A DNA stretch of 42,052 nucleotides, from positions 1 through 42,052 of the forward strand of contig JACRBX010000099.1 of the NCBI GenBank assembly GCA_016219225.1, in the 5' to 3' direction. Below, one piece after another: positions 1-42,052 of the stretch. This stretch comes from Deltaproteobacteria bacterium (GTDB lineage: Bacteria; Desulfobacterota; RBG-13-43-22). Within the stretch, counting starts at the first letter, position 1. The number at the start of each line of letters is the position of its first letter. A program made the position numbers and the translations under genes. The notes below the pieces were generated by a model. That model was not told the origin of the DNA. It searched no databases and saw only the letters and a list, made by a program, of their open reading frames with translations.

Positions 1-123
1 ATTGTGGAACCACGTCGTAAAGGGCGAAAGCGTAAATCAGTGCCCATGTCCGTGCCCGAACCGGAAACCGTTAAATCAGAAACCATAAGGGATAGTAAAG
101 ACAGAGTTTTTCTCTTAAGTTAA
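1..123 (+). CDS. possible C-terminal end of a CDS truncated by the window edge
   Basis: Frame 1 is open from the first base to a TAA at 121-123. It would give about 40 residues rich in Lys/Arg, then a Pro/Val/Glu segment (SVPMSVPEPETV). No domain is recognisable. The Pro/Val stretch comes from a short internal DNA repeat (GTGCCC...GTGCCC), so this could be non-coding. A second frame is also open for about 85 bases. Confidence 0.22.
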   Translation: MVEPRRKGRKRKSVPMSVPEPETVKSETIRDSKDRVFLLS

Positions 124-167
124 TGGCATTAGGTCCGACCCAATGTCACAAGACAAAAATTAGGATT

Positions 168-515
168 CTAACCGGAACTCGGGGAACCTCTTCTTTCCAC
201 CTTGGCGTCAATGTCTTCAAACTGACTGATTTGGATCGATCCGTCAGGAAATTTGGCGATAATTTCCAGATCGCCTCCCATGGCCTTGATAAAATTTCTT
301 AAGGTGCTGATGTACATGTCCGTCCGCTTTTCAAGCTTCGATACCGCTGCCTGCTTAACAGACAATGTTTGCGCCAGCTGTTCCTGACTTAAATTCCTGG
401 CATGACGCAACTCCTGTAAAGGCATGGCTTCCAGTAACGCCCTGGTCTTTTCCGCCGCTTTTTTCCTGGATGCGGGTTTCATTTTGTTTCTAAGGATAGA
501 GTAAGGTTTGCTCAT
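168..515 (-). CDS. higA: XRE-type helix-turn-helix antitoxin, HigA-like
   Basis: This 115-residue protein has a Cro/C1-type helix-turn-helix at about residues 36-85 (LRHARNLSQEQLAQTLSVKQ, then AAVSKLEKR). This is the layout of HigA-family antitoxins that bind their toxin and repress their own promoter. The C-terminal segment (GGDLEIIAKFPDGSIQI) is typical of the family. Its ATG overlaps the toxin stop by 4 nt (ATGA), so the two are translationally coupled with the toxin first, as in higBA systems. The family assignment rests on the HTH pattern and the partner. Antitoxin activity is inferred. Confidence 0.85.
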   Translation of the reverse strand: MSKPYSILRNKMKPASRKKAAEKTRALLEAMPLQELRHARNLSQEQLAQTLSVKQAAVSKLEKRTDMYISTLRNFIKAMGGDLEIIAKFPDGSIQISQFEDIDAKVERRGSPSSG

Positions 516-877
516 AAGCCGCCCCCTTGATCTTCTTCTAAGGATTTCAAATGGTCTTCATAAATTCTTTCGGCTAAGGGCAGGTATTGTTCGTACCAAC
601 GCCCCCCGCCGGTCTTACGGCCGCCGATAAGCAGGATAGCTGCCCGGCGGGGATCGAAAGCATAAAGGATTCTATACGGTTTTCCTTTATGCTGAACTCT
701 CAATTCTCTTATGGCGCGGTACCTGGCCCCTTTGATATCCGAGCTGAAGGGAAACGGTAAATGGGGCCCCTTTTCCTCCAACAAACCGACAACCGCGTCA
801 AGGTCGATCTGTTCTTCCTCGTCCAGACCAACCCACCAGGCTTCAAATTCGTCGGTATATTCAACGATCCATGCCAT
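512..877 (-). CDS. higB: HigB/Gp49-like (RelE superfamily) toxin
   Basis: This RelE-fold mRNA interferase-type toxin would cleave mRNA at the ribosome and be neutralised by the adjacent HTH protein. From the ATG at 877 it has 121 residues. The opening (MAWIVEYTDEFEAWW), the RAIRELRVQ segment and the YRILYAFDP...ILLIGGRKTG core match the HigB/DUF891 pattern. The frame extends upstream to an ATG at 907, but that codon lies inside the -35/-10 region described here, so 877 is preferred. The basic core residues (Arg, Lys, and GGRKTG near residue 96) are those expected of an active toxin. Coupled by a 4-nt overlap to higA. Confidence 0.82.
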   Translation of the reverse strand: MAWIVEYTDEFEAWWVGLDEEEQIDLDAVVGLLEEKGPHLPFPFSSDIKGARYRAIRELRVQHKGKPYRILYAFDPRRAAILLIGGRKTGGGRWYEQYLPLAERIYEDHLKSLEEDQGGGL

Positions 878-883
878 AAAAGG

Positions 884-912
884 AATATAACCTCTAAGGA
901 ATATCAAGTCAA
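884..912 (-). promoter_or_regulatory. sigma-70 promoter of the higBA pair
   Basis: Reading the minus strand, TTGACT (912-907) and TATATT (889-884) are separated by 17 nt. Initiation about 7 nt after the -10 box would fall at or next to the toxin ATG at 877, giving a leaderless or nearly leaderless transcript. Confidence 0.6.
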
Positions 913-1117
913 CGATTTTTTGGATTTAGGAAATGTCTACTTGACGGCATATCAATTTTTTTTCAATTGACAACAGCCGGAAGTTCTTATCCTGCTCCTC
1001 CGGGCCTACCGAAACTGGAAAATAAAATAGGGAAAACAGGAACGGAGGCTTATAACGAATTATGTTTAGCGGCTCATTGAATTCACCTACTAATTTGGCC
1101 GTTCTCTCATGGGAGCC

Positions 1118-1470
1118 TCAATGAGTATTCTCAAGCGCTTCAACCAGGGACGTGACCTCATCCCACGACAGCGATTCTTCCTTGAAGATGTCGTTCACAA
1201 AGGGATCTCCGAGAAGGCGCTCGGCCACTTCAGATGGGCGATAGACCAGATAATCAACCGGAAGATCGGTTTCTATTAATCTGAAAAGTTGATGTGTCCG
1301 GTCAGCACCAAGATGAGGAACGTCGTCCTTGATTATGAATAAGTCAACATCGTTCACTTCATCGGTATCTTTTGCGGCAGATCCGAAAAGGATGATTTTT
1401 TCCGGGGCATATTTGGTCAAAGGTCTTGTTTCAAGCTTTCAATACCTGAAGAAATCTCCGTTCGTGTCAT
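1118..1470 (-). pseudogene. MNT-type minimal nucleotidyltransferase, frameshifted near its N terminus
   Basis: The downstream part, readable from a TTG at 1420, holds the nucleotidyltransferase motif: IILFGSAAKD followed by NDVDLFII (GS...DxD). These small proteins usually pair with a HEPN partner (MntA/HepT). The 5' portion lies in another frame: an ATG at 1470 with an AAGGATGAG-type ribosome site encodes MTRTEISSGIESLKQDL and then hits TGA. Adding one T to the short T run near 1420 would join the halves as ...KQDL-LTKYAPEKIILFGS, which fits the family. The gene follows DUF1667 by 13 nt. No HEPN gene is adjacent. The shift is either a real mutation or a base-calling error in a homopolymer. 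Confidence 0.65.
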
Positions 1471-1483
1471 CTCTCATCCTTTT

Positions 1484-1873
1484 TCACTCACCAGTAACGA
1501 TGATTTCCATTGGCTCGGCCAGACCGGGAACGGCGATCCGTGTGCCCAGGGGCGGCTTGTCGGTGAGGCGAAGGGCCTTGATGGCCTTCATGACTGCCGA
1601 TAAGCTGGAAAGGGGGACGGGGGATGCGGTCTTCACCGGCAGGATGTGCGTCCCTTCTTTCGTCTGGCAGCGCACCGTGGTGGTGAGAACCCGGCGCGGT
1701 TCGATCCATTCCTGGCAGGCAAAGTCCTCGCCCTTTGGACAACGGGCACCGGCAGCCTGGATGCCGTCCGTTTCCAGGGCGCAGCAATTCGGACAGGTGA
1801 TGCAGACGTATTTTTTTGTCGGTCCGGAAAAGACGACCTTGTCCTTCTTTTTCTTTTTTACCTTTTCTTCCAT
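1484..1873 (-). CDS. DUF1667 cysteine-rich small redox protein
   Basis: This 129-residue protein begins with a very basic stretch (KVKKKKKDK). It then has CITCPNCC (two CxxC-type pairs) and a further Cys in GARCPKGEDFACQEW, so it probably binds metal or takes part in thiol redox chemistry. The C-terminal half (VRCQTKEGTHILPVKT...) is the DUF1667 signature. In other bacteria DUF1667 genes sit beside a GlpA-like FAD protein and a second FAD/NAD oxidoreductase, exactly as here. It lies 6 nt after the upstream flavoprotein, so it is almost certainly co-transcribed. Its biochemical role is not established. An electron-transfer or assembly subunit of the neighbouring flavoenzymes is inferred. Confidence 0.85.
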   Translation of the reverse strand: MEEKVKKKKKDKVVFSGPTKKYVCITCPNCCALETDGIQAAGARCPKGEDFACQEWIEPRRVLTTTVRCQTKEGTHILPVKTASPVPLSSLSAVMKAIKALRLTDKPPLGTRIAVPGLAEPMEIIVTGE

Positions 1874-1879
1874 CTCTTT

Positions 1880-2779
1880 TTAACCGGCCAGGGCCCTGCC
1901 CAGCTTTTCCCCTTCTTTAGTCACCCGGTCCACCGTATCATGCACATAGTCGGCATTCCCGGCGAGGTACAAGCCGTTCCCCGGTTCAATCCCGGCGTCT
2001 ATCAGCAGGTCCCTTTCCGGGATGAGACCCACGGAGAAAAGGACCGTATCGCAGGAAAGCTCCCTTTCCCCGCCGGTGCGGTTGTCCCGAACTCTTACGG
2101 CCTCGACCCGGTTCTTGCCCATGATCTCCAGGACCTCATGCTCCAGATAAAGCGGGATGCCGAAATCATCCAGGCACTGGATCTTGTTCCGGATGAGTCC
2201 CGAAAGGTGAGGCAGGATTTCAAAGACGGCCCTGACCCGGGCCCCTTCCAGGGTCATCCGTCTGGCCATGATCAGGCCGATATCGCCGGATCCGATGATG
2301 ACCACTTCTTTCCCCGGCAACACCCCATAAATATTGACCATCTCCTGGGCCAAACCGGCAGTAAAGACCCCGGCCGGCCGGGTGCCGGGGACGGTAAGCA
2401 TCTCCCTGGTCCTCTCCCGGCAGCCGGTGGCAATAACAATATTTTCTGCAGAAACAACCCTCTCCCCCTGGGGGCAGACAAAGGTCACTTTATGGCGCGG
2501 ATGGATGGTGTGAACAAAGGAAGAGGTCTTGACTTCGACATTTTGTTCCAGAATGATTTTCTTATAGCGCGCGGCGTATTCGGTGCCGGTCAGCTCTTCC
2601 TTGAAGTATTTGAGCCCGAATCCCAAATGGATGCACTGGTTCAAAATGCCCCCGAGCCTGGGATGCCGCTCCAGGAGAAGGATTTTTTTGAGACCGGCAG
2701 AGGAGGCACCCACAGAAACGGCCATCCCCGCCGGTCCCCCGCCGATGACGATCAAGTCGTAATGGTTAGATTCTAACAT
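1880..2779 (-). CDS. FAD/NAD(P)-dependent oxidoreductase, GlpA/DUF1667-cluster type
   Basis: This 299-residue pyridine-nucleotide:disulfide-like flavoprotein has an N-terminal FAD dinucleotide-binding motif (VIGGGPAGMA, about residues 10-20). A second Rossmann motif for NAD(P) is at VVIIGSGDIG near residue 165, and the C-terminal FAD-contact segment is GLYLAGNADYVHDTVD. The GGILNQCIHLGFGL segment is typical of the version found beside GlpA-like and DUF1667 proteins. Those clusters are thought to pass electrons from a 2-hydroxyacid or glycerol-3-phosphate dehydrogenase to a nicotinamide or quinone acceptor. It appears full length. Transcription probably comes from the GlpA-like gene 129 nt upstream, although the gap holds an inverted heptamer array. 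Confidence 0.88.
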   Translation of the reverse strand: MLESNHYDLIVIGGGPAGMAVSVGASSAGLKKILLLERHPRLGGILNQCIHLGFGLKYFKEELTGTEYAARYKKIILEQNVEVKTSSFVHTIHPRHKVTFVCPQGERVVSAENIVIATGCRERTREMLTVPGTRPAGVFTAGLAQEMVNIYGVLPGKEVVIIGSGDIGLIMARRMTLEGARVRAVFEILPHLSGLIRNKIQCLDDFGIPLYLEHEVLEIMGKNRVEAVRVRDNRTGGERELSCDTVLFSVGLIPERDLLIDAGIEPGNGLYLAGNADYVHDTVDRVTKEGEKLGRALAG

Positions 2780-2825
2780 GTCGAATCAGATAATTCACCT
2801 TTTACATTTTCATTGTTGCCGCACT

Positions 2826-2882
2826 TACTCGTTTCTGGTTGCTGGTTATAACGAGAAACGAGTAACGAGAAACAAGTAACGG
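2826..2882. repeat. inverted heptamer-array hairpin between two flavoprotein genes
   Basis: Imperfect tandem units of 7 nt (AACGAGA, AACGAGT, AACAAGT) run from 2850 to 2882. An 11-nt perfect inverted copy links TACTCGTTTCT (2826-2836) to 2854-2864. It lies inside a likely operon and would form a hairpin in the transcript. Confidence 0.75.
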
Positions 2883-2908
2883 ATTTTATATATCTTTGTA
2901 AAAACCTA

Positions 2909-4318
2909 TCAGACCGGTTTTATCAGCTCGGACCCTTTCCCCCGTTTAGTGATGGCTTCATAGGGAAGGCCCAGTTCTTCGGCCATGATGGCCATGATCT
3001 TCATGGTGCAAAAAGCCCCGTGACAGCGCCCCATCTGGCTCCGAGTGCGGAATTTGATCCCGTCCATGGTCCGGGCCCCCCTGCGGATGGCCTCTTTGAT
3101 CTCTTTTCTGGTGATCAGCTCACAGCGGCAGACCACCTCGCCGAACTCAGGATCTTCCTTAATCAGGGCATTGCGTTCCTCTCCGCCGAGACGACGGAAA
3201 CGGGGAATGGCCGTTCTTGTGGAGATAACCGTCTTCTTAGGTCTTAAGAGGTTTTTGACGGAGAGCAGGTTGACCACGTACTCGGCAATGGCCGGGGCGG
3301 CCGTGAGTCCCGGAGATTGAATGCCCACCAGGTTGATGAACCCTTCCAGGTCTTCCTGAATATAAAAATCATCTTCCTTGATGGTCGGTCTGACCCCGGC
3401 AAAGGAGGTGATGATCTGGTCTTCCCGGACCGAGGGGACGAGCCGCTGGATTTGGCTAATGACGAATTGTTTGCCTGATTTGGTCGTGGTCAGGTCTTCC
3501 CGGTCCGGGGTTTCTTCGGCCGTGGGACCGAGCATGGTATTGCCGTCGACCGTGGGAATGATGAGGATCCCTTTGGTGTACTTTTGAGGCACCGGAAAGA
3601 TGACCCGTTTGGTGAGCCGGTCGGCATGTTTATCCAAAATAAATTCTTCGCCCTTTCGGGGGACGATGGCCGGGACTTCCATCCCGGCCATCCGGGCGAT
3701 CTTGTCCGCATAAAGACCGGCGGCATTGATGACCAACCGCGATTCAAAGGTGCCTTCCGTTGTGATTATCTTCCAGGTGTCCGGGCCTTGTTCGATGGCC
3801 AGAACTTCATGGTTGCAGAATACCCGCAGTCCGTTGGCCTGGGCGTTCTCAGCCAGGGCATAAACCGTCTCATAAGGGTTGATGACCGCCGCCGTGGGTC
3901 CCAGTAGGGCGCACTCGAGCTCATCCGTGAGGTTAGGCTCATTTTCTTTAAGCCAGGGATTATCTACCATTTGGAGACCGGGGACCCCTAGTTTTTCCCC
4001 GTTTTCCCGGATGGCTTCCAGGGCCTTTCTTTCCCCGGGGAAGGCTACAACCAATTCCCCGGTAGGGATAAAAGGAAAATCCAGGTTTCCAGCCAGCTCC
4101 CGGTAGAGTTCGTTCCCCCTGACGGCCAGCCGGGTCTTGAGCTGCCGGGAAGGGCTCTGGAATCCGGTATGAATGATCCCGCTGTTGGACTTGGAGACCC
4201 CGAAGGATAGTTCGGCCTCCTTTTCGAGGAGGACGCCGTCCAGTGCGTAGCCGGAAAGTTTTTGGGCCACGGCAACCCCGACAATCCCGCCCCCGATAAT
4301 CAGGAAATCAACTTTCAA
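2909..4318 (-). CDS. GlpA/LhgO-like FAD-dependent dehydrogenase with C-terminal BFD [2Fe-2S] domain
   Basis: This 469-residue protein has a DAO-type FAD fold: IIGGGIVGVAVA at residues 7-18, an SNSGIIHTGF flavin-contact segment and a VINAAGLYAD motif in the middle. A C-terminal BFD-like domain at about residues 395-450 carries four cysteines (VVCRCE and GRCHGAFC) that should bind a [2Fe-2S] cluster. The family includes anaerobic glycerol-3-phosphate dehydrogenase subunit A and L-2-hydroxyglutarate dehydrogenase-like enzymes. The substrate cannot be read from the sequence. It is the first gene of a three-gene set with a second flavoprotein and DUF1667, suggesting one electron-transferring complex. 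No glpK or glpF is nearby, so a glycerol role is uncertain. Confidence 0.88.
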   Translation of the reverse strand: MKVDFLIIGGGIVGVAVAQKLSGYALDGVLLEKEAELSFGVSKSNSGIIHTGFQSPSRQLKTRLAVRGNELYRELAGNLDFPFIPTGELVVAFPGERKALEAIRENGEKLGVPGLQMVDNPWLKENEPNLTDELECALLGPTAAVINPYETVYALAENAQANGLRVFCNHEVLAIEQGPDTWKIITTEGTFESRLVINAAGLYADKIARMAGMEVPAIVPRKGEEFILDKHADRLTKRVIFPVPQKYTKGILIIPTVDGNTMLGPTAEETPDREDLTTTKSGKQFVISQIQRLVPSVREDQIITSFAGVRPTIKEDDFYIQEDLEGFINLVGIQSPGLTAAPAIAEYVVNLLSVKNLLRPKKTVISTRTAIPRFRRLGGEERNALIKEDPEFGEVVCRCELITRKEIKEAIRRGARTMDGIKFRTRSQMGRCHGAFCTMKIMAIMAEELGLPYEAITKRGKGSELIKPV

Positions 4319-4373
4319 TGCGACAGGCCCCTGCCCAAAAAGGATCGATAGTATAGGCGCTTAGTAACTCAAC

Positions 4374-4523
4374 ATCGACAAAGTTTTGTCGATCAGGTGG
4401 CTAAATTCCTGTAGGTGGGTGCAGCACAGCGAAACCCACCAATAATTAAAACAAAGTAGAGATAAAAACCTCATTAACTACATTTTGCTCGCTTTTTCGA
4501 GCAACCAGTAACAAGTAACGGGC
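4374..4523. repeat. repeat-bearing gap: short palindrome, GGTGGGT hairpin and heptamer units
   Basis: The 407-nt gap between divergent genes holds three kinds of repeat. There is a 9-bp palindrome (ATCGACAAA / TTTGTCGAT, 4374-4393). A REP-like hairpin follows with arms GGTGGGT and ACCCACC (4411-4445), and its relatives recur at 22675, 23546 and 23851. Heptamer units AACCAGT/AACAAGT lie at 4503-4523 and match the unit at 2850-2882. No gene is visible here. Confidence 0.65.
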
Positions 4524-4656
4524 TCCTTATTGTCTGGAATAGAATCTAACATCCTCTAAAAATAAAGTCTATGCAAAAAACCGGGCCGGGAGGGGGCTCT
4601 TTACCGTTGTTTTCTTGATCCTTTTCTGGTCCTAATTGATTATATTTTCAAATCAA

Positions 4657-4685
4657 TTGCTTTTCTTCCTAATACCTGATAAAAT
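4657..4685 (+). promoter_or_regulatory. sigma-70 promoter for the 4726 gene
   Basis: TTGCTT (4657-4662) and TAAAAT (4680-4685) are 17 nt apart. The predicted start near 4692 precedes a strong AAAGGAGG ribosome site at 4709-4717. Confidence 0.5.
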
Positions 4686-4725
4686 GGTTTTAAACATTTC
4701 CTGTTAGGAAAGGAGGGGATTCCTT

Positions 4726-5115
4726 TTGGATTGGATCTGGATAGGATGGGGATTTCTGGTGGTGGCGGCAGCAGTGGCCGTCTTTCTAATCAGGGCACTG
4801 AATCAGGTTTCCCGGACGGTGCGCAATCTGGGAACATTGGTCAATTCCTTGGAGACGGAGATCACTCCCCTGGTGCGGAATCTAAGGGAAACCTCAGAAA
4901 ACATTAATGGTCTTCTGGTTCAAACCCAGGAAAGATTAAATCAGTTAGAAGGTCTATTCCTGACCTTAAAAGAATCGGCTCAAATCTTTTCTATGATTAA
5001 CCGGATCTTTCGCGGTGGAGTCACTCCAACTTTAGTGAATATGGCAGGACTGGCAGTTGGAATTAAAACCGCCGGACAGTCTTTTTTTAAACGAAAGGGA
5101 AAAGGAGGGAAATGA
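4726..5115 (+). CDS. DUF948-like single-pass membrane protein with coiled coil
   Basis: This 129-residue protein starts with TTG, supported by a strong AAAGGAGGGG site 7 nt upstream. Residues 2-23 are hydrophobic (WIWIGWGFLVVAAAVAVFLI), one membrane anchor. A heptad-rich helical stretch (about 30-85) contains LRETSENINGLL and LVQTQERLNQLEGLF. The C terminus is basic. The pattern resembles DUF948 proteins, often encoded beside YtxH-like proteins as here. A cell-envelope or stress-associated role is inferred from that pairing only. The downstream ATG follows after 1 nt. Confidence 0.72.
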   Translation: MDWIWIGWGFLVVAAAVAVFLIRALNQVSRTVRNLGTLVNSLETEITPLVRNLRETSENINGLLVQTQERLNQLEGLFLTLKESAQIFSMINRIFRGGVTPTLVNMAGLAVGIKTAGQSFFKRKGKGGK

Positions 5116-5116
5116 T

Positions 5117-5437
5117 ATGGCAGAGGAAAAAGGGTGTTCAGGGAGCGCTTTGGTTTTGTCTTTTATCTTAGGTGGGGTGGTTGGAGCCGCCCTGGCAATC
5201 CTCTATTCCCCTTGGGAAGGAGACCGGACCCGGGGAAAACTAAAGGATTTAGCTGAAGAGGTCAAAGAAAAATCAGGTCATCTTTCTGAGGACTGGAAAG
5301 AGAAGGCCGCTACTTTTATAGAAAAAGGGAAAGAGTTTGTGGAACAAAAAAGGGGTATCCTTTCCTCGGCTTTCGATGCCGGGAAGGAAGCCATGACCAA
5401 AGAAAAAGAGGAACTAACCCAAACCGAAGGACTTTAA
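5117..5437 (+). CDS. YtxH-like small membrane protein
   Basis: From the ATG at 5117 this gives 106 residues. An AAAGGAGGG site lies within the end of the previous gene, and the frame's earlier ATG at 5057 overlaps that gene and is not needed. Residues 12-32 (LVLSFILGGVVGAALAILYS) form one membrane segment, followed by SPWEGDRTRGKLKD, the characteristic YtxH junction. The rest is a charged amphipathic helix (EEVKEKSGHLSEDWKEKA). YtxH proteins are general-stress-related in Firmicutes and of unknown mechanism elsewhere. Co-transcribed with the DUF948-like gene. Confidence 0.78.
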   Translation: MAEEKGCSGSALVLSFILGGVVGAALAILYSPWEGDRTRGKLKDLAEEVKEKSGHLSEDWKEKAATFIEKGKEFVEQKRGILSSAFDAGKEAMTKEKEELTQTEGL

Positions 5438-5472
5438 ACCCATTACCAGATAATTTGTCGGGGGTTTTCCCC

Positions 5473-5685
5473 TTATTCTTTCTTGGCATCGTTCCATTGT
5501 TCTGGCAGGGGTTGAGGACCGGGTCTGATACCGGCGATATCCGGGTCTTCATCGCCGATCCGGGGGACAGAACTGCTGCCGAGAGACTTAGCCTGAATTC
5601 GGCGGGATTCCTTATCCTTCTGTTTTTGCTGTCGGGCTTTTTCTTTTTCCATCTTCCTGAAAGTGGCTTTTGATTTATTGGCCAT
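5473..5685 (-). CDS. small basic hypothetical protein
   Basis: This 70-residue protein opens with a Lys/Arg/Gln-rich helix (KATFRKMEKEKARQQKQKDK) and ends in a Pro/Gly-rich tail (DIAGIRPGPQPLPEQW). No known domain applies. The start is well supported: AGAAGGAG lies 7 nt before the ATG. Proteins of this shape recur in proteobacteria, and the strong positive charge suggests nucleic-acid or ribosome contact, but that is inference. It is convergent with the YtxH gene and separated from the malic enzyme gene by a terminator, so it has its own promoter. Confidence 0.68.
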   Translation of the reverse strand: MANKSKATFRKMEKEKARQQKQKDKESRRIQAKSLGSSSVPRIGDEDPDIAGIRPGPQPLPEQWNDAKKE

Positions 5686-5720
5686 TTTTTAACTCCTTCT
5701 GATAGTGCTTCATTAAAACA

Positions 5721-5749
5721 AGAAGCCGAGGTTCAAGCCCCGGCTTCTT
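5721..5749 (-). terminator. intrinsic terminator after the malic enzyme gene
   Basis: AGAAGCCGAGG and CCCCGGCTTCT form an 11-bp stem with one mismatch around a 6-nt loop. On the minus strand it is followed by TGTTTTAA. It stands about 60 nt after the malic enzyme stop. Confidence 0.65.
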
Positions 5750-5812
5750 ATCTTTTATAACAAATTTAAAAAAAATTATCAATAAGAAAAAAAACGATAG
5801 GAAGATCCATCT

Positions 5813-8365
5813 TTATCGGGCACTTTCCAGGATAAAATCCTCCCCCTTGAAATAGCCCAGCTCTCCTTCGTAAATGATGGTTCGGGTCCGCTGGGCGATG
5901 ATTTCCGGATCGATCTCGATTTTGGCCACATTGGTCTCGATGGCGCTCCGGGCAACCGCTGCCGCTACCACCGGCGGGACGCGGAAATCCATGCCCTTGG
6001 GAATAATGTAATCCATCGCCAGTTCCTTTTCCGGGATCATGCCGGCAATAGCCTGAGCAGCGGCTATTTTCATGGGCTCATTAATCACCCTGGCCCGTAC
6101 ATCCAGTGCCCCCCGAAAAACACCTGGAAAGACCAGGGAATTATTGACCTGGTTGGGAAAATCAGACCGGCCGGTGGCCACGATCATGGCCCCGGCTTCT
6201 TTGGCCGGCTCAGGAAGGATCTCCGGGGTAGGGTTGGCCAGGGCAAAGATGACCGGGTCTTTGGCCATGGCTCGGACCATGTCCTGGGTCAAGGCCCCGG
6301 CTACTGAAAGCCCGATAAAGACGTCGGCCCCTCGGACGACCTGAGCCAGGTCCCCTTTCTTTTTTTCGGGGTTGGTCTGCTGGGCCATTTCATTCTTAAT
6401 CCAGTTCATCCCTTCCGGTCGTCCGGGATAAATGGCCCCCCGGGTATCGCAGAGGGTAATCTGACGGACCCCCATCTCCAGGAGAAGTTTGGTTACGGCA
6501 ATGGCCGCTGCCCCGGCTCCATTAACCACCACCTGGAGGTCTTCCAGTTTTCGGTTGGAAATCTTGGCGGCGTTGAGTAAAGCGGCGCTGACCACAATGG
6601 CGGTCCCATGCTGGTCGTCATGAAAAACCGGAATGTTCATTTCTTCTTTAAGACGCCGTTCGATGTAAAAACAGCGGGGAGCCGAGATGTCTTCCAGATT
6701 GATCCCGCCGAAAGTGGCCTCCATGCGTTTGACGATCTCCACAATCTCATCGGCCACTTGAGTTCCCAAACAGATCGGAAAGGCTTCCACCCCGCCGAAG
6801 GTTTGAAACAAAACAGCCTTGCCTTCCATAACCGGCATGGCCGCCCGGGGACCGATATTTCCCAGCCCCAGGACGGCACTGCCGTCGGTTACTATGGCCA
6901 CTAAATTCCCCTTGGCGGTTAAATCATAGGCCAATTCGGGATTCTCCCGGATTAAACGGGCCGGCTTTTCCGCCAGAGGGGGGAGATAAAATTGTCCCAG
7001 AATATAATTATCTCGAATGGCGATCTTGTTTTTTATCTGGAGAACGCCCTGGTACCTGCGATGCAGTTCCAAAGACTCTTCCCTTAAAGTTTGTTTTTTA
7101 CCCGAAGGGGGCGGAACCGGCCATTGTCCTTCATAGACATAGCGGCGGGTCTTCTCGGCGATCTGGGCCGGGTCGGTGTCGCCCCTGGCTTGACCGCTTT
7201 CAACAGCCGCCCTGGCCACAGCCTCGGCAATCCGGGGGGCTGTTCGAAAATCAAAGATTTTGGGCATGACGTGATAAGGGGATAACTCCTCCGAGGGAAC
7301 GCAATCGGCCAGGGCCTGGGCCGCAGCCAGGGCCATGGCGTCGTTGATATCGCTGGTCCGGCTTTCCAGGATCCCTCGGAAAAATCCAGGGAAAACCATA
7401 GCCACATCGGATTGATTAGGGAAATCGGCCCGGTTAAAGACCATGACCCTGGCCCCGGCCTGTCGGGCTTCTTCGGGCATGATCTCCGGTTTGGGGGTGG
7501 ATAAGGCCAGGATGACCGGGTCCTTGGCCATGGAGCGGACCATTACGGGTTTCAAAGCCCCCCCCACGGAAAGCCCGATAAAGACATCGGCCCCTTTTAA
7601 GGCTTCTTCCAGAGTCCCGGTAAAGTTTTCCGGGTTGGTTTTTTTTACGATCTCCCACTTGGCCCAGCTCATGCCCCTGAGCCGGAACTTGTACAAAGCC
7701 CCATCCCGATCGCAGACAATAACCTGTTTGATCCCGGCCTTGACCAGCAAATCGGCACTGACCAGTCCGGCCATACCCGCTCCATTGATCACTACCCTGG
7801 CCTGGGAGAGGTCTTTGCCAACGATCTTCATGGAATTAATTAAAGCCGACAGAACCGGTATGGCAACACCCAGGCCGTGATTGTTAAAAACCGGAATATT
7901 GGCGCCCCGTTCAAGATGATCGGTAATCGTAAAGCTCTGAGGGCTGGCTATATCCTCCAGGCAAAAGGCGCCAAAAGTCGGTGTCAAGGCCAGGGCGGTA
8001 TCTATAAACTCATAGGCATCCCTGGTTCGAAGGCAGATGGGTATGGCATCCACCCCGGCGAAAGTTTTGAAAATAACCGCCTTGCCCTCCATGACCGGCA
8101 GGGCGGCTTCCGGACCGGCATGACCTAAACGGAACAGACCTGACCCGTCGGTCAATATGCCCACGGTATTGCCGCGGCAAGAAAGCGAAAAAGACTGGAG
8201 CGGGTCCCGGGCGATCTCCAGACAGGGTTCGGCTACTCCGGGGGTATAAACCAGACTCAGGACATTGGCATCCTTGATGGGGATCTTGGAGGTGATCCCG
8301 ATCACTCCCCGATATTTTTTACGATAAGCCAGGGCCTCTTCCCCGGCGCCATCTTCAAACAGCAT
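5813..8365 (-). CDS. tandem double-domain malic enzyme; first domain degenerate
   Basis: One 850-residue frame contains two complete malic-enzyme-like units (about residues 10-415 and 427-850). A normal bacterial malic enzyme has one, about 400 residues. Malic enzyme decarboxylates malate to pyruvate with NAD(P) reduction. Unit 1 keeps the Tyr in YTPGVA (Tyr40), Lys95 (EGKA) and Glu137-Asp138, and has a GAGMAG Rossmann motif. However, its DDQHGT motif has become NNHGLG (161-166), NPTPEI has become TPKPEI, and NQVNN has become NQSDV. Unit 2 keeps DDQHGT (583-588), NPTPEI, NQVNN, Lys516 and Glu558-Asp559, but TPGVA after Tyr460 is LPPLA and its Rossmann motif reads GAGAAA. Unit 2 is probably the catalyst, with unit 1 a structural or regulatory pseudoenzyme. 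No phosphotransacetylase domain is fused. Confidence 0.9.
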
Positions 8366-8384
8366 GGGAAAACTCCTTTTTAGA

Positions 8385-8413
8385 GTTACAAGTTACAAGA
8401 TGCAAGTTTCAAG
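8385..8413. repeat. heptamer array upstream of the malic enzyme gene
   Basis: Units GTTACAA, GTTACAA, GATGCAA, GTTTCAA follow one another with a 7-nt period in the 132-nt gap before the malic enzyme start. No inverted partner is evident. Confidence 0.65.
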
Positions 8414-8497
8414 AATGAAAAACCTCAAAATGGCTATAGCCTCGTTCTGATATTTTCTTGTTTCGTCGGTAACCGAATCAGGCGGGCGAGGTTCAGC

Positions 8498-9643
8498 TCA
8501 ATTAAAGGTGTAAAAGGTCTGATCCTGATTGAGTAATCTCGCCCCTTTTTTTTGAATCACGGCCATATTTTCCAGCCGGACCCCTCCCCAGCCGGGCAAA
8601 TAAATCCCCGGCTCTATCGTAACCACCATTCCAGGCAGCAGGGGGGTGGCCTTAATCGGGCTGAGGCTGGGCAATTCGTGAGTAGCCAGTCCGACTCCAT
8701 GGCCCAGGGAATGTTTAAAATATTTCCCATACCCTCCCTTTTCAATAACCGAACGGGCCAGGACGTCGGCCTCGGCAGTAGTCAGTCCGGCCCGTATACC
8801 TTTTTCGGCCTGGAGTTGGGCCTGGCGGACCAAAGAATACACTTCCTTAAAACGGTCCGTGGGCCGTCCCAGAAAAACGGTCCGGGAAAGGTCCGAACAA
8901 TATCCCTTCCATTTACTGCCAAAGTCGAATAAAATCGGTTCTCCCTTTCGGATCTCCCGGTCGGAAGGCTCAGCATGAGGCAAAGCGGCGTTGGGACCGG
9001 CAGCCACGATCGGTTCAAAGGCCAGGGCGTCCCCGCCTTTCAGATGGATCCATTGTTTAACCTGCCAGGCGATTTCTTTTTCGGTTTTTCCAGGCCTGAG
9101 AATTTTCAGGACCGCTTGAAAGGCCTCTTCGGTTATCCTTAAGGCTCGGTTTATGGCCCCTATTTCCTGGCGGTCTTTCTGTGCCCTCAGTTCCTCCACC
9201 ACCTGGTAGGTGGGCCGGAATGAAATCAAGTTCCCTTTAGAGCGCATCAACTTCTTTAACCTCTGGTAGGTGTGGAAACTCAGGGATTGGTCTTCAAAGG
9301 CCAGGCTTCTGATGGTTTTGAGTTGTCCATGGATCTCCGGCCAGGAGGTTTCAAGACCTTTTCGGTAAATAAACAGATAAAATCCTTTAGCTTGGGTCTG
9401 TGCCTCCCCTTCAAAACGCGGATCGGTCCCCAAGATGGCCAATCCACTTCCGATAATCAGAAACCCGGAAGATTCGTTGAGCTGAGGGTCGGCTGGCTTA
9501 AAGCCGCTCAGATACCGCCGGTTTTCGGGTTGAGAGATGAAGATTCCAGAAAGAGATCTATCGTTCAACCGCTCAAGCAGCCGTTGGACCCTTTTCATAT
9601 AAGGGCTTTTAATGATTTGATTTTTTAGTTTTAAAGGTTCCAT
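8498..9643 (-). CDS. M24B metallopeptidase, Xaa-Pro aminopeptidase/prolidase type
   Basis: This 381-residue cytosolic peptidase would release N-terminal residues next to proline or split X-Pro dipeptides. The N-terminal creatinase-like domain covers about residues 15-145 and the pita-bread catalytic domain about 155-381. The five metal ligands are visible: two Asp in LFDFGSKWKGYCSDLSRTV, His in HSLGHGVGL, Glu in TIEPGIY and Glu in GVRLENMAVI. All are intact, so it should be active with Mn or Co. The start may be residue 1 or the Met at residue 16 (MKRVQRLLERLN). It is separated from the malic enzyme gene by a heptamer-bearing gap, so an operon is uncertain. Confidence 0.9.
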   Translation of the reverse strand: MEPLKLKNQIIKSPYMKRVQRLLERLNDRSLSGIFISQPENRRYLSGFKPADPQLNESSGFLIIGSGLAILGTDPRFEGEAQTQAKGFYLFIYRKGLETSWPEIHGQLKTIRSLAFEDQSLSFHTYQRLKKLMRSKGNLISFRPTYQVVEELRAQKDRQEIGAINRALRITEEAFQAVLKILRPGKTEKEIAWQVKQWIHLKGGDALAFEPIVAAGPNAALPHAEPSDREIRKGEPILFDFGSKWKGYCSDLSRTVFLGRPTDRFKEVYSLVRQAQLQAEKGIRAGLTTAEADVLARSVIEKGGYGKYFKHSLGHGVGLATHELPSLSPIKATPLLPGMVVTIEPGIYLPGWGGVRLENMAVIQKKGARLLNQDQTFYTFN

Positions 9644-9658
9644 TCTTGCTTTAAAAGC

Positions 9659-9686
9659 TTGACATCCTTATAATAATAATTAATAT
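9659..9686 (+). promoter_or_regulatory. sigma-70 promoter for the 9725 gene
   Basis: A consensus TTGACA (9659-9664) and TAATAT (9681-9686) are spaced 16 nt in an AT-rich stretch. The expected start is near 9693, about 30 nt before the ATG. Confidence 0.6.
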
Positions 9687-9724
9687 AAAAAACAAACCTT
9701 AGCTGGGTACAAGGGTAAGGGTAG

Positions 9725-10255
9725 ATGAACGGTTATCAACATTTTACTCCAGGAGAAATTTCATTACTCGATAAAGCCCTGGAGATATCAGAAGACGTTA
9801 CCTGTAATCATTACCATATTTCCGCCGGTAATTGGAAAAAATATGGTTTTGAGGTTTCGAATTTGGTCCAATTGCAAGAGGAGGAAATCACCCCTTACGG
9901 ATTGGCCCAGATAGCCCGTTATGTGCATCCTTTTCCTTTTCGTATCCCGACCTATTATCCGAGGGATTATTACCGGATCTGTCTTCAGGATCACAATATC
10001 CTCCGGGTCGTAGACCGGAATGACGGTATCGAGTTGTTTCCTCTGATGGTCTATGTCTTGACCCACGAACTGGTCCATGTCATTCGTTTCAGGAAGTTCA
10101 TGCAACGCTTTGATGTAGATCAGGAAGAAAAGGCGGTTGAAGAGGGCAAGGTTCATCAGGCGACCTATCAGATCCTGAAACCGTTGAAGGGAATAAAATT
10201 AAATCCTATTTTTGATTCCTATCTGGGCCATCGTTGCCAGACTGAATTATATTAG
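9725..10255 (+). CDS. HExxH-containing protein, putative zincin-like metalloprotein
   Basis: This 176-residue protein is not placed in a known family. The helix VLTHELVHVIRFRKF (about residues 112-126) carries HELVH, the zinc-binding HExxH of zincin proteases. It is followed by an acidic stretch (EEKAVEEGKVH, about 138-148) whose Glu could be the third ligand. No signal peptide or membrane segment is present, so it is cytosolic. It is followed after 20 nt by the FmdB zinc-ribbon gene, suggesting co-transcription and possibly a shared role in regulation or protein quality control. Proteolytic activity is inferred from the motif alone. The ribosome site is weak (AAGGGTAAGGG). It ends in TAG. 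Confidence 0.7.
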   Translation: MNGYQHFTPGEISLLDKALEISEDVTCNHYHISAGNWKKYGFEVSNLVQLQEEEITPYGLAQIARYVHPFPFRIPTYYPRDYYRICLQDHNILRVVDRNDGIELFPLMVYVLTHELVHVIRFRKFMQRFDVDQEEKAVEEGKVHQATYQILKPLKGIKLNPIFDSYLGHRCQTELY

Positions 10256-10275
10256 CAGTACAGGAGGTTTAAACC

Positions 10276-10575
10276 ATGCCGATTTATGAGTATGAATGCC
10301 AACAATGTAACCAGGTTACCGAAGCCATGCAGAAGTTCTCGGATGCCCCTTTAACCAAATGCCCCCGATGTTCCGGAAGCTTACGGAAAATGATTTCCCA
10401 AAGCAGTTTTCATCTGAAAGGCAGCGGCTGGTATGTAACGGATTACGCCCGCAAGGGGGATTCGGCAACATCAGGGAAAAAAGACAAACCTGCCGAGACC
10501 AGCCCCAAGACCCCGGAAAAAAGTACCGAAACCAGTACCAGTTCTCCCGCCAGCGGGACCTCGGAAACAAAATAA
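10276..10575 (+). CDS. FmdB-family zinc-ribbon protein
   Basis: This 99-residue protein begins MPIYEYECQQCNQ, the signature of FmdB/putative regulatory zinc-ribbon proteins. Cys pairs at about 8/11 (CQQC) and 29/32 (CPRC) should bind one zinc. The conserved GSGWYVTDYARKG segment follows at about 50-62. The tail (residues 65-99) is low-complexity Ser/Thr/Lys/Pro and probably disordered. The start is supported by AGGAGG 8 nt upstream. Functions in this family are poorly known, though FmdB was named as a regulator of formamidase/amidase genes. It is 20 nt behind the HExxH gene. Confidence 0.85.
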   Translation: MPIYEYECQQCNQVTEAMQKFSDAPLTKCPRCSGSLRKMISQSSFHLKGSGWYVTDYARKGDSATSGKKDKPAETSPKTPEKSTETSTSSPASGTSETK

Positions 10576-10581
10576 TAAAAA

Positions 10582-10648
10582 AGTGACGAGTGACGAGTGA
10601 CGCATTCAAACAAAACCAGTTCGATACGTTTTAACTCGTCTCTCGTCC
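10582..10648. repeat. inverted heptamer arrays after the FmdB gene
   Basis: Units of TGACGAG repeat at 10582-10603. An inverted array (ACTCGTC, TCTCGTC) lies at 10634-10648. The arrays would pair into a hairpin between FmdB and the GH57 gene. Confidence 0.65.
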
Positions 10649-10687
10649 TTCATCCTTTGCTTTTTATCATTCGTCCCCGTCCCTCCC

Positions 10688-13120
10688 ATGTCCACTGACT
10701 CTCAAATTTCCCATTACATCTGTATCCACGGCCATTTTTACCAGCCTCCCAGGGAGAATCCCTGGTTGGAGGCTATTGAAAAAGAGGAAAGTGCTTCCCC
10801 CTACCATGACTGGAACGAACGCATTACTGACGAATGCTATGCCCCCAACGCCCGGTCCCGGATCCAGGACAAAAAGGGCAAAATTATCCGGATCAGCAAT
10901 AATTACGAAAAGATCAGTTTTAACTTCGGTCCAACCCTCTTGTCCTGGATGGAAGAAAAGGCCCCTATCACCCTGAAAGGGATCCAGCAAGCCGATCGCC
11001 TTGCTCAAGAGCGCTATGAGGGTCATGGTAATGCCCTGGCCCAAGCCTATAATCACCTGATCCTGCCCCTGGCTAAGGAAAGGGATAAACTGACCCAGAT
11101 CCGTTGGGGGAAGGCCGACTTTTATAAACGTTTCGGCCGGTCCCCTGAGGGGATGTGGCTGCCCGAGACCGCCGTCGACCTAAGAACCCTCAAGGCCCTT
11201 TCAAGGGAAGGGATCCAATTTACCATCCTGGCCCCTCATCAGGCCAAGCGTTTCCGCCCTCTGGGTCAGAAACCATGGATTGAGGCTCAAGGGAACATCA
11301 ATCCCCGGCAGCCCTATTGGTGCCATCTCCCAGGGGGACAAAAGATAGCCCTTTTTTTCTATGACGGAGGCCTTTCACACGGAATCGCTTTTCAGGATTT
11401 TCTACAGAACGGTGAAGTCCTTTTTCAGCGACTGCTTAACGGCTTTGATCCCCAATACCCCGGTCCCCAGTTGGTCCAGGTAGCAACGGACGGGGAATCC
11501 TATGGTCATCACCGTCTTTTCGGAGATATGGCTCTGGCCTATACCCTCCATTTACTGGAAAAGGATCCAACTCTTCAGGTCATCAATTATGGTTGGTTTC
11601 TGGCCCACTACCCTCCCCAATACGAAGTGGAAATCAATGAAAACACTTCCTGGAGTTGTGCCCATGGTGTCGAACGGTGGCGGGCCGATTGTGGCTGCCG
11701 TCTGGGCGGTCCGGATCAACAACAAGCCTGGCGGGCCCCCCTTCGGGAAGGCCTGGACCGCTTAAAAAACGAATTGGACCTTCTGTTTGAAAGTCGGGGG
11801 GCCTCCTTTTTGAAAGACCCCTGGCAGGCCAGGGATGCCTATATCGAGGTCCTTTTGGACCGTTCTCCGGAAACTCTGGATCGTTTTTTTGCCGATCAAG
11901 GTAAGAAAAAATCCCTTTCCCCTGGAGACCGGGTTCAAGCCCTGAAGCTTCTGGAAATGCAGCGCCACGGACTTCTGATGTTTACCAGTTGCGGCTGGTT
12001 TTTTGATGAGATCAGCGGCTTGGAAACCACCCAGATCCTGAAATATGCCGGCCGATCCATTCAACTGGCCAAAGATTTCGGAAGAGATTTAGAACCCCCT
12101 TTATTGGCCACCCTGAAAAAGGCCCCCAGTAACTTAAAGGAATTCGGGAACGGCGAAAAAGTCTGGGAAATAAAGGTCAGACCTTCGGTGATCGACCTGT
12201 CTCAAGTCCTGGCCCACTATGCCATCGGATCCATTTATCAACGGGAACAAAAGGATCGGGTCTATTGTTATCGATTGGGCCATCAGGATCAGATGATTCT
12301 CCCCCAGAACGGGTCCCACCTGGCGATTGGCCATGTTAAGATTTCTTCAACCATCACCTTGGAAGAAAAAGAGGTCATTTTTTCGGTCCTCCATTTTGGG
12401 GGGGTGGATTTTCAATGTCTTTTAAAACCCTTTGAAACCGACCAGGGATATGAGGCCCTGAAAAAAGAGATCCTGACCCTTTATAAGAAGACTTCTCTGG
12501 GTGACGTCTACGACCGGCTTAAGGGAATCTTCGACCCCAACCGATTCTATTTAAAGGATCTGTTTTCAGAAGAAAGGCAAAAACTGATTAACCTCCTCCT
12601 CCGGGAACGCATGGAAAATCATATCCTTTTATTGGAAGAATGGGTCAAGGAAGATACCGGGACCCTGATTAAATTAGTGGATATGGGGGTGAGTCTCCCT
12701 AAACCCATTGAGGTGGCCTTGACCTTGATTCTGGACCGGACCTTACAAAAAGGGATCGATGAAGCCTTTGCCGGTTCAAAACGACTGGAAGGGTTACAGG
12801 AATTTTTCCATCGCTCCCAAGAGCTGGGGTATCCCCTGACCAAAGAACTGATACAGCAACGGATCCAAAGAAGGATCGAAAAGGCCATAAAACAATTAAG
12901 GGAATATCCAGAGCCGGATCGACTTTTTACGGCTATCCAAAAGGTGATTCAGACCTGTCATCTCTTTGAACTCCCTCTCAATCTTTGGAAGATTCAAAAC
13001 AGTTTTTTAGATGCCTGTAATGACCTTCCCCGGAACCGTCCTGAGTATCGGGAACGGTATAAGGCCTTTGCCCGGGAAATCGATATCCCCTCAGATGTCA
13101 TCGGCTGGGGGGCGGAATGA
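10688..13120 (+). CDS. GH57 glycoside hydrolase with DUF3536 C-terminal region
   Basis: This 810-residue protein opens with the GH57 motif (ICIHGHFYQPPRENPWLE, residues 11-28). It contains GMWLPETAVD (about 155-164), the region of the catalytic Glu, and VATDGESYGHH (about 263-273), the region of the catalytic Asp. The C-terminal half matches the DUF3536 type found with this GH57 subgroup. GH57 enzymes act on alpha-glucans (amylase, amylopullulanase, 4-alpha-glucanotransferase or branching activity). The stop overlaps the glgB ATG by 4 nt, so it belongs to glycogen metabolism. The start lies close to the family's usual N terminus, but no Shine-Dalgarno is visible before it. No signal peptide is present, so it is intracellular. 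Confidence 0.9.
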   Translation: MSTDSQISHYICIHGHFYQPPRENPWLEAIEKEESASPYHDWNERITDECYAPNARSRIQDKKGKIIRISNNYEKISFNFGPTLLSWMEEKAPITLKGIQQADRLAQERYEGHGNALAQAYNHLILPLAKERDKLTQIRWGKADFYKRFGRSPEGMWLPETAVDLRTLKALSREGIQFTILAPHQAKRFRPLGQKPWIEAQGNINPRQPYWCHLPGGQKIALFFYDGGLSHGIAFQDFLQNGEVLFQRLLNGFDPQYPGPQLVQVATDGESYGHHRLFGDMALAYTLHLLEKDPTLQVINYGWFLAHYPPQYEVEINENTSWSCAHGVERWRADCGCRLGGPDQQQAWRAPLREGLDRLKNELDLLFESRGASFLKDPWQARDAYIEVLLDRSPETLDRFFADQGKKKSLSPGDRVQALKLLEMQRHGLLMFTSCGWFFDEISGLETTQILKYAGRSIQLAKDFGRDLEPPLLATLKKAPSNLKEFGNGEKVWEIKVRPSVIDLSQVLAHYAIGSIYQREQKDRVYCYRLGHQDQMILPQNGSHLAIGHVKISSTITLEEKEVIFSVLHFGGVDFQCLLKPFETDQGYEALKKEILTLYKKTSLGDVYDRLKGIFDPNRFYLKDLFSEERQKLINLLLRERMENHILLLEEWVKEDTGTLIKLVDMGVSLPKPIEVALTLILDRTLQKGIDEAFAGSKRLEGLQEFFHRSQELGYPLTKELIQQRIQRRIEKAIKQLREYPEPDRLFTAIQKVIQTCHLFELPLNLWKIQNSFLDACNDLPRNRPEYRERYKAFAREIDIPSDVIGWGAE

Positions 13121-15300
13121 AAAAACAGCTCGATTCCCTGGCAAAAGGAGAACACTCCGAGCCCCACCGGGTCCTGGGGGGGCATCCCTATCATCAGGGG
13201 GAAAAGGCGGGGGTAATCATCCGGGCTTTTCACCCCGATGCCCTGGAAACCACCCTTTTCCTGGAAGACCAATCAGTAGCCATGGCCCGGATTCACCCAG
13301 GAGGGATCTTCGAAGCCGACCTGGATGATATCCCCTGGCCCGTTCCCTATCGTTTCCGTTTCTCCTTTCAAGATGGCCGTTTTTGGGAAACCGAAGACCC
13401 TTACCGTTTTCTTCCCACCCTGGGAGACATGGACCTCCACCTTTTTAACGAAGGCAATCACTTGAAACTCTATGAAATCCTGGGTGCCCATCTGCGGACC
13501 ATGGACGAGGTCTCCGGAGTTTCCTTTGCCGTCTGGGCCCCCAATGCCCTGAGGGTAAGTCTCCTGGGAGAGTTCAACCAATGGGATGGCCGCCTTTTCC
13601 CCATGCGAGTCATGGGCAGTTCCGGGATTTGGGAACTCTTTGTGCCGGGGCTCAGGCCCGGACTTCTCTACAAATTCGAGATCAAGACCCGGGAAGGCCA
13701 CCTCCGAATTAAGACCGATCCCCTGGCCTTTTCCATGGAGATTCCTCCGGCCATGTGTGCCCGGATCTGGGACCTTTCAGAGTACCAATGGGGGGATGAC
13801 CTGTGGATGGAGAAGCGGGCCGGCGTCAATCTCCGCACCGCACCGGTAGCCATCTATGAATGCCATTTGGGTTCGTTTCGCCAGGTCCTGGAAGAAAAAA
13901 ATCGACCTCTGACCTACCGGGAGGTCGCTCCATATTTGATTAAAGAGATGAAGCAATATGGATTTACCCATCTGGAACTATTGCCCATAGCCGAGCACCC
14001 CTTTAACGGCTCCTGGGGGTATCAGGTTACCGGCTATTTTGCCCCGACCAGCCGCTATGGGACCCCGGATGATTTTCGGTACTTAGTGGATGCCTGTCAT
14101 CAGGCCGGCCTGGGGGTTATCCTGGACTGGGTGCCGGCCCATTTTCCCAAGGACGATTACGGCCTGCGCTGGTTTGACGGCACGGCCCTTTACGAACACG
14201 CCGATCCCCGAAAAGGGGAACATCAGGACTGGGGCACCCTGATTTTTAATTTCGGAAGGAATGAGGTCCGGAATTTTCTCCTGGCCAACGCCCTTTTCTG
14301 GCTGGACCAATATCATATAGATGGTTTGAGGGTGGATGCCGTGGCCTCCATGATTTACCTCGACTACAGCCGCAAAGAAGGGGAATGGGTCCCCAATCCA
14401 TTTGGAGGCCGGGAGAATTTGGAGGCCATCTCTTTTTTAAAAACCTTAAACGAAAAGGTTTACGGTCTCTTCCCCGGAAGCTTCACCATGGCCGAGGAGT
14501 CCACGGATTGGAGCGGGATAACCGCCCCGGTCTATCTGAACGGCCTGGGTTTCGGCTTTAAATGGAATATGGGCTGGATGCACGATACCTTGCTCTATTT
14601 TTCCAAAGATCCGGTCCACCGCAGCTTTCATCACAACCAGTTGACCTTTTCCATGCTCTATGCCTATTCGGAAAATTTTATCCTGCCTCTTTCCCATGAT
14701 GAAGTGGTGCATGGAAAGGGTTCTTTATTTTCCAAGATGCCTGGTGATACCTGGCAAAAATTCGCCAATCTGAGGACTCTGCTGGGTTATATGTATACCC
14801 ATCCCGGTAAAAAACTGTTATTCATGGGAACCGAGCTGGCCATGGAGCGGGAATGGGATCATGACCAAAGCCTGGATTGGCATCTGGAACAAGATCCCCT
14901 GAGACAGGGATTAAAAAGGTTCATGACCGATCTGGGGAAGCTTTACATTGAGGAACCGGCCCTCTGGGAAAAAGATCACCAACCCGAAGGATTTCGCTGG
15001 ATCGATTGCCAGGACTGGCAGCAATCCGTGGTTTCCTATATCCGGAGATCTAAGGAAAGCTGGGTGGTGGTCGTCGTCAACCTGACGCCGGTCCCCCGTT
15101 TTGGATACCGCATCGGGGTTCCTTTCGCCCCTTATTACCGGGAAGCAATCAACAGCGATTCCGAGTGGTACGGTGGGAGCAATCTGGGCAATTGCGGCCT
15201 GATTCATACCGAACCCCGGCCATTCCATTCGTATTCCCAATCCCTCTTGCTAACCCTGCCCCCTCTATCCTGCCTTATCCTCCTGCAGGGAAAAGACTAA
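13117..15300 (+). CDS. glgB: 1,4-alpha-glucan branching enzyme
   Basis: GlgB (727 residues, the usual length) cuts alpha-1,4 glucan chains and re-attaches them by alpha-1,6 links during glycogen synthesis. Two N-terminal beta-sandwich units are seen (one opens with EHSEPHRVLGGHPY; the CBM48-like one contains FAVWAPNALRVSLLGEFNQWDG, about residues 135-157). The GH13 barrel follows. The catalytic residues are visible: nucleophile Asp in GLRVDAVASMIY, acid/base Glu in MAEESTDWSG and the stabilising Asp in LSHDEVVHGKGS. The ATG overlaps the GH57 stop (ATGA), so the pair is translationally coupled. No glgA or glgC is in the window. Confidence 0.96.
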   Translation: MKKQLDSLAKGEHSEPHRVLGGHPYHQGEKAGVIIRAFHPDALETTLFLEDQSVAMARIHPGGIFEADLDDIPWPVPYRFRFSFQDGRFWETEDPYRFLPTLGDMDLHLFNEGNHLKLYEILGAHLRTMDEVSGVSFAVWAPNALRVSLLGEFNQWDGRLFPMRVMGSSGIWELFVPGLRPGLLYKFEIKTREGHLRIKTDPLAFSMEIPPAMCARIWDLSEYQWGDDLWMEKRAGVNLRTAPVAIYECHLGSFRQVLEEKNRPLTYREVAPYLIKEMKQYGFTHLELLPIAEHPFNGSWGYQVTGYFAPTSRYGTPDDFRYLVDACHQAGLGVILDWVPAHFPKDDYGLRWFDGTALYEHADPRKGEHQDWGTLIFNFGRNEVRNFLLANALFWLDQYHIDGLRVDAVASMIYLDYSRKEGEWVPNPFGGRENLEAISFLKTLNEKVYGLFPGSFTMAEESTDWSGITAPVYLNGLGFGFKWNMGWMHDTLLYFSKDPVHRSFHHNQLTFSMLYAYSENFILPLSHDEVVHGKGSLFSKMPGDTWQKFANLRTLLGYMYTHPGKKLLFMGTELAMEREWDHDQSLDWHLEQDPLRQGLKRFMTDLGKLYIEEPALWEKDHQPEGFRWIDCQDWQQSVVSYIRRSKESWVVVVVNLTPVPRFGYRIGVPFAPYYREAINSDSEWYGGSNLGNCGLIHTEPRPFHSYSQSLLLTLPPLSCLILLQGKD

Positions 15301-15372
15301 TAAAAACTATTTGAAATTAGATTTCTTGGATTCGGTCCTCCAGAATTTTAAGGGGAGGTATTATTAATAAAG

Positions 15373-15390
15373 ATCCAGTATCCAGTATCG
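15373..15390. repeat. short heptamer array (ATCCAGT)
   Basis: ATCCAGT occurs twice in tandem followed by ATCG. It lies between glgB and the acyl-CoA dehydrogenase promoter, in the 180-nt gap. Confidence 0.5.
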
Positions 15391-15413
15391 CTTAAGGCAA
15401 GAGCCAATTTCCC

Positions 15414-15442
15414 TTGACAGGTCCGGCGAAATATAGTTAATT
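15414..15442 (+). promoter_or_regulatory. sigma-70 promoter for the acyl-CoA dehydrogenase gene
   Basis: A consensus TTGACA (15414-15419) is 17 nt from TTAATT (15437-15442), about 38 nt before the ATG. An AAGGAG site lies near 15460. Confidence 0.5.
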
Positions 15443-15480
15443 AAATTTATGATTAAATTTAAGGAGAAGAATACCTTATT

Positions 15481-17265
15481 ATGGGACATTTTAAAATTAA
15501 TGAAAAAGACCCTCTTTTTATCCTCAAAGACCAGTTGAACTACGGCAGCCTCTGCCGGCTGGAGCGTTATAAGGATTTGGATGAGGAGACGCTGGATATG
15601 CTGGTCAGCGAAGCCTTGAAATTCGCCCGAGGGGTGGTGGAACCCCTTCAGGAAATCGGCGAACGATGGGGGGTCCGGCTGGAAGAGGGCCAGGTCCATT
15701 GTGCCCCTGAGTTCCGGGAAGCCTTTCGGCTCTATGGAGAAAACGGCTGGACTGCGGCCGTCCGCAGCCCCCGGTACGGCGGTCAGGGATTTCCCCATAT
15801 GATGCGGATCATCGTCAATGATTTTATGTACGGAGCCGCCCAGTCCTTTAACATGGCCCCCAGTTTGTCCCATGGGGCCGGTCATTTAATAGAGAGTTTT
15901 GCCGATGCAGAGCTCAAGGAACGTTATGTCCCCCCTATGTATGGAGGCCGGTGGGGCGGTACCATGTGCCTGACCGAGCCCAATGCCGGCTCCAATCTGG
16001 CGGCCCTCCGAACCGTAGCTTATCCGGAAGGAGATCATTATAAGATCAAGGGCACCAAGATATTTATCTCCTGGGGGGATCATGATCTGACGGAAAACAT
16101 CATCCATCTGGTCCTGGCCCGCATCGATGGGGCTCCCGAAGGGGTCAAAGGGATTTCTCTTTTTGTGGTCCCGAAGGTCCGGGTGAATCCGGATGGCTCC
16201 CTGGGGGAGCCTAATGATGTCCTCTGCGCCGGGGTGGAAAGGAAACTGGGTCTGCACGCCTCGCCCACCTGTGTGCTCAATTTCGGTGATAACGATCAAT
16301 GTGTCGGTTATCTGTGCGGCCAGGCCAACCAGGGATTGGCCCATATGTTCCAGATGATGAATCAGGCCCGGATCAATACCGGCGTCAGCGGTATGGCCCT
16401 GGCCAGCACGGCTTATCAGAATGCCCTGGACTATGCCAGGAACCGTATTCAAGGTTCGGATCTGGCCGGCCGCAAAACCGGCTATGTGCCGATCATCGAC
16501 CACCCGGATGTGCGGCGTATGCTCCTGTGGATGAAGGCCATGGTCGATGGGATGCGGTCTTTGATTTACACCGGGGCCTTTTGGTCGGATCTGGCCCTGG
16601 AGCTGCCGGAGGGAGAGGAAAAGAAGCACTACAATGCCCTGCTCGATTTCATCACCCCCATTATAAAGGCCTATTGCTCGGATATGGGATTTCGGGTCTG
16701 TGAAACGGCCATTCAGTGTCTGGGTGGATACGGTTTTTGCAAGGAATACCCCCTGGAACAGTATTTAAGGGATGCCAAGATCATGTCCTTGTATGAAGGC
16801 ACCAACGGCATCCAGGCCATGGACCTGATGGGACGCAAGATGCGGATCAGCCAGGGCGCTCCATTTAAGGCTTTTATGGGGGAATTAACCGATTTTTGTC
16901 GAAAAAACCAGGAACACCCGGTTTTGGGGCCGGCCATCCGGGACCTTTCCAGGGTGGTTAAACGATTAGGGGAAGTAGCCGAAGAACTCTCTCGAATGTC
17001 CCAATCCGATCCGCTCCATTGGGCCTCGACAACCTATCCGGCCCTTCTTTGTTTCGGCGAAGCCACGGTCGCCTGGCGCTTATTGGATCTGGCCCTTAAG
17101 GCCCAGGGCTATTTGGAAAAGGATCCAGGCAATAATTACTATTTGGGCAAGGTGATGCAGGCCACCTATTGGACCGGGGTTACCTTGCCGGAAACTTTGG
17201 TGCGTTTGGAGACCTGTTTACGCGAAGGTCGGGAGGTCCTGGAGATTCCAGGGGAGGCCTTTTAG
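15481..17265 (+). CDS. acyl-CoA dehydrogenase, long (about 590-residue) subfamily
   Basis: This FAD enzyme would introduce the 2,3 double bond of an acyl-CoA and pass electrons to electron-transfer flavoprotein. Its 594 residues fit the long ACAD subgroup with an extra C-terminal helical domain (about 470-590). Visible motifs are MCLTEPNAGSN (FAD/substrate loop, about 162-172), KGTKIFIS (about 190-197) and YEGTNGIQAMDLMGRK. The Glu at residue 439 in YEGTNG is at the catalytic-base position. No etfAB, thiolase or acyl-CoA ligase is adjacent, so the substrate (fatty, aromatic or branched acyl-CoA) is unknown. It has its own promoter. It ends in TAG. Confidence 0.93.
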   Translation: MGHFKINEKDPLFILKDQLNYGSLCRLERYKDLDEETLDMLVSEALKFARGVVEPLQEIGERWGVRLEEGQVHCAPEFREAFRLYGENGWTAAVRSPRYGGQGFPHMMRIIVNDFMYGAAQSFNMAPSLSHGAGHLIESFADAELKERYVPPMYGGRWGGTMCLTEPNAGSNLAALRTVAYPEGDHYKIKGTKIFISWGDHDLTENIIHLVLARIDGAPEGVKGISLFVVPKVRVNPDGSLGEPNDVLCAGVERKLGLHASPTCVLNFGDNDQCVGYLCGQANQGLAHMFQMMNQARINTGVSGMALASTAYQNALDYARNRIQGSDLAGRKTGYVPIIDHPDVRRMLLWMKAMVDGMRSLIYTGAFWSDLALELPEGEEKKHYNALLDFITPIIKAYCSDMGFRVCETAIQCLGGYGFCKEYPLEQYLRDAKIMSLYEGTNGIQAMDLMGRKMRISQGAPFKAFMGELTDFCRKNQEHPVLGPAIRDLSRVVKRLGEVAEELSRMSQSDPLHWASTTYPALLCFGEATVAWRLLDLALKAQGYLEKDPGNNYYLGKVMQATYWTGVTLPETLVRLETCLREGREVLEIPGEAF

Positions 17266-17333
17266 GCACTTCCATATCTGCCAATTTATCTCGCAGAATT
17301 TTATAAACGGGTCTTGATATATTGCGATGCAAA

Positions 17334-17418
17334 GAATCCAGGAGTCGGAATCCAGAATAATGGTATATCTTTTATTGGGGTTGTTAATCATTCTGACTTC
17401 TGACTTCTGAATTCTAAA
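17334..17418. repeat. paired heptamer arrays, partly inverted
   Basis: GAATCCA, GGAGTCG, GAATCCA, GAATAAT run from 17334. TTCTGAC, TTCTGAC, TTCTGAA, TTCTAAA run from 17391. The two arrays are roughly complementary. They sit in the convergent gap between the acyl-CoA dehydrogenase and DUF218 genes. Confidence 0.65.
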
Positions 17419-17444
17419 ATTTCAAATATCTTTGGTTGGTTTTG

Positions 17445-18188
17445 TTACAGATATCCCCTGGCCCAGCCCCATAAAAGCCCGAGATATTCATAAAAGGCCC
17501 GCTCCGTCTTCATGAGGCTATTGGCCTGGGGTAAAAAGTCGGTAACCGTCAGGGGGTCCCAGACAGCCCGGAAATCCGTCGGGGCGGCGATGGGATGGGC
17601 CCCCTCTTTTCTAAACAGGGCCATAGACCTTGTCATATGGCCGGCCGAGGTAACCAGATAAAAGGGATCCGGCCCGAGTTGCTTTTTAAGGATTCGGGCT
17701 TCATCCAAGGTATCCCAGGAGGATTCCTCCAAGACCAGACGGGAAGGAGGCAGGCCGAATTGAAGGGCGACTTCCCTCATAATCTGGGCCACGGGGGTTT
17801 TTCCGCGACTATTGCCACCGGAGACGATGAGCTTGGCCATGGGCAGGTGACGGCAAAGCCGCAGGCCTTCCAATAACCGTTTTAAGGAGGGATCGTCTAA
17901 ACGGTCTTCCGGGGTCAATGAGGCCTTTTCCCTGGAGCCGCCTCCTAAAACCACCACCCATTTAATTTTCCGGATCATCGAGGCTTCTTGTACGGGAGTA
18001 TAGGGTCTTTCTAAAGGCCAGAGCAATAAATCGGCAAAAGGGTCGAAAGAGAAGAGATACAAAAGGATGACACCGGCTAAGAGAAACCTTTTCCCTTTTT
18101 TAGGCCACAATAAGCCGATAATCAAAAGTTCGATGATCAGCGACAGGGGGAAAAACAGGCGGGAAACCACTTTTTTCAAGAGGAACAT
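17445..18188 (-). CDS. DUF218/YdcF-ElyC family membrane protein
   Basis: This 247-residue protein has two membrane segments at the N terminus (about 11-28 LFFPLSLIIELLIIGLLW and 35-52 FLLAGVILLYLFSFDPFA). A DUF218 domain follows, marked by VVVLGGGSREK (about 78-88), LIVSGGNSRGKTP and the LVTSAGHMTRSMALFRKEG segment. ElyC, a family member in E. coli, affects peptidoglycan and lipid-carrier metabolism. The domain should face the periplasm. It is the last gene of a minus-strand run with the small ORF and the ABC ATPase. Substrate unknown. Confidence 0.86.
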   Translation of the reverse strand: MFLLKKVVSRLFFPLSLIIELLIIGLLWPKKGKRFLLAGVILLYLFSFDPFADLLLWPLERPYTPVQEASMIRKIKWVVVLGGGSREKASLTPEDRLDDPSLKRLLEGLRLCRHLPMAKLIVSGGNSRGKTPVAQIMREVALQFGLPPSRLVLEESSWDTLDEARILKKQLGPDPFYLVTSAGHMTRSMALFRKEGAHPIAAPTDFRAVWDPLTVTDFLPQANSLMKTERAFYEYLGLLWGWARGYL

Positions 18189-18194
18189 GGTTTT

Positions 18195-18350
18195 TTATAA
18201 TCCCAGGTCCTTCTCCAATTTCAAAACCAGCTCTTCCAACTCTTTTTGTTCTTCCGGGTCTAATTTCCCCTCGGCCAGCCTTTTCTTTAAAGCCAACAAT
18301 TGTTGTGTCTCTCTATATTCGGCACAGGAAACAACCATGATCGGATCCAT
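18195..18350 (-). CDS. 51-residue hypothetical protein
   Basis: A frame of 51 codons lies in the gap between the ABC ATPase and the DUF218 gene. It starts MDPIMVVSCAEYRETQQ and ends with an acidic/leucine-rich helix (DPEEQKELEELVLKLEKDLG). Its codon use resembles the neighbours. An AGGA abuts the first ATG and would suit the second ATG (residue 5) better, so the exact start is uncertain. No family is recognised. A helical protein-protein interaction peptide is the most that can be said. Confidence 0.5.
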   Translation of the reverse strand: MDPIMVVSCAEYRETQQLLALKKRLAEGKLDPEEQKELEELVLKLEKDLGL

Positions 18351-18373
18351 TCCTAAAAAGTGTCGCTGTAATG

Positions 18374-19081
18374 TTATGACAAGTCCTCTTTATTCAAAAC
18401 CCCCTTGTCCAAAAAGAGCCTTTTGTGGGCGGTTTGGGCGGCCCGGGGGTCGTGGGTAACCATAATAATGGTCTTTCCAAAATCGTGATTAAGGCCTTCC
18501 ATGAGGTTCAGGATTTCTTTGGCCGAGTTTTTATCCAGATCCCCGGTCGGTTCATCGGCCACAATAATCGTCGGGTCGGTAATTACCGCCCGGGCTATAG
18601 CCACCCGCTGCTGCTGGCCCCCGGAGAGTTCTTTGGGATAGTGATCCATTCGGTCCGAAAGGCCAACTACCCGAAGGGCTGTTTCTACGTGGTGACGGCG
18701 TTCCTGTCGGGACAGAGGGACCAAAAGTAAAGGCAGTTCCACATTTTCATAGGCCGTCAGGACCGGCAGCAGGTTATAGAACTGAAAGATAAAGCCAATG
18801 TGCCGGGAGCGCCAACGGGCCAGATCCATTTCGCTCAAGGCCGTAATATCGGTCCCGGCGATTCGGATCATCCCTTGGTCAGCCTGATCAATTCCGGCGA
18901 TCAGATTCAGCAGGGTGGTTTTCCCTGATCCGGATGGCCCCATAAGGGCCATAAATTCCCCTTCCGGAATGCTCAGGGTAATATCCTGCAGTACCGATAT
19001 TTGCTGACTGCCCCGATAGTAAGACTTGAAGAGGTTTTTTATTTCGACCAGGGCAGGGGAATCGGTGAGCGGCTCAGTCAT
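18374..19081 (-). CDS. ABC transporter ATP-binding protein, LolD/MacB type
   Basis: This 235-residue ATPase has all catalytic motifs: Walker [10 protein letters not shown] (about 49-57), Q-loop [10 protein letters not shown], signature LSGGQQQR (about 146-153), Walker [13 protein letters not shown] and the H-loop MVTHD. The sequence is of the LolD/MacB/FtsE-like class that energises FtsX-fold permeases for lipoprotein release, macrolide efflux or related tasks. No permease or membrane-fusion gene is adjacent: upstream is a 160-nt repeat gap then nth, downstream the 51-residue ORF. The transporter partner must be encoded elsewhere. Confidence 0.92.
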
Positions 19082-19118
19082 GTTTTGGTTACCCGACTAT
19101 CCTAAACAAATTAAATTG

Positions 19119-19228
19119 GGACGCAGATTTTCGCCGATACCCGCAGATAACCATCTTAAGCCCTTTATATTGAAAACCTGGTCCATCTGCACGATCGGCC
19201 CTCTGCCGATCCGAGTTCATCCGCGTCC
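19119..19228. repeat. inverted repeat with about 10-nt internal period
   Basis: The left arm begins GGACGCAGATTTTCGCCGAT and continues with CGCAGAT units about 10 nt apart. The right arm ends GATCCGAGTTCATCCGCGTCC-like and is an imperfect inverted copy. It fills most of the gap between nth and the ABC ATPase gene, and is a different family from the 7-nt arrays. Confidence 0.55.
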
Positions 19229-19241
19229 AAAATGCAAATTC

Positions 19242-19886
19242 CTACTTCCGGACCCCCTGGCTCCCGAAATCACAATAGGGCAGCAGGAAACAGACCGGGC
19301 ATTTGGGCGCCCGGGCCGTGCAAAGACTGCGCCCATGATCGATCAGTTGATGGGAAAAAATAATCCATCTCTCTTTGGGGATCAAGGGCATCAAGGCGAA
19401 TTCTATTTTGACCGGGTCTTTTTCTTTGGTCAATCCGAGACGCTGGGAGACCCGGCTGACATGGGTATCGACTACGATACCCGGAATCCCGAAGACGTTA
19501 CCCAGGACGACATTGGCGGTTTTACGACCAATCCCCGGCAAGGCCACCAGCTCCTCCATAGTCCTGGGGACCTCCCCCTGGTGTCTTTTGATCAATTCCC
19601 GGCAGCATTCCCGGATATTTTTGGCTTTGTTATGAAAGAATCCGGTGGACCGGATATCCTCTTCAATCTCAGTGACAGGGGCCTGGGCATAATCCCCTGG
19701 GGTTTTATATTTCTGGAACAGGGTCCTGGTGACCTCGTTAACCCGTTTGTCCGTACACTGGGCCGACAGGATGGTAGCCACCAAGATCTCCAGGGGCGTT
19801 CTAAAATGGAGGGCCGTGTGGGACTGGGGATAGGCCTTATCCAATCCCTTAAGGATCGAAGAGATTTTTTCTTTGAAGGTCATCAT
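19242..19886 (-). CDS. nth: endonuclease III (DNA glycosylase/AP lyase)
   Basis: This 214-residue base-excision repair enzyme removes oxidised pyrimidines and nicks abasic sites. The helix-hairpin-helix (LVALPGIGRKTANVVLG, about 113-129) contains the catalytic Lys, and the catalytic Asp lies in VVDTHVSR. The C-terminal [4Fe-4S] ligands are in CTARAPKCPVCFLLPYC (Cys-x6-Cys-x2-Cys-x5-Cys). AGGAGG lies just before two successive ATGs, and spacing favours the second (19883). It starts 8 nt after the LOG-family gene, so the two are co-transcribed. Confidence 0.96.
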   Translation of the reverse strand: MMTFKEKISSILKGLDKAYPQSHTALHFRTPLEILVATILSAQCTDKRVNEVTRTLFQKYKTPGDYAQAPVTEIEEDIRSTGFFHNKAKNIRECCRELIKRHQGEVPRTMEELVALPGIGRKTANVVLGNVFGIPGIVVDTHVSRVSQRLGLTKEKDPVKIEFALMPLIPKERWIIFSHQLIDHGRSLCTARAPKCPVCFLLPYCDFGSQGVRK

Positions 19887-19894
19887 AGCCTCCT

Positions 19895-20572
19895 CTAAAG
19901 AATAATAATCTTCCTGATGGCCCGGACGACCTCTTCCGGTTCATCAATCACCTGAATGATATCCATATCCTCCGGAGAGATCAGGCATTCCGGGCAAACC
20001 ACCTTGCGCATCCAGTCCAATAGCCCCTTCCAGTAATTCCGGTTCACTAAAATAACCGGAAAGGGTTTAATACGTCGGGTTTGAATCAGGGTAATGGCCT
20101 CGGTGAATTCGTCGAGGGTCCCGAACCCGCCGGGAAGGATGACATAAGCGACAGCATACTTGACAAACATGACCTTGCGGATAAAAAAATAACGAAAATC
20201 CAGCCGGACATTGGCAAAAGGGTTGGGCTTTTGTTCATAAGGCAGTTGAATATTCAGACCGATCGACTTGCCCCCGGCCTCGGCCGCCCCTTTGTTGGCC
20301 GCTTCCATGACCCCCGGACCGCCTCCGGAGATGACATTAAATCCACTTTTGACTAATAGACGGGCGATTTCCACCGCCTGGTCGTAGGCCGGATTTCCCG
20401 GTTTCACCCGGGCCGAACCGAACATAGAGACCGCCGGATGGATTTGAGACAGGGTTTCAAAACCGTCCACAAACTCGGCCAAAATGCGGAACATCCGCCA
20501 GGAGTCTTTAATCGTCAAATCATCAATGACATATTGATGATCGTGATGCTCGGACTTGAATTCCATATTCAT
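19895..20572 (-). CDS. LOG family protein (cytokinin-type nucleotide phosphoribohydrolase)
   Basis: This 225-residue Rossmann-like protein has both LOG motifs: GGGPGVMEAANKGAAEAGG (about 79-97) and PGGFGTLDEFTEA (about 145-157, the PGGxGTxxE motif). LOG enzymes remove ribose 5-phosphate from nucleotide monophosphates, and many bacterial members are still annotated as lysine-decarboxylase-like. The N-terminal extension (about 45 residues, Asp/Glu/His-rich) is seen in the larger bacterial subgroup. Upstream partner of nth. The physiological substrate is unknown. Confidence 0.9.
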   Translation of the reverse strand: MNMEFKSEHHDHQYVIDDLTIKDSWRMFRILAEFVDGFETLSQIHPAVSMFGSARVKPGNPAYDQAVEIARLLVKSGFNVISGGGPGVMEAANKGAAEAGGKSIGLNIQLPYEQKPNPFANVRLDFRYFFIRKVMFVKYAVAYVILPGGFGTLDEFTEAITLIQTRRIKPFPVILVNRNYWKGLLDWMRKVVCPECLISPEDMDIIQVIDEPEEVVRAIRKIIIL

Positions 20573-20679
20573 ATTCTTAAGCCTCGATTAACAAAAGGTC
20601 CAACTTTTTCATTGAATTCCCAATCATCTGCTTATATGATTTAGCCCGGACTGTCAAGCTACAAGAAAGGATTTTACCC

Positions 20680-22269
20680 ATGCGTGTAACCTGCTTAGGT
20701 GCTACCAGGACCGTAACCGGCTCCTGCTTCCTTCTGGAAAACGCCCACATCCGATTCCTGGTGGATTGCGGGATGTTTCAAGGGGGGAAAGAGATCGAAA
20801 AAAGGAACCGTTCTATCACAAAGTACCGGCCCCAGGGGATAAAATACATCCTCCTGACCCATGCCCACATGGATCACTCCGGGCTGATTCCGAAGGCTGT
20901 CAAGGAGGGATTTAAGGGCAAGATCCTCTGTACCAAGGCCACCTTCGAACTCTGCCGGATCATGCTGCGGGACAGCGCCCATATTCAGGAAATGGAAGCG
21001 GAATGGCAGAACCGGAAGAATATCCGGTCCGGCCAGAAACCGGTGGAACCCTTGTATAATATGGAAGAGGCGGAACGCAGTCTGGCCTTTTTCCAACCCA
21101 TTGATCCGGGGGAGTGTTTTCCTCTCAGTTCGGAAATCGAAATCTGTTTTCACCGGGCCGGTCATATCCTGGGAGCCTCTTTCCTGGAGATCCGTTTCCA
21201 GGAAGGCAGCCAGAAGGGCAGGGTGATCTTTTCCGGGGATATCGGGCGCCAGGAGGCCATGATCGTCCCTGATCCGGATATTGTGGAAGAGGCCGATTTT
21301 CTATTTGTGGAATCCACTTACGGCAATCGTCCCCACAAGTCTTTGGAAGAAAGCAAGTCCGAACTCCTGGCCGCCATCCAGAAGGGGATCCGATCCGGGG
21401 AAAAGATAATCATCCCGGCCTTTGCCATTGAGCGGACCCAGGAGATTCTCTATGTACTCCATGAATTTCGAAGACAGGGGAAGATACCCTCTATCCCGGT
21501 CTTCGTGGACAGTCCCCTGGCCATATCGGCTACGGAAATTTTTAAAAATAATCCGGAATATTTTGATGAGGAGATGACCCAACTGATTGCCCAGGGAGAA
21601 AACCCTCTCGAATTGCCGGAGTTGAAGTATACCCGGACGGCCGAAGAGTCTATGGCCATCAACCGGCAGCCCGGGACGGCTATTATCATCGCCGCCAGCG
21701 GCATGTGTAATGCCGGGAGGATTAAACATCACCTGAAACATAATTTATGGCGGTCCGGGGCCCAGATCGTCATCACCGGCTTCCAGGCCGAAGGGACCTT
21801 GGGGCGGGCCATTGTAGAAGGGGCCAAAAAGGTTCGTATCTTCCAGGAAGATGTGGCCGTCCGGGCCGAGATACACACCATCAACGGCTTTTCGGCCCAT
21901 GCCGATCAAAAGGAGTTAATGGCTTGGATCGGTCATTTTAAAAATCCGAATCTGATGGTCTTTATTATCCATGGTGAGGAATCGACCAGCCTGGCCCTGG
22001 CCCAGAACATTGAGAAGACTTTTCCTTTTCAAGTGCAGGTCCCCCACTGGCTGGAAACCATCACCCTCCTCGCGCCCAGGAAGAAGGCTTTGGAGTTGAT
22101 CCCGGAGGCCGAAGAAATCCTATCCCTGTTGGCCGCAACGGAGGGCCGCTGGCAAGGGCTTAAGGGCTATTTGAAGGAAACGGGTGTCCTGAAAAAAGAA
22201 AAAGTCGAGGGGATTAAGACCTTCCTGGAAAAGACCCGGAACGATCTGGAAGAATTAATGAAAGAATAA
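20680..22269 (+). CDS. metallo-beta-lactamase/beta-CASP ribonuclease
   Basis: This 529-residue protein starts MRVTCLGATRTVTGSCF, typical of the CPSF73-like bacterial/archaeal RNase group. The zinc motif HAHMDHSGL is at about residues 67-75. Further metal residues lie in HRAGHILGAS, FSGDIG and the beta-CASP region (VDSPLAISATEIF, AASGMCNAGRIKHHL, and FSAHADQKEL with the C-terminal His). RNA endo/exonuclease activity is known for relatives such as Thermus TTHA0252. The last about 80 residues (PEAEEIL...LEELMKE) are helical and less conserved. It is transcribed alone, divergently from the LOG gene. Confidence 0.92.
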   Translation: MRVTCLGATRTVTGSCFLLENAHIRFLVDCGMFQGGKEIEKRNRSITKYRPQGIKYILLTHAHMDHSGLIPKAVKEGFKGKILCTKATFELCRIMLRDSAHIQEMEAEWQNRKNIRSGQKPVEPLYNMEEAERSLAFFQPIDPGECFPLSSEIEICFHRAGHILGASFLEIRFQEGSQKGRVIFSGDIGRQEAMIVPDPDIVEEADFLFVESTYGNRPHKSLEESKSELLAAIQKGIRSGEKIIIPAFAIERTQEILYVLHEFRRQGKIPSIPVFVDSPLAISATEIFKNNPEYFDEEMTQLIAQGENPLELPELKYTRTAEESMAINRQPGTAIIIAASGMCNAGRIKHHLKHNLWRSGAQIVITGFQAEGTLGRAIVEGAKKVRIFQEDVAVRAEIHTINGFSAHADQKELMAWIGHFKNPNLMVFIIHGEESTSLALAQNIEKTFPFQVQVPHWLETITLLAPRKKALELIPEAEEILSLLAATEGRWQGLKGYLKETGVLKKEKVEGIKTFLEKTRNDLEELMKE

Positions 22270-22515
22270 ACGTCCCCGGGCCGGGGCTTGTTCTGATTCG
22301 GGATTGGCCTGTTTTTTTGGCGGCATTGAACACCTTAAATCAGATCCCTTAAAGGGGCCTTTTTTGAAACCTACGTGGCCCAAAGTCTCCAGGGGATACT
22401 GTTGGCCGGGTGACTCGGAAGCCAGGCTTTACTTCTGGAATGTCCAAGGACGGCATGAAGTGGTTTGCCGCATAAAAAACTTGACAGACGTTTCTTGTTG
22501 GAAGAAAATTAGAGG

Positions 22516-22641
22516 ATGAAAAAAGAAGAAACCAAAATAGATAGTATTGATAAGAGGATAGAACAATTCTTTGAGGGCCTCAAAGAACTTAGAGAAGCTC
22601 AGAAAAGGACCGACGAGCAGTTAGCCCGTACCCGTATTTGA
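22516..22641 (+). pseudogene. N-terminal fragment of a coiled-coil protein (DUF3782-like)
   Basis: A 41-codon frame (MKKEETKIDSIDKRIEQFF...) ends in KELREAQKRTDEQLARTRI. This resembles the start of long coiled-coil proteins in which RTDEQLA-type repeats precede a PD-(D/E)XK nuclease domain. Here it stops at TGA about 35 nt before a GGTGGGT hairpin repeat, and nothing nuclease-like follows. A weak TTGACA box lies at 22482-22487. Truncated remnant is the preferred reading. A genuine micro-protein is possible. Confidence 0.4.
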
Positions 22642-22674
22642 AGAAATCATAAATGCAATCAAACTTAAAAGCGT

Positions 22675-22730
22675 GTAGGGTGGGTGGAACGCAGTGCAAC
22701 CCACCAATAAAATAAACAGGTACAGCAATG
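22675..22730. repeat. GGTGGGT/ACCCACC REP-like hairpin with AT-rich tail
   Basis: GTAGGGTGGGTGG and CAACCCACC arms enclose GAACGCAGTG. The tail AATAAAATAAACAGGTACAG is repeated almost exactly at 23878-23897, so the mobile or repeat unit is longer than the hairpin. Confidence 0.7.
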
Positions 22731-22900
22731 TAGAAAAGAGAGTCAGGTGGCTGTATAATAAAGCTATTGACTTCATTAAAGAATTTTAATAGCATGGGCA
22801 AAATAAAAATAACGATTGGCCATTTGAAGAATTTTTATAAATAGCCTTGGCAATTAAGAAAGTAAAAACAAATCCTTTTTGTCTTTAGTCGGGAGGTATT

Positions 22901-23188
22901 ATGCCCCAAATAAAAATCAATTATAAAGATGAGATCCTTAAAGAATTAAGCGACATTTCCGCCGAAAAGGCTAAGCAGGTATTGGAATTTCTTTGCTTTA
23001 TTAAACATAAAGAAGCATTAGACCGGATAGACCCCACTCAACTCTACTTTTTTACCCCCAAATGGCAAAGGCTGGAGAAAGAAGCTGAAGCAGACCTATG
23101 TGCGGGAAGAGTTTCTAAAACCTATTCGGCAAGTGAGATGGATGATTTTTTTTCGGATCTCAAAAAGGCAAAGAAAAAAGTCCAATAG
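22901..23188 (+). CDS. putative antitoxin of a RelE/ParE-type pair
   Basis: This 95-residue protein opens with KINYKDEILKELSDISAEKAKQVLEFLCF, an amphipathic helical region seen in several small antitoxins. It ends with ASEMDDFFSDLKKAKKK, a likely toxin-binding tail. No HTH or AbrB fold is clear. A GGGAGG site precedes the ATG. It ends in TAG immediately followed by the toxin ATG, so the two are translated together. Antitoxin role inferred from position and partner. Confidence 0.65.
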   Translation: MPQIKINYKDEILKELSDISAEKAKQVLEFLCFIKHKEALDRIDPTQLYFFTPKWQRLEKEAEADLCAGRVSKTYSASEMDDFFSDLKKAKKKVQ

Positions 23189-23452
23189 ATGAAAAAAATA
23201 AACCGAGCCAAGACATTTGATGCCCTATTTTTAAAACTTCCAGCACACATACAGAAAAAGACTGAAAAGGCGATAACGCTATTGATGCAGAATATGTTTC
23301 ATCCCTCATTGCATTTGAAAAAGATTGGAGGGGTTAAGGACATCTGGGAAGCCAGGGTTGATTATCGCTACCGGTTTTCCTTAACCATCAAGAGGGACGT
23401 CATAACTCTAAGAGTTATTGGAAATCATGATGAAGTTTTAAAGAACCCTTAG
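23189..23452 (+). CDS. RelE/ParE-superfamily toxin
   Basis: This 87-residue toxin-like protein has the RelE fold pattern: MKKINRAKTFDALFLKLPAHIQKK helices, then LHLKKIGGVKDIWEARVDYRYRFSLTIKRDVITLRVIGNHDEVL. The central WEARVDYRYRF segment and the GNHDEVL ending are characteristic. RelE members cleave mRNA on the ribosome, whereas ParE members inhibit gyrase. The sequence alone does not separate them with confidence. It abuts the antitoxin gene with no gap. A GGTGGGT repeat lies about 95 nt downstream. Confidence 0.75.
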   Translation: MKKINRAKTFDALFLKLPAHIQKKTEKAITLLMQNMFHPSLHLKKIGGVKDIWEARVDYRYRFSLTIKRDVITLRVIGNHDEVLKNP

Positions 23453-23545
23453 CATTTCTCCATCCCAATCCCGAAGGCGGGGTAAAAGAGAAAGAAGGCC
23501 CCCCAGTTTAAAAACACTTTGTTTTATTTAAGGCTTTGTAGCTTT

Positions 23546-23579
23546 GTAGGGTGGGTGGAGTGAAACGCAACCCACCATT
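23546..23579. repeat. GGTGGGT/ACCCACC REP-like hairpin
   Basis: GTAGGGTGGGTGG and GCAACCCACC arms match the copies at 4411, 22675 and 23851. The 530-nt stretch from 23453 to 23983 has no credible gene and holds this hairpin, an AT-rich segment and the copy at 23851. Confidence 0.7.
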
Positions 23580-23850
23580 CCATCCATAACCAAATATTTG
23601 TGCAAAGGTCACAAGCTTTTGTGCAAATATTCATTCTTCCTTCTCGCTTCATCATACCTAACCATATAAAATAATAAGATAATTTATTTTATTTCGCATA
23701 GCATGGTTTTTGCAATAACAAAATTTATTTTTCATTTTCACGATGGTCCATTTTTGCCAAATGTGACATTGTTATACGGCTGGCCCGAACGGGGCTAATA
23801 ATATAACGGGAGTGGTATAAAAATCCCGTCAATTTGGTTTTTAGTAGCAA

Positions 23851-23931
23851 GTAGTGGAACGAAGTGTAACCCACCAATAAAATAAATAGGTACAGCATGG
23901 TGGGTATGTGAAACCCAAAGAAACCCACCAA
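23851..23931. repeat. double GGTGGGT REP-like element
   Basis: GTAGTGGAACG...AACCCACC is followed by the tail AATAAAATAAATAGGTACAG and then a second hairpin (GGTGGGTATGTG...AAACCCACC). It is the most complex copy in the window. The first part lacks part of the left arm. Confidence 0.65.
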
Positions 23932-23983
23932 AAACACATGAGACGATTTTGATTTTGACGGTCCAGTTTGAACCGTGGCAGGT

Positions 23984-24196
23984 TTATCTGCCGGGCTTTT
24001 CGAATCTTTTTATTTTTTTATATAAGGAATCCACTGTTTCTGATTCAAATAATTCTTCCTTAATCTTTAGATAATCACCTGCCCCTTGGCGCCAGGCACT
24101 TAGAAAACGAGCAGTCTTCGAAGTGCCCAGGTGTTTCCTTAATACCGCTTCGCCTTCTTGTAATATTTTTTGCTCACTGGTAATCCCTATATTCAT
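23984..24196 (-). CDS. small partner of the PIN-domain gene, putative antitoxin
   Basis: This 70-residue protein contains GEAVLRKHLGTSKTARFLSAW and QGAGDYLKIKEELFESETVD. No DNA-binding fold is recognisable. It starts 4 nt after the PIN gene stop with an AAGGGGG site, so it is co-transcribed. It is likely the antitoxin of a PIN toxin, although the order (toxin first) is the reverse of classical vapBC. Confidence 0.6.
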   Translation of the reverse strand: MNIGITSEQKILQEGEAVLRKHLGTSKTARFLSAWRQGAGDYLKIKEELFESETVDSLYKKIKRFEKPGR

Positions 24197-24200
24197 CTTA

Positions 24201-24635
24201 CTACCCCCTTGTTATCTTGAAAATAAATTCAATCGGATTAATTACCACCATTTTTTCCGCTTTGTATCGTTTCAGGATCAGATCATCACACGTCAAGAAG
24301 AAATTTACCATGCCTGATTCAGCACAAGCCAAGTGTAAAGAATCAATAGGTTTAAATCCCTGGTTCTCTAATTCTTGAGCCTTCTTCCTTATATCCGAAT
24401 TTAGAAAAATATTTTTACGGGATAAGGCCATACAACCTGTAACCCAATCTCGACGCTCTGGAAAAGGATTCTTACTATTTTCAAATGCAACGACAGAAGA
24501 AGTGACAAGAGAGATTTTTTTGGTCTCAATCAACTGCAATATGATTGTGAAGGCCATAGTTTCCAGCCAAATTCTGGGTTGAATTTGATCATCAAAAGGG
24601 CGATTTAAAACACTGAGGTCTAAGTATATCTTCAT
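24201..24635 (-). CDS. PIN-domain protein, VapC-like RNase toxin
   Basis: This 144-residue protein has the acidic PIN residues in order: Asp6 in IYLDLSVLNRPF, Glu in SSVVAFENSK (about 52), Asp in KPIDSLHLACAE (about 98) and Asp in FLTCDDLILKRY. PIN domains are Mg/Mn-dependent RNases, and in toxin-antitoxin pairs they cleave tRNA or rRNA. It is paired with the 70-residue gene downstream. The neighbourhood also has a RelE-type pair and hairpin repeats, so it is an accessory patch. Confidence 0.8.
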   Translation of the reverse strand: MKIYLDLSVLNRPFDDQIQPRIWLETMAFTIILQLIETKKISLVTSSVVAFENSKNPFPERRDWVTGCMALSRKNIFLNSDIRKKAQELENQGFKPIDSLHLACAESGMVNFFLTCDDLILKRYKAEKMVVINPIEFIFKITRG

Positions 24636-24661
24636 ACAATTGATCCCTTACGGAATTTAGT

Positions 24662-24985
24662 TTATTTTATTTCCTTTAATATCACAACCATATTCCCATC
24701 GTCATCCCGAAACCCATCTCGTTCCATCTGTACCCTTGATTTTTTAAGTTGGGTCAAAAAGGCCGCCTCGTTTTCCTTTTTCAAGGTCAAAGTTACCTGG
24801 ATTTCCCGGTCTTGGGAGAGGCTTCGGATTATTCGGCCATCGTATTTTTTTATGAGATTTTCAAGGGTTGACAGCGTCTTATCTAAATCCCTGGTCGGGA
24901 TAATGATCGGGTGTTTGGCTGTAGTCTCAGAAAATTCCATTTGAAAACTTTTAGGAGTCATTTCTGTTTTTGAAGGTTTTGTCAA
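24662..24985 (-). CDS. C-terminal part of the anti-sigma factor, cut off by a TAG
   Basis: This is the periplasmic portion (about 107 residues from a TTG at 24985) of the same protein as the zinc-finger gene just upstream. Both are in one frame: their first bases differ by 351 nt, exactly 117 codons. The 22 codons between the TAG at 25054-25052 and this TTG are open and encode a membrane segment (LEGLAATAVILIALTVYKDI). The C-terminal text (PTRDLDKTLSTLENLIKKY, QVTLTLKKENEAAFLTQLKK) resembles the DUF2275-like domain that follows zf-HC2 in related anti-sigma factors. Alone it would lack its anchor, so it is probably not functional unless the stop is read through. Confidence 0.6.
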   Translation of the reverse strand: MTKPSKTEMTPKSFQMEFSETTAKHPIIIPTRDLDKTLSTLENLIKKYDGRIIRSLSQDREIQVTLTLKKENEAAFLTQLKKSRVQMERDGFRDDDGNMVVILKEIK

Positions 24986-25051
24986 GGTTATGTCTTTATA
25001 TACGGTTAGGGCGATGAGAATGACGGCTGTAGCCGCTAATCCTTCGAGAGG

Positions 25052-25336
25052 CTATTTGATATAGGGAACCTGAAACCATTCCCTAAGACGCGGCCATAAA
25101 GGTTTTGACGGTAAAGGGATACGTTGGGCTCTCTTAAGCACCTCTGTTTGGAAACCGGGAGAAAGGGGAGGGGGCTGGACAGCATTCAAAGCCATTATGG
25201 TGTGCACTATTCTTTCCCTGGCCTGCCGGCAGTTTTGACATTCCTGAAGGTGCCTTTCGACAGAAGTCATAGTGTCCCCTTTCACCTTACCGGTAACCAA
25301 ATCATAAAGCAGATTTTTTACCTCGTTACAATCCAT
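25052..25336 (-). CDS. zinc-finger (zf-HC2) anti-sigma factor, N-terminal part
   Basis: This 94-residue protein starts 1 nt after the sigma factor stop, typical of an ECF sigma/anti-sigma operon. The ZAS-type zinc site is visible: Cys3 region (MDCNEVKNLL) and HLQECQNCRQ (His-x3-Cys-x2-Cys, about 29-36). A proline-rich linker leads to FQVPYIK, where a TAG ends the frame just before the expected membrane segment. The intact relative would hold its sigma factor at the membrane. This truncated form would be soluble, and might still bind sigma or be inactive. See the next part, whose frame is continuous with it. Confidence 0.78.
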   Translation of the reverse strand: MDCNEVKNLLYDLVTGKVKGDTMTSVERHLQECQNCRQARERIVHTIMALNAVQPPPLSPGFQTEVLKRAQRIPLPSKPLWPRLREWFQVPYIK

Positions 25337-25337
25337 C

Positions 25338-25991
25338 TCAGTGTTCCCCCCTTAAGGATTGTAAGGTCCGGGCTAATTTTTCCAGGGTCCGGTAAAAATT
25401 GGTCTTGGCTGTGTTTTCAGGAATTCCCAACCTGACGGCAATTTGCTGAAAGGTTAATTCCTGGTAATGTTTTAGAATCACGATTTCTTTTTCGGCTTCA
25501 TCGAGTTTGTCCAAGGCTTTTTTTACCTGATCAATGATTTCTTTTTGCCCTGCGATCTCTTCCGGGGAACCGGGATTAAATATGTTGATTGGGGTGGTCT
25601 CGTTCGATTCGTACTCCGGGAGCGGATCTCCTTCTCTGATCTTGTGTGTAATCATGTCATTACAACAATTGAGGGCAATGGTTTTAAGGAATCCGAAATA
25701 TTTTTTACCGTCCCGCAAACTTCTAATTGCCGCAAGGGACCGGACAAAGGCCTCCTGGGCGGCGTCTTCGGCCTCGGCCTGATTCCATAATTTGAAGTAG
25801 GCCAGCTTGTAAATATCTTGTTGATATTTTGTGACTAATTGGGCGAATGCTTCCCGCTCTCCTTTTTTCAGCAGGCTTACCAGCCGGGCATCCTCCTCCC
25901 AGCTTTCCTCTGAAAATTTGACGGTCCCAAGGATAAGACTGCAGAAGGCTATAAAAGTTTCAGGAGAGGGCATAAAAAATGGTTTCTCCAT
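25338..25991 (-). CDS. ECF-type RNA polymerase sigma factor
   Basis: Sigma-70 regions 2 and 4 are clear: region 2 around FAQLVTKYQQDIYKLAYFKLWNQAEAEDAAQEAFVR-like text, and region 4 with the HTH (ELTFQQIAVRLGIPENTAKT) near the C terminus. It directs RNA polymerase to stress or envelope promoters when released by its anti-sigma factor, the next gene. The frame is open up to a TTG at 26042, but that extension is encoded by a hairpin repeat (26029-26051). ATGs at 25991 and 25973 are better candidates; neither has a strong ribosome site. The N-terminal 20-25 residues are therefore uncertain. Confidence 0.88.
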   Translation of the reverse strand: MEKPFFMPSPETFIAFCSLILGTVKFSEESWEEDARLVSLLKKGEREAFAQLVTKYQQDIYKLAYFKLWNQAEAEDAAQEAFVRSLAAIRSLRDGKKYFGFLKTIALNCCNDMITHKIREGDPLPEYESNETTPINIFNPGSPEEIAGQKEIIDQVKKALDKLDEAEKEIVILKHYQELTFQQIAVRLGIPENTAKTNFYRTLEKLARTLQSLRGEH

Positions 25992-26028
25992 GGGAGATAA
26001 GTTTACTGCCTGTGGGGAAGTGGGAGCA

Positions 26029-26051
26029 GGAGCAGGTTTCAAACCTGCTCC
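26029..26051. repeat. GGAGCAGGTTT palindrome overlapping the sigma upstream region
   Basis: An 11-nt perfect arm pair (GGAGCAGGTTT, C, AAACCTGCTCC). Related arms recur at 26111-26133 (GGAGCAGGTT/AACCTGCTCC) and, degraded, at 26530. Confidence 0.8.
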
Positions 26052-26110
26052 CGCCTCCTGAACTTGCTTCCGCTATTTCCACTATTGCTTGTATTATTTG
26101 CCTTTCTGCC

Positions 26111-26262
26111 GGAGCAGGTTTGCAACCTGCTCCCAATATTGCCGGACAGGGTTCGGACCTGTCCAAAATTACGGGTTCAAGACCCAAAGGAATGGGTTCA
26201 ATGGGTTCAATTTGCAAAATTGAACCCGCAGGGCAAAATTGAATCTGCAGGAGCGGGCTCAA
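26111..26262. repeat. multi-hairpin module, copy 1
   Basis: Three successive hairpins: GGAGCAGGTT/AACCTGCTCC (26111-26133), GGACAGG/CCTGTCC (26144-26164) and GGGTTCAATTT/AAATTGAACCC (26203-26227). Satellite pieces GGGTTCAA and GCAAAATTGAAT follow. The composite recurs at 26530-26626. Confidence 0.7.
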
Positions 26263-26395
26263 TAAGAAAATTGGATGCAAGAACTTAACGATGTAAAATA
26301 TAAGAAAAAAATCATATCCAAAGGCAATTGTCAACATTTATTATCCCTGCTCTTCTTCCAATTTTTTGGCAGGAGCAGGTTGGAACCTTGACAAA

Positions 26396-26511
26396 CTCAC
26401 AAAAAGTCGTCATTCCCGCGCAGGTGGAAACCCATGTCAGACGTAACAGGTTATAAACACTGGATTCCCGCCTGCGCGGGAATGACGTAATGCGTGTTTG
26501 GCGACTTTTTA
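26396..26511. repeat. GTCATTCCCGCG inverted-repeat element (MITE/REP-like)
   Basis: Arms CGTCATTCCCGCGCAGG (26408-26424) and its perfect 17-nt complement (26471-26487) enclose about 46 nt. Outer bases AAAAAGTCG and CGACTTTTT also pair. Elements with this GTCATTCCCGCG core are known as dispersed repeats in many bacteria. No ORF is inside. Confidence 0.75.
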
Positions 26512-26529
26512 CATGTTCATCAACCTTGG

Positions 26530-26626
26530 AGGAAGCAGGTTTCAAATCTGTCTAAAAATACGGGTTCAATTTGCAAAATTGAACCCGCTGGGACCCGCTG
26601 GGAGGCAAAATTGAATCCATTGGAGA
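26530..26626. repeat. multi-hairpin module, copy 2
   Basis: GGAAGCAGGTTTCAAATCTG, then TACGGGTTC and the GGGTTCAATTT/AAATTGAACCC hairpin (26562-26586), then GGCAAAATTGAAT. The order matches 26111-26262 with the middle hairpin missing. The two copies flank the GTCATTCCCGCG element. Confidence 0.7.
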
Positions 26627-26656
26627 GAGCGTATAAAAAGGAGGAAGCCATGGGGC

Positions 26657-26685
26657 TTGACTTTTAAACGGCTTTTTACTAAGGT
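26657..26685 (+). promoter_or_regulatory. sigma-70 promoter of the thi4 transcript
   Basis: TTGACT (26657-26662) and TAAGGT (26680-26685), spacer 17 nt. Initiation near 26692 would place the riboswitch at the 5' end of the RNA. Confidence 0.45.
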
Positions 26686-26705
26686 TATGAAAAATTAGAG
26701 TTAAG

Positions 26706-26786
26706 GCTGCAAGGGGTGCCGGGAGATCGGCTGAGAAGAAAGACCCTTAAAACCTGATCCGGACAATACCGGCGGAGGGATGTGGC
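26706..26786 (+). promoter_or_regulatory. TPP riboswitch (THI element)
   Basis: The conserved blocks appear in order: GGGGTGCC (26713-26720), GGCTGAGA (26729-26736), ACCCTTAAAACCTGATCC (26743-26760), and GGACAATACCGG then AGGGATG at 26761-26782. P1 can form between 26706-26711 and 26781-26786 with wobble pairs. It binds thiamine pyrophosphate and controls the terminator just downstream. Confidence 0.95.
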
Positions 26787-26809
26787 TCAAGATAAGGTCT
26801 CCAAATTTA

Positions 26810-26844
26810 AGCCGCTATCTCTGCCCGGGATAGCGGCTTTTTTA
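26810..26844 (+). terminator. riboswitch-controlled intrinsic terminator
   Basis: A 10-bp perfect stem AGCCGCTATC / GATAGCGGCT (26810-26819 with 26829-26838) is followed by a TTTTTT run. It lies between the TPP aptamer and thi4, so high thiamine should stop transcription here. Confidence 0.9.
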
Positions 26845-26902
26845 ATTGTGGCAGTGGTTGACTCGGGATTGTTAAATCCCATAATAAAAGGAGGTTTTTG
26901 AT

Positions 26903-27697
26903 ATGAAACTCGATGAAGTGACTATTTCCCGGCTTATTGTTCAATCCTATCATGAGAAATTGCTTTCGCTGTTAGAGGTGGATGTGGCCATGGTCGGAGC
27001 AGGACCGGCTAATATGACTGCCGGGTATTATCTCGGCAAAGCCGGGTATAAAGCAGTTCTATTTGAATCCAAACTGGCACCTGGCGGCGGTATGTGGGGC
27101 GGGGGCATGATGTTCAATGAAGCCGTACTCCAGGATGACGCCCTTCCCATAGCCCAGGAAATGGGGATCAGACTGAAGGCCCGAGGGAACGGCTACTTCA
27201 CCTTTGACAGCGTGGAGGCGGCTTCCTGCCTGAGTTACCGGTGCATTCAGGCCGGCAGCGTGATCATGAATTGTGTAAAGGTTGAAGATGTCAGTTTCAA
27301 GGAGGTGAACGGAATCAAACGCATTTGCGGTCTGGTGATCAACTGGTCACCGGTAAAAAGTCTTGATCTGCATGTTGATCCCCTGAGCATTCAGGCCTCT
27401 TATGTGGTAGACGGGACAGGCCATCCGGCAGAAATTACTTCGCTGATTACCAGAAAAATGGGGGTCCGCCTGAATAACAGCACCGGCCAGGTCATCGGAG
27501 AGCTTCCGCTTTGGGCCCAGGAAGGCGAGTCCTTCACCGTGGCCAATACCAATGAGGTTTATCCCGGATTATTTGTCACCGGTATGGCGGCCAATAATGC
27601 TTACGGCGGACCGCGTATGGGCCCCATCTTCGGGGGCATGCTCCTTTCCGGAAAAAAAGCCGCTGAAATGATTGTCGAACGGATGAAGAAGGAGTAA
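26903..27697 (+). CDS. thi4: Thi4-family thiazole synthase, sulfide-using (His) type
   Basis: This 264-residue FAD/NAD-fold enzyme builds the adenylated thiazole precursor of thiamine from NAD and glycine. The dinucleotide motif VGAGPANMTAGYYL is at 31-44, followed by GGGMWGGGMMFNE (61-73) and the C-terminal GLFVTGMAANNAYGGPRMGP. In yeast Thi4 a Cys at the active site donates its own sulfur. In the archaeal sulfide-dependent type that position is His. Here the equivalent segment is SLDLHVDPL with His157, so free sulfide is the expected sulfur source, consistent with an anaerobe. AAAGGAGG precedes the ATG. The gene is controlled by the TPP riboswitch and terminator upstream. No other thi genes adjoin it. 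Confidence 0.93.
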   Translation: MKLDEVTISRLIVQSYHEKLLSLLEVDVAMVGAGPANMTAGYYLGKAGYKAVLFESKLAPGGGMWGGGMMFNEAVLQDDALPIAQEMGIRLKARGNGYFTFDSVEAASCLSYRCIQAGSVIMNCVKVEDVSFKEVNGIKRICGLVINWSPVKSLDLHVDPLSIQASYVVDGTGHPAEITSLITRKMGVRLNNSTGQVIGELPLWAQEGESFTVANTNEVYPGLFVTGMAANNAYGGPRMGPIFGGMLLSGKKAAEMIVERMKKE

Positions 27698-27748
27698 AAT
27701 TTAAAAACTTTTTAGACTTGTTAATCCTGTCAGAAAAAAATTTAGGCC

Positions 27749-28717
27749 TTGAAGTCGGGAAAGGGTTCTGATAAAGATTCATCAACCGAAAACTTATCAT
27801 CCGTATCAGACAGCCCCTTGAAAAAAATTGCCTCCATTGACATTGGTTCCAATACCTTACGCCTTTTGATCGCATGGGAAAGCGGGGTGGGATTTCGTCC
27901 CCTGTACCGGGAGCGGGAGATTGTCCGGTTGGGAAGGCATTTTTATCAGCACCGGCTTCTTTCTTCCCAGGCCATGGAAGATGCCGTAACTGTTTTAAAA
28001 CGTTTTAAGAATAAGGTCGATGCGGAAGGTGTAACCGAAATCCTGGCCGTCGGTACAGGGGTATTGCGGGAAGCGGAAAATATTTCCTTTTTTTTAAAAA
28101 GGATTGAAGAGGAAACCGGGCTGCCGCTGCGGATTATCTCCGGGATCGAAGAGGCCCGCATTATGGCCCGGGGGGTCCTTTCCGTTTTTCCATCACGGCC
28201 CGGGAAAACCATAATTTTCGATTCCGGCGGAGGAAGTACCGAATTTGTCTTTATGGACGATGGACAATTGACCGAAAGGATCAGTCTGCCTTTGGGGGTG
28301 GTGCTCTTGACGGAACAATTCCTCCGGTCTGATCCCCCAGGCCAACAAGAAATACAATCCCTGAAAGGCCACTGTCGAAATATTTTAAAGAAAAATCTAA
28401 AAAAAAATGATAACATAAACACTTTAATCGGAACGGCGGGAACGGTGACCACGCTGACCGCCATGATGACCAAACTCGAGACGTATGATCCGGATCGGAT
28501 CAACGGGACGGTACTGACCAGGCAGGGTCTTAAGTCCTTATCCGAAGATATTGCGCCCCTGTCTATTGACCAAAGAGTTAAATGGATCGGTTTGGAACCG
28601 GGAAGGGCTGATATCATTATCGCCGGGCTTTTATTAGTCCTGGAAATCATGGATCATTTTTCAAGGGAAGCCCTTCTGGTCAGCGATGCGGGGTTGTTGG
28701 AAGGGCTGATCCTTTAA
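27749..28717 (+). CDS. Ppx/GppA family phosphatase
   Basis: This 322-residue protein of the exopolyphosphatase/guanosine pentaphosphate phosphatase family (ASKHA fold) has P-loop-like IASIDIGSNTLRLLI (about 27-41), GTGVLREAEN (about 100-109), the IFDSGGGSTEFVF phosphate motif (about 150-162) and GTAGTVTTL (about 236-244). It hydrolyses polyphosphate or pppGpp; the two cannot be separated by sequence. It is shorter than E. coli Ppx (no long C-terminal domain). The frame starts with a TTG at 27749, and a TTG at 27818 just before KKIASIDIGSN is an alternative; neither has a strong ribosome site. An empty heptamer hairpin separates it from guaB. Confidence 0.9.
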   Translation: MKSGKGSDKDSSTENLSSVSDSPLKKIASIDIGSNTLRLLIAWESGVGFRPLYREREIVRLGRHFYQHRLLSSQAMEDAVTVLKRFKNKVDAEGVTEILAVGTGVLREAENISFFLKRIEEETGLPLRIISGIEEARIMARGVLSVFPSRPGKTIIFDSGGGSTEFVFMDDGQLTERISLPLGVVLLTEQFLRSDPPGQQEIQSLKGHCRNILKKNLKKNDNINTLIGTAGTVTTLTAMMTKLETYDPDRINGTVLTRQGLKSLSEDIAPLSIDQRVKWIGLEPGRADIIIAGLLLVLEIMDHFSREALLVSDAGLLEGLIL

Positions 28718-28722
28718 AATAC

Positions 28723-28796
28723 AGTTCGGAGTTAAGAGTTCGGAGTTCGGGGCCGGGAAAACAGGTTTTCACTCCGAACTAATTACTCCGAACCCC
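28723..28796. repeat. empty heptamer hairpin between ppx/gppA and guaB
   Basis: The left arm (AGTTCGGAGTTAAGAGTTCGG, 28723-28750) and right arm (ACTCCGAACTAATTACTCCG, 28771-28795) are near-perfect inverted copies with a 20-nt loop. The unit TTCGGAG repeats at 7-nt steps. Contains no gene. Confidence 0.85.
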
Positions 28797-28818
28797 AAAC
28801 CGGCCCCTTAGCCTCTGA

Positions 28819-30309
<1,491 letters not shown>

Positions 30310-30314
30310 AAAAG

Positions 30315-30343
30315 GCGTTCGTCGTTCAGCGTTCGGTGTTCGG
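30315..30343. repeat. left outer arm of the four-helix-bundle element
   Basis: 29 nt of 7-nt steps (GCGTTCG, TCGTTCA, GCGTTCG, GTGTTCGG). 26 of 29 bases are complementary to the right outer arm at 30880-30908. It begins 5 nt after the guaB stop. Confidence 0.85.
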
Positions 30344-30387
30344 AGCAGGAAGTGGAGAGATGGATCAGGAAATAGTTCGGAGTGATT

Positions 30388-30404
30388 AGTTCGGAGTTCG
30401 GAGC
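30388..30404. repeat. left inner arm of the four-helix-bundle element
   Basis: AGTTCGGAGTTCGGAGC is a perfect 17-nt complement of 30849-30865. The array extends to 30374 (AGTTCGGAGTGATTAG). Confidence 0.85.
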
Positions 30405-30417
30405 GAGGAATTGAGAG

Positions 30418-30777
30418 ATGGACGAGGAGAAGTTTGATTTTGAGAGCTTGATCGTTTACCAGAAATCATTGGAATATTATGATTTTATTTATGCGATCAC
30501 GAAACGATTTCCTAAAATAGAAATTTTTTCTTTAACGGATCAATTCCGCCGAGCCTCATCTTCCATATGTTTCAATATCGCTGAAGGTAGTGGTGGAAGC
30601 AAATTGGAATTTAAACATTTTCTCAAGATTGCCAGAAGGTCAGCAAGAGAATGCATTGCCATCACGGAAGTTTCCTTTCGGCAACAATATATTACTCAGG
30701 AAGAAAAAAATAGATCCAGAAAATATTGCTTGGAACTTTCAAAGATGTTAAATGGGTTGATAAAATCCATCAAATAA
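30418..30777 (+). CDS. four-helix-bundle protein of the 23S rRNA IVS-protein (S23/IVP) family
   Basis: This 119-residue all-helical protein begins MDEEKFDFESLIVYQKSLEYY. The FESLIVYQKSLE start, QFRRASSSICFNIAEGSG (about 42-59) and FLKIARRSARECIAITEVSF (about 66-85) are the family marks. Members are encoded in intervening sequences of 23S rRNA in Leptospira and Coxiella, and relatives (Avd) assist diversity-generating retroelements. Function otherwise is unknown. Here the gene lies between guaB and guaA within inverted heptamer arms on both sides, so in RNA it would sit in the loop of a hairpin. No reverse transcriptase or rRNA is nearby. Confidence 0.88.
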   Translation: MDEEKFDFESLIVYQKSLEYYDFIYAITKRFPKIEIFSLTDQFRRASSSICFNIAEGSGGSKLEFKHFLKIARRSARECIAITEVSFRQQYITQEEKNRSRKYCLELSKMLNGLIKSIK

Positions 30778-30848
30778 AAACTCCGAACAAGAATTATTTT
30801 CGAAAAGGGTTTTACTCTGAACTAAATCCGTCCGAAGGCGGAAAGATT

Positions 30849-30908
30849 GCTCCGAACTCCGAACTCAAAACTGAATTCGCCGAACGCCGAACGCTTAACG
30901 ACGAACGT
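30849..30908. repeat. right arms of the four-helix-bundle element
   Basis: The inner arm GCTCCGAACTCCGAACT (30849-30865) and outer arm (30880-30908, units CCGAACG) are inverted copies of the left arms. The outer arm ends 5 nt before the GAGGT ribosome site of guaA. A weaker CTCCGAAC copy lies at 30780-30787, just after the four-helix gene stop. Confidence 0.85.
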
Positions 30909-30922
30909 TCAATGAGGTACCC

Positions 30923-32482
30923 ATGGACATTCACAGTCAAAAAGTTCTGATCCTGGATTTTGGCTCCCAGACGACCCAGCTCATTGCCCGCCGGGTTCGG
31001 GAAGCCAAGGTCTATTGCGAGATCCATCCCTTTAACTGGCCCCTTAAAGAAATCAAGGCTTTTGCCCCCAAGGGAATTATCCTTTCAGGAAGCCCGGCCA
31101 GCGTTTATGATCCCCAGGCACCCTTGGCAGACCCGAAAATTCTGGATTTAGGCATCCCGGTATTAGGGATCTGTTATGGTATGCAATGGCTCACCCATCA
31201 ACTGAAAGGCCGGGTGGGCCGATCGGCCAAAAGAGAATACGGCCGGGTGGAACTTACCTTTCTGGATTTTCAGGACCTCTTCCATGGACTCGACAAGGAA
31301 GGAAACAAAGAAGAGCAGATCGTCTGGATGAGTCATGGAGACCGGATTGAGCGGCTGCCCAAAAATTTTACCTCCCTGGCCCAAAGCACAAATGCTCCGG
31401 TAGCGGCCATGGGTAACCAGGACCGGACCGTCTTCGGGGTCCAGTTCCACCCTGAAGTGGTTCATACCCCGGCCGGGCATCGTATTATAGAGAACTTCCT
31501 TTTTAAAATCTGCCGTCTGAAACCCCTGTGGACCCCCAGTTCTTTTATCAGACATACCCTGGCGGCCATACAAGAACAGGTGGGAAAAGAGAAGGTCCTC
31601 TGTGCCCTGTCCGGCGGGGTGGATTCCTCGGTCGTGGCCATCCTGTTGCATCAGGCCATTGGAAAGCAATTGACCTGTATCTTTGTTAATAACGGGGTGT
31701 TGCGCAGCCAGGAAGCCGAAAAAGTGGTAAAAATTTTCCGGGGTCATTATCATATCCCTCTGGTTTATGTAGATGCCTCAGCCCATTTTCTGAACCGCTT
31801 AAAAGGGATCATCGACCCGGAGAAGAAACGAACCATTATCGGCCATGCTTTTATTCGCATCTTCGAGGCCGAAGCCAAAAAGATCGGGCCGGTACGCTTC
31901 CTGGCCCAGGGTACTCTCTATCCGGATGTGATTGAGTCGGTTTCTTTTAAAGGCCCTTCAGCTACGATCAAGACCCACCATAATGTAGGCGGCCTTCCAG
32001 CCCGCATGAAATTAAAATTGATCGAACCCCTGCGGGAATTATTTAAGGATGAAGTCCGTGAAGTGGGCCGTAACCTGGGGCTGCCCGAGGAGATTGTCAG
32101 CCGGCAACCTTTCCCCGGTCCGGGGCTGGCCATCCGTATCTTAGGGGAGGTGTCCGAGGATCGTTTGGCTATCCTCCGCCAGGCCGATACCATTGTCTGG
32201 GAAGAGATGAGGAAGGCGGATTTGTATACCAGGGTCTGGCAGTCTTTCGCCGTTCTGCTGCCGATCAAAACCGTCGGCGTTATGGGGGACGAGCGGACCT
32301 ATGAACATGTCATCGCCCTCAGGATCGTCGACAGTCTGGATGCCATGACGGCGGACTGGAGCCGGGTCCCCTACGCCCTATTAGGCCATATATCCAACCG
32401 GATCATCAATGAGGTCAAGGGGGTCAACCGGGTCGTCTTTGATATCTCTTCCAAGCCCCCCAGTACGATTGAGTGGGAATGA
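30923..32482 (+). CDS. guaA: GMP synthase (glutamine-hydrolysing)
   Basis: GuaA aminates XMP to GMP using glutamine and ATP. It has 519 residues, the normal size. The N-terminal class I glutamine amidotransferase (about 7-200) has Cys in LGICYGMQW and the His-Glu pair in QFHPEVVHT. The ATP-PPase domain has [10 protein letters not shown] (about 229-238) and the C-terminal dimerisation domain ends in [11 protein letters not shown]. The GAGGT site 5 nt before the ATG is separated from guaB by the repeat element, so the two genes may be co-transcribed through it. Confidence 0.97.
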
Positions 32483-32489
32483 TAGCCAT

Positions 32490-32554
32490 AGTTCGGAGTT
32501 CGGAGTATTTAGTTCGGAGTAAAACCCAGTGCTCCGAACTCTAAACTCCGAACT
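32490..32554. repeat. empty heptamer hairpin between guaA and dnaE
   Basis: The left arm (AGTTCGGAGTTCGGAGT..., from 32490) and right arm (GCTCCGAACTCTAAACTCC, to 32554) are inverted copies. The unit TTCGGAG is identical to that at 28723 and 30388. No gene inside. Confidence 0.85.
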
Positions 32555-32585
32555 AAAATAGTCGAACACTTAAGAGCAGACTTGC

Positions 32586-32618
32586 TTAACTTGGACTTTT
32601 AACTTGTAACTTTTAACG
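32586..32618. repeat. second heptamer array in the dnaE leader
   Basis: Units TTAACTT, GGACTTT, TAACTTG, TAACTTT, TAACGG step by 7 nt and end 6 nt before the dnaE ATG. No Shine-Dalgarno sequence is present in the leader. Confidence 0.65.
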
Positions 32619-32624
32619 GTTCTT

Positions 32625-35600
32625 ATGCCCCACGCCCCTTTTGTACACCTTCATCTCCATACCCAGTACAGCCTGCTGGACGGGGAGATCCGGCTCAAGG
32701 CCTTATTTGAAAAGGCCCAGGCCTTCAAACTGCCGGCCATTACCATGACCGATCATGGCAACCTCTTCGGTATGGTGGAGTTTTATAAACAGGCCCAAAA
32801 ACATGGGCTAAAACCCATCATCGGCTGCGAGGTCTATATCGCCCCGGGGAGCCGTTGGGATAAGGACCCCCAACTCCATAAGGAAAATGCCTTCCACCTG
32901 GTCCTGCTTTGCAAGAACGAAAAAGGCTATCGCAACCTGGTCAAACTGGTCACCCAGGCCTATTTTGAGGGTTTTTATTATAAACCCAGGATCGACCGGG
33001 AGCTTCTGAAGGAGCATCATAAGGGGTTAATCGCCCTGTCGGCCTGTCTGCATGGAGAGATCCCCTACGCTTTACTCAACAAGGACTATGACCGGGCTCT
33101 GAAGATCACCCGTGAAATGGCCGAAATCTTTGATCAGGACCGTTTTTTTCTGGAACTGCAAAAAAACGACATCCCGGAACAGGAGGTCGTCAACAAGGGT
33201 TTGTTGGAAATCCACCGTCAATTGGGCATCCCTATCGTAGCCACTAATGATTGCCATTATCTGACTCAGGAAGAGGCCAAGGCCCACGATGTTTTGCTTT
33301 GTATCCAGACCGGAAAGACGGTAGACGATCCCAACCGGTTGCGCTTTTCCACGAATCAACTTTATTTCAAGTCCCCGGAAGAGATGGCCGGGCTCTTTGC
33401 CGATCTGCCGGAGGCCTTAGAAAATACCTTGCACATCGCCGATCGGTGCAATCTCGAATTGACCTTCGGCCATTCCCATCTCCCCCGTTATGCCCTGCCG
33501 CCGGAAGAGACTATGGACAGCCGTCTCAAAAATGAGGCGCGGGCCGGTCTCGAAGAGCGGCTGGCCGTCAGGGAACAACTGGATCCTTCCTTCCCGCCTT
33601 CCCGTTATAAAGACTACCGGGACCGCCTGGAAAAAGAACTGACGGTCATCACCTCGACCGGGTTTTCCGGCTATTTCCTGGTCGTTTCCGATTATGTGCG
33701 TTTTGCCAAAGAAAAAGGGATCCCGGTCGGGCCGGGCCGGGGTTCCGGGGCCGGGAGTCTGGTGGCCTACGCCTTAAAGATTACGGATATCGATCCTCTG
33801 GATTATGGGTTGATCTTTGAGCGGTTCCTGAACGTGGAACGGAAAGAACTGCCCGATATCGATGTTGATTTTTGTGTGGAACGCCGGGACGAGGTTCTAA
33901 AATATATCGCCGAAAAATACGGCCAGGAATATGTGGCCCAGATCATCACCTTTGGGAAGATGCAGGCCCGGGCCGTCATCCGGGACGTGGGCCGGGCCTT
34001 GAATATCCCTTACGGCGAAGTGGATAAGATCGCCAAACTGATCCCGACCGTATTGAACATTACCTTGAGCGAGGCCCTGGAAATGGAACCCCGGCTCAAG
34101 GAACTTAAAGAGTCCGATCCGACCATCAAAGAATTACTGACTATCGCCGAAGCTCTGGAAGGCCTGCCCCGTCATGCCTCCACCCATGCCGCCGGGGTGA
34201 TTATTTCCCCTCATCCGATAACCGAATCCGTACCCTTATATAAAGGGCCCAAGGGAGAAACCCTGACCCAGTATGAAATGAAATCGGTCCAGGAAATGGG
34301 ATTAATCAAGTTTGACCTCCTGGGCCTGAACAACCTGACCATCATCCAGTATGCCTTAAAAACCATCGAACGGACCCATGGCCAATTGATTGATCTGACC
34401 CGGATCCCTCTCGATGATCAGGCTACTTATGAACTTCTGGCCCGGGGGGATACCACCGGTGTCTTTCAGTTGGAAAGCTCGGGCATGAAAGACCTGTTGG
34501 TCAGGATGAAGCCCCGAAATTTTGAGGACCTCATTGCCCTCAATGCCCTTTACCGGCCAGGGCCTTTGAAAAGCGGCATGGTCGATGATTATGTCAGGAG
34601 AAAACACGGGGAAGTGCCGGTGGAGTATCCCCATCCCCTATTGGAAGGGGTCTTGAAAGAAACCATGGGGATCATCGTTTACCAGGAACAGGTCATGCAG
34701 ATCGGTGCTTTACTGGCCGACTATTCCATGGGAGAGGCCGATACCTTACGCAAGGCCATGGGCAAAAAAAATCCCGAGGTCATGGCCCAGCAACGGTCCC
34801 GCTTTCTGGAAGGGACCAAAAAGAAACGGATCGATCAGAAAAAGGCCGATGACATTTTCGACAAAATGGAAACCTTCGGCGGTTACGGGTTCAATAAGTC
34901 TCACAGTGCCGCCTATGCCCTGATCACCTACCAGACCGCTTATCTGAAGGCCCATTATCCACTGGATTTTATGGTCGCCCTGATGACCAGCAAAATGGGT
35001 AATTCGGCGGAAGTAACCAAGTGTATCGCTGAATGCCGGGAAAAGGGGATCGTCGTCCTGCCGCCGGATGTGAACAAGAGTCACCTGGATTTTACGGTGG
35101 TGGAAGACAAAATCCGTTTCGGGCTGGCGGCGGTAAAAAATGTCGGGGCCGGGGCCATCGAGTCCATCCTGGAGGCCAGGAACAAAGGGGGGGAATTTAC
35201 CTCTCTGATCGATTTTTGCCGTCGGGTGGATCTGCGCCGGGTGAACCGAAGGGTGGCCGAGAGTCTGATTAAGTGCGGGGCCTTTGATTCCCTGGGGGTG
35301 GCCCGTTCCCGTCTGATGGCCTTTTTGCCCGAAGCCCTGGACATCGGACAACAACGACAAAAAGAAGAGTCTGAAAACCAGTTCAGTCTTTTTTCCATGG
35401 GAGGAAATTCGGGATTAACCCGGCCCGATATCGATCCCCCTTTAGTCGAGGAATGGCGGGAGAGCCAAAAACTCTCTTTTGAAAAGGAAATTTTGGGTTT
35501 CTATATTACCGGTCATCCTTTGACCCGCTATACGGAAAGCCTCCAGGACCTGAAAACCGTGGACATTCAATCCCTGTCCGAATTAGAAGATAAAGAAACC

Positions 35601-36098
35601 GTGCGACTGGCCGGCATGGTAGCGGCTTTAAAAGAGATCAACAGTAAAAAAGGGGAGCGGATGGCCTTTGCCACGATTGAGGACCTGACCGGCTCTTGTG
35701 AAGTCATCATTTTCTCGGATATTTTTCGAAAATGTTCCCAGGTGTTAAAAGAAGAAGGGCCTTTATGGGTCACCGGTATCACGACCAGGGATGAAAAAGG
35801 GATTAAAATCATTGGCAATGACATACTCCCCCTGGCCGAGGCCGAAGAAAAAATGGCCCAGCAAGCCCTTCTCAAGATTCCGGTAGACGGTCTGACCCGG
35901 GATCAAATCCTGGAGTTGCGTGATTTTTTAAAAGGGCATGCCGGCACCTGCCCGGTCCAGATTTGGGCCTGTCTTCCCGATAACAGCCAGGTCCTGCTGA
36001 ATCTTCCGGAAACCGAAAATATCCGGCCCTCGGCCAGACTAAGAAGAGAAATAAAAGGACTCTCCTGCCACCCGGTCTTGGAAGTGGTGTATGGATAA
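32625..36098 (+). CDS. dnaE: DNA polymerase III alpha subunit
   Basis: This 1157-residue replicative polymerase has an N-terminal PHP domain (HLHLHTQYSLLDG, about 8-20). The catalytic Asp pair is in PDIDVDFCVERRDEV (about 408-422). The palm/finger segment contains GPGRGSGAGSLVAY. The tandem HhH region follows, and a C-terminal OB fold contains VRLAGMVAALKEIN...MAFATIEDLTGSCEVIIF. Length and order match bacterial DnaE rather than PolC. It starts MPHAPFVHLHLH, the family N terminus, with no ribosome site visible. A heptamer array forms its leader. Confidence 0.97.
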   Translation: MPHAPFVHLHLHTQYSLLDGEIRLKALFEKAQAFKLPAITMTDHGNLFGMVEFYKQAQKHGLKPIIGCEVYIAPGSRWDKDPQLHKENAFHLVLLCKNEKGYRNLVKLVTQAYFEGFYYKPRIDRELLKEHHKGLIALSACLHGEIPYALLNKDYDRALKITREMAEIFDQDRFFLELQKNDIPEQEVVNKGLLEIHRQLGIPIVATNDCHYLTQEEAKAHDVLLCIQTGKTVDDPNRLRFSTNQLYFKSPEEMAGLFADLPEALENTLHIADRCNLELTFGHSHLPRYALPPEETMDSRLKNEARAGLEERLAVREQLDPSFPPSRYKDYRDRLEKELTVITSTGFSGYFLVVSDYVRFAKEKGIPVGPGRGSGAGSLVAYALKITDIDPLDYGLIFERFLNVERKELPDIDVDFCVERRDEVLKYIAEKYGQEYVAQIITFGKMQARAVIRDVGRALNIPYGEVDKIAKLIPTVLNITLSEALEMEPRLKELKESDPTIKELLTIAEALEGLPRHASTHAAGVIISPHPITESVPLYKGPKGETLTQYEMKSVQEMGLIKFDLLGLNNLTIIQYALKTIERTHGQLIDLTRIPLDDQATYELLARGDTTGVFQLESSGMKDLLVRMKPRNFEDLIALNALYRPGPLKSGMVDDYVRRKHGEVPVEYPHPLLEGVLKETMGIIVYQEQVMQIGALLADYSMGEADTLRKAMGKKNPEVMAQQRSRFLEGTKKKRIDQKKADDIFDKMETFGGYGFNKSHSAAYALITYQTAYLKAHYPLDFMVALMTSKMGNSAEVTKCIAECREKGIVVLPPDVNKSHLDFTVVEDKIRFGLAAVKNVGAGAIESILEARNKGGEFTSLIDFCRRVDLRRVNRRVAESLIKCGAFDSLGVARSRLMAFLPEALDIGQQRQKEESENQFSLFSMGGNSGLTRPDIDPPLVEEWRESQKLSFEKEILGFYITGHPLTRYTESLQDLKTVDIQSLSELEDKETVRLAGMVAALKEINSKKGERMAFATIEDLTGSCEVIIFSDIFRKCSQVLKEEGPLWVTGITTRDEKGIKIIGNDILPLAEAEEKMAQQALLKIPVDGLTRDQILELRDFLKGHAGTCPVQIWACLPDNSQVLLNLPETENIRPSARLRREIKGLSCHPVLEVVYG

Positions 36099-36100
36099 AG

Positions 36101-36170
36101 AAAGGTCCAAGGTGTAAGATTATACGGTTTTCTTTGGACCTTTATGTTTTCCTTGGACCTTGGACCTTTC
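36101..36170. repeat. inverted arrays after dnaE (GGTCCAA / TTGGACC)
   Basis: AAAGGTCCAAGG (36101-36112) pairs with CCTTGGACCTT (36151-36161). TTGGACC recurs at 7-nt steps. It spans the gap between dnaE and the UPF0280 gene. Confidence 0.75.
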
Positions 36171-36173
36171 TTT

Positions 36174-36902
36174 ATGATTCCATATCAGGAACGGTTTTAC
36201 CGCAGCAAAATTCATACTCCGGATTGGGTCTCTTTCACCGTTCAGGTCAAGGAAACCGATCTCTGGATACGGGCCAGGAAAGACCTTTCCACCGAAGGAT
36301 ATGACCGGGTCTATCGATACCGCCATGTGCTGGAAACCTATATCCGCCAGCACCCTGAATTCAAAGAGACCCTCCAGCCCCTGGCCCTGGATCCCTTAGC
36401 CCCGCCCATTGTCCAGGCCATGCTCCAAGCCGGGCGGGCGGCCGGGGTCGGCCCTATGGCTTCCGTGGCCGGGGCCATGGCGGCGTTTGTCGGGCAGGAT
36501 CTGTTGGCCTTTTCTCCTGATCTTATCATTGAAAACGGGGGGGATTTATTTATCGCCAGCACCGAACCCTTGACGATCGGGATCTATGCCGGGGATTCTC
36601 CTATGAGCCAACGCCTCGGGATCCGTTTGGCTCCTTCCCCAAACCCGGTGGGACTCTGTACTTCGTCGGGGACGGTAGGGCATTCCTTAAGTTTCGGTCG
36701 GGCCGATGCCGTTACCATCTTCTCCCCATCGGCAATCCTGGCCGATGCCTTGGCTACGGCGGTGGGTAACCGGGTCCGGACCAAAGACGATATTCAACCG
36801 GCCCTGGAATGGGTGCAAAAGATTCCGGAGGTGCAAGGGGTTTTAATCATTGTCGGTAAGCAGATCGGGGTTTGGGGGGAAATGGAATTGGTGGCCATAT
36901 AA
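36174..36902 (+). CDS. UPF0280 family protein (ApbE-like fold)
   Basis: From the ATG at 36174 this gives 242 residues; the frame extends to 36144 through the repeat. It has GVGPMASVAGAMAAFVGQDLL (about 89-109) and IIENGGDLFIAS (about 116-127), the UPF0280 motifs that resemble ApbE flavin transferases. VGLCTSSGTVGHSLSFGRADAVTIFS follows, also ApbE-like. The product is soluble. Flavin or nucleotide binding is inferred from fold similarity, and no function is proven. It lies between dnaE and eno with repeats at both ends. Confidence 0.87.
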   Translation: MIPYQERFYRSKIHTPDWVSFTVQVKETDLWIRARKDLSTEGYDRVYRYRHVLETYIRQHPEFKETLQPLALDPLAPPIVQAMLQAGRAAGVGPMASVAGAMAAFVGQDLLAFSPDLIIENGGDLFIASTEPLTIGIYAGDSPMSQRLGIRLAPSPNPVGLCTSSGTVGHSLSFGRADAVTIFSPSAILADALATAVGNRVRTKDDIQPALEWVQKIPEVQGVLIIVGKQIGVWGEMELVAI

Positions 36903-36905
36903 AAA

Positions 36906-36935
36906 GGCTCAAGGCTCAGGGCTTAGGGCTTAAGG
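36906..36935. repeat. heptamer array GGCTCAA/GGCTTAG
   Basis: Four units (GGCTCAA, GGCTCAG, GGCTTAG, GGCTTAA) in the 126-nt gap before eno. No inverted partner. Confidence 0.75.
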
Positions 36936-36960
36936 ATTATTGAGTGTATGCCTATTGCCT

Positions 36961-36988
36961 TTGACCCCGTTGTTGTTTATGATAAAAA
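36961..36988 (+). promoter_or_regulatory. possible sigma-70 promoter for eno
   Basis: TTGACC (36961-36966) and TAAAAA (36983-36988), spacer 16 nt, about 40 nt before the ATG. Confidence 0.4.
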
Positions 36989-37016
36989 CTGAAAAAACCA
37001 AAAGCGGAAAAATTGA

Positions 37017-38312
<1,296 letters not shown>

Positions 38313-38443
38313 GCCGGTTAGATTTTTCATTATCTTTTCTATTTTTTGACGTCTCCTTATTAAAAATACTTGACAAAGATCTGTGAATTATGTCAAAAAA
38401 TGTATTTTGTTTCTAATCACCGGTAGAAGTTAAGGAAAAAAAG

Positions 38444-38992
38444 ATGATTGAAGTTAGATTTCATGGTCGGGGCGGGCAGGGAGCCGTAACCTCAGCCGAA
38501 TTAATAGCCCTGGCGGCTATCGATGAAGGGCAGTATGCCCAGGCCTTTCCCAGTTTTGGACCGGAACGCCGAGGGGCTCCAGTAGTGGCCTTTCTCCGGG
38601 TCAGCCAAGAGCCTATCCGCATCCGATCCAAGGTCTATCACCCGGATATTGTAGTAGTACTCGATCCAACCCTTTTGGATATCGTGGATGTTTCCGCCGG
38701 GCTGAAACCCAAAGGGATCCTGGTCATCAATACGGCCAAGACCTTGGAACAGGTCAAAAAAGATTATGGGTTCAAAGGCCGGTTGGCGATTGTGGATGCC
38801 GGTAAGATCGCCATGGAAGAGATGAAGGTCCCGATTACCAATACGACGATGTTGGGGGCTTTGATCCGGGCAGCCGGAATCACCCGATTGGAATCCATGA
38901 CCAATCCCCTGGCCGCCCGCTTTGGGAAGATCGCCGAACGAAACAAGAAGGCCATGCAACGGGCCTTTGACGAAACAAAGATCAAGGAGTAA
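38444..38992 (+). CDS. porG: 2-oxoacid:ferredoxin oxidoreductase, gamma subunit
   Basis: This 182-residue subunit is the gamma domain of four-subunit pyruvate (or 2-oxoisovalerate) ferredoxin oxidoreductase. It starts MIEVRFHGRGGQGAVTSAELIALAA, the family N terminus. FPSFGPERRGAPVVAFLRVS and NTTMLGALIRA are also characteristic. It is first in the order gamma-delta-alpha-beta, an arrangement known from Archaea and anaerobic bacteria. It reversibly converts pyruvate and CoA to acetyl-CoA, CO2 and reduced ferredoxin. Pyruvate is most likely but a branched 2-oxoacid is possible. Confidence 0.93.
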   Translation: MIEVRFHGRGGQGAVTSAELIALAAIDEGQYAQAFPSFGPERRGAPVVAFLRVSQEPIRIRSKVYHPDIVVVLDPTLLDIVDVSAGLKPKGILVINTAKTLEQVKKDYGFKGRLAIVDAGKIAMEEMKVPITNTTMLGALIRAAGITRLESMTNPLAARFGKIAERNKKAMQRAFDETKIKE

Positions 38993-38997
38993 TTATC

Positions 38998-39294
38998 GTG
39001 GCTAAAGTCGATGCCCTTCACCCCTGGAAAGAAGTCCCCTTGGGGTGCGTTATAAAGGAAGCCGGCAATGCCCGGCGGTTTAAGACCGGAGACTGGCGTT
39101 CTAAGGAACGGCCGGTGACCGATCGGGAAAAATGTATTAAATGCGGGGAATGTTGGATCTATTGCCCGGATATAGCTTATAGCCTGAGAGCAGACGGTTA
39201 TTATGACTGGAACAGCGATTACTGCAAGGGCTGTGGAATATGCGCCCGGGAATGTCCCAAAGAAGCCATCCAGATGATTGCGGAGGAAAAATAA
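38998..39294 (+). CDS. porD: 2-oxoacid:ferredoxin oxidoreductase, delta (ferredoxin) subunit
   Basis: This 98-residue two-[4Fe-4S] ferredoxin subunit has CIKCGECWIYCP and CKGCGICARECP, each supplying Cys-x2-Cys-x2-Cys-x3-Cys ligands. It carries electrons from the TPP/cluster centre to external ferredoxin. It starts with GTG at 38998, supported by AAGGAG about 10 nt upstream, 5 nt after the gamma stop. The N-terminal tail (about 40 residues) is typical of the PorD type. Confidence 0.93.
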   Translation: MAKVDALHPWKEVPLGCVIKEAGNARRFKTGDWRSKERPVTDREKCIKCGECWIYCPDIAYSLRADGYYDWNSDYCKGCGICARECPKEAIQMIAEEK

Positions 39295-39296
39295 CT

Positions 39297-40475
39297 ATGG
39301 CCAATCGAAAAGGCATGGAAGTTTCCATTGCCGTCAGTGAAGCGGTTAAGTTGGCCAATGTGGATGTCATCTCGGCCTATCCCATCACCCCTCAGACCCA
39401 TATTGTGGAGCATCTCTCCGAGTTGGTGGCCGACGGAGAACTCCAGGCGGCCTTTGTCCCCGTTGAATCGGAACATTCGGCCTTGAGTGCGGCCATAGGG
39501 GCCGCAGCCGTCGGTTCCCGGGCCTATACGGCCACCAGTTCCCAGGGGCTGGCCCTGATGCACGAGATCATGTTCATTGCTTCCAGCATCCGGATACCGC
39601 TGGTCATGACCGTGGTCAACCGGGCCATCTCGGCTCCCATCAATATCTGGAACGACTTGAGCGATATTATGGCTGAACGGGATTGCGGCTGGGTCCAACT
39701 GTTTGCCATCAACGGCCAGGAGGCTGTGGACCTGACCCTTCAGGCCTTCAAGATTGCCGAAGACCCCCGGGTCTTGCTGCCGGTGGCGGTCAACCTGGAC
39801 GGCTTTATTTTGAGCCATGTCATTGAACCGGTGGAAATGCCCGATCAGGAAACCGTGGACCGCTTTTTACCGGTCTTTAAACCAACCTTGCGACTCCATC
39901 CGGACGAGCCCATCTCCATCGGGGCCTTTGGAAGTCCGGACGTCTTTACGGAGGTCAAAAAACAGGTCGAGGAAGCCTTGATCGGCTCCCGGAAAGTAGC
40001 GACCGAGGTTTGGAAGGATTTCGGGACCCTCTTCGGACGGACCTATAAACCGATTGAATCCTATAAGGTCAAAGGGGCTGAAACCCTGCTGGTGACCATG
40101 GGCAGCATCACCGAAACGGCCATGACGGCCGTCGACAGCCTGCGCGAAAAAGGACAAAAGGTCGGGCTGATTCATATCCGCCTCTGGAGGCCCTTTCCCT
40201 TTAAAGAATTTTTTCAAGCCATCCGTGAGGCCAAAGTGTTGGCTATAGTGGACCGGGCCCTGGTCCCCGGCGGGGCAGGCGGCCCGGTAGGCCTGGAAAT
40301 CAAGTCCGCCCTTTTCGGGAAAAAGGAACGGCCCTATGTGGCCGGATTTGTCGCCGGTCTGGGAGGCCGGGATTTGACCGTCGAAGTCTTTGCCGAAATG
40401 GTGGAAAAGGCCGGCCGATATGCCCAAATGCAAAAAGAAATGCCTTACGAAATGATCGGGGTGAGAGAGAAATGA
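39297..40475 (+). CDS. porA: 2-oxoacid:ferredoxin oxidoreductase, alpha subunit
   Basis: This 392-residue subunit, from the ATG at 39297 with GGAGG upstream, carries the pyrimidine-side domain of the TPP site. SAYPITPQTHIVEHL (about 25-39) and VPVESEHSALSAAIGAA (about 54-70) are the characteristic motifs, with TSSQGLALMHEI near 87-98. An earlier ATG at 39240 overlaps porD and is not needed. The stop overlaps porB by 4 nt (ATGA). Confidence 0.93.
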   Translation: MANRKGMEVSIAVSEAVKLANVDVISAYPITPQTHIVEHLSELVADGELQAAFVPVESEHSALSAAIGAAAVGSRAYTATSSQGLALMHEIMFIASSIRIPLVMTVVNRAISAPINIWNDLSDIMAERDCGWVQLFAINGQEAVDLTLQAFKIAEDPRVLLPVAVNLDGFILSHVIEPVEMPDQETVDRFLPVFKPTLRLHPDEPISIGAFGSPDVFTEVKKQVEEALIGSRKVATEVWKDFGTLFGRTYKPIESYKVKGAETLLVTMGSITETAMTAVDSLREKGQKVGLIHIRLWRPFPFKEFFQAIREAKVLAIVDRALVPGGAGGPVGLEIKSALFGKKERPYVAGFVAGLGGRDLTVEVFAEMVEKAGRYAQMQKEMPYEMIGVREK

Positions 40476-41440
40476 TTGCCGAAGACTTGAAGGATTTCAA
40501 AAAATTTATGCCCAAGACCCTGCCCCAGGAAGAACCATTGGTTTCCGGACACCGGGCCTGTCAGGGATGCGGAGAGGTTTTAGCCTTGCGTATGGTGGCC
40601 AAAGCCATCGGCAGTCCGATGGTTGTGGTCAGCGCCACCGGGTGTATGGAGATCATCTCCTCCCCCTATCCCCAAACCGCCTGGGCCGTGCCCTGGATCC
40701 ATGTGGCCTTTGAAAATGCCGCAGCCGTAGCTTCCGGAGTAGAGGCGGGGTTGAAAACCCTGATGTCCAAAGGCCGGATCCCTGAGAAAAAGATTACCGT
40801 GGTGGCCTTTGCCGGAGACGGCGGGACGGCCGATATCGGTCTTCAGTCCCTTTCCGGGGCCTTGGAACGGGGCCATGATTTTGTCTATGTCTGTCTGGAT
40901 AACGAAGCCTACATGAATACTGGTATTCAGCGTTCCAGTTCCACCCCCTTCGGGGCCATGACCACGACTTCCCCGGCCGGGAAAATTACGGCCGGGCAAA
41001 CGACCTGGAAGAAGAACCTCCCGGCCATTATGGCCGCCCATAATATTCCCTATGTGGCCACGGCCTCACCGGCTTATCAACTGGACCTGATGAACAAGGC
41101 CAAAAAAGCGGCCCTGATCAAAGGCCCGGCCTATCTCCACATCTATTCGCCCTGTCCTACGGGCTGGCGCCACGGAACGGATCTGGCCATAGTGGTCAGC
41201 CGCCTGGTGGTCGAAACCAACATCATGCCCTTGTTTGAAGTCATGGAAGGAAGATATGTCGTTCGTAAAAACACCAAGCCCAAACCGGTGGAAGAATATC
41301 TGAAAACGCAGCGGCGCTTCAGCCACCTGACCCCGGATTTGATCCAGATCATCCAGAAGCGGGTCGACGCGGAATATGAAAAACTGCTTAAATTAGAGGC
41401 CTGTACCCAGGAGCCGGAGATCAAAGCGGAAGTAAAATAA
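40472..41440 (+). CDS. porB: 2-oxoacid:ferredoxin oxidoreductase, beta subunit
   Basis: This 322-residue subunit binds TPP and a [4Fe-4S] cluster. The TPP motif runs from GDGGTADIGLQ (about 112-122) to the Asn in LDNEAYMNTG (about 140-150). Cluster cysteines lie in GHRACQGCGE (about 25-34) and SATGCMEIISSPYP (about 54-67). It is last in the operon. No terminator is evident after it; a new promoter for the tRNA gene follows. Confidence 0.93.
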   Translation: MIAEDLKDFKKFMPKTLPQEEPLVSGHRACQGCGEVLALRMVAKAIGSPMVVVSATGCMEIISSPYPQTAWAVPWIHVAFENAAAVASGVEAGLKTLMSKGRIPEKKITVVAFAGDGGTADIGLQSLSGALERGHDFVYVCLDNEAYMNTGIQRSSSTPFGAMTTTSPAGKITAGQTTWKKNLPAIMAAHNIPYVATASPAYQLDLMNKAKKAALIKGPAYLHIYSPCPTGWRHGTDLAIVVSRLVVETNIMPLFEVMEGRYVVRKNTKPKPVEEYLKTQRRFSHLTPDLIQIIQKRVDAEYEKLLKLEACTQEPEIKAEVK

Positions 41441-41447
41441 GAAGAGG

Positions 41448-41476
41448 TTGAAAAAGAAGAGATTTTAAGGTATATT
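41448..41476 (+). promoter_or_regulatory. sigma-70 promoter for the tRNA-Asn transcript
   Basis: TTGAAA (41448-41453) and TATATT (41471-41476), spacer 17 nt. Transcription from about 41483 would run through the heptamer array before the tRNA. Confidence 0.5.
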
Positions 41477-41516
41477 TTGTATTATGGGTTGGGGATTATT
41501 TTTTTATTAATTCCAC

Positions 41517-41537
41517 AATCCGAAATCCGAAATCCGC
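41517..41537. repeat. heptamer array AATCCGA upstream of tRNA-Asn
   Basis: Three units (AATCCGA, AATCCGA, AATCCGC) in the leader of the tRNA gene, 12 nt before its start. Confidence 0.7.
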
Positions 41538-41549
41538 ATTGGTAATCAT

Positions 41550-41625
41550 TCCCCGGTAGCTCAGTCGGTAGAGCGGGTGGCTGTTAACCACTTGGTCGGC
41601 GGTTCGAGTCCGTCCCGGGGAGCCA
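41550..41625 (+). tRNA. tRNA-Asn (anticodon GTT), CCA encoded
   Basis: The acceptor arms TCCCCGG and CCGGGGA pair fully. The D arm contains AGCTCAGTCGGTAGAG, the anticodon loop CTGTTAA has GTT at 41583-41585, and the T arm has GGTTCGAGTCC. The discriminator G and the CCA (41623-41625) are encoded. Its 3' end is partly copied at 41906. Confidence 0.96.
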
Positions 41626-41635
41626 GACATTAAAG

Positions 41636-41661
41636 AGGCCTGAAAAATTCGGGCCTTTTTT
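41636..41661 (+). terminator. terminator after tRNA-Asn
   Basis: AGGCCTGAA / TTCGGGCCT (9 bp with one G-U pair, 3-nt loop) followed by TTTTTT. Confidence 0.8.
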
Positions 41662-41674
41662 ATTATGAGGCAAG

Positions 41675-41881
41675 ATGCTAAGTAATTGGTTTGTCTATCT
41701 TTGTGATAGAAATGGGCAGATCTATACCGGGATAACAACCGATTTAAGCCATAGGATGAAACAACACAAAGCCATACTTTTACATAGTGAAGTATTTGGA
41801 GATAAATACTCGGCTGCTTTAAGGGAACGGCAGATTAAAGGATGGACAAGGCAAAAAAAATTGGAATTGATAAAAAGGTGA
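41675..41881 (+). CDS. small GIY-YIG nuclease-like protein
   Basis: This 68-residue protein begins WFVYLCDRNGQIYTGITTDLSHR (the GIY-YIG core is YLC...YTGIT, with Arg-Met-Lys-Gln-His). It ends in ALRERQIKGWTRQKKLELIKR. Common family members have a further segment with GxxKYT-RRP before the last helix. That segment seems to be missing, as the text jumps from KQHKAI to LLHSEVFGDKYSAALRERQIK. It may be a shortened or inactive nuclease. It lies 13 nt after the tRNA terminator, inside a 300-nt islet bounded by tRNA 3'-end copies. Confidence 0.75.
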   Translation: MLSNWFVYLCDRNGQIYTGITTDLSHRMKQHKAILLHSEVFGDKYSAALRERQIKGWTRQKKLELIKR

Positions 41882-41884
41882 GCT

Positions 41885-41927
41885 TGCCCTGAACGATAGT
41901 GAAGGGAGTCCGTCCCGGGAAGCCAGA
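41885..41927. repeat. degraded GCCCTGA repeat joined to a partial tRNA-Asn 3' end
   Basis: TTGCCCTGAACGATAGTGAAGG (about 41884-41905) resembles a widespread dispersed hairpin (CCCTTCG...CAGGGC). Directly attached is a copy of the tRNA 3' end (41906-41927) that matches 41606-41627 at 21 of 22 bases. The offset is exactly 300 nt. Confidence 0.75.
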
Positions 41928-41935
41928 AAATAAAA

Positions 41936-41968
41936 AGGCCCATTGCTTAAACAGGATGGGCCTTTTTT
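41936..41968 (+). terminator. terminator closing the GIY-YIG islet
   Basis: AGGCCCAT / ATGGGCCT is a perfect 8-bp stem with a 12-nt loop and TTTTTT tail. It resembles the first tRNA terminator, so it was probably copied with the tRNA 3' end and then diverged. Confidence 0.8.
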
Positions 41969-42052
41969 ATGAGGTCCCTCTTGTCCTGTTGGGTTTACAT
42001 TCTTCAGGAATGAAAAGAAAAAGCAACCCTCTTCAGAGGGCAAGAGGCGGGG

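Follow-up and report, generated by a model that had tools for sequence, protein, structure and literature searches.

To our knowledge, no function has been agreed on in decades either for S23/IVP proteins or for bacterial heptamer repeats. The two are found side by side in the 23S rRNA intervening sequence (IVS) of Coxiella, in which a 28-bp closing stem is cut by RNase III and tandem heptameric repeats, variable in number among strains, lie just upstream of the S23 open reading frame (ORF) (PMC4990558). Heptamers are also reported to be the commonest class of long repeat in most of the genomes surveyed (PMC4679880). Here, an S23 gene is described that lies within nested inverted heptamer arrays between guaB and guaA. 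The locus is probably a hairpin-borne selfish element, an intergenic counterpart of the 23S rRNA IVS with a RAYT-REP-like pairing of S23 protein and repeat unit. Such an element would be recognized by its own protein, cut by RNase III and mobile.

The guaB-guaA spacer carries an S23 gene within nested inverted arms

The window (the whole 42,052-nt stretch analysed) is contig C99 of the host assembly, G000, which comprises 5.93 Mb in 353 contigs and is 98.9% complete with 4.8% contamination. All features of the locus lie on the forward strand. Upstream is guaB (28840-30309; IMP dehydrogenase, named from the translation), for which the mechanical ORF begins at a TTG at 28825 and the ATG at 28840 is preceded by AAAGGAG; downstream is guaA (30923-32482; GMP synthase), the first 252 amino acids of whose product were matched in 58 of 59 relatives. 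As the sequence-only reading had proposed, the element was found to start 5 nt past the guaB stop codon (30309), and direct reading together with inverted-repeat comparison placed the S23 gene (30418-30777) inside two nested sets of inverted arms. The outer left arm (30315-30343) consists of tandem CGTTCGG-family units and pairs with the outer right arm (30880-30908), with 93% complementarity over 28 nt (30316-30343 with 30880-30907); the 29-nt arms with 26 of 29 positions paired, as originally noted, include a further base at either end. The inner left arm (30374-30404) is built of tandem AGTTCGG-family units, so that two unit families are present, CGTTCGG outside and AGTTCGG inside, and its 17-nt core (30388-30404) was seen on direct reading to be perfectly complementary to the inner right arm (30849-30865). 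By our own estimate, the chance expectation for a perfect 17-nt inverted pair in approximately 600 nt is about 1e-5.

Between the two left arms lies a putative leader relic (30344-30373; GAGAGATGGATCAGGA) that has a second start codon; an 80% direct repeat of 30331-30370 with 30389-30428 takes in this second leader and start. Judged from the sequence, the leader is probably left over from the beginning of an earlier S23 gene in the outer hairpin, whose start, as the direct repeat suggests, was replaced or duplicated by the present gene. Repeat comparison also revealed AGTTCGG-family pieces to the right of the gene (30778-30827), of which 30807-30827 is 95% reverse-complementary to 32507-32527 within a neighbouring empty hairpin. 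That hairpin, downstream of guaA (32490-32554, with 12 nt between the arms), and another upstream of guaB (28723-28796, with 24 nt between) were both verified as real inverted repeats, each with 23-nt arms that are 87% complementary. Both are of the inner, AGTTCGG unit family.

The 119-amino-acid product of the enclosed gene matched PF05635 (E 2e-30; 105.6 bits versus a cut-off of 33.8) and TIGR02436 (E 9.8e-30; 103 bits versus 24), and the proposed membership of this four-helix-bundle protein in the S23/IVP family was thus upheld by both curated cut-offs. PF05635 was its sole Pfam match, the protein is not a Y1 tyrosine transposase, and its relatives in the PDB are 2gsc and 2rld. S23 proteins are under purifying selection, with dN/dS values of 0.04-0.2 where computable and pN/pS values of 0.12-0.33 for pairs within the window clade; dN/dS was not computable for the window protein itself, because synonymous sites were saturated relative to its nearest relative.

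Folding of the spacer RNA (30308-30915) gave a predicted energy of -191.9 kcal/mol, compared with -147 ± 6.3 kcal/mol for 20 shuffled sequences (z -7.1), none of which was as stable as the real one. With Rfam at gathering thresholds, no known RNA family was detected in the spacer and no rRNA in the window, the element lying between guaB and guaA and not in a 23S rRNA gene. Elsewhere in the window, a TPP riboswitch (RF00059, 68.7 bits) was identified at 26702-26797, and the next listed ORF (26903-27697) is Thi4-type thiazole synthase-like by its translation.

The same sites hold different cassettes in related genomes

The guaB-guaA spacer was conserved in five of five genomes of family f1, and the CGTTCGG-family unit was also present at the orthologous site in G001, G003 and G004. 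The window genome (G000) has nested hairpins with an S23 gene; in G001 (L120) a CGTTCGT/CGTTCGG hairpin is loaded with a gene; in G004 (L138) the same unit accompanies a decayed gene; and in G003 (L062) the site is empty, holding an almost perfect and practically loopless CGTTCGG hairpin. G002 (L128) carries a different cassette, consisting of GGTATAC arms and an S23 gene of another clade. The suggestion that an IVS-like hairpin element occupies an mRNA spacer, in empty and loaded versions, was thereby supported, and at none of these sites was the gene found to be fixed in place without arms or with arms that do not pair.

Comparable differences were observed at two further sites. In the spacer between an S41-type protease gene and tsaD (both named from their translations), G000 (L007) has an ATTGCGG cassette and G001 (L122) a CGTTCGG cassette within the remnants of the ATTGCGG hairpin, and a site beside a response-regulator gene is occupied by different cassettes in G020 (L150) and G057 (L164). 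As the same sites hold differing cassettes, it was concluded that the whole cassette, arms and gene together, is the unit of exchange.

Inverted arrays frame S23 genes in many phyla

In the host genome, eight PF05635 matches were found, including two partial ones, of which one contains a stop. On reading of the flanks, inverted arrays were visible around all eight genes, the units mostly differing from gene to gene (GATCGGG, GGCTATA, AGTTCGG/CGTTCGG, AGTCAGG, TTTTGGA, GAGCTTT, ATTGCGG and CAGAATC). An arm score was obtained by aligning each gene's upstream flank with its reverse-complemented downstream flank; seven of the eight host genes scored at least 15, the weakest (L008) being not significant. 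With the threshold set at a score of at least 18, which is the 99th percentile for mismatched flank pairs, arms were detected at 39 of 68 S23 loci from 22 related genomes, compared with 8 of 340 control genes, three of the latter being guaB, the S23 gene and guaA of the window itself. Arrays of period 7, 8 and 9 were present at 38, 10 and 5 of the 68 loci, respectively, and at none of the shuffled flanks. The 29 loci below the threshold count against the reading as an element, although some of them are decayed, located at contig ends, or have arms that are short or overlap the end of the ORF.

A scan of GTDB genomes yielded 74 usable named loci; 54 of them reached a score of 18, and 60 a score of 16. 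The sample covered Bacteroidota, Planctomycetota, Acidobacteriota, Clostridia, Cyanobacteria, Atribacterota, WOR-3, Elusimicrobia, candidate phyla and others, and is no unbiased census, since its loci were selected for their resemblance to a single S23 clade. Most of 15 further S23 loci were likewise armed. The 5' arm contained more G than C at 94 of 107 armed loci, showing that the arms are oriented relative to the gene. The median number of units per arm at these 107 loci was 5.1, a figure that is suggestive only; short arms are dropped by the score threshold.

Insertion into existing hairpin loops was considered as a general rule and rejected, because nested outer arms are rare: a second, outer arm pair scoring at least 16 was detected at only three loci, two of which are long arrays of a single unit, and the nested cases recognized by eye were the window, L122 and L123.

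Several individual loci were recorded in their own right. By far the longest arms found, approximately 200 nt of GTGGACG units (score 154), surround the S23 gene of L241 (Planctomycetota), and the same unit occurs at L231 (Hydrogenedentota). At L205 (Thiodictyon), two nested arrays surround one S23 gene, the G-rich strand of the outer array being apparently opposite to that of the inner. At L165 (G032:C10, approximately 90500-90850), repeated partial S23 matches adjoin an intact S23 gene, as if its 3' end had been duplicated. Finally, an S23 gene of the host with AGTCAGG arms (L004, on C134) is flanked by a reverse-transcriptase ORF on one side and a cas1-like gene on the other, in what is apparently an RT-Cas1 CRISPR locus, Cas1 having been read from the translation only.

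The repeat unit follows the S23 lineage

Sharing of units was assessed for pairs of loci by comparing the upstream arm of the first with the reverse-complemented downstream arm of the second, a design chosen so that shared leader or coding sequence would not count. Among non-syntenic pairs, the unit was shared by 33 of 34 whose proteins were at least 60% identical, by 6 of 44 in the 50-60% range and by approximately 2% of those below 50%; the observed mean for pairs with at least 50% identity was reached in none of 5000 permutations. Across 141 loci from many phyla, sharing was seen in 28 of 29 pairs at 70% identity or more, in 55 of 134 (41%) at 60-70% and in 2-3% below 50%. Even among close pairs with saturated synonymous sites (pS of at least 0.7), 29 of 30 still shared the unit, from which it follows that the arms, unlike neutral sites, are kept or kept homogeneous. 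As many of the close pairs stem from a single clade with an 8-nt unit (AAGGATTC/AAGGGGTC), the number of independent clades is about seven, and the fading of the pairing below 60% identity counts against the element. Within these limits, the unit tracks the S23 lineage and not the location.

Co-variation of unit and lineage would also be expected if the arrays were autoregulatory sites, with S23 binding units in its own leader and controlling its own mRNA without any mobility. The 5' array does end near the start codon, a median of 39 nt before the conserved domain, and the purifying selection on the protein fits as well. Such control would, however, leave unexplained the inverted second array past the stop codon, the many dispersed arrays, the non-syntenic copies in unrelated families and the exchange of whole cassettes at one site, and autoregulation without mobility was judged quite unlikely.

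Related arrays are dispersed through the host genome

A 16-mer of the inner arm (AGTTCGGAGTTCGGAG, allowing one mismatch) occurred 240 times in the 5.93-Mb host genome and its reversed pattern not once, a difference that rules out chance as the source of the inner-arm unit. In a survey of 425 kb of host sequence (20 stretches plus the window), 74 period-7 arrays were found, compared with none in order-2 Markov sequence; other periods were almost absent, save for the multiple 14. Arrays of 7-9 nt units were dispersed in five genomes, again with none in the Markov control. By our own count, S23 arms matched the dispersed arrays of their own genome in 14 of 26 cases and those of foreign genomes in 34 of 228, the L003 count being inflated because the host sample includes the window itself. 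Copies of GTTCGGAGTTCGGAG numbered 254 in the host, 64 in G002, 20 in G001 and 0-3 in the sister genus; three other genomes had as many as 32 and the remainder almost none. This is mainly a genus-level expansion. Heptamer arrays of other families were also noted in the window, at 2848-2881, 8379-8414, 10574-10606, 17387-17427, 32590-32622, 36901-36945 and 41508-41541.

An inverted partner within 150 nt was present for 36 of 98 host arrays (approximately 37%; control 0). Many host arrays are therefore single and not hairpins, which again speaks against the reading as an element. It could accordingly be argued that heptamer arrays are an independent, slippage-prone, genome-wide repeat, and that S23 genes merely land or survive in non-essential spacers. 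The arrays are indeed abundant and mostly without an S23 gene, heptamers are reported to predominate among long repeats in most genomes surveyed (PMC4679880), and chance landing also predicts that arrays of a genome will resemble the arms of its own S23 genes. It gives no reason, however, to expect that the arms flanking a gene should be matched and inverted (39/68 versus 8/340) or that the 5' arm should be G-rich (94/107), and it is disfavoured by the pairing of unit and lineage at unrelated loci in different families (33/34, and 29/30 of the saturated pairs). This explanation was considered unlikely.

Candidate mobilizing machinery

Mobilization by a reverse transcriptase was considered and rejected, RVT_1 being unrelated to S23 copy number (7/22 versus 10/37, p 0.77). 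No RVT_1 match was present on the window contig, the matches in G000 being located on C97, C134, C245 and C126; S23-rich genomes often had none at all, including several near-complete genomes with 3-7 S23 genes.

A second candidate was a Y1 (HUH/RAYT) transposase acting in trans to move a REPIN-like system, with S23 as cargo or helper. Dispersed hairpins and one gene lineage per repeat family do resemble RAYT-REPIN (PMC3116915), and Y1_Tnp was present in 21 of 22 genomes with at least two S23 genes, compared with 14 of 37 others. A DDE transposase control was associated to a similar degree (19/22 versus 12/37), however, and the Y1 association may therefore only reflect mobilome-rich genomes. 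Furthermore, none of the Y1 genes examined had heptamer-array arms, several had different termini of their own, and G039 has 21 Y1 matches yet no S23 gene. With the control matching and no termini shared, mobilization by Y1 transposases was not supported, and a REPIN-like system of this kind was regarded as very unlikely. RAYT-like Y1 genes of approximately 310-320 amino acids with 19-35 nt inverted termini of the GGGGACGTTCGTGCAGAA type, in two families, were noted at L298, L304, L305, L314 and L315; these termini are probably the Y1 genes' own REP-like ends. For the S23 cassettes, no movement was seen and neither a target duplication nor a mobilizing enzyme was identified, which also weighs against a mobile element.

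A proposed S23-hairpin element

The build proposed for the element is an array of a 7-9 nt unit, a leader with a ribosome-binding site, the S23 gene and an inverted array of the same unit. A tight operon spacer would be a site at which it does little harm. The long RNA stem would probably be cut by RNase III, which would free the S23 message and separate guaB from guaA with the loss of neither, and would let the element stay in the transcript at low cost, and template switching in the palindrome could keep both arms alike. Maintenance of each lineage's unit over long times points to recognition of the cognate array by S23: its oligomer, which is pentameric in a solved relative, could read the tandem array either in its own transcript or in its DNA, and the persistence or spread of the element may depend on such recognition. 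On this view, dispersed arrays and empty hairpins would be non-autonomous relatives or leftovers of loaded copies, and the rRNA IVSs would be instances that landed in rRNA hairpins.

The occurrence of the same build in many phyla suggests a widespread, little-recognized kind of selfish element. A wider generalization is offered tentatively, as a real possibility: S23 genes across bacteria may be the coding copies of an unrecognized class of hairpin element whose S23 oligomer reads a lineage-specific 7-9 nt tandem unit, with many heptamer repeats as its non-coding members or remains and the 23S IVSs as its rRNA-inserted cases. The lineage-specific pairing of S23 and heptamers in many phyla would unite two old puzzles. 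An S23-hairpin element would also offer an origin for fragmented 23S rRNA, and, after RAYT-REPIN, it is a candidate for a second case in which a protein lineage and a dispersed family of hairpins have diversified together.

Comparison with known systems

Many-copy intergenic 7-nt tandem arrays are also known as the Geobacter metallireducens elements, the TAACTGA repeats of Beggiatoaceae and long simple repeats (PMC2700814, PMC4679880). In the excerpted text of those two sources no S23 gene is linked to the repeats, whereas here the arrays frame a gene as inverted arms, and in the open-licence PMC literature no paper was found that links S23 genes outside rRNA to heptamer arrays. The four-helix-bundle fold is related to that of Avd from diversity-generating retroelements, 2GSC and 4DWL having been described as homologous (PMC10053308), but the window protein scored only 21.9 bits against the NF033474 equivalog, for which the cut-off is 80 bits. 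As in REPIN-RAYT, one gene lineage accompanies each short-repeat family and gene-less copies are dispersed; the gene, however, encodes a small four-helix bundle and not a Y1 tyrosine transposase, and the arms are tandem 7-9 nt arrays in place of single REP palindromes.

The 23S rRNA IVSs of Coxiella and Leptospira likewise carry an S23 ORF in the loop of a stem of terminal inverted repeats (approximately 28 bp), and in the window, too, the S23 ORF is enclosed by complementary termini that form a long stem. The window element differs in its position, the mRNA spacer that separates guaB from guaA, and in having arms that are arrays of a lineage-specific unit on both sides, with related arrays scattered genome-wide. 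By comparison of the two layouts, the heptamer-S23 arrangement of Coxiella appears to be the same anatomy as that described here, and the link to the rRNA IVS is stronger than first noted, because tandem heptamers stand upstream of the S23 ORF in the Coxiella IVS as well.
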